Program-made: the position numbers and the translations under genes | In this document: positions 1-64,000 of the stretch, piece by piece | Numbering within the stretch: the stretch's first letter is position 1 | How the letters are laid out: each line of letters begins with the position of its first letter | Notes under the pieces: generated by a model | The model's database searches: none | What the model saw: only the letters and a program-made list of their open reading frames with translations | Told to the model about the DNA's origin: nothing | Origin: Nitrososphaeraceae archaeon | Lineage (GTDB): Archaea; Thermoproteota; Nitrososphaeria; Nitrososphaerales; Nitrososphaeraceae | Direction of reading: 5' to 3' | NCBI GenBank assembly: GCA_031316115.1 | Contig: JALDRC010000005.1 | Coordinates: 62,001-126,000, forward strand | Length of the DNA stretch: 64,000 nt

Positions 1-86
1 CCAGCCTCAGATATACCTTTTATGGCATTTATCCTAACTTGACGGACTTTTTCTCTCAGATCCAAATAGCGCATACCGAATTTCAT
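1..86 (-). CDS. 5' part of an unidentified CDS (MKFGMRYLDLREKVRQVRINAIKGISEAG...), truncated by the window edge
   Basis: Open minus-strand frame from ATG at 84-86 to the window start. Confidence 0.4.
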   Translation of the reverse strand, partial: MKFGMRYLDLREKVRQVRINAIKGISEA

Positions 87-224
87 TTACCATATCTCCC
101 GACCATGTAAGTTGGATAATGGAACAAAATATTAAGATAGATAAAAATCTAGCTGGTTCATTTTTTATATCTATTATTTTAAAGTATACAATAGTTTAAA
201 ATATTCAAGCTATAATTCAAAAAC

Positions 225-1691
225 ATGTTAAGAATTATAGCAGATAATATTGCAAAAAAAATAAATTCTCAATTGTTAGTTATAGGTTGTTTTGCAAATG
301 AAGATTACTCGGTAATCTTTGAGAAAATACAGCCAGAATTAGGTAAAATCGGAAAAGAATTTATAGAAAAATCTAGCTCAAAGTTCGGTTTGATCAATGG
401 ATTTTCTACATTAAGAACTTCTCAAAAAATATTATTTGTTGGTTTACAAAATAGAAAAGATTTTACTCAGGAAAAGGCTAGAATAATTACAGGAAAAATA
501 ATAAATCACTTAAAAGAATTTGAAATCAGAGAATTTTCCATTATTGCATTTGATTCATCTGAAGAAACAATTGAAGCCATAACTGATGGAATTATTCTTT
601 CAACTTACTCCTTCAATAAATATAAATCAAAGATTGAAAAAAATGTTCTTCAGAAGGTAACAATAATTTGTGAGTCAAAAATAAAAAATCCTCAGAAAAT
701 TATTGATAAAACGTGTATAATATCTGAAACAATAAATTTTGCTAAAGATATAGCTAATATGCCTCCTAATGAATGCTCTCCAGAGTATCTAGCTAGACTT
801 GCTATGAATATGAATAAAGAACGAGTAAAAACAACAATTATTGATTACAAGGAGATGGAATCAGTTAAACTAAATGGAATAATCTCCGTAGGGAAAGGAA
901 GTAAAAATGAACCAAAATTTATAATCTTAAAATATATTGGAACTAAAATTAGTGAAAAACCGGTTCTATTGGTAGGAAAGGCAGTAACTTTTGATTCTGG
1001 AGGATTGTCTATTAAACCAAGTGAAAAAATGGATGAAATGAAATTTGACAAATGTGGAGGAGTGAATATTATCTCAATCATCAAAGCTCTATCACTTTTA
1101 AAGCCTAGGATGAATGTAATAGGAATAATCCCAGCTGTAGAAAATATGCCTTCTGGCTATTCATATAGGCCAAGTGATATTATTGAGATGTATAATGGAA
1201 AAAAGGTGGAAGTATTGAATACCGATGCAGAAGGCAGGTTAATACTAGCAGATGCATTATCCTATGGAATATCTACGTTTAACCCTAAATATGTAATAGA
1301 TATGGCAACATTGACTGGCGCTTGTATAATTGCTTTAGGATCTAATGTAGCTGGAATAATGGGAAATAATTCAAATTTAATTAAAAAAATTTTATCAATT
1401 TCTAATACAACCGGAGAGAAAATGTGGGAATTGCCTTTATTCGATGATTTCCATGAACAGATCAAAAGTAATTATGCCGATATAAAAAATATAGGAGGCA
1501 GGGCAGGTGGAGCAATAACTGCAGCTGCTTTTTTGTCAAATTTTGTAGAAAATGTTCCATGGGTACATATTGACATAGCTGGAACTGCATGGATTCAGGA
1601 GGGAACAATTTCTAAATCTTATAATACTAATGGAGCAACAGGATTTGGAATAAAAACTATTATCAAATTGTTAATAGGAGATTCCAAATAA
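225..1691 (+). CDS. pepA: Leucyl aminopeptidase, M17 family
   Basis: 488 aa; M17 signature NTDAEGRLILADAL plus VGKAVTFDSGGLSIKP. Confidence 0.93.
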   Translation: MLRIIADNIAKKINSQLLVIGCFANEDYSVIFEKIQPELGKIGKEFIEKSSSKFGLINGFSTLRTSQKILFVGLQNRKDFTQEKARIITGKIINHLKEFEIREFSIIAFDSSEETIEAITDGIILSTYSFNKYKSKIEKNVLQKVTIICESKIKNPQKIIDKTCIISETINFAKDIANMPPNECSPEYLARLAMNMNKERVKTTIIDYKEMESVKLNGIISVGKGSKNEPKFIILKYIGTKISEKPVLLVGKAVTFDSGGLSIKPSEKMDEMKFDKCGGVNIISIIKALSLLKPRMNVIGIIPAVENMPSGYSYRPSDIIEMYNGKKVEVLNTDAEGRLILADALSYGISTFNPKYVIDMATLTGACIIALGSNVAGIMGNNSNLIKKILSISNTTGEKMWELPLFDDFHEQIKSNYADIKNIGGRAGGAITAAAFLSNFVENVPWVHIDIAGTAWIQEGTISKSYNTNGATGFGIKTIIKLLIGDSK

Positions 1692-1724
1692 TAAAAATTT
1701 TTGAAAGCAATACCAAGTCAATTT

Positions 1725-1841
1725 AACGCCAGCACTGCCCCTTCCCAACCACTCTCGTAGATCAGTACTAGGCAGCGACGACAGGTTTGACTTCCGGGTT
1801 CGGTATGGGACCGGGTCGCGCCCTGCCACTATGACCGGCTG
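1725..1841 (-). rRNA. 5S ribosomal RNA, unlinked from 16S-23S
   Basis: Reverse complement reads GCCGGTCATAGTGGCAGGGCGCGACCCGGTCCCATACCGAACCCGGAAGTCAAACC...GCTGGC; terminal GCCGGT/GCTGGC can pair as helix I. Ends approximate. Confidence 0.92.
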
Positions 1842-1963
1842 TTATAGAGAATCAAGGTGGTTAATTTAATCCTTTTTGAAAAGTTAATTAAAAATAAATG
1901 CAATGAATATAAACCCAGCAAGAGATATAATACATATTTATAAAATTAAAGTGAATAATTAAC

Positions 1964-3757
1964 TTGATAGAACCGTCTTCTAGGGTAGCTGTGTTGGATG
2001 AAGAGTTATGCAAACCAAAGAAATGTGGATTAGAATGTATAGTTTACTGTCCAGTAAATAAGACAGGAGGTGAATGTATTGTCCAGAGACCCGAAGATGG
2101 CAAAGCAGTAATTTCAGAAGATCTGTGTACGGGATGTGGAATATGTGTTAAAAAATGTCCTTTTGATGCAATAGTAATTGTTAACTTACCAAAAGAATTA
2201 GGTGAACATAAAATTCATCAATACGGAATAAATTCCTTCAGATTGTATCATTTACCGACACCTAAGAAGGGGTCTGTGGTAGGACTATTGGGAAGAAATG
2301 GAATGGGTAAATCGACTATAATAAACATATTATCTGGTAATTTGAAGCCAAATTTTGGTGAATATGGTAAGAAAGTAGAGTGGGAGGATGTCTTTGAAAA
2401 ATTTCATGGAACCGAGTTAAAGACACATTTTGAAACTATATCAAGTGCAAATACAAAAGTATCTATAAAACCTCAACTTGTATATAAAATTCCAAAATTT
2501 TTTAAAGGAACTACAAAGGAAATGTTACGTAAATTTGATGAATTGGATATGTCAGATCAAATTGTAGAACAATTAAACCTTACAAGTTCATTGAATAAGA
2601 ACATAAATGAATTAAGTGGCGGAGAATTACAGAGATTGGCTGTGGCGATCACTACGGTAAAAGATGCAGATTATTATTTTTTTGATGAACCCTCATCCTA
2701 TAACGATATTTATCAAAGATTGGCTGTTGCTAAGGTAATTCAAAATTTAGCTAGGAGAGGAAAAACCGTTACAATAATTGAGCATGATCTTACGCTATTG
2801 GATTATTTAGCTGATTATATACATATTTTATATGGTGAACCTGGAGCGTATGGTATAGTTTCCAGTTTGCAAACTACAAAAATAGGAATAAATAATTTCC
2901 TAGAAGGATATATTCCATCAGAAAATGTAAGATTTCGAGAAAAAATGTTTAGATTTGATTCATTTAATCCAACTGAAGACATATTGCTAAACACAAAGGT
3001 TACTCAATATTCAACTTTAGTAAAAAAATTTAATTCTTTTAATGTTAAAATATCTGCAGGAGGAATCAGAAAGGGCGAGGTAATTGGCATTACAGGTGCT
3101 AATGCTTTGGGAAAAACTACATTTATGAAGATAATAGCAGGTATTGAAAAAACTACTGAAGGTACTGTAGAAACACACTCAAAAATATCGTATAAACCAC
3201 AATATATAAGTCAAGATTACGATGGAGATGTTAAGTCATTATTATATTATGTTTATCAAAATGCCATTGAAGGGAGTTTAGTTGAGGAACAGATCATTAT
3301 TCCAATGGGAATTAAAAAATTATATGATAAAAATGTTAAAAATTTAAGTGGTGGCGAACTTCAAAAAATAGCTATTACTTCCACACTAATTCAAAATGCT
3401 GAAATTTATGCATTAGACGAACCATCCGCATTTCTTGATATAGAAGAGAGAATAGCATTAGCAAAATTTATTCAGAGATTCGTAAGGGCACAAAATAAAT
3501 CTGCTATAATTATAGATCACGACATGCAGTTAATAGACATTGTTGCGGATTCTTTAATAATATTCGAAGGTTCTCCAAGTATAGAAGGTTATGCTTCTGC
3601 ACCAATGTCAAAGATAAATGGTATGAATCAATTTCTGAAAAATATTTCAATTACGTTCAGGAGAGATGAGAGTACAGGGAGACCTAGGGTAAATAAAGAT
3701 TTAAGTCGACTAGATAAAATGCAAAAAGAATCAGGAGAATATTACTATTTAAGTTAA
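1964..3757 (+). CDS. ABCE1/Rli1 ribosome-recycling ATPase
   Basis: 597 aa; N-terminal Cys clusters (CTGCGICVKKCP), two ABC domains with LSGGELQ and DEPS motifs; TTG start. Confidence 0.95.
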   Translation: MIEPSSRVAVLDEELCKPKKCGLECIVYCPVNKTGGECIVQRPEDGKAVISEDLCTGCGICVKKCPFDAIVIVNLPKELGEHKIHQYGINSFRLYHLPTPKKGSVVGLLGRNGMGKSTIINILSGNLKPNFGEYGKKVEWEDVFEKFHGTELKTHFETISSANTKVSIKPQLVYKIPKFFKGTTKEMLRKFDELDMSDQIVEQLNLTSSLNKNINELSGGELQRLAVAITTVKDADYYFFDEPSSYNDIYQRLAVAKVIQNLARRGKTVTIIEHDLTLLDYLADYIHILYGEPGAYGIVSSLQTTKIGINNFLEGYIPSENVRFREKMFRFDSFNPTEDILLNTKVTQYSTLVKKFNSFNVKISAGGIRKGEVIGITGANALGKTTFMKIIAGIEKTTEGTVETHSKISYKPQYISQDYDGDVKSLLYYVYQNAIEGSLVEEQIIIPMGIKKLYDKNVKNLSGGELQKIAITSTLIQNAEIYALDEPSAFLDIEERIALAKFIQRFVRAQNKSAIIIDHDMQLIDIVADSLIIFEGSPSIEGYASAPMSKINGMNQFLKNISITFRRDESTGRPRVNKDLSRLDKMQKESGEYYYLS

Positions 3758-3762
3758 AAGAT

Positions 3763-4605
3763 ATGGCACATATGCTTAAGGATGTATTAATAAATACTCT
3801 ATCCTTAGAAGAAATAACTAAACTATATTCATCCTTTGACGTAATAGGAGATATTGTTATAATAAAAATCCCAGAATCACTATATTCTAAAAAGTACTTG
3901 ATTGCCAAAACGTTATTAAATAAGATCAAAAATGTTAATACAATTTTTCAACAAACATCTCCAGTAGCAGGAGATTATCGTATAAGAAACCTAGAATTCT
4001 TAGCAGGGGAAGAAAAAACGGTTACAGAATATAAAGAACATGGATGTGTTTTCAAGGTTGATGTTTCGAAAACATATTTTTCACCTAGACTCTCAACAGA
4101 GAGACTCAGAATTACAAAGTTAATAGGAGAAAGGGAGATAATCGTCAACATGTTTGCTGGGATAGGTACATATTCCATTATATTAGCAAAAAAAAACCCC
4201 GACTGTATAGTATATAGCATTGATTCCAATCCAACGGCTATAGAACTTTGTATAACCAATTGCAAATTAAATAAGGTTGAAAATAGGGTGATCCCGCTTT
4301 TAGGCGATGCGAATAACGTAATATCAAATAAATTGATAGGAGTAGGAACTAGAGTATTGATGCCACTTCCAGAAAAGGCATATGAATTTATAGAGTCAGC
4401 AGTATTATCACTTGAAAATAAAAAAGGTATAGTTCATTTTTTTGCACATATCAAATCTAATAACAAAAAAAACGCTATTAATGATGGAATAGAGTATAGT
4501 ATGAATATCTTCAAAAATTATAAAAAGAAAATAATTACATGTAGAGTGATCAGAGAAGTAGGTCCTAGAATTTATCAGGTTGTCACAGATATTTATTTAC
4601 TGTAA
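3763..4605 (+). CDS. Class I SAM-dependent tRNA methyltransferase, Trm5-like (m1G37)
   Basis: 280 aa; VNMFAGIGTYSIILAKK SAM motif and Trm5-like N-terminal region. Confidence 0.8.
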   Translation: MAHMLKDVLINTLSLEEITKLYSSFDVIGDIVIIKIPESLYSKKYLIAKTLLNKIKNVNTIFQQTSPVAGDYRIRNLEFLAGEEKTVTEYKEHGCVFKVDVSKTYFSPRLSTERLRITKLIGEREIIVNMFAGIGTYSIILAKKNPDCIVYSIDSNPTAIELCITNCKLNKVENRVIPLLGDANNVISNKLIGVGTRVLMPLPEKAYEFIESAVLSLENKKGIVHFFAHIKSNNKKNAINDGIEYSMNIFKNYKKKIITCRVIREVGPRIYQVVTDIYLL

Positions 4606-4615
4606 TTTTCAGTAT

Positions 4616-4828
4616 TTACTCATCAGATAATTTTGTAGTCTGAGAAGCAGATACCATTGTGTAGCCTATCCAAATAAAAACAGTAACTACAATACCAACG
4701 GTTGCGGTTATAGTAAGTTTAATTATTAATAGATCATAAGATGATAAAAATAATAGATAAATATATGCTAAAAATAACAGTAGCGGGATAGTTAATAAAA
4801 AGATTCCAGTTGACTTATTGCCTTTCAT
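4616..4828 (-). CDS. Small membrane protein, unknown function
   Basis: 70 aa with two hydrophobic segments. Confidence 0.5.
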   Translation of the reverse strand: MKGNKSTGIFLLTIPLLLFLAYIYLLFLSSYDLLIIKLTITATVGIVVTVFIWIGYTMVSASQTTKLSDE

Positions 4829-4861
4829 TATAAGAAAACGAGATTAAAATATTATATATCT

Positions 4862-5359
4862 CTAACTAAGATCTTTTGCCATCAAGTATGCATCCTCACC
4901 GTCTCGATAGTATGAAGAAAGTTTAGATTTGATGTGAAAGCTTATATTTTGGTATAATTTCACAGCAGTGGCGTTACTTACCCGTACTTCCAGATAAACT
5001 TCATCTCCTTTTCTTTGTCTAAGACCTTTTATTGCTTCCAAAACCAAAGCCCTTCCTATTCCTTTGCCTCTATGTTCTTCTAATACAGCAACAGATACGA
5101 CATGTCCTTTTTTAACAAATCCTAATTTCCGGAAATTAGAAAAACCAAATTCTATTTTGCACATTATATAGCCTATTACTTGATTTTTAAGTTCTGCCAC
5201 AATGAAAGCCTCAGGAAGTTCTGTTAGAAGAGAGCTAAAAAAATAATCAGAATAATGTTCAGGAAGTGTAACCATATTTATATCAATGACAGATTTAAGA
5301 TCCTCTTCTTCACAATGACGAATAATATAATTTCCAACATTTCTGAGTTCTGATTGCAA
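4862..5359 (-). CDS. rimI: GNAT N-acetyltransferase, RimI/Ard1-like
   Basis: VSVAVLEEHRGKGIGRALVLEAI acetyl-CoA motif. Confidence 0.85.
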   Translation of the reverse strand: MQSELRNVGNYIIRHCEEEDLKSVIDINMVTLPEHYSDYFFSSLLTELPEAFIVAELKNQVIGYIMCKIEFGFSNFRKLGFVKKGHVVSVAVLEEHRGKGIGRALVLEAIKGLRQRKGDEVYLEVRVSNATAVKLYQNISFHIKSKLSSYYRDGEDAYLMAKDLS

Positions 5360-5454
5360 ATGTATAAGATTAATTTTGATAAAGTATTTAACTGTATATA
5401 AACAATAAGAGAAGGAATTATTAAATATGTTAAAGAATTAAAAATTTTTAGAAC

Positions 5455-6555
5455 TTATTTTTGTAACAAAGTAACATCAGGTTCAGGACACACCAAAATC
5501 TTGCTATTTTTGCCGTATGTTGACATAAATGTTACGAGAACCTCTTTAATATTATTAAAGGTAACAAATCCTAATTTTTTATGTGTGTAGTAAAAAGGCA
5601 ACGATGAAACAATCCCAAGATTGTAATGATTTTTTAGAAAATCTAAAAAAAATAAATGTTCTGCCCCATTAATATAATTTTTTTTAATTTTATTTTTGTC
5701 TAATCTTCCCTCGATAAACATTTTTAATGCTCCTTCTCCTATTCCTTTATTATTTTCTGATAGCAAGACAGCTGAGCCATTTTTTTTGAGTACAGGTAAC
5801 ACATTCCATAAGAAATTTAAGGAATTTGTTAAAGTCATATGATTTTCATATTCATATCCAGAGCTAACAATAATTGACTTATTTTCTCCTACATTATAAG
5901 TAGATCTAGAATTTAGAGTAGAAAAAGATTCTTTGAATGAATCAGCATTAGTATAATTGATATTAATAATTCCCGAAGCACATGATATCAGATCAATTGA
6001 ATATATATCTAATTTATTACACCATTCCATAGCAATTTTTAGTGGTTCATTTATAGTACCAGGTTTTGGAAATTCAAAGTCAAAAGATGAAAAAATTTGA
6101 TGCATAAGGTTATTTGATGAATTTCTAATTAAAATTGTAGGAGTTCCACTAAAACCAAATACAGGATCATATGACAATCTAGAGATGAAAACAACTTGAT
6201 CATACTGTTTAATTTGATTTATTAGATCTAGTGGATCAAATTGAAAAAAATGTTTTATAGAATTGGAGAAAAAGTTTTTGATGAGAGAAAAAATCTCGGG
6301 ATAAGTACCTATTGAAAATTCAAATTGAGGTTTAGAGTTGAAAAGTTCAATGATAATTGAAATTATTTTTAATACGAATTTAGAACTTGATAAAGGAACA
6401 AATAAAGTATTTTTGGAGAATTTGATATTTGCTAAAAAATCATTAAGATATTCATCAGATAGAATTTTTGGAGATTGTAGGATTTGATTAAGATTTTCCT
6501 GTTTGATATCAAGAACTACGTTTGTTGTACCATATCCAAGCCATATTTCTGGCAT
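5455..6555 (-). CDS. Divergent LarA-like (DUF2088, lactate racemase domain) protein
   Basis: N-terminal LGYGTTNVVLDI and C-terminal VLKKNGSAVLLSENNKGIGEGALKMF resemble the LarA fold; weak similarity by eye. Confidence 0.5.
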   Translation of the reverse strand: MPEIWLGYGTTNVVLDIKQENLNQILQSPKILSDEYLNDFLANIKFSKNTLFVPLSSSKFVLKIISIIIELFNSKPQFEFSIGTYPEIFSLIKNFFSNSIKHFFQFDPLDLINQIKQYDQVVFISRLSYDPVFGFSGTPTILIRNSSNNLMHQIFSSFDFEFPKPGTINEPLKIAMEWCNKLDIYSIDLISCASGIININYTNADSFKESFSTLNSRSTYNVGENKSIIVSSGYEYENHMTLTNSLNFLWNVLPVLKKNGSAVLLSENNKGIGEGALKMFIEGRLDKNKIKKNYINGAEHLFFLDFLKNHYNLGIVSSLPFYYTHKKLGFVTFNNIKEVLVTFMSTYGKNSKILVCPEPDVTLLQK

Positions 6556-6610
6556 ATAGATAGTATTGTAAAAGCGTTAAAATAAATCTCTTTCACATAA
6601 CAATACTAAC

Positions 6611-7213
6611 ATGAATGATTTTCAGGAAAGATTGACACTTTTTTTAATAAATTCCAATTCATTAAAAGTTGGTAAATTTAAACTATCTAGTGGTTTAGAG
6701 AGCAATTATTACATAGATTTAAGGAATATCCAGAGCTATCCATCAATTTTTCATGAGATAGTCATATTGTTAAGAGATAAGATAATCAAGGAAGAAATTG
6801 AGTTTGATCTACTAGCTACAGTGCCTACTTCAGGATTAGTATTTACTTCTGCGTTAGCATATGAAATTTTTAAACCTTTAATTTATATACGAAAAGAAGC
6901 AAAGGGATACGGTGTCAATAACCTAATCGAAGGTAAATTTGAGAAGGAAAATAAGGTTTTGCTTATAGATGATGTTATAACAACAGGAAAATCTCTTGTT
7001 CATGCTGTAGATATAATTAGAAGAAGAAATTTAAAAATAAATACGGTGTTATCCCTACTTTTTAGAGGAAATGAACAAACGATTCAAACATTTACAAAAA
7101 TGGGAATAGATTTAAAATTTTTAATTTCTATTAAAGAGATTTCGAATATCATTTCCTCTAAAAACTTAATGGGAGAAGAAGATAGAAAAAAGTTGAGACA
7201 AGTAAAAATATAA
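6611..7213 (+). CDS. pyrE: Orotate phosphoribosyltransferase
   Basis: PRPP motif VLLIDDVITTGKS and LSSGLESNYYIDLRNI. Confidence 0.92.
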   Translation: MNDFQERLTLFLINSNSLKVGKFKLSSGLESNYYIDLRNIQSYPSIFHEIVILLRDKIIKEEIEFDLLATVPTSGLVFTSALAYEIFKPLIYIRKEAKGYGVNNLIEGKFEKENKVLLIDDVITTGKSLVHAVDIIRRRNLKINTVLSLLFRGNEQTIQTFTKMGIDLKFLISIKEISNIISSKNLMGEEDRKKLRQVKI

Positions 7214-7234
7214 CTAAAAGAGAATATCGGGTAA

Positions 7235-7798
<564 letters not shown>

Positions 7799-7921
7799 AT
7801 TGGTTAAGCGTTCTGTGAACTATATAAATATATTATATAAACTTTTATGAAACATAAAATAAAATTATTATTGATATGATAAACAATTAATTTAATTATA
7901 TATTATTAACCTATAAGTAAA

Positions 7922-9310
7922 ATGTCATTCAGGATTGATAAAGATTCTATAGGTGATATACAAGTTCCAAAAGATTCCTACTATGGTCCATTCACTGCTC
8001 GAGCATTAAAACAATACATAGTTACTGGGCAAAAATCCCATATTAACTTGGTGAGAGCATTCGTGATGATTAAAAAATCTGCAGCATTAGCAAATATGGA
8101 ATTAAAAGTACTTGATAAAGAGATAGGAAATGCTATCGTTACAACCTGTGATGAAGTTCTCGCTGGAAGATTTATGGAAGAGTTTGTAATAGAATCGATA
8201 AATTCAGGCGCTGGAACAGCTTTCAATATGAACACAAATGAGGTAATAGCTAACAGAGCTTTAGAAATTATTGGAAAAAATAAGGGAGAATATAATATCA
8301 TAAGTCCTAACGATCATGTTAACATGTCCCAATCTAGTAATGACACCTTTCCTACAGCAATGAATATTGCTATACTGATCAATGCAAATCTTATGATTTA
8401 TTCACTAGATAAGTTATTAGATTCATTAGAAAAGAAAGCAAAACAATTTTCTAATATTATTAAAATTGGAAGAACTCATTTGATGGACGCTATACCAGTT
8501 ACTCTAGGGATAGAATTTGAGGAATATGTTTTTTCTATTAAAAGAGCGAAAGAATCAATAATATCAGCAAAAGAGAAGTTAGAATTTATAGGAATTGGTG
8601 GGACAGCAGTAGGCACTGGAGCTAATACACCCAATGGTTACAAAGAGAAGGTAGTAAATCATCTAGCAGAAATATCAGGATTAAATTTAAAAGCATCTGG
8701 AAACTTGTTTTATTCTTTACAAAGTAAATATGATATAGTTAATTTCTCTTCCTCACTGAGGAATCTCTCCTTAGAGTTAATTAAAATGGCTAACGACTTA
8801 AGACTCATGGCTTCTGGACCTATTGCGGGATTAGGAGAAATCCTTATCCCAGCAGTTCATGCAGGATCTTCAATAATGCCTGGAAAGGTAAATCCTTCAC
8901 TTGCAGAATGTCTAAACATGATTTGCTTTGATGTTATAGGACGAGATCATTCAGTTGCATTGGCTGCTCAAGCTGGTCAATTTGAATTAAATGTTATGTT
9001 ACCAAGCATGCTAAAAAATATCTTAGATTCTACTGACATGTTTATAAATTTCCTTCCAATCTTTGCTTCCAATTTTATAAAAGGAATACAACCAAACATT
9101 GAAAAATTAAGAAATCAGGTAGAAAGGAGTCCTATCTTAATTACATTATTAAATCCATATATCGGATATCTAAAAGCGGCAGAAATTTACAAAGAATCAT
9201 TAAAAACCGGAAAAGGTATCAAAGAACTAGTATTAGACAAAAAATTGATGAAAGAAGATGAACTAAATAATATTTTATCTAATGAAAAAATATTAGAAGC
9301 GATACGATAA
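7922..9310 (+). CDS. Class II fumarate hydratase / aspartate ammonia-lyase
   Basis: GSSIMPGKVNPSLAE signature; fumarase versus aspartase not resolved. Confidence 0.9.
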   Translation: MSFRIDKDSIGDIQVPKDSYYGPFTARALKQYIVTGQKSHINLVRAFVMIKKSAALANMELKVLDKEIGNAIVTTCDEVLAGRFMEEFVIESINSGAGTAFNMNTNEVIANRALEIIGKNKGEYNIISPNDHVNMSQSSNDTFPTAMNIAILINANLMIYSLDKLLDSLEKKAKQFSNIIKIGRTHLMDAIPVTLGIEFEEYVFSIKRAKESIISAKEKLEFIGIGGTAVGTGANTPNGYKEKVVNHLAEISGLNLKASGNLFYSLQSKYDIVNFSSSLRNLSLELIKMANDLRLMASGPIAGLGEILIPAVHAGSSIMPGKVNPSLAECLNMICFDVIGRDHSVALAAQAGQFELNVMLPSMLKNILDSTDMFINFLPIFASNFIKGIQPNIEKLRNQVERSPILITLLNPYIGYLKAAEIYKESLKTGKGIKELVLDKKLMKEDELNNILSNEKILEAIR

Positions 9311-9756
9311 TTTTATTAGTCATTTTAATTTCCAGAGCACTATATATGTTAGAAAACAGAGTAGTCTTTATTTTGAATTATTAAGTATTATTGATAAAGG
9401 TTTTGATGGTGCATATATAAAGGATCAAATCATCAACAGCACAGAGAAGACATATAGGATTATAAGATAATAGTTCTGAGCAGATATTTGCATCTGGTGA
9501 TTAGAATGAATATAAAGTTATTTCGTATAATATATACAGAAAGTGTAATTTCAACTAATTTTATTATTCTTAGTATTGAAGTTTAATTTATTAAAATAGA
9601 AAAAAGAGTATGTTTTACTATCAAATGAAACTTAATTTTATTATATTAGTTAAATGCATAACAATAATATAGGATTTTCAAATAGCAGATAGTTTCTTTT
9701 TTTTTAATATTAGATAATTACTAATTTCTTATATTGCATTAGTTATAGATTAAGCT

Positions 9757-9903
9757 ATGCATCCAGACGACTTGAATACTATCTGGTACTGTGAAGATTG
9801 TCATGATAGTTTCTTTTTTAATTCGGATGTAGATGATCATAAACACAAAACAGGTCATAACAAAATACGTAAAATAAGTTCCGTCTCAGGTGGAATGATT
9901 TGA
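9757..9903 (+). CDS. 48-aa C2H2 zinc-finger microprotein
   Basis: MHPDDLNTIWYCEDCHDSFFFNSDVDDHKHKTGHNKIRKISSVSGGMI; C-x2-C-x12-H-x5-H; absent from the supplied ORF track. Confidence 0.65.
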   Translation: MHPDDLNTIWYCEDCHDSFFFNSDVDDHKHKTGHNKIRKISSVSGGMI

Positions 9904-10024
9904 TTAATTAATAAATTAGAACTTGTTTTTACTGTAAATGTATTACATTTTTAACTAATATACATGCATTAGCAATTCATAGTAATCAACTAAAATAGAA
10001 TGATAAAATTTTCTATCAATAATC

Positions 10025-10630
10025 TCTTTTGTTTAGATAAGCAGCGAAAGATATAGCTAAGAAACTTGTATTTGTGAAATTAATAAAATCAAATTTGAAA
10101 AAATACATTTCCTTGTATTATACCCAATTATCATAATCTATACTTGGTTTAAGTTCATGTAGTACATCTAAGTATTGATTATATTAGACATGAAAAGAGA
10201 AATTACCTGTCTGTATGGAATTGGATTAAATGATTGGTTCGTACAAGATATTCAAAAGAAAAAAAGACTAACTGCTTCTATTATACATGAACCATTATTC
10301 AAATAGGAGAGCAGAATTTTTTGACTGTAGTTTTGCTTAGAACCATCTATAGTTCTGTGCTTGGAAATTATATTTTGAAGAGAAAATGCTTTTTGCAGAA
10401 AAATTCATCAGATATCTTGTATCTCAGAATAGTTTGATGTAGAGTCAACCAATATTTGGAAGACAGAATAGAAAGTTTTAATGACTATTATCCTTTTAAA
10501 CAAAATCAAGGATATATATTACATGTACATAACTAGATGCGATCCTTTGTTTCTATGTATAATAATACAATAGTGAAAAATATTTATGATTTTTTATTAA
10601 AGGAAATGAATATTATCTTTTAACAAAGCA
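10025..10630 (+). mobile_element. Degenerate IS6-like insertion sequence remnant (transposase pseudogene)
   Basis: Left end TCTTTTGTTTAGATAAGCAG, right end TTATCTTTTAACAAAGCA, and fragments VWNWIK, TIIQIG, YSSVLGNYI, QYLEDRIESFNDYYPFKQN, HVHN, SMYNN matching the copy at 45318-46035; several stops and an internal deletion. Confidence 0.8.
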
Positions 10631-10702
10631 GATTAGGGGGATATTATCTTTAATTAATAGTACAGAAAAAAGAAATCAACAGTATATACTTTTATCAAAC
10701 AA

Positions 10703-12508
10703 TTATACTTGCAAAATTTTTTCTAACTCTATTACTTTAGCCTTGACTAACTCAAACCCTTGTTGCCAAAAATTACTAGTGGAAATATCAATTCCAATTT
10801 CATTTAATAGATGATCAGGTTTTATAGATCCCCCAGCAGAAAGTATTTTTAGATAATTTGGAAAAAAAGAACGACCTTCCTTTTTATACTGATTGAATAG
10901 TGATAGTACTAATAAATTACCAAATGAATATGCGTAGCAATAAAATGGAGTATGATAAAAATGAGGAATATAGAGCCATTCCCATCGAAAATCTTTGGAA
11001 ACAATCATAGAACTTCCAAATTGCTTATTTAAATTATCGTGATAAAGATGGGAAAGGTCATCGATCGTAAAATTTTCTTTAGTTATTTTCTCATGTGCAT
11101 CAATTTCGAAAAGTGTAAAAAATGATTGACGCATTATAGTAGCGTACATATCATCAATTTGCTCTGCTAACAATATTTTCCGTTCATTAATTTCCGCTTC
11201 TTCTACTAGTTTTTCATTCAATAACATTTCAGCAAATACTGATGCGGTTTCAGCTAATGGCAAAGGTGCATTTGAGACGGTTATTGGTAAGTTTCTGGAA
11301 CATAAACTATGTATAGCATGACCAAATTCATGGGCTAAGGTTGAAACATCCCTTGACTGTCCATTAAAATTAAGCAGCACGTAAGGAATTATTTTAGGCG
11401 TAATAGTAGAACAAAATGCACCACCCATTTTGCCTTTCCTTATTGCAGAATCAACATGGTTATTATTTAATATCAACTCAGCAAAGTCTCTGAATTTCGG
11501 ATTAAATGATTCAAATACCTCTAGAACTAAATTGACTGCCTGTTCATAAGTATATTTTTTTCTCTTACCTTGTATGACTAATGGTGCGTATAAATGATAA
11601 CGTGTTAATTTTTTCATACCAAGCATTTTTGCTTTCAATATGAAATATTTTTGGAAGATATCAGCATATTGTCTACAGGTATCTAATAGAACATCTACTA
11701 CTTTGTCATCAATATTATTATACATATTTCTAACCGAGATCGGGGAGTTAAATCCCCTCACTTTAATATTTTCTTCATACCATTGAATGATTAAATTAAC
11801 ATAGATTTCACCCAATATTCCACTATATTTCTCATAGACATTCAATAACGATTTATATGCAGCTTCTCTCTCCTGCGGATTGTGACTTCTTACCAATGAC
11901 ATTAATTTTTCCTTATTTGCAAATTTCCTTTTCTGTATCTTATCTACTTTTTTGATATATGCCACAAATTCGAAATCATTAGTCATTCTATCATAAATCT
12001 TAACGAGTGCGCTGGGTCCTGTTACCTCGAAAATATTTACAAGTTTTTCTTCTTGTTCTGAAAGCGTATACTTTCCCATAAGTCTTTTATGTCGAAGAAA
12101 TTCCACATATACGGGATCAATATTTCTTATTAGTTCATCAGCTTTTTTCTGACTTAATAAATTTTTAAACCAAATATCAAAATAAAGTAATTTATTAGAG
12201 ATTTCTGTACCAAATAATTCCATTTCTGTGACTAATGCAGAATAGGTGTTTGAAGTAGTGTCGGAACTATATTGTAAATGTGCGTAACCCATTATTATGT
12301 TAAGTTTTTCCGAGATCTTTTCTATTTGTTTCAAAATAGTCATAAATTTTGGGGTAGTGATAGAATTATTTAGATTAGATTTAAATTTTTCAAAAATTTT
12401 CAGATCATTATTGATTTCCTCTATATAAATCTTGGAATTGATATTTTTGGTATCTATAAGATCTGTTAGATTCCAGTTTCCTAATACAGGTTTTTCAAAT
12501 AATATCAT
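10703..12508 (-). CDS. pepF: M3 family oligoendopeptidase F
   Basis: 601 aa; HEFGHAIHS zinc-binding motif. Confidence 0.92.
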   Translation of the reverse strand: MILFEKPVLGNWNLTDLIDTKNINSKIYIEEINNDLKIFEKFKSNLNNSITTPKFMTILKQIEKISEKLNIIMGYAHLQYSSDTTSNTYSALVTEMELFGTEISNKLLYFDIWFKNLLSQKKADELIRNIDPVYVEFLRHKRLMGKYTLSEQEEKLVNIFEVTGPSALVKIYDRMTNDFEFVAYIKKVDKIQKRKFANKEKLMSLVRSHNPQEREAAYKSLLNVYEKYSGILGEIYVNLIIQWYEENIKVRGFNSPISVRNMYNNIDDKVVDVLLDTCRQYADIFQKYFILKAKMLGMKKLTRYHLYAPLVIQGKRKKYTYEQAVNLVLEVFESFNPKFRDFAELILNNNHVDSAIRKGKMGGAFCSTITPKIIPYVLLNFNGQSRDVSTLAHEFGHAIHSLCSRNLPITVSNAPLPLAETASVFAEMLLNEKLVEEAEINERKILLAEQIDDMYATIMRQSFFTLFEIDAHEKITKENFTIDDLSHLYHDNLNKQFGSSMIVSKDFRWEWLYIPHFYHTPFYCYAYSFGNLLVLSLFNQYKKEGRSFFPNYLKILSAGGSIKPDHLLNEIGIDISTSNFWQQGFELVKAKVIELEKILQV

Positions 12509-12679
12509 AAATTAAACATATTCTCGAGTTTAAGTCATATTAATAGTTATCATCACACAGATAAATAAATTTAAACATTTATTTTGAATTAATAAAAAAT
12601 AAATGAATTTGTAACTGTTAATTGTGTTAGAAATAAAATTACTAAATCTTATCTAGACCTATGAGTTGTTATTAAGTAA

Positions 12680-13090
12680 TTATCGGAGATCTTCTAGTAA
12701 ACTATCATCACGATAATTGTTTGGATCTAACCTAAATCCTTTTGTTGATTCATACGGAATTTCAAGTAATTTCAGATTATAATCTATATTTTTTTTCTTA
12801 AATTGTTTTGATAACCATAATACAAATTGTTGTTCCACCGTTACCCCTTCTTCGTTTATTATATCTTGATAAATTTCTGTTAATTTTCCAATAAATAGTG
12901 GATCAAAATAAATTTGAAAAAAATCCCATCCAAATGCATTACCATTAGAAGAAACTTCATAATCAAAATTAAATCTTATAACTAACTCTAATTCATCTAT
13001 ATATCTAATAATTTTTGTTCTTTCCTTTTCAAAATTCAAACATGCACCTGAAATGATTATTGGAGGAGAGTTGTCTAAAACTTTAATCAA
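12680..13090 (-). CDS. Hypothetical protein
   Basis: 136-aa ORF, no recognised motif. Confidence 0.45.
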   Translation of the reverse strand: MIKVLDNSPPIIISGACLNFEKERTKIIRYIDELELVIRFNFDYEVSSNGNAFGWDFFQIYFDPLFIGKLTEIYQDIINEEGVTVEQQFVLWLSKQFKKKNIDYNLKLLEIPYESTKGFRLDPNNYRDDSLLEDLR

Positions 13091-13861
13091 TAGTTATAAA
13101 ATGGCAAAAGAAATATAAAAATGCATCTATAATTTCATTATCAAGTAAATTACAGATTTTGAACCATAATAAAGTTATTTCGTACAAAAATCTTCTAGGA
13201 TATTATAAATAATTACGTTCTGTAAAGATATCTAATTCATTATATTAACTTTAAGATATTAAATATTAACTGAAAATTAAAGCTAAAGATCTGATATATA
13301 TTCTTGTGTCTAATTTAAAATTATAATTATATAATTGATCATATATATACATATTGCTACAGAGCTTATATTTCTTGGAATTATAATAACTAAAATTAGA
13401 TATTTTTCAGTATATGACCAATAAAACTTTAATAACAAATTCTGAAATACAAAATAGATACTAATAAAAATTAGGCAATATATAAGATATCATTATATTC
13501 TGTTTCGATAAATAGAAATAACTTGATTTAATATTTTGAGTTTGATGAGTGTTTAAATATCTAAAGTCAATAGTTTATCTTAAATTCCATCCAGTCAATA
13601 ACGCATTGAGCGTTGTTGATGAACATATTCATAATCTTAAAACAAATAATAAAGAAATAGAACATAAACTATATTCTGTTGTATACTTTTTATCTATATT
13701 TTATTACCTTAATTTAATGTAATACATATAGACATCATATTAAAGATAAGAATGATAGTTACGTGTCAGCATTAAGACGAATACAAGAGTTTCGTTATGG
13801 TGATAATTATAATAAAAAAATTAATAGTAATAGTTGAAACAATTCATAATCTTCGTACCCA

Positions 13862-14243
13862 TTATTTCTGGTTATGATTTTCAGTTAAATCATTACATAG
13901 TTCTTTCTTGGGAATAAATCTCAAAATAGAGAAACATAGTTGTTCCTGAAATAAGCACAAAATCTTGCATACAAATAGTGAAAACTCTTTTGTTGGATTA
14001 TTACCATCCAACATAGGTATTCTTCTTATGTTTAATAGGAATTTGTCTGTATACAACGAATTCATCAGAGAAGGTGATTATTTCCATATGGATATTGCGT
14101 TTGTTAAATGATAAATAAGGAGAGAAGGTAGTAGTGTAGGAGGAGGAAACAATAACTATGAACAAAAAAGAAATAGGGCAGACAGTTTCTTCTATATCAT
14201 GATATTTAAAATTTCTAGCATTTTTCAAAATTAGATTTTCCAT
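13862..14243 (-). pseudogene. Probable frameshifted pseudogene of unknown protein
   Basis: Two overlapping minus ORFs (14001-14243, 13862-14065) in adjacent frames that may form one disrupted reading frame. Confidence 0.35.
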
Positions 14244-15065
14244 TGAATATAGATCTTTACAGGGAATTTTCAGAAGAGTAGTAGACTATATCAAAATCAA
14301 GGAAATTCATTTTACAATTCTGAGAAGATGTATCAAGACAATGTGTATTAAGTGTAGGATATTTATATACAAAACAAAAACAATAACAACAGTATATGTC
14401 AATCTATAATATCGGTAATTGATGATGCATCAGGTCTTAACGTGATCTAAAAAGGTAATAATTATATAAAGGACTATTTGAAAAAAGAAAAAACAGAGAA
14501 AATAAGAGAAATGGTATCTCAAATCAAATATTTCAGTTGATGTAAAATCAAAACAATAGTTTTAAGTTTGCCTCAATAAGAGTACAGTTCATCATAACAA
14601 GAAGTTTTTATACTTGTGATAAAAGAGATTTCTAAAAACAATAACATTACAAAATATAATCCACATTAAACATATGACAGTATAGTTAATTTTAATCCGT
14701 AAGCAAATTGCATATTAAGCATCTGACTTTTATCAATAAAAAGAATGAATGCTGATAGTATTGTTAGAAGAACAAGAAAGGGGAATCAAGAAATTAACAG
14801 GTATATCTATCTGATTCGAAAAATTTGATATGCAAATTACAATCTACTAAAAAAACTCAGGTCATAGATGGATTAAGGAGTAGATTTCAAGTCAATAAAA
14901 CATGTACTAACTCAACATTTACTGGTAATGAAATATAGAATGCAGAAAGCAGAATCTACTATGGAGAAAGTATTGGATAACTAGTTTTTCTTTTTTTAGG
15001 ATCAAAATTCACTACTTTATGATTAAAATGTATTATTGTTGAATTAAGGGATACAATAATGAAAA

Positions 15066-15230
15066 AATGTAATGTATACAAATGGAGTAATTTGGTGTGC
15101 TCAAGCGTGTAGCAATATTGGATTAAAATCATATTGACACTCTCTATTTTGAAAAAAAGTTTGACTGAAATGGTAAACGGGTATTATAAGGATAGAATTG
15201 AATAATTTGTAGTCAGTATCATTATGGTTC
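15066..15230 (+). mobile_element. Small fragment of the same IS6-like transposase
   Basis: Frame-shifting translation NVYTNGVIWCAQACSNIGLKSY*HSLYFEKSLTEMVNGYYKDRIE aligns with HTVYTDGGIIAEEACHVIELKHYLHSSIEKSLMERANQYFKDRIE of the 45 kb copy. Confidence 0.65.
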
Positions 15231-15366
15231 ATAGAAATAGAATCTATTTCTAGAATAGAACGATCCAATTCTTTGTAACTTTTCATAATGATGTTAATAC
15301 ATATAATAACAATTTATTCTTGATTAAATGAGGGAGATTTTAAATTAAAAGCACATGATATTGACA

Positions 15367-15789
15367 TTATTTATTTCGATCTGGAAGAACACTAAATAAT
15401 ACTTCTTCTATCTTTGGAACTGAATCAAAAAAAATAATCTCATCTGGATTTATCCATCTATACTCCGAATTTTCCCAGTTAAGTTTGATTATTTTGGTCA
15501 TTGATAAAAAAAGAAATGGATGGATATTTAGTTTTATATAATTATCAAATGGAAATAATGAAATTACTTTACCTTTCTTCAAAAGTTGAAGCAAATTTTT
15601 TTCAATTCCTGTCTCTTCAAAGATTTCCCTATATGCACATGTTAAACTATCTTCGTTTTCTATATATCCACTTATGCCGGCCCATTTATTTCTCATAGTT
15701 TTTACATTGTTACTTCTTTTCAATAATAGCATCTTATCTGCATTTAATAAAAAAACAGTAACTACATCATGAGATAAAGATAGTTTCAA
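15367..15789 (-). CDS. NUDIX hydrolase
   Basis: Nudix box variant GYIENEDSLTCAYREIFEETGI. Confidence 0.85.
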   Translation of the reverse strand: MKLSLSHDVVTVFLLNADKMLLLKRSNNVKTMRNKWAGISGYIENEDSLTCAYREIFEETGIEKNLLQLLKKGKVISLFPFDNYIKLNIHPFLFLSMTKIIKLNWENSEYRWINPDEIIFFDSVPKIEEVLFSVLPDRNK

Positions 15790-15833
15790 ACAGGAAATAT
15801 ATATTATAAAGTTATTTATTAATGCAATATTTT

Positions 15834-16643
15834 TTAAAGTTTTATGATTTCCAATCCACTTTTGTTTATCAAATCCAATATTCGTTGTTTTTCTTTTCCC
15901 AGACCTTTATTGTCTAGTGCTATATGGGTTGTTTGTTCACAACATTTTGTAGTCATTTGCTTTAGGATACTTTCATTGATACTCTTTAAATTGTATTTAG
16001 AACAGATATGACCCATAGCTATATCTGAATTTAATAACAAAAAATTAAATTTTGACCCGTAGTGATTTCCTCCAAGCCCTATGCCTATTTTTTTTTTATG
16101 GGTTATAGGCCTTGAAAGGATAGTAACGATACTTTTGCATACAATAGCAGCAATATCTCTATTATTCCATTCTTTTTCTGTAGAACCTATCTCGACGAAT
16201 AGAACAGGTTTTTTCAAAGAAGTAGGTCCATGATGCGTAGCTTCAATAGTAATTTCAAATGATTGTAAATCATCTCTAAGTTTAGAGACATGTTGTAAAT
16301 AGCCTTTTTGAAGAGACGGAAAAGTAATACCTAATTCACATGGGTTACCTCCATAGCAATTATCTTGAAAATTACCAGTGAAATGACATGTCAACGATGC
16401 CTTTTTAGAACTTGAAAAATGTTTGGATAAAAAGATAAAAAATTGTGAATTTGGAACTTTTTTATCCAATTCTTCAGCATATATCAATGGAGTATCAGAT
16501 TTATACAATTGGATGTTATCATAATTTTTCGAATAAAATATATTTTCATGTTTAGAAGGTAAAAATTCTTGTTCATTCTCTAGATATGAACTCATTGTTT
16601 TGCTAGCAGGGTCCGAATCGGATACTACCAATGTAAAAAACAT
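15834..16643 (-). CDS. dtdA: D-aminoacyl-tRNA deacylase, archaeal/GEK1 type
   Basis: ATHHGPTSLKKPVLFVEIGSTEKEW and GLGGNHYGSKFN motifs. Confidence 0.88.
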   Translation of the reverse strand: MFFTLVVSDSDPASKTMSSYLENEQEFLPSKHENIFYSKNYDNIQLYKSDTPLIYAEELDKKVPNSQFFIFLSKHFSSSKKASLTCHFTGNFQDNCYGGNPCELGITFPSLQKGYLQHVSKLRDDLQSFEITIEATHHGPTSLKKPVLFVEIGSTEKEWNNRDIAAIVCKSIVTILSRPITHKKKIGIGLGGNHYGSKFNFLLLNSDIAMGHICSKYNLKSINESILKQMTTKCCEQTTHIALDNKGLGKEKQRILDLINKSGLEIIKL

Positions 16644-16780
16644 AATGATACTTATTTTCTAAAGATACTATATTACTTTGGGACTAATCTATAACGAATT
16701 TCAAGCAATAATTTAAATAAAATTATCAAAAATCAAGAAAAATCCATAACATTTAACATTGACATTGGATATTTTGATTT

Positions 16781-16978
16781 ATGGATAATTGGGTAGAAAA
16801 TACCTCTGACGATATAGAGGTTTCTGAAATACTTACTGTTCCCAATATAAAATACATGGTAGAAGCATTAGAGACTTTGCTACAAACAAATTTAGATGGT
16901 GAAAAACGGGCTAATGTCATTAAATTGAGAGACAAATTAATTAATATATCTGGCTCAATAATGAATGATTTTAATTAA
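16781..16978 (+). CDS. Small hypothetical protein
   Basis: 65-aa acidic ORF. Confidence 0.5.
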   Translation: MDNWVENTSDDIEVSEILTVPNIKYMVEALETLLQTNLDGEKRANVIKLRDKLINISGSIMNDFN

Positions 16979-17013
16979 TATATACTTTACCTGAAATAGA
17001 ATACCTATTTTAT

Positions 17014-17463
17014 TTATTGTTGTGCTTTTAAAACCATTACATTTTCTCTCAAATGTGCTAGTGATCTTATTTGGCCTCCATTAACTTTTTTATAAAGGCT
17101 CCAGAATATTTGTCGATTGATATCATTTCTATTTTTTAATACTTTCAAATGATACCTCATGCTTCGTATCTTCCTTACATAATTCTGTTTTTTTCCCATT
17201 CTAGCAGTTTTCTTTCCTTTTTTTGATCCTGGACCTGTACCATGTTTTTTCTTTGTCTCTAATTTTGTTTTTGCTCTGCCCCTTGATGTTCCGCGAGGTT
17301 TTGTTGTCCAGATTACCCTGTTCTTTATCAAAGAACGAATATCATCTCGAGTAATTGAATCAGCGATATCGTCTAACTTGTCTGGTTCAAATCTTATTCT
17401 ATTTGCACCCACATTCAAGATTCTAGCAACTAGTTCTCTTTTCTTTTTAAGATTTACGACCAT
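17014..17463 (-). CDS. rpl19e: 50S ribosomal protein L19e
   Basis: KKRELVARILNVGANRIRF and GSKKGKKTAR...W..IRSMRYHLKVLK. Confidence 0.95.
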   Translation of the reverse strand: MVVNLKKKRELVARILNVGANRIRFEPDKLDDIADSITRDDIRSLIKNRVIWTTKPRGTSRGRAKTKLETKKKHGTGPGSKKGKKTARMGKKQNYVRKIRSMRYHLKVLKNRNDINRQIFWSLYKKVNGGQIRSLAHLRENVMVLKAQQ

Positions 17464-17465
17464 TT

Positions 17466-17891
17466 TTAGTTGTTAGCCTCTTTTGATGTAACGAGTTTTG
17501 AGTTAGAATCAGATTTACCTGGATTTAGAACTTTGATCCCTAATTCAAAAGCTTTTGATACGATTTGTTTTTTCTTTAATTTCCCTACAGTGCGAGAAAT
17601 TCTTGCCGCCTCATTTTTTGGGTTTAATTTTTCAATCTCATTGACATTGCACACTAATCTATCAACATATCCAGAGGGATGGAGACCACGTGAAATTTTA
17701 GGTCCTCTATACCCTATTTTAACTATTGATGGTACGCCAGATACTTGTAATCTCATCTTATTATCTTTGCCTTTCGGTTTTCTCCAATTTTCTGCAAGTC
17801 TATCATATCTCCAACTTTCCTGTCTAACAAATTTCGGTCTATGTTCTGAAATATTTCTTCTCTTTTCAAGCAATTCCTTATTTATTACCAT
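17466..17891 (-). CDS. rpl32e: 50S ribosomal protein L32e
   Basis: FVRQESWRYDRLAENWRKPKGKDNKMR...GYRGPKISRGLHPSGY. Confidence 0.95.
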   Translation of the reverse strand: MVINKELLEKRRNISEHRPKFVRQESWRYDRLAENWRKPKGKDNKMRLQVSGVPSIVKIGYRGPKISRGLHPSGYVDRLVCNVNEIEKLNPKNEAARISRTVGKLKKKQIVSKAFELGIKVLNPGKSDSNSKLVTSKEANN

Positions 17892-18028
17892 GTATCTGCA
17901 GGAAAAATTAATTTCAAATTTTCAATAAATACTTTTCCCCCATTATTTAAATGCATAATTCTTGAAATACAAAATAAGCGCATAAATATATCACAAAGAA
18001 TAATAATGCAGGACATGAAATAATCGAT

Positions 18029-18655
18029 ATGAAAAAATATGAATTACCATCCTTACCTTATAATTACGATGCATTAGAGCCGTATATTGATGCACGAACT
18101 ATGGAGATACATCACACAAAACATCATCAAACATATACCGATAAGCTTAACGCAGCGTTAGACGGGTGTTCAAACGATGTTCAAGAAAAAGACATTGTAG
18201 AAATACTTTCAAATCTTGAAATTGTCCCTGAGGATAAAAAAAGTGCGATTAATTTTAATGGAGGAGGATTCGATAATCATCGAATATTTTGGCATAATAT
18301 GAAATCTAATGGAGGAGGAGAACCAGGAGGAGCTATTGCAGATGCAATAACTTCATCATTTCAGAGCTTTTCCGCTTTCAAGGAAAAATTTTCATCTACA
18401 ACAGCAGTAATCCAAGGCAGTGGATGGGGATGGCTAGTATACAATCCTTCAAATAATAAAGTGGAATACAAATCTATGCCTAATCAGACAAGTCCCAGGA
18501 CTGAAGGTTTGATTCCCCTACTAGGATGCGATGTATGGGAGCATGCATATTATCTAAAATATCAAAATAAAAGACCAGATTACATTTCTGCTTGGTGGAA
18601 TGTTATAAATTGGGATGATGTCGAAAGAAGGCTTAATGAAGCATCTAATAAATAA
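18029..18655 (+). CDS. sod: Fe/Mn superoxide dismutase
   Basis: LPYNYDALEPYIDARTMEIHHTKHHQTY and DVWEHAYYLKYQNKRPDYI. Confidence 0.97.
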   Translation: MKKYELPSLPYNYDALEPYIDARTMEIHHTKHHQTYTDKLNAALDGCSNDVQEKDIVEILSNLEIVPEDKKSAINFNGGGFDNHRIFWHNMKSNGGGEPGGAIADAITSSFQSFSAFKEKFSSTTAVIQGSGWGWLVYNPSNNKVEYKSMPNQTSPRTEGLIPLLGCDVWEHAYYLKYQNKRPDYISAWWNVINWDDVERRLNEASNK

Positions 18656-19433
18656 AAATTTAGATTAAGGAATATTTTTGCAAACTAACTTATTTTTTTA
18701 TATCAACATTTCAGATAATCCATGAATAATATCTTTAGTTTAGATACGAATTAAGTCTAGTATAATTATATCAAATATGTTAAATTCATTCAATCCTTTC
18801 AAGTGCCCCTAAAATAAAACTATTTAATCTCAAATTTAGAAAGTTATTTCTAATTTTTACGTTATTCAGATAAACAAATAGATTGATCTAATTCTATAAA
18901 CGATTTAGATCACAACTATTCATTTTCTTTTTGAAACAAAGATAGCAATCATCAAAACATAAAAACATATCTTAAAATATTGCATTACTCTTGTTTTGGA
19001 GTAACAGCCTAATCAATCATTTATAAAGTGGTTTTGTTGATTTCGAATTCATTAATGGTTCATGTGGTTTTTCCTATATTATTTTAGTAACTGTAAAAAT
19101 AATTCTAAAGATATCATATTATGAATTTTTTCATTCTTATTATTTTCGTCATTCTTTAAAAATGAGATTTATGTTCTAAATCAAGTTATTTTATCAATTA
19201 GTGCAATCTAACATGAAACAAGTTTGATCGCCATCGAAAAGATCATTTGACAATATTTTACTTGTTATATCGATAAAATAGTATTATAGAAAATAGTATT
19301 AAAAAACATTAATTCATAGTAAAAATGTCACATTTTTAAAAAAAATTGGAAAAGATTTCAATATTTTTTGTTTTATAAAATATATGACTAAAAAAGTGAT
19401 ATAGCGCAGCGAATTTCAATACGCATTAGATAA

Positions 19434-19742
19434 TCAAGTTAGAGACACTTCTATGTATACATCATCAGGTATTCGAAGACGCATTAGCTGTCTTATTGCT
19501 TTGTCATCAGCACCTAGGTCTATTACTCTACGGTGTATTCTTAGTTCATATTTATCCCATGTATTTGTACCTTGTCCACATGGTGACTTACGAGTAACTA
19601 CTTTCATTTTTTTTGTTGGAAGGGGATATGGACCCTTTAAACTAATTCCACTTTTTTCCCCTATACCTTTAATTTCAGAACATACACCTTCCAAAGTAGA
19701 AAGATTAGTGCTCGTTAGTTTTATTCTTGCTTCCTGAGGCAT
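19434..19742 (-). CDS. rps10: 30S ribosomal protein S10
   Basis: GPYPLPTKKMKVVTRKSPCGQGTNTWDKYELRIHRRVIDL. Confidence 0.97.
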   Translation of the reverse strand: MPQEARIKLTSTNLSTLEGVCSEIKGIGEKSGISLKGPYPLPTKKMKVVTRKSPCGQGTNTWDKYELRIHRRVIDLGADDKAIRQLMRLRIPDDVYIEVSLT

Positions 19743-19755
19743 TATTAAATTTCAC

Positions 19756-21063
19756 TTATTTTTTCTCGTATTTTTCTGTGACTGCTTTAACAACACCAGC
19801 TGCGATTGTAGTTCCCATGTCCCTAAGTGCAAATCTACCGATCTCAGGAAATTCCTTAAATGTTTCAATCGCAAGTGGTCTGACTGGTCTTATTTTTACT
19901 ACTGCGGCATCACCAGTCTTTAAAAACTTTGGTTTATCCTCTAGTACTCCTCCTGTTTTAGGATCGATTTTTGCAAGAAATTCTGAAAGTGTTGCAGCTA
20001 CTTGTGCCGTATGTGCATGTAGTACAGGAGTATATCCTGGTGCCATTGCTGTTGGATGATGAATAACTATAATTTGAGCCTCGAATTCTTTTGCCACATT
20101 TGGTGGACTGTCTACATTTCCTATTACATCACCACGATGAATGGATTTTTTATCTATTCCTCTAAGATTAAAGCCGATATTGTCGCCAGCTTCTGCAGAA
20201 TCCATTTGTGTGTGATGTGTTTCGATAGATTTTATTTCACCTGTTATACCTGCTGGCATGACAATAACTTTGTCATTAGCTTTTACTTTGCCGGTTTCAA
20301 CTCTCCCAACAGGTACTGTACCAACACCTGTTATAGTATAGACATCTTGAATGGGAATTCTCAATGGTTTACCAATTGGTTTTTCAGGTGCATCAAACGC
20401 ATCTAATGCCTCAAGAAGAGAAGGTCCTTTATACCATGGCATATTTTCAGAATTTTTAATAAGATTATCACCTTTCCAGCCAGAAACTGGAACAAAGTTA
20501 ACTTTTGCTATGTTGTATCCAACCATTTTCAACATTTTTTCTACCACTCCTTTGACCTCATTATATCTAGATTCGGAATAATTAGAATCATCCATTTTAT
20601 TGAGAGCCACAACAATTTGTCCAACACCCAAGGTTCTGCATAAAAACGCATGCTCTCTAGCTTGTCCTCCTGGCTCAGTAGCAGCTTCTGTTTCTCCTGA
20701 TTTAGTTGAAACTACTAGAATTGCAACATCTGCTTCGGAAGCACCAGTTATCATATTCTTGATAAAATCCCTATGTCCTGGTGCATCAATTAGAGTAAAG
20801 AAGAATTTTTTAGTTTCAAATTTTTGAAATGCTAAATCGATTGTAATACCTCGATCTCTTTCATCCTTAATACTATCCAAAACCCATGCATACTTGAATG
20901 TATCACCTTTCCCAGTAGCTTCTGATTCTTTTGCGAATTGTTCTATAGTTCGTTGATCAATAACTCCTAAATCAACCATTAAATGACCAACTATAGTGGA
21001 TTTACCATTATCTACATGTCCAGTAACCACTAGATTCATGTGTGGTTTCTTGCTTGAACTCAT
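19756..21063 (-). CDS. tuf: Translation elongation factor 1-alpha
   Basis: GHVDNGKST, DAPGHRDFIKNMITG, NKMD; 13 bp upstream of rps10. Confidence 0.98.
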   Translation of the reverse strand: MSSSKKPHMNLVVTGHVDNGKSTIVGHLMVDLGVIDQRTIEQFAKESEATGKGDTFKYAWVLDSIKDERDRGITIDLAFQKFETKKFFFTLIDAPGHRDFIKNMITGASEADVAILVVSTKSGETEAATEPGGQAREHAFLCRTLGVGQIVVALNKMDDSNYSESRYNEVKGVVEKMLKMVGYNIAKVNFVPVSGWKGDNLIKNSENMPWYKGPSLLEALDAFDAPEKPIGKPLRIPIQDVYTITGVGTVPVGRVETGKVKANDKVIVMPAGITGEIKSIETHHTQMDSAEAGDNIGFNLRGIDKKSIHRGDVIGNVDSPPNVAKEFEAQIIVIHHPTAMAPGYTPVLHAHTAQVAATLSEFLAKIDPKTGGVLEDKPKFLKTGDAAVVKIRPVRPLAIETFKEFPEIGRFALRDMGTTIAAGVVKAVTEKYEKK

Positions 21064-21216
21064 ACACGGAAGAGTATTTATCAGCTTTATTTATATTTCG
21101 TTATTATTTAGAAATATTAATGAAGCAATTTAAGATTTTAACATTCAGTTGTTCTTAGTTTTTATTCCACCTATTTGGGTATAACAATATATTCCAAAAA
21201 ATAATAATAACAATAG

Positions 21217-21510
21217 TTGAACAATTACAAAAAACTTTCTTTAGAAGAGATTCAAATTAAAATGGAAAGATTAGACGGTTGGATTGTTAAGGATCGAAAA
21301 TTGAATAAAAATTTTGAATTTAGAAATTTTATTCATGCCTTCGGGTTCCTCACGAAAGTAGCGTTAGAATCGGAAAAAATAAACCATCATCCTGAAATAT
21401 ATAATGTATATAATAAAGTGGAAATATCACTTTCTACACACGATATTGATGGAATTAGCGACTATGATTTTAATTTAGCTCAAAGTATTGACAAAGTAAT
21501 AGTTGATTAA
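21217..21510 (+). CDS. Pterin-4a-carbinolamine dehydratase
   Basis: 97 aa; KINHHPEIYNVYNKVEISLSTHDIDGISDYDFNLA; non-ATG start likely (TTG). Confidence 0.88.
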   Translation: MNNYKKLSLEEIQIKMERLDGWIVKDRKLNKNFEFRNFIHAFGFLTKVALESEKINHHPEIYNVYNKVEISLSTHDIDGISDYDFNLAQSIDKVIVD

Positions 21511-21536
21511 AGGTATTGAATATTGTTTTCAGAAAA

Positions 21537-22990
21537 TCAAATATCTGCATATAGAGCAAATTCATGAGGATGAGGTCTCAAAGTAACCTCTCTATGTTCT
21601 TTTACACCGTGATCAATTATCCTATCGATTCATTAAAAATCGGTTTAAGAAGCTCTATCATTTTTTAGAGACTCTACTGCCTCAAGTAAACTTGATGGCA
21701 GTTGTTTTATATTTAGTTCCTTCCTTCTTTTTGAACTCATTTTAAATATATCTTCATCAATGGGATCTCCAATAGATGTTTTCTTTTTTATTCCATCAAT
21801 TCCAGCTGCTAAAATTGCAGAAAATGCAAGATAAGGATTACAAGATGGATCAGGTGCTCTGAATTCAATTCTTTTCATATTCGAAAATTGTGCACCACGA
21901 AAATGTCCAGGTATTCTAATAATGGCAGATCGATTTCCAGTACTCCAGGCTACATACACAGGAGCCTCATATCCAGGAACCAAACGCCTATAAGAATTAG
22001 TAGTTGGAGATACTATTGACGCCAAAGCAAATGAATGTTCCAAAATTCCGCCACAAAAATATCTTGCGATATCAGAGATTTCAGCATAATTATCGTTCTC
22101 ATCAAAGAATAGATTTTTACCGTTATTCCACAAGCTAGTATTAACATGTAAACAAGAACCATTATCGAGAGCTACTGCTTTTGGCATCATAGTTGCAACC
22201 ATATTATGTTGTTTTGCTATATTTTTTACTATATACTTGTAACTCAACTGGATCTGCGGCATTTACTAATGTATCATATCTTATGTCTATTTCGCATTGT
22301 CCAGCAGTGTCAACTTCATGATGATGTGCATCACATATAATGCCAAAATTATTAAGTATTTCTACACATTCATTACGGAAATTTAAAGTATCAGCAGGAG
22401 TGTTAGGTAAATAACCTTCCTTGAGATTTAAGGTATAGTTAAATCCATCTGACGACCAAGGAGATTCTCTTGAAATTATTTCATAACTTTGTCTATGGGA
22501 CGGTGTTAAAGTATCTACTCTAATTTTATCAAATACAAAAAACTCTACTTCTGGTCCCCCAATAAGATAATTCATAGCCGTTAGCTTTCATATATTCTTC
22601 AGCTTTCTTTGCTATGCCTCGTGGATCCCGTGAAAATTGATCTCGGTTAGAACCACCGCTTAGTATATCACAAATTAATCTAGCAGTAGGATATTCTGGA
22701 ATCCATGGAACAGTTGCAAATGTGGATGGATCAGGTCTGATTATCAAGTCAGATTCTTGTATTTCTGTAAATCCACGAATGGATGAACCATCAACCTTTG
22801 GTAACCCACTATCAAAATCCTCTTTCTTGAACATATTTGCTGATAATTTAATGTGATGAAACCTTCCAAAAAGACTAGTAAATTGAAGATCTATAAATTT
22901 AATCTCATTATCTTTTAATAGGTTTATTACGTCATCTTGAGAAAATCTTTGTTGTTCAATCTTACCATCAATTATTTTATGAGGTAATTT
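21537..22990 (-). pseudogene. glnA: Glutamine synthetase, multiply frameshifted
   Basis: Successive pieces in different frames: IKFIDLQFTSLFGRFHHIKL...GFTEIQESDLIIRPDP / GGPEVEFFVFDKI...HHHEVDTAGQCEIDIRYDTL / ...PKAVALDNGSCLHVNTSLW...FRAPDPSCNPYLAFSAILAAGIDGI / FIDRIIDHG-type tail ending LRPHPHEFALYADI*; no canonical start codon seen. Confidence 0.88.
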
Positions 22991-23091
22991 ATTTCAATAT
23001 TAAAATGTGTCTTATTATAAAGCTTTGAGAATTTAGATAACTAGAAGGAAATTGTTTATAAATCATTATATTTTGTTGAATATAATATTTA

Positions 23092-23676
23092 ATGTCTAAT
23101 GATATTGAGGATGATCTAAATTTAGAGATAGCTTATACCACCCTGGCAAAAGAATTTCAGATTCCTAGTCTACAAGAGATCCCTTATGATTTGTATCAAC
23201 AATTTGCAAAAACAATTAATGACTTGAAATCAAATGAATATCAAAATGAGGAAAATAAAATAGTATTTAAGTTAATAGAAATGTTTTCAGAGATTGCCAC
23301 TCTTTTGCTACAAATAAGAATGGAGAAGATTTACAATTTAGAAAAATACAATAAAAGAGAAGAAATAGATTACTCAAGAATAACCGATGAGGAAAAATAC
23401 ATTCTCTATGACAAGTATCGTGTGAAAACAAAAATAGACGAGGTAAATTCTTTAATAATTAATGGTAGGCCAAGAGTTCTGGAAGGAATTTCAGAATCGC
23501 TAAAACAAAAAAAAGTACTTATAAGATTTGTGAAATCAATAGAACAATTTGTCGGCGTTGATATGTTACATTACGGACCTTTTAATTCAGAAGATATAGC
23601 AAATTTACCTCTAGAGAATGCACTCTCGTTAATAAATAGCAACATAGCCACTAAAGTTCTTGTCAACTTTAAGTAG
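23092..23676 (+). CDS. Archaeal GINS complex subunit (Gins51-like)
   Basis: C-terminal FVGVDMLHYGPFNSEDIANLPLENALSLINSNIATKV, typical archaeal GINS B-domain. Confidence 0.75.
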   Translation: MSNDIEDDLNLEIAYTTLAKEFQIPSLQEIPYDLYQQFAKTINDLKSNEYQNEENKIVFKLIEMFSEIATLLLQIRMEKIYNLEKYNKREEIDYSRITDEEKYILYDKYRVKTKIDEVNSLIINGRPRVLEGISESLKQKKVLIRFVKSIEQFVGVDMLHYGPFNSEDIANLPLENALSLINSNIATKVLVNFK

Positions 23677-23725
23677 CAATAAGATTAAATAAACATATAA
23701 GTGAAAATATAATTAAGATATTGAA

Positions 23726-24040
23726 TTGACACATAACGGAATAGAAATCGATCAATTTGTATTACTTACGATTTATCCGGCTCTAGCAATATTTATAATT
23801 GCATTTATTTGGAAGAAGATAACCCTAAAAAAATCCTTTCAGTATCTAATACAAGCTATAACATGTATAGTTTTTGCAATATTATACTATTTATTTATAC
23901 CAAATGGAGGAGCCCAAGGATTGGCAATAGTTCTATTTTTATTTAGTTTTGTATTACTGCTAATGGCTAGAAAACAGAAGATCGAACCAGAAGAAAATAA
24001 CGAAACAAAAGATTTCAAAAAGTTTTCTTTACGTGATTGA
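23726..24040 (+). CDS. Small membrane protein, unknown function
   Basis: 104 aa with three hydrophobic helices; TTG start. Confidence 0.55.
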   Translation: MTHNGIEIDQFVLLTIYPALAIFIIAFIWKKITLKKSFQYLIQAITCIVFAILYYLFIPNGGAQGLAIVLFLFSFVLLLMARKQKIEPEENNETKDFKKFSLRD

Positions 24041-24883
24041 ATTTCAGTTTAAAGATCGGTGTAATTTTATTGTAATCAGTATAATAATTAAAAAACGTTT
24101 TCTGATATTGTTAAAATAATTCAATTATGCAATTTTTACGATATACATCTATTTTTTATATAGATTGAACTTTTTCTGACGCATAAAAAATCCATTAATA
24201 TTCAGGACCAGTATTTGAAATCAGATAAAAGTAGAATATTATTGACTTGAATTATTTACTGTCCATTCCAGTTAATATTATTATACAATTAATAATAACA
24301 ATTATATAGAAAATGGATAGAATTATATAAAAAAAATTGAATATGAACATGCTCAGTTAGTTTTGCTAAATAATATAATCACATTTTAGTGATCTTATTC
24401 CATCAATGGAAAGTTTTGTTTTAAGAGAGAGTACTATATAAAGTAAATCAATGAGACATAATAATTCTCTTGTACAATACAGTTATTTTAAATTCTAGTT
24501 TATATTAATTTTCAGGGTTTTATATTGCAATATGCTGTAAATCAGAAAGATTAAAAAAGATACGACAAATATGAGATTTAAGAGTCATAAAATTATAGAC
24601 TAATTACGAGGAAATTTCTACATTGTACAATGTATATCAAGTGTTGATTATCAACATTAAATTCTATTACCTTATTTTTTAATTCTTTTTCTACTATTAT
24701 AAGCTCTAAGAGTGAATGATATTTTACAGAAATAATATTCAATTTAACTCAAAATTAAATATTTAGAACTCGATATTTAATTGGCTTTAAGTGATTAACC
24801 TATTCGAAATAAGTATTTTCAAATTATTATTTGCTAGTTATAATTAAGAAATATTTAATATCCTTTAACAAATTCAAGTTAAT

Positions 24884-25063
24884 ATGTTTTGTAATTGTAG
24901 ATGTATAAAATGCAAAAGTCCGGACTTAGACTATTCTGAATTTATTGCAGCAGATGGTTTCAATGAAGTTCATCATACCTGCAAAGATTGTGGGAGTCAT
25001 TTTAATCATCTTGATGGGGAAACTTACGAATTGTGTATAGAATGCAATTTTATAAAGAGATGA
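24884..25063 (+). CDS. 59-aa Cys-rich zinc-ribbon microprotein
   Basis: MFCNCRCIKCKSPDLDYSEFIAADGFNEVHHTCKDCGSHFNHLDGETYELCIECNFIKR; paired CxxC motifs; absent from the ORF track. Confidence 0.65.
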   Translation: MFCNCRCIKCKSPDLDYSEFIAADGFNEVHHTCKDCGSHFNHLDGETYELCIECNFIKR

Positions 25064-25310
25064 AATTTGATTATGAGTAAAAACTACCTGTAAGTATTAT
25101 TATCTACCTGTACATTAGTTTAGTTAAAATTTATTTAGCCTTTGTGATCAATAATTTTCAAGCATTTCAGAAAATCATTAAAAATGTCGACTAATAAATC
25201 ATTTCATAATAATTTGTTTTTTATTGATATATCTGCTTTCATTTCATTTTCAGGATTAATACTTATATTTTATTAACACTTAAAAGTAGGAATAATATTT
25301 ATGTAGTGAT

Positions 25311-25469
25311 ATGGCTGCCCGAAAAAATACATCTAGAAAGATAAGACTAATAAAAAAAATGAGGCAAAACAGACCGGTGCCAGCCTGGGTCATCATACGT
25401 ACTCATAGACAAGTAAGGTCTAATCCGAAAAGAAGATCTTGGAGAAGGTCTGATGTAAATATAGGATAA
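25311..25469 (+). CDS. rpl39e: 50S ribosomal protein L39e
   Basis: [52 protein letters not shown]; 52 aa, absent from the ORF track. Confidence 0.96.
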
Positions 25470-25488
25470 TTAGGAGGTATGGAAAAAA

Positions 25489-25782
25489 TTGTCTAATCAA
25501 GATAGTGCAGATCATGTTTATACTGTAAATCTTAGCAAGGCCTGGTTGACTCCTAAATATAGGAGAACGGATAGAGTTATCAACATGATAAAAGAATTTG
25601 CAATACGACATATGAAAAATGAGAATGTCAAAATAGATCAGGAATTAAATCAACAGATATGGAAAAGAGGAAAAACAAACCCGCCAAGAAAGATCCGTAT
25701 AAAAATGTCTGTTGATGATAATATGGTGTTAGTTTCATCATATCAGGACTTCGTTGTAGAAAATAACACCGAAAAGAAATAG
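25489..25782 (+). CDS. rpl31e: 50S ribosomal protein L31e
   Basis: YTVNLSKAWLTPKYRRTDRVINMIKEFAIRHMK; TTG start, directly after rpl39e. Confidence 0.95.
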   Translation: MSNQDSADHVYTVNLSKAWLTPKYRRTDRVINMIKEFAIRHMKNENVKIDQELNQQIWKRGKTNPPRKIRIKMSVDDNMVLVSSYQDFVVENNTEKK

Positions 25783-25857
25783 ATGAATAATTGTTTTCAA
25801 CGATTTTATAAAATATTATTTAGAAAAGTAGATCCAATAATCAATTAAGAATTAGAT

Positions 25858-27291
25858 TTATGAATGTATCAAATCTGCTTTTAAAGAATACTGGGAATAA
25901 TTAGAAATCTTAACTTTGACTGTATCACCTATATCCAACCCAGAGTTAACATCTTTTATTATTACAGATTTATATGCATAATTCCTTCCCTGAAAAGTAT
26001 TATTATTTATTTCGTCTATTAACAATTCACCCACCCAGTTTTTCCATATAGAATTTCTCTTTCTGGATATTGACCTGCAAACACTATGCAAAATCTCCGA
26101 ACGATTTTTTATAATATTTGATGGAATTTTTTTATACTTGGAAGAAAATGTACCAGATCTGGAACTATATTTGGAGATATTTACGATATCTGGTCTGGTG
26201 AGTTTAATTAAATTGATAGTTGAATTAAAATCATATTCGGATTCTCCAGGAAAACCCACTATTATATCGGTGGCAATTGTTATTTCTGGAATTTCTTTTC
26301 TAAATTTTAAAACAACATCCTTGAAAGTATCTATATCATGACCTCTAAGCATACGTTTTAATATTTTTCCGCTACCGCTTTGAACAGGTATATGCAGGAA
26401 TTTGTAAATTTTATCAGACTCTTTATAGAGTCGTAATAATCCATCTAATATATCAGGCAAATACATAGGGTTCATCATTCCTACTCGAATTTTAAAAGTT
26501 CCGGGCAATGATGAACATGACTCTAATAATTCTACGAGATTTGAATTTATATCCCGCCCATAACAACCATTATCAGTGGAGGTTAACCAGATCTCTTTAC
26601 ATCCATCAACAACATCATTTTCTAACTGTCTAATAATTGATCCGTTGCGGTAACTTTTAAGCCAACCCTTTGCAATTTTTGTCTGACAAAAAGAACATTG
26701 ACTTAAACATCCTGTTGCTATTTCTATGATGCTAATGATCTTATTTTGACGAATACGTGGTAAATTTATCTTTTCGTGATTAGAATCATCTAAAAATACA
26801 CTTTTTCTCCTAAATTTTGCTAAGTCAACCACATCCAATAAACTATTTAATGAATTAGGGCCTATTAGACTGGCTTTTGGATTTATTTGTTCAATTTTTT
26901 CTCTTTCTGTCTTAGGAAGACATCCTGCAACTACTAAAGGTTTGTCGGTATTTGTTAAATTATATATTTGATGAAGAATTTTATGTTCTGTAGAATCTTT
27001 AACAGAACATGTTACTAAAATATTAAGATGAGATTTGTTTTCATCATCAACTATATTGTATCCTTGCTTTAATAACATACCTCTTATTATTTCGGAATCT
27101 GCAATATTGGCAGAACATCCATAGGCGTGAACCCATATGTTTTTTATAGGGCTACCAATAGATTCAGTCTTATAAAAAGACTCGTTACCTGAATCAACAT
27201 TAGAATAATGATTTTTTTTCCCCATTATAGATGAGTCTTTCTTTTTCAAAATTGAAATTGTTTTAATAAGATCGGTGTCAAGAAATCCCAA
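25858..27291 (-). CDS. CDKAL1/e-MtaB-type tRNA threonylcarbamoyladenosine methylthiotransferase
   Basis: UPF0004 start VHAYGCSANIADSE, radical SAM CLSQCSFC, GFPGESEYDF. Confidence 0.9.
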   Translation of the reverse strand: MGFLDTDLIKTISILKKKDSSIMGKKNHYSNVDSGNESFYKTESIGSPIKNIWVHAYGCSANIADSEIIRGMLLKQGYNIVDDENKSHLNILVTCSVKDSTEHKILHQIYNLTNTDKPLVVAGCLPKTEREKIEQINPKASLIGPNSLNSLLDVVDLAKFRRKSVFLDDSNHEKINLPRIRQNKIISIIEIATGCLSQCSFCQTKIAKGWLKSYRNGSIIRQLENDVVDGCKEIWLTSTDNGCYGRDINSNLVELLESCSSLPGTFKIRVGMMNPMYLPDILDGLLRLYKESDKIYKFLHIPVQSGSGKILKRMLRGHDIDTFKDVVLKFRKEIPEITIATDIIVGFPGESEYDFNSTINLIKLTRPDIVNISKYSSRSGTFSSKYKKIPSNIIKNRSEILHSVCRSISRKRNSIWKNWVGELLIDEINNNTFQGRNYAYKSVIIKDVNSGLDIGDTVKVKISNYSQYSLKADLIHS

Positions 27292-27352
27292 ATATTTATA
27301 CCTCGAATAATACCATAAAGAATTTAACTATTTATGCGGGCATTGGCAATAC

Positions 27353-28222
27353 TTATGTATATTTTTCTTCCATTTTATTATATTTTGGAAGGTTTACGAA
27401 TTCGTTAAATTCGTTAAATGTGATCATTTTGTTTTTCAATTTGTACGTCATGCCTGTCTGTTTCAGAGAGGTTAAAATATTTTTTATTGCATAAGTTGAA
27501 GAATATAATGCAGAGAGTGGAAAGACAACCATTCTAAAACCTAGTTTTTCTAATTCCTTTGAGGAAAGGTTAGGGGTAGCTCCTCCTTCAATCATATTAG
27601 CTAAGAGCGGAGCATCTATTTCTTCAGTAATTCTTTTCATTTCTTCTATAGTCTTTGGTGCTTCTATAAATATTACATCTGCCCCAATTTTTTGATATTG
27701 TTTGCCTCTTTCTATTGCTTCATCCAAACCATATTGAGCCAGGGAATCTGTTCTTGCTACAATAATGAAGTCATTGCTTTTCCTAGCATCTATTGCAGCT
27801 TTTAACTTCGGAATATATTCTTGTTTAGTTATTACTGATTTTCCTTTCATATGACCACATCGTTTAGGCCAAACTTGATCCTCAAGAAAAACACCACTGG
27901 CTCCTATTCGTTCCAAATCATTCACCATTCTCCAAACATTTAGAGGGTTACCATATCCTGTGTCTATGTCAACTAAAATGGGAATTTCTACAGAATTAAT
28001 AATTCTCCTAGCATTATCTATTGTTTCCCCTGCATTAAGAAACCCAAAATCAGGCATTCCAAGTAATGATGCAGATGTTCCATATCCGGTTTGAAATGCC
28101 GCGCTAAAACCCACATTCTCAGCTATTCGAGCACTTAATGCATCATAAACTCCTGGTAGGACAATTATATCTTTTTTGGTTTCAAGATGTTCTCTGAGTG
28201 AGATTGTTTTCAATTTTTTCAT
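27353..28222 (-). CDS. Isocitrate lyase/PEP mutase superfamily (2-methylisocitrate lyase-like)
   Basis: DIDTGYGNPLNVWRMVNDLERIGASGVFLEDQVWPKRCGHMKGK. Confidence 0.88.
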   Translation of the reverse strand: MKKLKTISLREHLETKKDIIVLPGVYDALSARIAENVGFSAAFQTGYGTSASLLGMPDFGFLNAGETIDNARRIINSVEIPILVDIDTGYGNPLNVWRMVNDLERIGASGVFLEDQVWPKRCGHMKGKSVITKQEYIPKLKAAIDARKSNDFIIVARTDSLAQYGLDEAIERGKQYQKIGADVIFIEAPKTIEEMKRITEEIDAPLLANMIEGGATPNLSSKELEKLGFRMVVFPLSALYSSTYAIKNILTSLKQTGMTYKLKNKMITFNEFNEFVNLPKYNKMEEKYT

Positions 28223-28314
28223 TTAATTAATTAAATTATATAAACTTATGAACATTTGAATAGAGTAATAATATGTAAGGAATAATTGATAGTGTAGTTA
28301 TAAAATTTTTAAAA

Positions 28315-28476
28315 TCAATTTGCTTGTTTCTCAAAGATTTCATAATTAGTTTCTGAATATTTTGTAACTTCGATTTTGCAATTTTCACATATGTAATATT
28401 TTACTGGAGGGTCATGACTGATAGATCCGTTTATCCAGATCATCATTGCATCACAAATAGGACATTTCATTGTCAT
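28315..28476 (-). CDS. 53-aa small zinc-ribbon protein
   Basis: MTMKCPICDAMMIWINGSISHDPPVKYYICENCKIEVTKYSETNYEIFEKQAN; CPIC/CENC; absent from the ORF track. Confidence 0.65.
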   Translation of the reverse strand: MTMKCPICDAMMIWINGSISHDPPVKYYICENCKIEVTKYSETNYEIFEKQAN

Positions 28477-28924
28477 AACTAATATATCTAAGTTAAAGAC
28501 TTTTAAAAATCTTTCAAGTATTATTATCGATTATTATTATTTTACTACACGTTATGACGTTGTCTATTTGACCATTTGGAAATGAAAGAGATGGGATATA
28601 GTAAAATTTTGTTAAAAAGAAATCTAAAAATATCTAATGTTGTATTTCTAGTATTAGAATTTAATTTATATAATATTTAGGCTATTATTTAGGTCTAATT
28701 GATTCCAAAAGTTATAATCATCTCATATCCAGGTTGAAAATTTTTAATCTACTAGTTTTCTAAAATAATTTACAGATTTAAATTAGTCTGCTCTAGGAAA
28801 TCAATTTTTTAGATACTTAGTTCTAAATATTAGTATTTTATTATTTGAATCATCCTCATTAAATTTCTATGATCCAACATTGCTGAAGAAATCTTAATAA
28901 ATCGCTAGTGATATAAATATTTCA

Positions 28925-29413
28925 ATGATATCTCATTGGTTTTCAAGAGTAAATAGTGTTATTCCTAGAGGATTCTCAAGGCATTATATTTTAAACTTGT
29001 TGAAAGAAAAACCTATGAGTGGTAAGGAAATTATAGATTATGCAATTTATGAGAGTGAAGGAAAATGGAAACCTTCGCCTGGATTAATTTATCCCATGTT
29101 GGGAAGACTATTAGAGGAAGGTTTGATAGTTGAAATAGAAAATGGAAAATATAAAATCACACACAAAGGTCTAGGTATTGCAGAAGATATTCAATCTATC
29201 CAGAAAATATTACAAAAACAATTAGATGTTATGTTTAGATTTGGAAATATAGGTAAGTTTATGGCTATGGATTTAATAGACAGATTATCATCTGTTGGAT
29301 CAACTCTTAGTTCAAATCTCGATAAGATGACAGAACAAGAGAGAGAAAAATATAAGGAATTTTTAAGAACCGAGCTTGAAAAAATAAAAGATCAAGAAAA
29401 AGAACTAAAATAG
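28925..29413 (+). CDS. PadR-family transcriptional regulator
   Basis: FSRHYILNLLKEKPMSGKEIIDYAI...WKPSPGLIYPMLGRLLEEGLI winged-helix. Confidence 0.88.
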   Translation: MISHWFSRVNSVIPRGFSRHYILNLLKEKPMSGKEIIDYAIYESEGKWKPSPGLIYPMLGRLLEEGLIVEIENGKYKITHKGLGIAEDIQSIQKILQKQLDVMFRFGNIGKFMAMDLIDRLSSVGSTLSSNLDKMTEQEREKYKEFLRTELEKIKDQEKELK

Positions 29414-29468
29414 TAAACTCAATAATAAAATTACAAATATATAAAAAAGATCAATATAATTTAATAGT

Positions 29469-29825
29469 GTGATCTCGGATTTTTTTAACTCCATAGATAA
29501 GCTTAATTTGAAAATAGATGAAATCGAGAAAGAAATCGAAATTCAGGCGGAAAAGATAAGTGAAGAATTTAAGAAAAAAAGCACAAAATTAAAAGAGAAT
29601 GAGAACTATTTTCTTTCTGGTATTCAATATGGAGTTCCTTTAAAATCCTATCTTATCACCTCTAAGGGGATAGAAGTCCTTGGAGAAGAGGTAATTGATA
29701 TCAATGTATTCATCAAAGAGGTAATAAATTTCGCAAATAATCCTAAAAGAAAAATAGAAGTATTGAAAGAATTAGCTAATCATCTGCAAAAATTTCACGA
29801 GGTAATAGCTACAAAAAAAATATAG
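29469..29825 (+). CDS. Hypothetical protein
   Basis: 118-aa charged ORF with predicted coiled-coil-like N-terminus, downstream of padR. Confidence 0.5.
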   Translation: MISDFFNSIDKLNLKIDEIEKEIEIQAEKISEEFKKKSTKLKENENYFLSGIQYGVPLKSYLITSKGIEVLGEEVIDINVFIKEVINFANNPKRKIEVLKELANHLQKFHEVIATKKI

Positions 29826-30025
29826 AATTCCAATATTAATTAATGATAAATTAGTTATTTTGTTATTTGAAGCAAAAGAAATGGAAATTTTTCAATAACT
29901 TCCATCATCTTTCGTGATTTCTATTAATTTAATCTTTATTAATTTTCATAGATATATAAAAGAAGATAAGTGGTTACAAAGTTCTCATTATTAAGGTTTC
30001 CAAGAATATATTTGTCTAATAGGTT

Positions 30026-30490
30026 TTATTTGACTTGAACTTCAAATTCTGCGAATTCAGGATTTATTGGAACAAAGTTAATTCCTAATACTGGAACCTT
30101 GATATTATATAAACCAGGTGATTCAAACTTGTATGGTATAGTGACTATTCCTTCTGCGGTATGTAATAGAGGTTGACCTGTTAGTTTAGATGCAGAAAAG
30201 ATCTCTTGATTGTCAGAAGAAATTATCAAGTCATAATCTACGTGAACTTGAACAGTACTACTATTTGGTTCAAAAAAAGTTATCTTAAATTTGGTTTCAT
30301 CTTGTGAATTAATAGGAATTGGTAAAGGTGAAATTTTTACATCGAGGGAACCTCCGTTGGTACTAGAAAACATATCAGAATTGATTTCATTGGGTGTTGA
30401 ATAGACTGATTGTTCGAAATTTAATGCAATAAATGATATTGTTATGAAGGAAATCATGAAATATTGAAGATATTTTACTCCATTCCACAT
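30026..30490 (-). CDS. Predicted secreted protein
   Basis: Hydrophobic N-terminus followed by a beta-rich region. Confidence 0.5.
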   Translation of the reverse strand: MWNGVKYLQYFMISFITISFIALNFEQSVYSTPNEINSDMFSSTNGGSLDVKISPLPIPINSQDETKFKITFFEPNSSTVQVHVDYDLIISSDNQEIFSASKLTGQPLLHTAEGIVTIPYKFESPGLYNIKVPVLGINFVPINPEFAEFEVQVK

Positions 30491-30917
30491 ACCAAGTTAC
30501 TTTATACTAATCATATTTATTTATTCACTAAAATTAATGATTGGAGTATTTAAAATAATTTAAAAAAATCAACATATTGACCGTGAAATCACAAATCATA
30601 ACTCAAGATATTTTCATATTATTTTGATTTATAGGTTTATTGTTTCTTAAATGATAATCCTATTTGTTTAATTCATATTACAAAACAACCATCACTTTAA
30701 ATAACATTATTTCAATTTATAAGTAATTTATTTCTGACTATAATTGTTAACCAACAAAAATTAATAATTTAAGTAACTGGACTCACAGTGCAAGCCATAT
30801 TGATATACTATGCTAGATAAAGGTGATATATTCAATTATTTGTATTTTTTTGATGATTTTACGATAAGATTAGATTTTTAAACAACAGTATTAGTTATCA
30901 TGATTATTAAAATATAG

Positions 30918-31256
30918 CTAGTACACTATAACCTGTAAATTGTTAAAAAGTTGTTTCAATTCAGAACAAGAACCAAAAATATCCATATTTATATTAGATT
31001 GAATAGTTATTTTAGCAGTTCTAAAAACTAGACCTTTTTCACAATATTTAATTTCATGTAATTTATCTAGACGTTCACTTATAATATCATCAGATTTTAG
31101 AAAACGCCCTCTTTTTGCGTAAAGTATTATTCTTAAATCTGTGATCAAGAAATTATATCTATTTTCTCCATATTTTACTTTAGTCTTACTTTGAAATTTA
31201 ATATTTTCATCAGGTAGTAAGAATTCGTGAATACTCATAAGACAGACTATTAACAT
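30918..31256 (-). CDS. Hypothetical protein, possibly PH-like fold
   Basis: 112-aa ORF; FLLPDENIKFQSKTKVKYGENRYNFLITDLRIILY. Confidence 0.45.
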   Translation of the reverse strand: MLIVCLMSIHEFLLPDENIKFQSKTKVKYGENRYNFLITDLRIILYAKRGRFLKSDDIISERLDKLHEIKYCEKGLVFRTAKITIQSNINMDIFGSCSELKQLFNNLQVIVY

Positions 31257-31437
31257 AAGGTTTATTATTTATTAACTCAAGTCATAACTAATTCTCAAAA
31301 TTGATAATTAAATTTAATAATTACTAGTAAAAGAAAAATTTTACTAAAAATATAAAAATAATAATTTATCATGTTAAATTATCTTTCTTTAAACAAAAAT
31401 TATTTGATTCATTAACTATCAAATATATACCAACAGT

Positions 31438-32292
31438 GTGAAAATAAAAATGATAGCAAAATTGTCATCAGGAATGTCTGTTAAAGAACATTTTTCTGAA
31501 TTGCGATCCAGAATATTAAGAATTGCTATTATTATTATCATTTTCATTATTTTTTGTATTACCTTCGGGATAAGTCTTTATTCAATTAAAATTGATTCAT
31601 TCTATACAACAGATAACGTAATCACATTCCCGATCATTTATCCTGATCCTTTTAACAATATAGCAATACAAACCACTACATTTATGAAATTAATGTTGCT
31701 TCCTCCAGGTGTTGATCTCATACAAACAGCACCAGGTCAAGCGTTTGTTGCACAGATTTATGTAGCTTCTTTGATAGGTATAACATCCTCAATACCCCTA
31801 ATTATCAAGGAATTTTATGAATTTCTAAGTCCTGCTCTAGAGGAAAAAGAGAAAAAGAAAAATAAACTTTTAAAGATATTTATCCCTACAGTAGGTTTAT
31901 TTGCTTCAGGAATTGTCTTTTCGTTCTTAATTGTCATTCCTTTTACACTCGATTTTTTGTATAAATATGGAGAAGCTATAGGTGTTGAAACATTTTTAAA
32001 TATAAATGATTTCATTTCATTTGTTCTTCAATTTCTTTTAGGATTTGGTATTGCTTTTCAGCTCCCCGTTATAATGTATATAATATCACTGTCCGAGATA
32101 GTAGATAATGATTTTTGGAAAAAAAATCTTAGATACGCTATAATTATCTTTATTATTTTCGGGGCTGTCATCACACCAGATGGTAGTGGGGTTACCATGT
32201 GGTTTATTTCAGCTCCAATGATATTACTATATATCTCTGGAATATTTGTTGTAAGAATAAAATCTAGAAAAAATTATTACAAAAAAACGTAA
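31438..32292 (+). CDS. tatC: Sec-independent protein translocase TatC
   Basis: VKEHFSELRSRILR, polytopic, FLSPALEEKEKK, ITPDGSGVTMWFISAPMILLY. Confidence 0.93.
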   Translation: MKIKMIAKLSSGMSVKEHFSELRSRILRIAIIIIIFIIFCITFGISLYSIKIDSFYTTDNVITFPIIYPDPFNNIAIQTTTFMKLMLLPPGVDLIQTAPGQAFVAQIYVASLIGITSSIPLIIKEFYEFLSPALEEKEKKKNKLLKIFIPTVGLFASGIVFSFLIVIPFTLDFLYKYGEAIGVETFLNINDFISFVLQFLLGFGIAFQLPVIMYIISLSEIVDNDFWKKNLRYAIIIFIIFGAVITPDGSGVTMWFISAPMILLYISGIFVVRIKSRKNYYKKT

Positions 32293-32499
32293 TGTTTATG
32301 AGGAGTTATGATTTGTGAATCCCTACAGGCTTAAACTATATAGTATAATACTAAATAAATCCACAAATATTATCAATAAATGAATTTAAAATGATTCTAA
32401 TTAATTTATACATAAATCATGTTTTTATGATGCTAATAAACAAATCTGTAAAATAGAAAAGATTAAAAATTTAATAATTATTATCAATCTAGAAGAAAA

Positions 32500-35214
32500 G
32501 TGTATCCGGAATCCGACCGCATAATTGAAACAAAAATGTTTAATAATATGTTGGAATTGCCTGAGAATAAAAAAGTTATATTACTTTCTTCATTTTATTC
32601 CGGAGAAGAACGTAGAGTTATCTTAAAATTTTATGATCCTGATTCAAAATTAATATATTTTTGGAAGGATCATACCAATCATAAACCTTATTGCTATACA
32701 AAAACAGAGTTCAAAGAAAAAGCCTTAGATATTGAGAAGGAACAACCGAAATATCAAATGCAAGATGATAAAAAAATTGATTTTATTCTGGACAAGGAGA
32801 TAAACGTAATTAAAATCATTGCACCGGATCCCTTATCAATAGGTGGTACTAGTGATAGTGTTAGAGAAAAAATACATTCTTGGGAAGCTGATATAAAATA
32901 TCATGAAAATTATTTATATGATAATTCTCTTATTCCAGGTACATATTATTTTAGAGTTGGTGATAATATTGTCGAATACAAATATGAAATAACAGAACAA
33001 ATAGAACGACAATTGAATTATACTTTATGGAACAAAATTTCACACCAAGAAATAACAGAAATCGATGAATATAAGTATTATATTTCTAACTGGGTAAACT
33101 TATTGAATCAACCTATACCATATATGAAAAGATTAGCAATAGATATAGAAGTTGAATCAGAAGAGGGCAGAATCCCTAATCCAAGAGATCACGATAAAAA
33201 AATTATAGCTATAGGAATGGTTGGAAGTGATGGATTCAAGAAAGTATATGTTCTAAATTATGATGACTATGATGATAAAAATCCGAACAATAAGATGATC
33301 CCTGAGGCCATGGTGTTTGAAAATGAGAAGGATTTGATTTCAGAAGCATTCAAAATAATCGAATCATATCCGATAATTCTTACATTTAATGGGGATGACT
33401 TTGATTTACCATATTTGTATACAAGGGCACAAGATCCACTTATAGATAAATATCAGAAAAAAGCCATAGAAAAAGATAATATTCCAATAATAATAAAAAA
33501 AGAATCTCTTATAAAGAGAGGAATGCAGGCAGAACCAGTTCAAATTAAACATGGAATTCATTTAGATTTATTTCGAACGTTACAAAACAGATCTATTCAA
33601 AATTATGCATTTAATCACAAATATACAGAATTAACATTAAATGCAATATCAGAAGCTCTATTAAATGACCATAAATTAGAATTTACTGGAGATATAACTG
33701 ACTTACACATGGATAAATTAGCGGAGTATTGTTTAAAAGATGCAGATTTAACTCTAAGATTAACTACCTTTAATGATGATCTATTAATGAAATTGCTTGT
33801 AGTTATATCTAGGATAGGACATTTGCCGTTGGATGATATTTCAAGATTTGGAGTTAACCAATGGATAAGAGGAATGTTATACTATGAACATAGACAAAAA
33901 AATGCATTGATACCAAGACGTGACGAATTAATATCAAAAGGAACTTCTTCTACTACTGCGATAATAAAAGAAAAAAAATACAGAGGAGGTTTGGTAGTCG
34001 AACCTAAATTAGGGATCCATTTTAAGGTAGTGGTAGTAGATTTCGCTTCATTGTATCCTAGTATAATTAAAGTGCATAATTTATCATATGAAACTGTTAA
34101 TTGTTCACACGAAATTTGTAAGCTTGATCCTAAACAACATATTCCTGAGACCACCCATTGGATTTGCAAACGAAAAAGAGGACTTACGTCCCTTTTAATT
34201 GGTTCATTAAGAGATCTTCGAGTTAATTATTATAAATATTTATCAAAAAATAAAACAATTGAAGGAGAAAAACGTCAAACATTTGAAGTAATAAGTCAGG
34301 CTATAAAAGTTATTCTAAATGCTAGTTATGGAGTAATGGGATCGGAAATATTTCCATTATACTGTTTGCCAGTAGCAGATGCTACTGCTGCAATTGGGAG
34401 GGATACTACAACAAAAACAATTGAAAAATGTAAGGAAATAGGAATAGAAGTAGTTTATGGTGATACCGATTCGTTATTTCTGAAAAATCCTTCACCTCAA
34501 AATGTTGATATTATATCAAACTGGGCAAGAAATAATCTAGGAGTAGATTTAGAAATTGACAAAATGTATAGATATGTTGTATTTAGCGAGTTAAAAAAAA
34601 ATTATCTTGGAGTATTGCAAGATGGTACAGTAGATGTCAAAGGTTTGACAGGAAAAAAATCTCATACACCTCCATTTATAAGAAAAGCTTTTTACAAAAT
34701 ACTAGATATTTTACGAGAAGTCGGATCCGAGAGTGAGTTCGAAAATGCAAAGAAAAAAATTAGAAAGATAATTAAAGAATATGCCATTAATTTAGAAGAA
34801 GGAAAAATTCCAACTAAAGATTTAAGTTTTAACGTAATGGTAAATAAGTCTCCAGAAAGATACGGAGAAAAAACTAATAATTCTAAAATACGATCTATAG
34901 ATGGTAAAAATATAGATTATATAACCTATAAGGGTTTACCCCAACATATTAAAGCGGCTATGTTATTAGATCAGTCAGGTAAACAGATAAGAGCAGGAGA
35001 CATAATATCATACGTTAAAACTAAAACAAATGACGGAGTAAAACCTGTGGAACTAGTTACTAATATAAATGAAATCGATATTGAAAAATATCTAGAAACA
35101 ATGGAATCTACTTTTGATCAGATATTAGCCTCGTTGAATTTTAATTTTAAATCCATCTTAGGAAAGGAGAGGCAATCAAGTTTAGATGAATTGTTTTGGT
35201 CTAAAAATAAATAA
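32500..35214 (+). CDS. polB: Family B DNA polymerase
   Basis: 904 aa; exonuclease LAIDIEVESEEG, DFASLYPSIIKVHNLSYETV, NASYGVMG, YGDTDSLFLK. Confidence 0.97.
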   Translation: MYPESDRIIETKMFNNMLELPENKKVILLSSFYSGEERRVILKFYDPDSKLIYFWKDHTNHKPYCYTKTEFKEKALDIEKEQPKYQMQDDKKIDFILDKEINVIKIIAPDPLSIGGTSDSVREKIHSWEADIKYHENYLYDNSLIPGTYYFRVGDNIVEYKYEITEQIERQLNYTLWNKISHQEITEIDEYKYYISNWVNLLNQPIPYMKRLAIDIEVESEEGRIPNPRDHDKKIIAIGMVGSDGFKKVYVLNYDDYDDKNPNNKMIPEAMVFENEKDLISEAFKIIESYPIILTFNGDDFDLPYLYTRAQDPLIDKYQKKAIEKDNIPIIIKKESLIKRGMQAEPVQIKHGIHLDLFRTLQNRSIQNYAFNHKYTELTLNAISEALLNDHKLEFTGDITDLHMDKLAEYCLKDADLTLRLTTFNDDLLMKLLVVISRIGHLPLDDISRFGVNQWIRGMLYYEHRQKNALIPRRDELISKGTSSTTAIIKEKKYRGGLVVEPKLGIHFKVVVVDFASLYPSIIKVHNLSYETVNCSHEICKLDPKQHIPETTHWICKRKRGLTSLLIGSLRDLRVNYYKYLSKNKTIEGEKRQTFEVISQAIKVILNASYGVMGSEIFPLYCLPVADATAAIGRDTTTKTIEKCKEIGIEVVYGDTDSLFLKNPSPQNVDIISNWARNNLGVDLEIDKMYRYVVFSELKKNYLGVLQDGTVDVKGLTGKKSHTPPFIRKAFYKILDILREVGSESEFENAKKKIRKIIKEYAINLEEGKIPTKDLSFNVMVNKSPERYGEKTNNSKIRSIDGKNIDYITYKGLPQHIKAAMLLDQSGKQIRAGDIISYVKTKTNDGVKPVELVTNINEIDIEKYLETMESTFDQILASLNFNFKSILGKERQSSLDELFWSKNK

Positions 35215-35252
35215 ATGGTAGTTTATTTTATCTACAAAGGAAACAAAAATAA

Positions 35253-36212
35253 TTGAATTTGTTTGATAAAATAGAACATTTTTTTATTCCACCTGAGAAA
35301 ACTCAAGCTGGATACAGTTTTATGGATGTACCTGATAGGATATCATTCGATGATTCAGAAGCTATCTTATATGGTATCCCACTAGATATAACAACGAGTT
35401 TCGGAAAAGGAACTAAATGGGGTCCAAAGGTGATTCGAACAACGTCAGCAAAACAAATTGAAACATTTCTTTTAGATAGTAATATTGAAATTCATAAGAA
35501 ATTAAAGATATTCGACATTGGAGACTTTAAATTGCCAGGTTTAAAGAAGAAAAATTTAGATGAAATATTTGAAAAAATGTCTAAAAACATATCTGAGATA
35601 AATTTTGAAATAAGAGAGAATAATAAAATTCCGATAGTACTAGGAGGAGAGCATACAATTTCTTACTTTACGATAAAAGCTACTACTAAAGAAAATCCAG
35701 TGATATTACATTTTGATGCGCATAGAGATATGAAACCTGTATATGATGGAATGAAACTATGTCATACAACCCCATTTTACCACTTAATTAAAAACAAATT
35801 CATTAAAGGTTCAAATTTGATTCAAATAGGAATTAGGCAAACAGATCGAGAAGAAAATTATATAGCCAAAAAAAGTGATGTTACTACTTTCGATGCTTGG
35901 GAAATACATAATAATTTTCAAGAAGTTAAACAGAAATTAAAAACGATCACAGATAATAAAAAAATCTATATTTCTTTTGATATAGATGTATATGATATAT
36001 GTTATGTTCCGTGTACAGGAACACCTGAACCCTTTGGATTGAATCCGTTTGAATTAATAGAAATTATAGATTCGATAAGCAAGAATTCAAAATTAGTTGG
36101 TTTAGAAATAGTTGAAGTAGCTATGAAAAATGGTGATTACCGAGAAGGTACTCTAGCAACTCAAACTTTGTATAGAATCATTTCTAGGTTGATGAATAAA
36201 AATATAAAATAA
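35253..36212 (+). CDS. speB: Agmatinase/arginase family ureohydrolase
   Basis: VLGGEHTIS, ILHFDAHRDM, SFDIDVYDICYVPCTGTPEPFG; TTG start. Confidence 0.92.
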   Translation: MNLFDKIEHFFIPPEKTQAGYSFMDVPDRISFDDSEAILYGIPLDITTSFGKGTKWGPKVIRTTSAKQIETFLLDSNIEIHKKLKIFDIGDFKLPGLKKKNLDEIFEKMSKNISEINFEIRENNKIPIVLGGEHTISYFTIKATTKENPVILHFDAHRDMKPVYDGMKLCHTTPFYHLIKNKFIKGSNLIQIGIRQTDREENYIAKKSDVTTFDAWEIHNNFQEVKQKLKTITDNKKIYISFDIDVYDICYVPCTGTPEPFGLNPFELIEIIDSISKNSKLVGLEIVEVAMKNGDYREGTLATQTLYRIISRLMNKNIK

Positions 36213-36289
36213 AAAAAAATTTCATCAAGTATAGGACCAATTCAATAAGAGATACCGATCTTTACGTATACTACCCAGATAAATTATTA

Positions 36290-39275
<2,986 letters not shown>

Positions 39276-39417
39276 ATTCTACGCGATCAGATATATTTTA
39301 ATTTGAAGCCAACTAACCATCTGTCATTATTCTATATTTTAATAATATATGAATAATCGGTTAATTGTTGATCCTATACTTGATGATCATTGTAAACTTT
39401 CGTTTACTACATCCTTC

Positions 39418-39440
39418 ATTCCTAAATTTTGTTTAGGAAT
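39418..39440. other. Perfect 9-bp stem-loop in the 16S-23S spacer
   Basis: ATTCCTAAA-ttttg-TTTAGGAAT. Confidence 0.7.
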
Positions 39441-39455
39441 TGCATTTTTTTTAGA

Positions 39456-41024
<1,569 letters not shown>

Positions 41025-41164
41025 CCATTATCAGATTTAATTACTTTATTAAATCCTCATAATATGAGCGCAATTGGAGATCAATAAGTCACATTTTGGT
41101 CTTCGACCAATATCATTATTGATGCCGCCTATGCTTTGCGTTCTAAATTCCATCTTTCACTGTA

Positions 41165-41180
41165 TCATATAAATCTTCGG
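41165..41180 (-). promoter_or_regulatory. Candidate TATA-box region of the rRNA operon
   Basis: Minus strand GAAGATTTATATGATAC upstream of 16S; inferred from archaeal TATA consensus only. Confidence 0.3.
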
Positions 41181-41274
41181 CTCCTATTTTTAATTTTTTT
41201 AAGATTTTGATTATAGCTTTTAGATTTATTCCCATAACTTTTAAATTAGTTCATTATTTCTTTCAAACAGTTAA

Positions 41275-42621
41275 ATGAAAATACCTAAAAAAATGGATGA
41301 ATTTCAACAAATCTATAAAATAAATACTAAAAAATCGCACTCTCTCTATAAAAAATCCTCTAACATTTTTCCTGGTGGTATAAGTCATAATATTAGGTTT
41401 TTCAATCCATATCCATTTTTCGTAAGAAAAGCTAACGGAAAAATTATCACTGATGTAGACAATAATAATTATATTGATTATTGGATGGGGCATTGGGCTT
41501 TGATATTAGGCCATTCGCCAAAAATTGTTTCAAAAGCTTTAGCGAAACAAGTAATGAATGGAACATTATATGGTACTGTAAATAACCTGAGCTTAGAACT
41601 TGGAGATATAATTCATAACCTGATCCCGAGGGCAGAGATGATGAGATTTGCTTCTACTGGTTCTGAAGCCACCATGTATGCAGTTCGCCTAGCTCGGGCT
41701 AAATCAGGCAGGAAATTTATAGCAAAGATTATTGGAGGATGGCATGGTTTTAACTCTACACTGTTAGAAACCGTAAACTATCCATTTAGTTCTGCCGAAG
41801 GTATGGGATTTAACCCAGACAGAAACTACATAAAATCAATACCATTTAATGATTTGGACGCGTCATTAAAAATCCTTAACTCTATAAAAGACAATTTAGC
41901 ATGCCTAATAATTGAACCTGTCCTGGGAGGCGGTGGATGTATAGTACCAGAAAAAGATTATTTACAAGGTTTACAAGAATTTGCAAAAAAGAATGGTATT
42001 ATTTTAGTATTAGATGAAATTGTTACTGGTTTTAGGCTTTCTATAAATGGAGCATATAATATGTTTAAATTAGAACCAAATTTAATAACACTTGGAAAAA
42101 TCGCAGGCGGTGGGTTACCTATTGGTATTGTTTGTGGTGAAAAAGAGATTTTATCATTGGCTGATCCTAAAAATAGATCAAAAGAGGGGTATTGCTCAAT
42201 CGGAGGAGGGACATTTTCTGCAAATCCAGTGACTATGGTTTCAGGAATACAAACTTTGACTTTTTTAAGGAAAAATAAAGATCAAGTATATGATAAGATA
42301 AATAATTTAGGAAATTTTATACGGGTAGAACTAGAAAAGGTCTTTTATGAATATAATATAAATGCAATAATAACTGGGATAGGGTCGTTGTTTCATATCC
42401 ATTTTCCGAATGACAACATCATCAAGATAAAGAATGCTACGGAGGTAGCATTATGTGATCGAGAAAAGTTGAAAAATTTTCATTTTGTATTAATGGCTAA
42501 GTATGGAATATTTTTTTTACCAAATAAAATGGGAGCAATATCATATGTACATAATAAACAAGATCTCATCAAACTAATAGAGTCGACTAGATCGATCATA
42601 GAATACAAATTATTGCAGTAA
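41275..42621 (+). CDS. Class III PLP aminotransferase, glutamate-1-semialdehyde aminomutase-like
   Basis: FASTGSEATMYAVRLARAKSGR, LVLDEIVTGFR, TLGKIAGGGLPIG, GTFSANPVT. Confidence 0.85.
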   Translation: MKIPKKMDEFQQIYKINTKKSHSLYKKSSNIFPGGISHNIRFFNPYPFFVRKANGKIITDVDNNNYIDYWMGHWALILGHSPKIVSKALAKQVMNGTLYGTVNNLSLELGDIIHNLIPRAEMMRFASTGSEATMYAVRLARAKSGRKFIAKIIGGWHGFNSTLLETVNYPFSSAEGMGFNPDRNYIKSIPFNDLDASLKILNSIKDNLACLIIEPVLGGGGCIVPEKDYLQGLQEFAKKNGIILVLDEIVTGFRLSINGAYNMFKLEPNLITLGKIAGGGLPIGIVCGEKEILSLADPKNRSKEGYCSIGGGTFSANPVTMVSGIQTLTFLRKNKDQVYDKINNLGNFIRVELEKVFYEYNINAIITGIGSLFHIHFPNDNIIKIKNATEVALCDREKLKNFHFVLMAKYGIFFLPNKMGAISYVHNKQDLIKLIESTRSIIEYKLLQ

Positions 42622-42647
42622 TTTACTAACACCACTTTGAATTTAAA

Positions 42648-44093
42648 GTGCATTCTATCAACATTTTTCATCCATTAAAAAAGGAATACATTATTTTTTT
42701 AATTTTTTTTTTAGGCTGCTTTATTAAAATTATTCCTGAATTGGTAGCATATCCCTTTCCAATAGGATATGATGTCGTAAATTACTATATTCCATCGATT
42801 CTTTACTTTGAAGAGTTAAATTTTGAAAAATTTCATATATATGTAACCTTACTGTATATTCTATATACAACATTCCATTTAAGTGCCCAAGATACGGTGA
42901 TCATTTTAGCATCAATATGCTATGGTTTACTTTCGGTTATGATTTACTTATGGTCACAAAGATTTTACCTTTCAAAAATTCAAGGGTTATTTATGACTAT
43001 ATTCGTGATATTTCAAATTTCTATGTTAAGAACAGGGTGGGATCTACATAAAGATATATTTGCCATAGTAATAATGTTGCTAGTATTTTACATCATTACT
43101 TACAAAAATCGAGATTCTTTAATCAATCTTTTTTTAATTTTGTCATTAACAGTTCTAACCTTATTTGTAGACATAATGATATCATTTTTAACATTTGTAA
43201 CTTTAATAATATATTGTACAATCCATAAAAAATGGATTTATCTATCTTCGATAATAGCAATCACTTCAATCACCCTCACAATTATATTAATTTCTAATCC
43301 TCATAATACAAATCCCATCATTAGTAATATAAATAAATTAATTAACGAAAATTTTACTATTGATATTAGATATAGTCAAATAAATATGGTTTTGTTATTC
43401 ATAAAAATAAATCTACTTAATTTACCTACATTCATTGTAGGACTCAGATATTTAAAATCGAGTATCTTTTATATATCTACAATAATTGTTTTGATGGGAT
43501 CGATGAGTTGGATCGTTCTGCCTAATACTAATTTGCTCCTTCCAGATAGATGGATAATCCTTTCTGGTTTGTTTTTATCAATTTTTTCTTTTTTTGGTTT
43601 GATTTCATTGATATATAAATCTCAAAAGTTAAGAAATCATATAATGTTCTCTGTAATTCTTTCATTTTTAATTATTATCGGATTAGCATATATGGTCATG
43701 CCTAATAACCAACCATTTCCCATCTATGCAGTATTCAGAGAACATACAGATTTTTTTATTCCTGCAAGCATGCAAACGAATGTTGTAGATATAGATCATA
43801 ACCAAGACCTCTTGACAGCAATAGAGTGGATAAATAAAAATACACAATCAAATGCAACGATATATGGAGAAAATCATCTAAAAGGATGGATGAAAGTTAC
43901 TTTAAAGGGAAATAGAACGTTTGATACTTATAATAACAACATGGTTAATAAAGAAGTAATTTATTTAATAGACCACAAAATAAAGAACCAGATTAATCAA
44001 GATGTCGATATCTTGTTTACAAAAGGAAATTTTAACATTATAAAGAATTTGTATTCAATGAATAGCGTAAACAATTTAACTAAAATGAAATAA
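42648..44093 (+). CDS. Polytopic membrane protein, possibly GT-C-type glycosyltransferase
   Basis: 481 aa with about 10 hydrophobic segments; AIEWINKNTQSNATIYGENHLKGWM C-terminal domain resembles GT39/STT3-like proteins. Confidence 0.55.
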   Translation: MHSINIFHPLKKEYIIFLIFFLGCFIKIIPELVAYPFPIGYDVVNYYIPSILYFEELNFEKFHIYVTLLYILYTTFHLSAQDTVIILASICYGLLSVMIYLWSQRFYLSKIQGLFMTIFVIFQISMLRTGWDLHKDIFAIVIMLLVFYIITYKNRDSLINLFLILSLTVLTLFVDIMISFLTFVTLIIYCTIHKKWIYLSSIIAITSITLTIILISNPHNTNPIISNINKLINENFTIDIRYSQINMVLLFIKINLLNLPTFIVGLRYLKSSIFYISTIIVLMGSMSWIVLPNTNLLLPDRWIILSGLFLSIFSFFGLISLIYKSQKLRNHIMFSVILSFLIIIGLAYMVMPNNQPFPIYAVFREHTDFFIPASMQTNVVDIDHNQDLLTAIEWINKNTQSNATIYGENHLKGWMKVTLKGNRTFDTYNNNMVNKEVIYLIDHKIKNQINQDVDILFTKGNFNIIKNLYSMNSVNNLTKMK

Positions 44094-44104
44094 TAACTTG
44101 CTTA

Positions 44105-44554
44105 TTGAAATATAGAAAAGACAATAGCTGGTTTAGAAGACGTTGGTTAGATTTTAGACAAGGACACAGTATTTATTTAATCTTTCTCATGACATTTGCT
44201 AATTTTATTACAATACAGTATAAATTGTTGTTGGAGAAAATTCCATCCATAGACATTATAACTGGAGGTAATATTATAGTATTTGCTGTAATATTTGTTG
44301 CTTTATATGTTCCTTTAAGTATAATAATAGGTTATTGGCATAGAAAAAGTCAATGGAAAGTAGAAGCAGAAGCATTATTTAAAGAGAATAGAATAGGAGC
44401 AACTATGTGGTTATTTGTGATAGATCTAATTGATGGAAAAGTGACAGAACAAGAAAAAAAAGAAATGAGGGATATGTTATTAAAAATTACTAAAGGCAGG
44501 AAAAAGACATCTGATGAAAAAATCGACAATGATATAGACAATAAAGCTACTTAA
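44105..44554 (+). CDS. Hypothetical membrane protein
   Basis: 149 aa with two TM segments and a charged C-terminus. Confidence 0.5.
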   Translation: MKYRKDNSWFRRRWLDFRQGHSIYLIFLMTFANFITIQYKLLLEKIPSIDIITGGNIIVFAVIFVALYVPLSIIIGYWHRKSQWKVEAEALFKENRIGATMWLFVIDLIDGKVTEQEKKEMRDMLLKITKGRKKTSDEKIDNDIDNKAT

Positions 44555-45317
44555 TCATGTATTAAATCATTTTACTAAAACATGAAAAAATAGATTATTT
44601 TGTATCGACTGATTCAAATGTGTTTGTCTTTTGATAAGAATATCCAATTAGAGAGATGAGGAAAGTCATTGCATAGTTTTTCGTATTAATGAATAAAATT
44701 ATGTATTGTGATTTTTTTGGAAATTACTCTTCATACCAATCGATATTTATTATATGTTTTTTAGGCAAAGATACTACTTTGGTAACTGATTCTATTTTGG
44801 ATGACAATATGTGTTTTAATTCCTCAGAAAAGCACTAGATCATATTGGAAGTTGAATAAAAGTATTTAGTATCAAGATACATGAAAGACAAGACATTTGT
44901 TTGATAGGGAAATTGAATTCAGATATTTTTTAAATTTTTTATTTGATTAATAGATAAATCTCCCCAACATATTTTCTGATATCATTATAGTAAGTATTTA
45001 TTCGTAATTCCACAAAGCCATATCATTATTTTAGAACCGAAGCAAAAGATTCAGTGAATTGATTAATGTTATTTAAAAAAGAAAAATAAAATCTTCTTTT
45101 AATGTCTGCTATTATATACCAAATTTTCATATAATTTTTACTACGTTAATTCTACCACTCAGAAGAATTATATGACATTCATCAACATATCGATATCTAA
45201 ATATAACTAAAGATTGGTAAGGATCGCGTTTTATAAGCTAATCAAGTTTTGCATTTACTGAATATACACCATATTCTTGTAGAAAGTAATTTATAATTTT
45301 AAAATCATAGCTTTAAG

Positions 45318-46035
45318 GGCTCTGTTAAGATAAGATAATATTCACCTCCTTTAACCAAAAATTATTGTTATTATTTGTTATTACATCGTTATACATAGAA
45401 GTAAAGAATTGTATCCAGTTATGAACATGAAATAGATTACATTCAATTTGCTTACAAGGATAGTAATCATCAAATGATTCAATTCTATCTTTAAAATACT
45501 GGTTTGCTCTTTCCATCAAACTTTTTTCTATTGAAGAATGTAGATAGTGTTTTAATTCAATTACATGACACGCTTCCTCTGCAATTATACCGCCATCTGT
45601 ATAGACAGTATGTTTTCCATATTTTGTAACTAATGATCTAATGAATTTTTCTGCAACAAGCATGTTTCTCTCTTCAGAAATATAGATTCCAAGCACCGAA
45701 GAGTTAATTGGTTCTATACATATCCATAACCAAAAATGTTGACTACCAATCTGAATAATTGTTTCATCTATAATAAAAGCAGTTACTCTTTTTCTTTTGT
45801 AGATCTGACAGGAACCAAACCTTTGTATCCAATTCCAAACAGAAACATGACTCCTTTTATCATCTCTAAATACTACTAATGCTTTAGATACTGCGTAGGC
45901 TCAAACCAAGAAAGCATAGATAAAGAGAATACATTACAATAAAAGAGCTGTTCTATTTCTTTCAAATTTGATTTGATTCATACGATAAATATAAAGTTCT
46001 TAGCTATAGCTGTTTCTGCTTAAGTTAACAGAACC
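45318..46035 (-). mobile_element. IS6-like insertion sequence, 718 bp, transposase interrupted by nonsense codons
   Basis: TIRs GGCTCTGTTAAGATAAG / CTTAAGTTAACAGAACC (14/17); minus frame VSVWNWIQRFG...TAFIIDETIIQIGSQHFWLWICIEPINSSVLGIYISEERNMLVAEKF...HTVYTDGG...QYFKDRIESFDDYYPCKQ; includes ORF 45325-45696. Confidence 0.85.
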
Positions 46036-46075
46036 GTTAAAACAGTAATAAATCTAGGACAAATCTAGGAAATGA

Positions 46076-46912
46076 TCAAAAGGATTTGTTAATTATATTT
46101 ATACGTGATAGATAACTTTTTAATCTTTTATGCTGAATGCTCTTTAAAAATTGACGAACGTCTTCTTCATAAAGATTTACATTGTGACTTTGATAACCTT
46201 TCATCATATATAAGGCGCCTTTTGGATTTTTTAAAAATACTAAACCGATCCTAGCTATTGAATATAATGAGCTATATCCTAATGCTTTGAGTGATTTTCC
46301 ATACGAGATATAAGTTTCTTTGTTATATGAAGTCCTAGTAGGTCTATTGGTAGAACTTAATAAATCATGCAATACCTGGATTTTGTATCCTAATTGTTGA
46401 GCTTTTACTAATAAATATGTTTCAAATCCATAGTTCAGTGGATATTGTAATCCTATTTGCATCCAGAAATCACTTCGGACTATGCGGCCTGATCCTCTAG
46501 GGACAACACTATTTTCCCCATTGATTTGTCCAGAACATATTGCTAATTTATTGTTTTTATCCATATGTTCTAATATTATCGATATATAGTTTGATGGTAA
46601 AATATGATCGGCACCTAAAATCATCACATATTCACTTGGGTCAAGTTTCACTTTACTTAATCCTGAATTAATTACTCCTGCTAAAATCGGTGTTCCTTGG
46701 GCGTTAAATCCCCTATCCCTTATATCTAAAATTTCAACATTTCTGAATTTTGAAATAATATTTTTAGTATTATCTACCGAACCGTCATTTACAACTATTA
46801 TCCTATGTTCATGGATTTTTTGTTTTAGCAATGATGAAAGTGTCTCACCAATAAACTTTTCTTCGTTTCTAGCAGGAATGATTGTCGAAATTTTATATGT
46901 ATAGTTCGTCAA
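46076..46912 (-). CDS. Family 2 glycosyltransferase
   Basis: ISTIIPARNEEKFIGETLSSLLKQ, VVNDGSVDNT, ILGADHILP. Confidence 0.9.
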   Translation of the reverse strand: MTNYTYKISTIIPARNEEKFIGETLSSLLKQKIHEHRIIVVNDGSVDNTKNIISKFRNVEILDIRDRGFNAQGTPILAGVINSGLSKVKLDPSEYVMILGADHILPSNYISIILEHMDKNNKLAICSGQINGENSVVPRGSGRIVRSDFWMQIGLQYPLNYGFETYLLVKAQQLGYKIQVLHDLLSSTNRPTRTSYNKETYISYGKSLKALGYSSLYSIARIGLVFLKNPKGALYMMKGYQSHNVNLYEEDVRQFLKSIQHKRLKSYLSRINIINKSF

Positions 46913-47212
46913 TAGATGTATACAATAAACATATAAAGCATTAAAAAATTTTTTGATTGCAAATCATAAAGACATATATTTTTCATAGGTAATTAATTAG
47001 GTAGATCTCAAGATAATTTCAAAAAATTATATTAGTTTACAACTTATTATAATTATTTAAAAAATTTTCTGTCAGAATTAAATTATAACTAAGGATATTT
47101 TGATCCTTATAATAACAATTAACAATATTGCGATCAAAAAGATCTAAATTTTAATGTAAATGTAAAATATCGTGATAAATCCATTGAAAGATTTACTTTA
47201 TATATCAAAAGA

Positions 47213-47931
47213 GACTATGTTAACTTAACGTAAGAGCTTTAGCTGTGAATGTTCTCTTTCTAATCTATGGTCATTAGATTATTTGAAAGAAACAGAACAT
47301 TCACATGTATAGGAATTTATTCTTTGTATTTGTACTTTCTTGGTCTCAGTCTACGAAGTACATCCAAAGCAATGGAACTGTTCAAGGATCAGAGTAGAAG
47401 TTATGTTACTGTTTGGAAATGAATTCAAAGGTAGGATCATGTCAACCTTACAAGAAAAGAAGAGTTTACGCATTCATCATAGATTAAACTATGATTCAGA
47501 TTGGTAATAAGCATTTTTGGTTATGGATCGGTATTGAACCTGTTTACAGTTCTGTGCTAGGAATCTTGATCTCAGAAGAGAGAAACATGTTTGTATTAGA
47601 GAATTTCATATGATCCCTTGTACCCCAATATGGCAGACATACAGTTTATACCAATGGAGGAACATGGTATCCTCAATCATGTAACTTTTTACATCTCAAA
47701 GATATATTGCATCCACCTTTTGAGAAAAGTCTGATTGAAGAGTAATGCAGTTTTTTTAAGATAGAACAGAATGTTTTGATTACTATCCATTCATCAAAAA
47801 GAGTAGAAATATTTGTGATCTACAACATGTATACAATTGGATTAATCTATTCATTTATCTAGATAACACAAGAGTCAGTAACACAGTTCTATACAAGATT
47901 GGAGATGAATTATTCTTAAGTAAACATAACC
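47213..47931 (+). mobile_element. Degenerate IS6-like insertion sequence, 719 bp
   Basis: Ends GACTATGTTAACTTAAC / CTTAAGTAAACATAACC; disrupted frames read [54 protein letters not shown]. Confidence 0.85.
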
Positions 47932-47945
47932 ATAAAAGATAAAAC

Positions 47946-48977
47946 TCAAAGAGAATTTACTAATTTATTCATTTTTTCGAAATTTATTTCAAATCCAAAT
48001 CTCCTTTCATCTTTTTTCATATGTCTATACATTTTCATCAACAAATGAAAGTGTTTAATAGTATTTAATTTATTATCCATTTTTAGTCTCAATATTCTGT
48101 AAACATCATCATAATAATTAAATTTCTTTAGAACTAGATTTTTATATAATTTATAGTCAAAAGTAGAAGGATTATTATCAAAAACCTCAAGAAATATCTC
48201 ACAACATAGTAATGATGGAATAATCCCTTCACCTAACATTGGAAACACACATCCAATTGATTCACCTATTCCTATTACATTATTTTGAAAAAATGGTTCC
48301 ATTCTTTTTGGTGGAGATAATCTAATAGGTCGTCCTATCTTTTTTAATATTCTAGCAGAAGGATTATTTTGGAAAAATTCCTTTATTCCATAGTATTTCC
48401 TATCTATATCTCCGGCACCAACAAAACCTTTCCCTTTATCCAAAGGAAAATACCAAAAATATCCTCTTGCTCCCTTATAACCTATCACATAGAATTCATC
48501 AAGTCCTTTGATATTTTCTACTAAATATTCATACGCAGGAATAATAAAATCTTGACTAGACTTCGGCAATAATGATCTATGCAATCCGGTACAATCGAGA
48601 ACATAATCATAGTTTGAAAAAGGAAAAGAAGATGAATTACATTTAAAATCATAAATTACATTTACATTTTTCAAAATGTCTTGTTCCCATTTTAGTTTGT
48701 CATATGTTACAAGTCCATTAAGCTCTAAAAATTCTGTCCTGTTATTAGGCAAATCCATACGTAGTTTTTCCCCTTCATGTAAAATATAATCTTCGAAATT
48801 CAATCCAGCGTTGTGTGAAAAAATTTTAAGGATATTCTTTGACGCTCCCCAAGCACATACCGCCCAATGATTTTCTTTTTTTGATGATTCAAAAATAGTA
48901 ACATCATTTCCTCTTTTTTGTAATGAGAAACCCAGATAACTTCCAGAAACTCCTGCACCAGCAATAGCTATTTTCAT
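47946..48977 (-). CDS. FAD-dependent oxidoreductase, geranylgeranyl reductase-like
   Basis: N-terminal MKIAIAGAGVSGSYLGFSLQKRGNDVTIFE, VIGIGESIGCVFPMLGEGI. Confidence 0.82.
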   Translation of the reverse strand: MKIAIAGAGVSGSYLGFSLQKRGNDVTIFESSKKENHWAVCAWGASKNILKIFSHNAGLNFEDYILHEGEKLRMDLPNNRTEFLELNGLVTYDKLKWEQDILKNVNVIYDFKCNSSSFPFSNYDYVLDCTGLHRSLLPKSSQDFIIPAYEYLVENIKGLDEFYVIGYKGARGYFWYFPLDKGKGFVGAGDIDRKYYGIKEFFQNNPSARILKKIGRPIRLSPPKRMEPFFQNNVIGIGESIGCVFPMLGEGIIPSLLCCEIFLEVFDNNPSTFDYKLYKNLVLKKFNYYDDVYRILRLKMDNKLNTIKHFHLLMKMYRHMKKDERRFGFEINFEKMNKLVNSL

Positions 48978-49303
48978 AAAAATAACTAAATCCTTTTTTC
49001 TTTATTAATTCTTTGAATCTGATTAAGTTCTAAAGATGTATAGAAGTTTTTAAACAAATAATCTAAAAAATTTAACATTATAATCTTTAAAGGTAATTTG
49101 ATTTGAATAGATCTTTATTTAGAAATATCTGAATTTATATTTGTAAATAATATTATTTAGTAGACATATTGTATTGATTTAGATCTAGTTATATGCTAAG
49201 TAGCTATTGTACTAATAAATAGTTACATTAAATATCATATATACTTAGTTATAATAAAAATAATAGATTAACATAAATATCTCAACACCAAACCATCTAC
49301 TAA

Positions 49304-50143
49304 ATGAACAGAACACTAATGGCATATATGTTGGCAGCAATAGTGGCTTTCTCTGCTATTGCAGGAATAACAATGCAGCCAATACCTCTAAGTGCACAAC
49401 AAGTTACACCACAACAGACATTACCAGATCCTGTACCACTCGCAACTAGTCCATCATGTGGTCAGGTAGTAACAACAAATGTAGTTTTAACCGCAAACTT
49501 GGTTTGTGAAGAAACAGATGGAATTATAGTAGGCGCAGAAAATGTAGATATAGACCTTAACGGACATACGATCACCGGACCAGATGTAACTCCAGACGGT
49601 GCTACAGTACCAACACCAAAAGATTCTAGCAAAGTAGGAGTTATGGTGCCAAATCATAATGGCGTAACAATACGAGACGGTACCATTGAAGGATTCCAAG
49701 CTGGTATCCTGTGTACTGGATGTCAAGGACTTACTATTACAGGAGTCACTTTAAAAGATAATCAAATAGGTCAATTCAGTACTGGTGCTACAACTATATC
49801 TACTAGACTTTCAACTATAGTGGGTAATGCAATAGGTATTGCTGGACACTCGACACAACTAAGTGAAATCGTTAACAATATCATATTCGACAACGACCTA
49901 GCAGGAATAACATTAGTAAACTCAGATGACGCAAAAATATCACTGAATTCCATCACAGAATCAAATAATGGACTCTATGTAGATAACCAAAGTAATGATA
50001 ACTTTCTATTCTGGAACAATGTTAAGCTTAACACTATAGATATTAACAATGCTAATGGATTACCTGTGAATACCAATAACAACCAATTCGATCAAAATAA
50101 CTGTGATACCTCTAATCCAAGTGGTATATGTATTGGACAGTAA
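49304..50143 (+). CDS. Secreted right-handed beta-helix (NosD/PbH1-like) protein
   Basis: Signal peptide-like N-terminus; DIDLNGHTITGP, GVTIRDGTIEGFQAGI repeats typical of parallel beta-helix proteins. Confidence 0.78.
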   Translation: MNRTLMAYMLAAIVAFSAIAGITMQPIPLSAQQVTPQQTLPDPVPLATSPSCGQVVTTNVVLTANLVCEETDGIIVGAENVDIDLNGHTITGPDVTPDGATVPTPKDSSKVGVMVPNHNGVTIRDGTIEGFQAGILCTGCQGLTITGVTLKDNQIGQFSTGATTISTRLSTIVGNAIGIAGHSTQLSEIVNNIIFDNDLAGITLVNSDDAKISLNSITESNNGLYVDNQSNDNFLFWNNVKLNTIDINNANGLPVNTNNNQFDQNNCDTSNPSGICIGQ

Positions 50144-50305
50144 ATAAAATCTCCACCAATTCTTTTTTTCTAAGTCAATTTAATATAACAATAGGATAAA
50201 TTTTAATAAAAAAGTATTAAATCAAGTTTTATAATACCTTAATTTTATCGTATATTAGAGATACAAAGATTTACAAAGATTAACAAATCTAATAGGTATT
50301 TGAAT

Positions 50306-50479
50306 CTAAAAACTATTAGGGTTTTTTGAATAATAATCTGAAACTCTATATTTTAGATATTTATCCTCCGGAGAAAATTTTGCAGGTTTAGGATCAATAG
50401 TATCGACAAGACAAAAAGAACACTTGAATTTTAAAGTATATCTATTACACACTGTGCATTTCCGGAGGAGATGTTTCAT
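50306..50479 (-). CDS. nop10: H/ACA RNP protein Nop10
   Basis: MKHLLRKCTVCNRYTLKFKCSFCLVDTIDPKPAKFSPEDKYLKYRVSDYYSKNPNSF; absent from the ORF track; 1 bp after the aIF2-alpha ORF. Confidence 0.92.
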   Translation of the reverse strand: MKHLLRKCTVCNRYTLKFKCSFCLVDTIDPKPAKFSPEDKYLKYRVSDYYSKNPNSF

Positions 50480-50480
50480 A

Positions 50481-51287
50481 TTAGTGTATCAACTGCTGTT
50501 GAGTTTTCTTAGATTCTTGTCTTATAAAGTTAAAATGTCCTTCTTCGTTTTCTATTGCTAACTTGACCTTTTCTATACAATTGTTTAGAGATTTTTCAGC
50601 CATCTTAAAATTATCAGCTGCAACTACAAGTCTATACTTAGGAGCAGCAATGTATGTGATCAATATTTTTGTATTCCCTTTTGTTTCAACATTTCCCAAG
50701 ATGGATTTTATTATATCTACTCCATTTGGTTTATGAGACGATATTTCAATTATTCCTCTGATTTCGACATGTGCAAGAGAAATTTTGCTGCTTTCCACTT
50801 CAATAGTTTTATTAACATCTGCGGGAAATTCAAAGACATCTAGTACATCTATACCTTTTTTTGCAACTGCTTCAAATAGATCATATACATAGTCATATTT
50901 TGTTAGTATTTTTTCTTCAATTTCCTTGATCTGTTCTTTTGATAAATGAGTTTTGTCCTGTATTATTTTCATAAATGCATTTGCTTTTTCGTTTTTCTTT
51001 ACTTCAATGATTTTAGATTTCTTTTCCTCCCCAGATACTTGTTTTAAAGACAAATCAACTTCGGATCTTGCTCTATTGACTCGAATTACCTTTAGAACAA
51101 TCTTTTGGCCTGGTCTAACATATCTTTCGATATTTCTTATCCAGCCAGTTGCAATCTCAGAAATATGTAAAAATCCTGTGAGATCACCATATTCTTCTAA
51201 AGCTACATATGCACCATGATTAGTAACTTGTTTAACATTAGCAAAGACTATATCCCCTTCTTCTGGGATATTTTTTAAGTCATCCAT
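50481..51287 (-). CDS. Translation initiation factor 2 subunit alpha
   Basis: S1 domain EEGDIVFANVKQVTNHGAYVALEEYGDLTGFLHISEIATGWIRNIERYVRPGQK. Confidence 0.96.
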   Translation of the reverse strand: MDDLKNIPEEGDIVFANVKQVTNHGAYVALEEYGDLTGFLHISEIATGWIRNIERYVRPGQKIVLKVIRVNRARSEVDLSLKQVSGEEKKSKIIEVKKNEKANAFMKIIQDKTHLSKEQIKEIEEKILTKYDYVYDLFEAVAKKGIDVLDVFEFPADVNKTIEVESSKISLAHVEIRGIIEISSHKPNGVDIIKSILGNVETKGNTKILITYIAAPKYRLVVAADNFKMAEKSLNNCIEKVKLAIENEEGHFNFIRQESKKTQQQLIH

Positions 51288-51347
51288 CCTTTATTTACCC
51301 AAACAAACTAAATATTAATTATGTAGCTAAATGGTAATATGGATTTA

Positions 51348-51884
51348 TTAATAATCTATTCCTTTTTTCGCTTTTATTCCTCTTTTAAATGGATGTTTGA
51401 TCTCATTCATCTCTGTTACCAAATCTGCTATCTGTATTATTTCCTTTGGTGCATAATTACCTGTTAAAACAAGAGAGGTTTTTTTTGGTTTTATTTCTAT
51501 TAGTCTTAAAACTTGATCTGAAGTAACTAGCTTTAGTTTGATTGCATAGTTAATTTCATCAAGTATTACGATATCATATGAATTTGATATTATCTTAGCA
51601 TGTGCCAGATCAATAGCTTCTCCAGCAGCCTTTTTATGTTCTTCAAATTCGTGATCATCGTCTAAGATTCCTATGAATCCTTTACCTGCTGCAATCATCT
51701 CGAATTCAGGTTCAAGTCTTTTAGAACTAGAGAGTTCTCCATAAAACCATTCTCCTTTGATAAATTGAACCATCAATACTTTTAAACCATGGCCTACTGC
51801 TCTTAAAACTATCCCTAATGCAGCAGTAGTCTTTCCTTTCCCTTTTCCAGTATAAATCAATACAATTCCATCATCTGTTGTCAT
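51348..51884 (-). CDS. cobO: Cob(I)alamin adenosyltransferase, CobA/CobO type
   Basis: YTGKGKGKTTAALGIVLRAVGHGLKVLMVQFIKG, VILDEINYAIKLKLV, VLTGNYAPKEI. Confidence 0.95.
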   Translation of the reverse strand: MTTDDGIVLIYTGKGKGKTTAALGIVLRAVGHGLKVLMVQFIKGEWFYGELSSSKRLEPEFEMIAAGKGFIGILDDDHEFEEHKKAAGEAIDLAHAKIISNSYDIVILDEINYAIKLKLVTSDQVLRLIEIKPKKTSLVLTGNYAPKEIIQIADLVTEMNEIKHPFKRGIKAKKGIDY

Positions 51885-52028
51885 CTTTCAGTTAATCATT
51901 TTCTGAAAATACAAATTAATATACTTGCGGGAGGTATTCGGTTATTGTAAATAATTCTGTTTACTAGTTTGATATAAATAATTAAAGAAATATTTAACAT
52001 TAAAATTTATATCATAATAAGAGTAATA

Positions 52029-52997
52029 ATGAACAGTGATTCTTCATTTATGCAAAATAAACATATAATTTTACAGAATTGGAATGATGAAAATGTTCTA
52101 ATCACAGATATTCTAACTAATGTAATTACTTTACTCAATTTTAATGATAGTACTGTTAAAAATCAAATTATTCAAGTCTTAAAAAATCACGACGGATCTA
52201 CAACTCCTTCTGACAAATGGTTTGATGTTTTAAAGACGTTAGCAATATTATCCGTAAAAAATAATGTAATTTTTTCACAGGCGCAGATTTACGACCTATT
52301 AACAATATTTTCTAAGATAGCAGATGAGAAAAAGAAAGAGGTTGTAAATACCGTTACCTTTAATGTTTATAAAGATATCATGGAGAATCATTATAAATTT
52401 GAAGAAAATTTAAAACTAATTTACCCTGTAATTATCGTTAATCTTATGCATATAATTAAATACAGTAAAGATATTGATGGAAATCCTGTTAATTTATTTT
52501 CAATTAATAATTATTATCAAAAATCTAAATCCAATATAGAACAAGAATTGCAAAAAATAAGATCTTATGAATTTCAAGATAAAAAATTTGAAGGTAATAA
52601 TAACGAAACAATCAAGTTATTAGGATTATTGACCGGAAGAAATGAAACAGATTTACTCCCCTTGTATTCAAGTCTTCAAGAATCTGATCAGAAAAAAATT
52701 ATTGATTTGTGTAGTAATTATCAGAAAATTGAGGATTATGGAAAATTAATCGAAACTGAAAAATTTAGTGATGTGATTGAAAATGAGATTGGTAGAAAAT
52801 TATCTGATAGTCAACTTCAACATGCAGCGAACTCTATAAAAAAAACAAAAAAATATATCGAAAATGTCTTAGATGGAGGATTTCTTCCAAAAGGAAAACA
52901 TGGTATCAATCATGTGAAACATAATATAGAATACGGATTTCAATTAATGGGTATTATGAAGTCTAAAAGGAGAAAGTCAGAAATCAAATCGGATTGA
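52029..52997 (+). CDS. Uncharacterised protein
   Basis: 322 aa; C-terminal KGKHGINHVKHNIEYGFQLMG His-containing motif; overlaps the next ORF by 4 bp. Confidence 0.6.
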   Translation: MNSDSSFMQNKHIILQNWNDENVLITDILTNVITLLNFNDSTVKNQIIQVLKNHDGSTTPSDKWFDVLKTLAILSVKNNVIFSQAQIYDLLTIFSKIADEKKKEVVNTVTFNVYKDIMENHYKFEENLKLIYPVIIVNLMHIIKYSKDIDGNPVNLFSINNYYQKSKSNIEQELQKIRSYEFQDKKFEGNNNETIKLLGLLTGRNETDLLPLYSSLQESDQKKIIDLCSNYQKIEDYGKLIETEKFSDVIENEIGRKLSDSQLQHAANSIKKTKKYIENVLDGGFLPKGKHGINHVKHNIEYGFQLMGIMKSKRRKSEIKSD

Positions 52998-53521
52998 GAA
53001 TTTCAAGATTCCCATTAGCAAAAAATTACCAAAATTTGAGAGTAGGAACTCAAATAGAAAAAGTATGTGGTATTTGCTGTTATTATTTGATCCCAATAAA
53101 ACAAAATTATTTATTGGGAAATGGTGAAAATATTGCAATTTGTACTCTATCTAGTTTAGATTTATTGGACAAAATTGGAAAAGACAAAGAACTCATTAAC
53201 AAGATAGTGATTGCCGGTAGATTACTTTCTGAAAATAAAGGTATTGATTTGATTATAAAATTTATAAATAAAAATGAAAAATTACGTCACCTCGTAATTT
53301 GCGGAAAAGATGTAAATGGTCATTTATCTGGACAGGCACTTTTATCGTTAAAAAAGGATGGAGTTAATGAGCAAAATAGAATTATTGGTGCGAAAGGTAG
53401 ATACCCCATATTATCGTCTTCCCTAGAAGAGATTGATAATTTTAGGAATAAAATAGATTTAGTGAATCAAATTGGATTGACAGATGTGAAAAAAATAAAA
53501 ACAATAGTATTTAGTATTTAA
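52994..53521 (+). CDS. MtrA-like protein (tetrahydromethanopterin S-methyltransferase subunit A family)
   Basis: IAICTLSSLDLLD, IAGRLLSENKGIDLIIKFINKNEKLRHLVICGKDVNGHLSGQALLSLKKDGVNEQNRIIGAKGRYP matches the MtrA cytoplasmic domain; TTG start. Confidence 0.82.
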   Translation: MRISRFPLAKNYQNLRVGTQIEKVCGICCYYLIPIKQNYLLGNGENIAICTLSSLDLLDKIGKDKELINKIVIAGRLLSENKGIDLIIKFINKNEKLRHLVICGKDVNGHLSGQALLSLKKDGVNEQNRIIGAKGRYPILSSSLEEIDNFRNKIDLVNQIGLTDVKKIKTIVFSI

Positions 53522-53840
53522 GTTCTTGTCTCTTTTTATTAATTTTATGTTTTTTTGAATATTCTTCTACTAGTTCTGTGGGACTCATTCCAAGCTCTAA
53601 CGATGCCTGAATAACAAAATGAAGAATATCTACAACTTCTTCCTTGGCAAGTAGAATATTAAAATCTTGAGATCTTTTCCACCATTTCCAATTAGTCAGC
53701 CTTTGAAGCTCGACAGCCTCATGTATAATAGCTACAGAAAGAGATGAAATCTTTGCTTCCAATTTTTTCGGATACCTAGAAGAGGTTACATACTTTTCTA
53801 GATCTTGTTGCATTTGGAAAATATCGTCTAATTTATCCAT
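53511..53840 (-). CDS. All-alpha NTP pyrophosphatase (dUTPase/MazG-like)
   Basis: HEAVELQRLTNWKWWK...EEVVDILHFVIQASLELGM. Confidence 0.8.
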   Translation of the reverse strand: MDKLDDIFQMQQDLEKYVTSSRYPKKLEAKISSLSVAIIHEAVELQRLTNWKWWKRSQDFNILLAKEEVVDILHFVIQASLELGMSPTELVEEYSKKHKINKKRQELKY

Positions 53841-53926
53841 ATAATAAGTCTAATTTTCTAATATTTAACTCGTGGAACAAGATCTTTAAATATGATATTT
53901 ATAATGGGGTATTACTTGTATAATTA

Positions 53927-54769
53927 ATGGAATATGCTAATCCTAATGTACTAGTTGATACAAAATGGGTAGAAGAACACATCAATGATAACAATGTACG
54001 AATAGCAGAAGTAGATTATGATCCAAAAACAAATTATTTTCTTGGTCACATACCAAATTCAGTATTATTTGATTGGAAAAATGATATAAATGACCCAACT
54101 ACAAGAAATATACTTTCTAAGGAATCGTGTCTAAACTTATTACAAAAGTCTGGAATAAATCAAGATACTACTGTTGTTCTATATGGAGATTTTAATAATT
54201 GGTTTGCAGCCTTTGCTTTTTGGGTATTTGAATACTATGGTATAAAAAATTTGAAAATAATGAATGGAGGTAGGAAAAAATGGCTTGAAGAAGATAGGTC
54301 AATTTCAAAAGAAGTTCCTACTTTTCCCACGGGAAATATTACTCCTTCTGAACCGAACATAAATTTAAGGGCTTTTCTAGACCAAGTCAAAGAATCACTA
54401 GAATCTGAAAAAACGGTTCGAGTAGATGTAAGAAGTCCTCAGGAATTTAGTGGTCAAATTACAGCCCCACCAGAATATCCTACAGAACATGCACAAAGAG
54501 GTGGCCACATCCCAGGATCTGCAAACATACCATGGGGAAAAGCAGTTAATGAGGATGGTACTTTCAAATCTGCAGATGAGCTTTATGATTTATATAAAGC
54601 ACAGGGCATAACACCAGAAAAAGAAGTAATAACATATTGTAGAATAGGAGAACGTTCATCCCATACATGGTTCGTTTTAAAACATTTGTTAGGATATAAA
54701 GATGTAAAGAATTATGATGGTTCATGGACAGAGTGGGGAAATATGATAGCAAATCCAATTGAAAAATAA
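53927..54769 (+). CDS. Thiosulfate/3-mercaptopyruvate sulfurtransferase (rhodanese)
   Basis: Two rhodanese domains; active site YCRIGERSSHTWFVL. Confidence 0.95.
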   Translation: MEYANPNVLVDTKWVEEHINDNNVRIAEVDYDPKTNYFLGHIPNSVLFDWKNDINDPTTRNILSKESCLNLLQKSGINQDTTVVLYGDFNNWFAAFAFWVFEYYGIKNLKIMNGGRKKWLEEDRSISKEVPTFPTGNITPSEPNINLRAFLDQVKESLESEKTVRVDVRSPQEFSGQITAPPEYPTEHAQRGGHIPGSANIPWGKAVNEDGTFKSADELYDLYKAQGITPEKEVITYCRIGERSSHTWFVLKHLLGYKDVKNYDGSWTEWGNMIANPIEK

Positions 54770-54784
54770 TAATTAATTTATTTA

Positions 54785-55462
54785 TTATTTTTTAGTTTCG
54801 TTTTCTTTTCTTATCAAAAAGTGAAAAAAATGGTTTTCTTTTCTCACATCTACTATAGTCTGAAAGTTTTCTTTTGACCACCTCTCAATTTCCAAATCTG
54901 CTGTTACATCATCAGATACTAAATAGATTATCTCTCCTGTCTTAATTCGAGGTATTAGATCATCCAATTTTAAAAGAGTTGCTGCGCATTCTGATCCGAT
55001 TTCATATAACTCATGATCAGGAAAAAACTTGAAACATCGTATATTTAGGTTTTTTATGGTTTCTTCAAATATCTTGTTACAATCTTGTATATTTTTCAAA
55101 TATTTGATATCCTCATCTAAATTTGATGGATTGATAGTTACAAACCACCCTTCTTCATAAGGACTATCATTTACTAACTTAGGAAATTCTATGATTTTAT
55201 CATTCCTTTTTTCTATTTTACCGTAGATTGGGGACCTTAATGTTCCGAAATATCTTAAACTCTCAATTGAACTAAAACGTTTTCCCTTATCTATTGTTAT
55301 GTTTTCCTCTTTTATTTTAACAGATATTAATTTTCCTGAAATAGATGCCATAATTGGGGTTATGCCTAATTTTATAGAGTTTTTGTTTGAAACATCTATC
55401 CAAGTAAAATTTTCAATATCATAAAGCAAGGATTCAGGAAATGTACAATTGTTTATAATCAT
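54785..55462 (-). CDS. GcvH-like domain fused to a TusA-like domain
   Basis: SIKLGITPIMASISGKLISV...FSSIESLRYFGTLRSPIYGKI...PKLVNDSPYEEGWFVTI (GcvH-like) followed by ELYEIGSECAATLLKLDDLIPRIKTGEIIYLVSDDVTADLEIERW...FHFLIRK (TusA-like). Confidence 0.8.
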   Translation of the reverse strand: MIINNCTFPESLLYDIENFTWIDVSNKNSIKLGITPIMASISGKLISVKIKEENITIDKGKRFSSIESLRYFGTLRSPIYGKIEKRNDKIIEFPKLVNDSPYEEGWFVTINPSNLDEDIKYLKNIQDCNKIFEETIKNLNIRCFKFFPDHELYEIGSECAATLLKLDDLIPRIKTGEIIYLVSDDVTADLEIERWSKENFQTIVDVRKENHFFHFLIRKENETKK

Positions 55463-55637
55463 ATCGCGACATAATAAACATTCTAATTTTAGTCTTTAGT
55501 CCATTAGAAGGTTATTGCATCTATTTTTTTAGATTTACAAACAATTAAAAAGTTTTAGATAAATTCGTTCAAGTTCTTAAAATTTTAGAAATTAAAAATA
55601 TTTAATATAATTAGAATTAGAAATAATAATAATCAAA

Positions 55638-56204
55638 ATGAATTTTGATAATAATTTAGATTTAATGAATAGTCTAGCAAATGATATTAAAACATGTAAA
55701 TTATGTCAGTTATCAAATTTTAGAAAAAATGCTGTTCCAGGAGAAGGAGGTTTTAAAAAAAAACTAATGATAATAGGAGAGGCTCCTGGTTATTATGAAG
55801 ATCAGGTTGGGAGACCTTTTATTGGAGCTGCAGGTAAAATACTGAGAAATATTTTAAAAAAGTACTGCATTGATGAGGATGATGTATTCATTACAAATAT
55901 AGTAAAGTGTAGGCCTCCAAATAATAGACAACCGAAAAAGGAAGAAAAGGATCTATGTATAAGATATCTCGAAACACAAATTGAATTGTTACAGCCAAGA
56001 CTTATCTGTATTTTAGGAAATATTGCAAGCTCATATATACTCGGATTGAAATCACTAACACGTGAAAGAGGAAGGATTATAGAAAAAAGAAACAAGAACT
56101 ACTTTATAACTTATCATCCTGCTGCTACAATATATAATAGAGAGTTATTGTCAACTTTTGAAAATGATATTAAAAAGTTGGGAGAGATAATAAATAACAA
56201 TTAA
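55638..56204 (+). CDS. Uracil-DNA glycosylase, family 4-like
   Basis: CKLCQLSNFRKNAVPGEG, IGEAPGYYEDQVGRPFIGAAG, TNIVKCRPPNNR, YHPAA. Confidence 0.93.
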   Translation: MNFDNNLDLMNSLANDIKTCKLCQLSNFRKNAVPGEGGFKKKLMIIGEAPGYYEDQVGRPFIGAAGKILRNILKKYCIDEDDVFITNIVKCRPPNNRQPKKEEKDLCIRYLETQIELLQPRLICILGNIASSYILGLKSLTRERGRIIEKRNKNYFITYHPAATIYNRELLSTFENDIKKLGEIINNN

Positions 56205-56476
56205 ATTGGTTATAATCTGAAAATGAAAATAATATTAGGTATTACAATTATACGATATTTGACAAGATCTAAAAAATTTAACTTAGATTGATATCCCAAA
56301 TAGTATAGTCTATCTTTAGGTATTGAAACAATAAATGAGTTATAGTCTATCTGAAATTACTTGTTATAAACAGGATAAATTCCTTTATCCTCAGTTATAG
56401 AATCAATTCAATGACAATTGACATTTAACTTTAGACTGAAAGCTTTTTTATCTGGTGAAATATTTTATATAATAAA

Positions 56477-56905
56477 ATGCCAAGGAAAAGCTCGAGCAAG
56501 ACATCTGAAAAAGAAGGCATTCCCAAATGGGTGGAAGATGAGATAAAATCTATAGAACTTAGCGAGTATGAAACATTAAATCGTGTTGGCTATATACTAG
56601 AAATCTATGACAAAGATAAAAAATTAGACATACAGTTGTATGAAGCATTACCAGATGGAAGAACCATTGTAGAGGGTATTGATGTACCAAAATTTCATGA
56701 TTTTTCAAAATTCATGAAGGGATTTGTTTATGAATTTAAGATAAAAATGTCCAAAGGAAAGATTAGTGATAAAACTAGAGAATTTCTCAAAATGCAGTAC
56801 ATGTTGGAGATGGACTATATTTTCCAGTTTGAATTAGTTGAATTACAACTAATGGATGTTGAATCTGAAGCTATAACATCAGATATAAACGAAAGCGATG
56901 AATAA
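56477..56905 (+). CDS. Hypothetical protein
   Basis: 142-aa intact ORF without recognised domain. Confidence 0.6.
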   Translation: MPRKSSSKTSEKEGIPKWVEDEIKSIELSEYETLNRVGYILEIYDKDKKLDIQLYEALPDGRTIVEGIDVPKFHDFSKFMKGFVYEFKIKMSKGKISDKTREFLKMQYMLEMDYIFQFELVELQLMDVESEAITSDINESDE

Positions 56906-57000
56906 TAATAAAATTTATTGATTTATTGAATATATCGCTAATTTGGATATACCTATCTTATTTTATACAATAGTTTTTTATCTCCAACTAGTTAATCTAA

Positions 57001-58074
57001 CTATTGTTGTTTTCTAAAATGTATTCCCCTATCTACAGTAATTTTCATTAATGCTATCCACATGATAATTAATGGAATATGATAAGATGCGATCCTCCAA
57101 GCTATTATTACTGTCAAATGGGAGTCCGCTAAAACATCATTCAATGATGGAATGCGATCCAATCCAGAAACGTATGCCCATAAACCTAATTCGGTCAGAC
57201 CAGAGCCTCCAATGGTGATAGGCAGACTTCCTAATTGAGTAGAAGCAGCAGTTGCTAGAATGGAATTATACAATCCTAATTTCGGTTCGACTAGTCCACC
57301 TAATATTAAAAAAGACACACCTTGAGAAACAAACGCAAAAAAGGTAATAATAATCCCGACAAAGAAAATCTTAATTGTTTTTGAAGAGTTGAAATTCTCT
57401 CTACTCATTAGGCATAGATCAGACATAGCAACATTGGTATAAGTAATGATTTTATGAGATCTTTCTTTAGATAAAAACCTTTTAATTATTTTTACTACAA
57501 AATTAGGTAATTGAATATTATATTTAGCCGAAAAAATGACTACAAGTAACCAAAAAGATAAAACGGCAAGTGAAACTAAAATAATTATTGTTCCAATTAA
57601 TGTAGCTCCGTTGTAAATAGCAATAGTTCCAGCCATTAAAGAAAGAATGGTTCCAACGAATACATCTGCAATTATTTCCATTGTAGCAATCCAAGCTGCT
57701 ATGCCTGGAGGAACGTTTTTCTTAGTTAACCAGGCGATTCGAACTATTTCTCCTCCAACATATGAAGGTGTAGTATTAGTGACAAATTCGCTACCTACCC
57801 TTACTAAAATAAGTTTAGAAGAGGAAGCTACTTTATATTGTAAAAACTTGTCTACAAAATATTTAAATCTATAAGCTTGTAAAAACACTTTGCCTAAACT
57901 AAAACAAACAGAGAGTAGAAAAGGAACTAACCCTACACTAAAAATATCATTTATGGAAATAGGAGAAAATATGAATAATAGGATCATAGGAAGAAGACTA
58001 ACAATAATTGCTATTAGTCGCCAGTTCAATTTATCTAAACAGTAAACTAATTTAGGTATATAATAATTAAACAA
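57001..58074 (-). CDS. Lysylphosphatidylglycerol synthase TM region / UPF0104-like membrane protein
   Basis: Polytopic; TNTTPSYVGGEIVRIAWLTKKNVPPG and LPITIGGSGLTELGLWAY. Confidence 0.85.
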   Translation of the reverse strand: MFNYYIPKLVYCLDKLNWRLIAIIVSLLPMILLFIFSPISINDIFSVGLVPFLLSVCFSLGKVFLQAYRFKYFVDKFLQYKVASSSKLILVRVGSEFVTNTTPSYVGGEIVRIAWLTKKNVPPGIAAWIATMEIIADVFVGTILSLMAGTIAIYNGATLIGTIIILVSLAVLSFWLLVVIFSAKYNIQLPNFVVKIIKRFLSKERSHKIITYTNVAMSDLCLMSRENFNSSKTIKIFFVGIIITFFAFVSQGVSFLILGGLVEPKLGLYNSILATAASTQLGSLPITIGGSGLTELGLWAYVSGLDRIPSLNDVLADSHLTVIIAWRIASYHIPLIIMWIALMKITVDRGIHFRKQQ

Positions 58075-58140
58075 TTTGGTATAATATAACTAAGACATAG
58101 TTAGATTGTGGCATTATATTGTATTAAAAGCATATGAAAT

Positions 58141-58941
58141 TTGAAAACCATAATATTTGAAATTTCAATTAATAATATAAATATGAATATGATATTTATT
58201 ACTGGGACAGCCGGTTCGGGTAAATCATTATTAACTTCTAGACTGGTAGGATGGTATCAAGATCGTGAAAATAATTCTGTTGCATTGAATTTAGATCCCG
58301 CAGTAGAAAACTTACCGTACACACCAGATATAGATATTAGAAATTATATTGATATTGATGAGTTACAGAAAAGATACGGATTAGGACCTAATGGTTCTAT
58401 AATTATGGCATACGATTTGATTGCAACAAAGCTCCCAGAAATCCAAGATGATATAAGTGAACTCAATCCGGATTATGTTTTAGTAGATACCCCAGGTCAG
58501 ATTGAACTGTTTGCATATAGATCGAGTGGATCGTATTTTGTTAATAATATTTATTCAGAAAATAAGGCAACTATCTTTTTAATGGATGGCGTTCTTGTTT
58601 CTTCTCCTATAAATTTTGTATCCTTATCGTTATTATCCACATCTATTAATCTAAGACTGAAAACAGCGCAAATCAACGTTTTGACAAAAAAAGATTTAAT
58701 ATTGAACAATTTGGAGAATATTGTGAAATGGAACTCTTCTAGTTCATCTTTAATGGAAGCGCTCGATAAAGAAAATAATTTCGAATTTTCACTTCTTAGT
58801 AAAGATATCATTAGAAATATTTTTGGAAATAGTTTAAATTCTGAGTTAATTCCTGTATCTAATTTAACCCTGAATGGATTTATAGAGCTTTCTGCTACCT
58901 TAACAAGAATACTTAATCAAGGAGAGGAAATTCAATATTGA
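58141..58941 (+). CDS. GPN-loop GTPase
   Basis: GTAGSGKSLLTSRL, NLDPAVENLPYTPDIDIRNY, LGPNGS, VDTPGQIELF. Confidence 0.93.
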   Translation: MKTIIFEISINNINMNMIFITGTAGSGKSLLTSRLVGWYQDRENNSVALNLDPAVENLPYTPDIDIRNYIDIDELQKRYGLGPNGSIIMAYDLIATKLPEIQDDISELNPDYVLVDTPGQIELFAYRSSGSYFVNNIYSENKATIFLMDGVLVSSPINFVSLSLLSTSINLRLKTAQINVLTKKDLILNNLENIVKWNSSSSSLMEALDKENNFEFSLLSKDIIRNIFGNSLNSELIPVSNLTLNGFIELSATLTRILNQGEEIQY

Positions 58942-59885
58942 ATATGACAGATACTTGCACGGCTACTGCACCCTCTTCCACTGCTAATTTGGGACCAGGT
59001 TTTGATATTTTTGGATTAGCATTAAATTTATTTGAAGATACAGTAAAGTTGACTAGGAAACAAACAAAAGGTAATAAAATTATAATCAATAGAATTGTTC
59101 AATCAGGTCCAGAAATCCCTCTCGAAACACAACAGAATTCGTCTGGCTTAGTAGTTAAAAAAATGGCTCAAGATTTCAAAATTTCTGATGACATAGAGAT
59201 AGAGATTTTCAAAGGAATTCCGAGTGGTTATGGGTTGGGTAGCAGTGCAGCTTCTTCGGCAGCAGCAGCATATGCATTTAGCAAGTTATTTAAATTAAAA
59301 ATGGACAATAATTTATTGGTAGATTATGCAGCAGAGGGAGAGATTGCATCTGCAGGTACAAAACATTATGATAATGTCGCGTCATCATTGTTAGGTGGTT
59401 TTGTAATAGTTAGAACTTTACCAAAGATAGAATTTATAAAAATGCTACCTCCTGAGGATCTCAATATTATAGTAGGTGTTCCTCAGATAAGAGTACCAAA
59501 GAAGAAGACAGAAGCAGCCAGAAACATACTTCCAAAGAATGTCTCTTTAGACAATGTTATACAAAATATCTCAAATGCTAGTACTGTAGTAGCTGGATTT
59601 GCTTTAAAAGATGTCCAAATGATTTCCAAAGGAATAAATGATATGATAATAGAGCCAGTCAGAAAGGAATTGATACCTAGTTATGAAATTGTAAAAAAAT
59701 ATGCACTTGACGCTGGTGCCCTTGCTCTCACCATTAGCGGTGCAGGACCGTCAATCATAGCAATTTTAAAAACAGATGTAAATTCTAAAAAAATTATCAG
59801 TGCAATTCAAGATGGATTTAATGAGTCACATATAGAATCCAAGGTTTATTTATGCAAACCAAGTAATGGTGCAAAAATTATTTAA
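58938..59885 (+). CDS. thrB: Homoserine kinase
   Basis: APSSTANLGPGFDIFGLAL and GIPSGYGLGSSAASSAAAAYA; overlaps the GPN GTPase ORF by 4 bp. Confidence 0.95.
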   Translation: MNMTDTCTATAPSSTANLGPGFDIFGLALNLFEDTVKLTRKQTKGNKIIINRIVQSGPEIPLETQQNSSGLVVKKMAQDFKISDDIEIEIFKGIPSGYGLGSSAASSAAAAYAFSKLFKLKMDNNLLVDYAAEGEIASAGTKHYDNVASSLLGGFVIVRTLPKIEFIKMLPPEDLNIIVGVPQIRVPKKKTEAARNILPKNVSLDNVIQNISNASTVVAGFALKDVQMISKGINDMIIEPVRKELIPSYEIVKKYALDAGALALTISGAGPSIIAILKTDVNSKKIISAIQDGFNESHIESKVYLCKPSNGAKII

Positions 59886-59962
59886 TTGGACAACACATAT
59901 TGAAGAATATATTGTCCAACTTTGTTAATCATTTTAATTTTCATGTTCTGAGTGTTATTGCT

Positions 59963-60826
59963 TTACTTCTTTTTACTTTTATTCAGAAAAGCGGACATGA
60001 GATTCTTGCGATCTTCATGTGCAAAGCATAACGCCCATCCATAAATCTCCATTCTTAATCCTGAATCTATATCCATATCCATTCCTTTATTTATCAAGAA
60101 CTTGCTGGTTTTTACCGCATTATAACTATTTTTTGTGATTTCCTTTGTTAATGTTAGTGCTTCATTTATTAGCTTTTTATTCAAAATTTTAGCTATTTTT
60201 TTATCTCTTTCCTTCACTTTAACGACATCGTCTTGAGGTACTTGATCCGGAATTTCATCCTGATTATCTATTTTAACTACATTATTGACCAGACCAATTT
60301 CATATGCTTCCTCCGCATTGATCATTTTTCCAGTAAAAATTAGTTCTTTTGCTTTAGATGGTCCTACTATCCGTAGTAGTCTTTGAGTTCCTCCCCAGCC
60401 AGGAGGAATACCAATAGTTACCTCTGGCTGACCTAATTTTGCGTTAGATGAGGCTATTCGGATATCACAAACAAGTGCTAATTCGCATCCTCCCCCTAAT
60501 GCAAAACCATTTACTGCAGCAATTACCGGTTTATCTAATTTTTCTATTTTGTTTAGTACTGCTTGAGCTGAAGACGCATATTTTTCAGCCTCTACAGGAC
60601 CAATATTAACCATGTATGAAATATCAGCCCCAGCGCAAAAAGATTTTTCACCCGAACCAGTTATAATAACTGCTTTGATTGAATCATCGACTCCAACGAT
60701 ATCGATAGTTTTAGATAGTTCCCATATAACATCAAGATTCATAGAATTTAATGCTTCTGGTCTATTGATTTTGATTAATGCTATTTCACCCATAGGTTCA
60801 AGAAGAACATATTTCATTGTGGACAT
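59963..60826 (-). CDS. Enoyl-CoA hydratase / 3-hydroxypropionyl-CoA dehydratase family
   Basis: KSFCAGADISYM, NGFALGGGCELALVCDIRIAS, PEVTIGIPPGWGGTQRL. Confidence 0.93.
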   Translation of the reverse strand: MSTMKYVLLEPMGEIALIKINRPEALNSMNLDVIWELSKTIDIVGVDDSIKAVIITGSGEKSFCAGADISYMVNIGPVEAEKYASSAQAVLNKIEKLDKPVIAAVNGFALGGGCELALVCDIRIASSNAKLGQPEVTIGIPPGWGGTQRLLRIVGPSKAKELIFTGKMINAEEAYEIGLVNNVVKIDNQDEIPDQVPQDDVVKVKERDKKIAKILNKKLINEALTLTKEITKNSYNAVKTSKFLINKGMDMDIDSGLRMEIYGWALCFAHEDRKNLMSAFLNKSKKK

Positions 60827-60970
60827 AATATGATTCGATTATGATGATACGTCAATTAAAGTTTATTGAATACTTTAACACATAATTGATATTGCAGTAA
60901 TATTCGATGTTATAGTTTTAAATCGGTTAAAATGTATAATTTGTGATCAAAAAAGGAAAAAAGAAAGATA

Positions 60971-62677
60971 TTATGCTCCAGCCATTCCGGTTCTCAAGTC
61001 TACTGCTTTGTGATCTTCTAGTTCACTTTGAGCAGCAGCCTTGTGCATGTCGGATAAAGCACAACCCATTTGAGCCTCTGGTTTGCCGCGTCTCATCAAT
61101 CCTCTATATAATCCTGCTTCCAGTGTTTGACCATGTTGCTTTTCCCATTCTTCAACTGGAATACTGTACTTCTTTTGAATTCTATCTCTATACCATTCAG
61201 GAATAACATTAAATGCACAGAATGGTACTATTCTAAGGTCAGGTGTCAGGTAATGAATATCACATCTTTGCAATCTTTCTAAATCTTCGTTATACTTATC
61301 TTGGAAATGCATCATACCAAGGAAGAGAGACCTAACATGCCACGAGCCTACAGCATCGAAATTACGTTTCAAAAGTATACTCGAGAACATCTTTGCTAAA
61401 TTAAGACCATGTGGTTGTTTAGTTCTATCCACAAATTGGTTTAATTTACGAACAACTTCAAGCATTGTCCAATATCTATTTGCTCCGGAACGTAATTCAT
61501 CTGCTTTCTCTTCAAAATATTCCAGTAAACCTTTAATATCTACAAAAGAGGTCAAAGGTATTAGTTTTTTAGTCTGTACATCTTCAAAAACATATGTTCC
61601 TGCACCACAAGCAAAGTGAATGGATAATTCGTACTTTGGTTTTTTACTAAATGCTTCAATTACATCAGTCATAGGCATGCATGATGGAACTGGTAACCAA
61701 GCATCTTTAGAAATATCACCATTAGTTTGTTCTTCGATTCGTTCAATACAATCAGGAATTGTTATTCTATATTTTTCTCTCTCTTTCTTACCCATTCTTC
61801 CAGTAAGTGAAACAGGCTGAAAGTTTACTGCATGTACAACATCCATGTTCTTTTGTGCATATCCAATTATTCCACCTAATTCATGATCGTTTATGGATTT
61901 TATTACTGTTGGAACAAAAACAACAGTCATACCACATTTTCGAGCAGATTCAAGGGTATATGGAACTTCCCAATGATTCTTTGGATTAGTTCTGGGTGTA
62001 ACACCATCGAATGAAAGATAAAGATTACTTACACCTGCAGTTCTTACTTGCCGCATTGTTTCTGGTGACATTGCTAATTTGATACCGTTAGTATTTAATT
62101 GAATATGATCTACGCCTTCTTCTTTCATAATTTTTATTACATCTGTTATATCGTCTCGTAGCATTGGTTCGCCACCTGTAACTTGAATTGAATTTCCAGC
62201 TATTGGTCTTTCCGCTTTAAGAGTTTTCATCATAGCTCTTATTTGTTCATAATTTGGTTCATAGAGATAAGCTCCTTCTAGACCTTTCTTAACATAAAAG
62301 AAACAGTACCAACATGTCAAGTCGCATCTATTGGTAACGATCATATTTGATAAGCCTGAATGTGATAAGTGATTGGTACATAAACCACAATTTGTTGGAC
62401 ACGCACACTTATCTACCATTACATTAGGTGCATGAGCTCCTTTGCCATCTTTCCAATAAGTACTAAATTTCCTGTACATCTCGTATGAACCGAAATACAA
62501 TTCCTCGCATTCGCCATGAGATGGACAAGTTTTTGTCATGAATACTTTGCCATCTCTCTCGAAGACTTCAGCATCAAGAATCATATTACAATCAGGACAT
62601 ATACTTTGTGTAAATCTAATAGTTTTTTTTGTTGTAGAAACTTTATTTGTAATATTAGATATCTGTATTAATTCCAT
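60971..62677 (-). CDS. Radical SAM protein, Tes (tetraether lipid synthase)-like
   Basis: 568 aa; N-terminal CPDCNMILDAEVFERDGKVFMTKTCPSHG, NCGLCTNH, radical SAM CDLTCWYC, C-terminal PFCAFN. Confidence 0.78.
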   Translation of the reverse strand: MELIQISNITNKVSTTKKTIRFTQSICPDCNMILDAEVFERDGKVFMTKTCPSHGECEELYFGSYEMYRKFSTYWKDGKGAHAPNVMVDKCACPTNCGLCTNHLSHSGLSNMIVTNRCDLTCWYCFFYVKKGLEGAYLYEPNYEQIRAMMKTLKAERPIAGNSIQVTGGEPMLRDDITDVIKIMKEEGVDHIQLNTNGIKLAMSPETMRQVRTAGVSNLYLSFDGVTPRTNPKNHWEVPYTLESARKCGMTVVFVPTVIKSINDHELGGIIGYAQKNMDVVHAVNFQPVSLTGRMGKKEREKYRITIPDCIERIEEQTNGDISKDAWLPVPSCMPMTDVIEAFSKKPKYELSIHFACGAGTYVFEDVQTKKLIPLTSFVDIKGLLEYFEEKADELRSGANRYWTMLEVVRKLNQFVDRTKQPHGLNLAKMFSSILLKRNFDAVGSWHVRSLFLGMMHFQDKYNEDLERLQRCDIHYLTPDLRIVPFCAFNVIPEWYRDRIQKKYSIPVEEWEKQHGQTLEAGLYRGLMRRGKPEAQMGCALSDMHKAAAQSELEDHKAVDLRTGMAGA

Positions 62678-63213
62678 AATTCTCTTCCTTAATTTGTTGA
62701 TTCGATTGTATTAATATATAAATATAATTATAAGAATCCTAAGGTGATTAGGTTAGCTATAAAAAATGTAGAACATGCTTATTGTTATCAAATTTTTTTT
62801 ATTTTTTATGATGATCATTAGTTTGTTGTTCATTATCGTCTGTTTGTTTTAGAAATTTAATGATTTATTATTAAAACTAGTTGTTTATATCAATTAAAGA
62901 AATTAATTTTAATTAATGAGATATAATAGAAAAATATTAGATTTTCAAAAAACCAAGTTCCAACTAGTAATTCTGACAAAAAATTTAGAAAAGATTTTAT
63001 CGATATTTTATTTATTTTTAAAATAGTATAAAATAATACTTCACAATATCCTCTACTCATCTCGAAAGACAAGTTTATTCAATAGCAATTAAATCAAGTT
63101 ATAATAAAGAATTTAATAAATCGATTAAGTATTCTAAATTAATATAACTTCATTCTACTAATGATCGAATAAAATTCATTAGGATTTTTATGACGAGATA
63201 TATTAAAAGAAAA

Positions 63214-63251
63214 CAAAAACCTTACGTGCGTGAATTCAAAAACCTTACGTG
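63214..63251. repeat. Two direct copies of CAAAAACCTTACGTG, 23-bp period
   Basis: Exact copies at 63214-63228 and 63237-63251. Confidence 0.85.
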
Positions 63252-63317
63252 AATTTTGATAGTTTTATTTTACAAAAAAAAGAATTTTAGTAAAGAAAAT
63301 AATTTTACATAACTCTA

Positions 63318-64000
63318 CTATCCATATTGTGAATGTGCACTTTTCATTCCAGGTTTCATCTCTCTCTGATTCTTTACCTTTCTTACTGCATCCTCAAAGT
63401 GATGCATTGTTACTTTAGCTTCCATAGCATGTTTTGATGCTTCTTCTGGTGTCGGATATTTTGCAATATATTCATGCAGTACAAGAGATATAGCGGTATT
63501 TACAACAGCTGCAACATCTGCTCCACTAAAGCTATCAGTAATTTCTGCTATACGTTTTAGGTCCAGATCATTGCTAACAGGTTTTCCTTGGATATTAAGA
63601 TCCAATATTCTCTCTCTTGTCTTGACATCTGGATTTGGAACATAAACTATCTTATCAAATCTTCCTGGTCTCAGTAGGGCAGGATCAATCATATCTGCAC
63701 GATTAGTAGCAGCAAGAACGACAACACCAGACAAGGCTTGAATACCATCCATTTCGGTTAGTAATTGAGAAACCATTCTCTCTGTGCTTGCATGACCAGC
63801 TCCTTCTAGTCCTCTGATTGGAGCTATAGAATCTACTTCATCAAAGAATATAACACAAGGTGAAGCCTGTCTTGCACGTCTAAAGATTTCACGTATACCT
63901 TTTTCAGATTCTCCTACCCATTTTGACAAAAGTTCTGGGCCTTTAACACTTATGAAGTTGGCTTCCGATTCTGTTGCAACTGCTTTAGCTAACATGGTCT
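63318..64000 (-). CDS. CDC48/VCP-like AAA ATPase, C-terminal part, truncated by the window edge
   Basis: VIFFDEVDSIAPIRG, ATNRADMIDPALLRPGRFD. Confidence 0.95.
   Translation of the reverse strand, partial: TMLAKAVATESEANFISVKGPELLSKWVGESEKGIREIFRRARQASPCVIFFDEVDSIAPIRGLEGAGHASTERMVSQLLTEMDGIQALSGVVVLAATNRADMIDPALLRPGRFDKIVYVPNPDVKTRERILDLNIQGKPVSNDLDLKRIAEITDSFSGADVAAVVNTAISLVLHEYIAKYPTPEEASKHAMEAKVTMHHFEDAVRKVKNQREMKPGMKSAHSQYG

Follow-up and report, generated by a model that had tools for sequence, protein, structure and literature searches.

LbpA and the H-protein are believed to work by means of lipoate. LbpA is a GcvH-like lipoate-binding protein of sHdr sulfur oxidation. With the exception of some archaeal LbpA proteins, it is set apart from GcvH by a strictly conserved cysteine close to each end of the chain (Cao et al. 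2018, PMC6067878). Its lipoyl lysine is strictly conserved, it has a ligase of its own and no TusA domain, and its partner is the sHdr complex (PMC6067878). In sulfur oxidisers, rhodanese, TusA and LbpA-type modules occur together in Rhd-TusA-DsrE2 and LbpA trafficking clusters. Here, "LbpA-like" denotes two-cysteine GcvH-like proteins recognised by sequence and does not imply an sHdr role.

The locus described below lies in a window of 64,000 nucleotides, the whole stretch of DNA analysed, from a Nitrososphaeraceae archaeon whose genome (G000) is 98.8% complete. It joins a GcvH/LbpA-like domain and a TusA-like domain in one polypeptide, next to a rhodanese gene. The sulfur-carrier modules themselves are known. 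What is new is the combination of a lipoate-independent LbpA/GcvH-type domain with a TusA-type domain in one protein, linked to a rhodanese of the CysA type. Elsewhere in the window, positions 60971-62677 (minus strand) encode the radical SAM tetraether lipid synthase Tes (NCBIfam NF045702, 694 bits, cut-off 450).

Architecture and distribution of the fusion

The gene at 54785..55462 (minus strand) was called as an open reading frame with an ATG start, and it encodes 225 amino acids. Residues 1-137 (55052..55462, minus strand) form the GcvH/LbpA-type domain, in which Pfam GCV_H spans residues 14-134 with an E-value of 6.2e-26 and 91.1 bits (cut-off 22.2). Residues 146-220 (54803..55027, minus strand) form the TusA-type domain, and Pfam TusA spans residues 156-219 with an E-value of 1.7e-6 and 28.2 bits, marginally under its cut-off of 28.6. 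The two families were matched at E<=0.01 by 14/14 and 16/16 aligned fusion members. A phmmer search of the PDB placed H-proteins at the top (pea H-protein, E 9e-15) and matched TusA-like proteins weakly. An AlphaFold model built from 16 relatives was confident (pLDDT 92.5, pTM 0.85). In Foldseek, the first part of this predicted model matched H-protein 3a7l (TMt 0.93), and the second part matched TusA (3lvj_C; TMt 0.87, rmsd 1.3). The initial annotation had proposed a GcvH-like N-terminal domain and a TusA-like C-terminal domain from the letters alone, and each half is borne out by its Pfam match and by its placement on the expected fold.

The fusion resembles GcvH (Pfam PF01597, TIGR00527) in fold and sequence (E 6e-26; TM 0.93), but it falls under the NCBIfam cut-offs for true GcvH (82.5 against 117 and 67.5 against 115.85 bits), lacks the SVK motif, and has no GcvP in its genome. 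Its C-terminal part resembles TusA (Pfam PF01206, E. coli TusA) in fold, length and cysteine position. However, it misses the NCBIfam cut-off for true TusA, reads CAAT in place of CPxP, is fused, and occurs in a genome with a separate CPEP-type TusA.

The GCV_H-TusA fusion is conserved in an archaeal family, of which 115 sequences were compared. Neither chance resemblance nor a decayed gene explains it, since the fusion is encoded at 79 loci of other genomes and three of its cysteines are invariant. Many archaea of soils and hot springs carry it. Members come from Nitrososphaeraceae, among them records under the names Ca. Nitrosocosmicus and Ca. Nitrosopolaris, and from Ca. Nitrosocaldus. Others belong to records titled Bathyarchaeota, Euryarchaeota or Thermoplasmata, and members with 20-30% identity are found in families of the phylum that are more distant. 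The near-complete genomes of genus g12 and of family f9 yielded no fusion. Carriage on plasmids was considered and rejected: among the matches listed, those on plasmids were GcvH-type with less than 60% identity, and none was recognised as a fusion. Nothing on the fusion protein was found in the literature searched, which concerned TusA and rhodanese in Nitrososphaera and its relatives. In a tree of H-type domains, a branch (94/83) has the fusion domains on one side, and canonical GcvH is set off by a second branch (100/100). The LbpA-like proteins, sampled by Sulfolobaceae and one Acidithiobacillus protein only, fall on the GcvH side.

The lipoyl position and the lipoylation genes

The lipoyl lysine of the H-protein SVK motif pairs in the phmmer alignment to the pea H-protein with Arg70 of the ESLR motif (55253..55255, minus strand). 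The lysine-to-arginine replacement reported by the initial annotation is therefore real in the window copy, but loss of the lysine is not a signature of the family. In the alignment of 115 fusion sequences, the lipoyl column holds K 49, R 49, N 4, S 4, V 3, T 2 and I 2, so that lysine is kept in 49/113 members (43%). On a 69-row fusion tree computed without this column, the state switches between lysine and non-lysine at least 18 times. In related genomes, canonical GcvH has ESVK, ESIK or DSVK at this site, and SVK or SIK is kept in 17/17 of the copies in the tree set. The lipoyl lysine is thus unconserved in the fusion family, arginine is no signature either, and the two residues are exchangeable.

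The gene content of the genome agrees with a domain that does not use lipoate. The fusion holds the sole GCV_H domain in G000, and neither GcvP nor a canonical GcvH was found there. No LplA-type lipoate ligase scored above the cut-off; the single weak match, below it, is a biotin ligase instead (BPL_C domain). A role as a canonical component of the glycine cleavage system is thus out for this genome. Eleven other fusion genomes that are at least 95% complete are likewise without a lipoate ligase, a GcvP and a canonical GcvH, making 12 such genomes with G000 included. Among 61 relatives, 33 genomes carry the fusion, of which 29 are without LplA above the cut-off, 27 without GcvP and 27 without canonical GcvH. 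An earlier survey found no lipoylation genes in any of the Thaumarchaeota that it covered (PMC3904984). A link between lysine at position 70 and the ligase was tried and was not significant: lysine is present in 16/28 members with LplA and in 13/34 without it (Fisher p 0.20). Since the lipoyl lysine varies freely and 12 near-complete genomes are without ligase, GcvP and canonical GcvH, the H-type domain of the fusion is independent of lipoate.

Within the genus, another genome (G002) contains a compact glycine-cleavage and lipoylation cluster (L193:1191-8948; G002:C245). The cluster encodes a dihydrolipoyl-dehydrogenase-like protein, LplA, Lip_prot_lig_C, parts of GcvP, GcvH, a GcvT-like protein and a lipoyl-synthase-like protein. 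This GcvH is an ordinary SVK-type protein that G002 has besides the fusion, and the two are therefore separate proteins. The GcvP, GcvH and LplA of the cluster are missing from G000, which makes them candidates for gain or loss within the genus.

Invariant cysteines and the rhodanese neighbour

Three cysteines are invariant in the family. Cys6 (55445..55447, minus strand) lies near the N-terminus and is present in 107/107 members with letters at that position. Cys143 (55034..55036, minus strand), where the GcvH domain gives way to the linker, and Cys159 (54986..54988, minus strand), at the TusA position, are each present in 114/114. Cys6 and Cys143 align with the cysteine pair of the LbpA-like proteins from Sulfolobaceae and an Acidithiobacillus plasmid, and both are missing from 17/17 canonical GcvH proteins. 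The fusion thus has the extra N- and C-terminal cysteines that distinguish LbpA from GcvH. Judged by sequence, the closest known analogue of the N-terminal half would be LbpA and not GcvH, because Cys6 and Cys143 are the cysteines said to separate the two.

Two loci encode such LbpA-like proteins among notable neighbours. In Sulfolobaceae (L198:9707-11768), a two-cysteine GcvH-like protein (NC.IPE with a CKRL end) is followed directly by an LplA-like gene, and immediately upstream lies another GcvH-like copy that has neither of these cysteines. On the Acidithiobacillus ferrooxidans plasmid (L201:7001-7447), the two-cysteine protein is found amid hemerythrin, DUF2249 and heterodisulfide-reductase-related genes.

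Cys159 pairs in alignment with the CPEP cysteine of the TusA encoded elsewhere in G000. The motif around it reads CAAT in the window copy and C[AS].. in most members; CPxP is absent from the whole fusion-family alignment, where the residue after the cysteine is A, S, E or N. The initial annotation had noted both the kept cysteine and the change from CPxP to CAAT, and this alignment upholds both. The C-terminal part has the TusA fold and the active-site cysteine without the CPxP motif. The separate CPEP TusA of G000 lies 5 bases upstream of a same-strand PALP (cysteine-synthase-like) enzyme (L190:6672-7918; G000:C1:260672-261918). The fusion is not a strict GcvH, LbpA or CPxP-type TusA, because the E-S-[VI]-K lysine of the first, which is R70 here, the strictly conserved lipoyl lysine of the second and the motif of the third are all lacking.

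The neighbouring gene (53927..54769, plus strand) encodes a two-domain CysA-type rhodanese, or thiosulfate sulfurtransferase (Pfam Rhodanese, E 1e-34). It is convergent with the fusion gene, from which it is separated by 15 bases. Its closest solved structure is 1uar, matched over the full length with an E-value of 3e-104, followed by 3aax and 3hwi. It therefore resembles the CysA2/CysA3-type sulfurtransferases represented by these structures, paired here with an archaeal fusion. A rhodanese gene adjoins the fusion gene in 56/92 loci, 42 of them convergent (within 400 bases) and 14 codirectional upstream. In the remaining loci, a rhodanese is nearby in 6, missing from the stretch in 22, and the stretch is cut off in 8. 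Apart from rhodanese, no neighbour is kept from one lineage to the next, and the other surrounding genes change. Two gene orders are found in different lineages, which argues for a functional tie over mere shared ancestry of the region. The convergent order in most loci provides no co-transcription of the two genes. In a distant branch of the fusion (families f45 and f30; L087-L102, L109), the rhodanese is mostly codirectional upstream, and in f45 the next genes downstream encode a SIS-domain protein or an ABC-transporter-like pair.

The rhodanese is also encoded elsewhere in the genome, at 60-67% identity, in 13/14 fusion genomes that mostly have no adjacent copy; the single genome of these 14 without a rhodanese is 57% complete. 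The fusion is passed on together with rhodanese. In a rhodanese tree, one set (99/92) unites 39 copies, 26 linked and 13 unlinked, from Nitrososphaeria and allies that carry the fusion, and the rhodaneses of fusion-less relatives fall outside it. Linked rhodaneses from two more distant families form separate branches, and rhodanese is also found without the fusion.

A proposed sulfur relay and its alternatives

The fusion itself, its three invariant cysteines, its freely varying lipoyl lysine, the missing lipoylation and glycine-cleavage genes of G000, and the rhodanese linkage were all observed here. By analogy, the fusion appears to work like LbpA and TusA. We consider it probable, with appreciable room for doubt, that it is a cysteine-based sulfur relay fed by rhodanese, a lipoate-free "LbpA-TusA". 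In such a relay, rhodanese would draw sulfane sulfur from a donor such as thiosulfate or a compound like it and would hand it to the fusion as a persulfide, most likely at the TusA-position Cys159. Cys6 and Cys143 on the H-protein scaffold may provide additional sites of relay, docking or disulfide release. A downstream acceptor would dock with the H-type domain or have sulfur presented by it, in place of a lipoate swinging arm. The persulfide chemistry, the direction of transfer and the acceptor are inferred. The initial annotation had suggested that an H-protein scaffold is reused in sulfur transfer without lipoate. This is the best-supported explanation, because the ligase is absent, rhodanese is a conserved neighbour, and the two extra cysteines mark LbpA; the sulfur transfer itself is putative. 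More tentatively, the protein's own cysteines could replace the lipoate arm of LbpA and the H-protein, with TusA and LbpA roles combined in one polypeptide and served by a dedicated rhodanese, in an undescribed route without lipoate or sHdr.

The arrangement is like the trafficking clusters of sulfur oxidisers in bringing these modules together, and like LbpA in its GcvH-type fold, its terminal cysteines and a sulfur context with rhodanese and TusA. In contrast to LbpA, its lysine is free to vary and TusA is fused to it, and G000 has neither the ligase nor CCG/Hdr proteins. Unlike the clusters, the LbpA-type and TusA-type parts form one polypeptide without lipoate, and no DsrE or CCG protein accompanies them in G000. 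The genome has no CCG domain (PF02754) and therefore no sHdr complex, and DsrE was not found; sHdr and DsrE are thus out as partners in G000. Several observations count against the relay. CPxP is lacking, the TusA score of the window copy is marginal, and G000 keeps a separate CPEP TusA. The rhodanese is convergent in most loci, absent nearby in 22, and occurs without the fusion.

If the fusion were still a lipoylated carrier, a strict GcvH or LbpA, the arginine in the window copy would be a local oddity. The lysine kept in 49/113 members is in keeping with this, as is the lipoate ligase present in most fusion genomes outside the ammonia oxidisers (28/36, a set drawn mostly from other groups), where lysine-bearing members may be lipoylated. 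However, the lysine comes and goes at least 18 times and is untied to the ligase, lysine-bearing ammonia oxidisers (for example G003, G009, G018 and G034) have no ligase above the cut-off, and the motif is mostly ESx(K/R)(Y/F/H)(F/V) rather than ES(V/I)KA. We regard this explanation as highly improbable. Three invariant cysteines, the lack of a catalytic domain, the rhodanese linkage and a TusA part without CPxP would also suit a sensor or regulator of sulfane sulfur or redox state, in which a regulated disulfide or persulfide controls a partner such as rhodanese and sulfur is not carried to a product. The protein has no DNA-binding or signalling domain, and sulfur carriage is known or proposed for TusA- and LbpA-type proteins, which makes such a role unlikely, though less so than lipoylation.

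The fusion might instead be a thiol acceptor that turns rhodanese over, in thiosulfate or cyanide detoxification or in the formation of sulfite from thiosulfate, with sulfur leaving as sulfide, persulfide or sulfite. This is the relay explanation with a named end product. It fits a partner that is a CysA-type thiosulfate sulfurtransferase, and it fits the oxidation of thiosulfate-derived sulfite proposed for Lutacidiplasmatales, for which TST and sulfite oxidase are listed (PMC9287336). A link between the fusion and sulfite oxidation of that kind is possible. G000 encodes a PF00174 molybdoenzyme, but some complete fusion genomes, G006 and G037 for example, have no member of this family, and sulfite oxidase is therefore out as an obligate companion. 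We give this specific outcome a low probability, slightly below that of a sensor or regulator.

The cysteine-based relay remains the preferred reading. An annotation as "glycine cleavage H" in such genomes is not to be taken as glycine cleavage or lipoylation. The fusion family bears on the role of the two extra LbpA cysteines. Since the family keeps these cysteines and drops the lipoyl lysine, it offers a direct test of cysteine-only sulfur passing by the scaffold. If the relay is true, the H-protein scaffold can function in sulfur transfer without its cofactor, and soil ammonia-oxidising archaea and soil Thermoplasmata would gain a specific sulfur carrier coupled to rhodanese, of which no description turned up in the literature searched.
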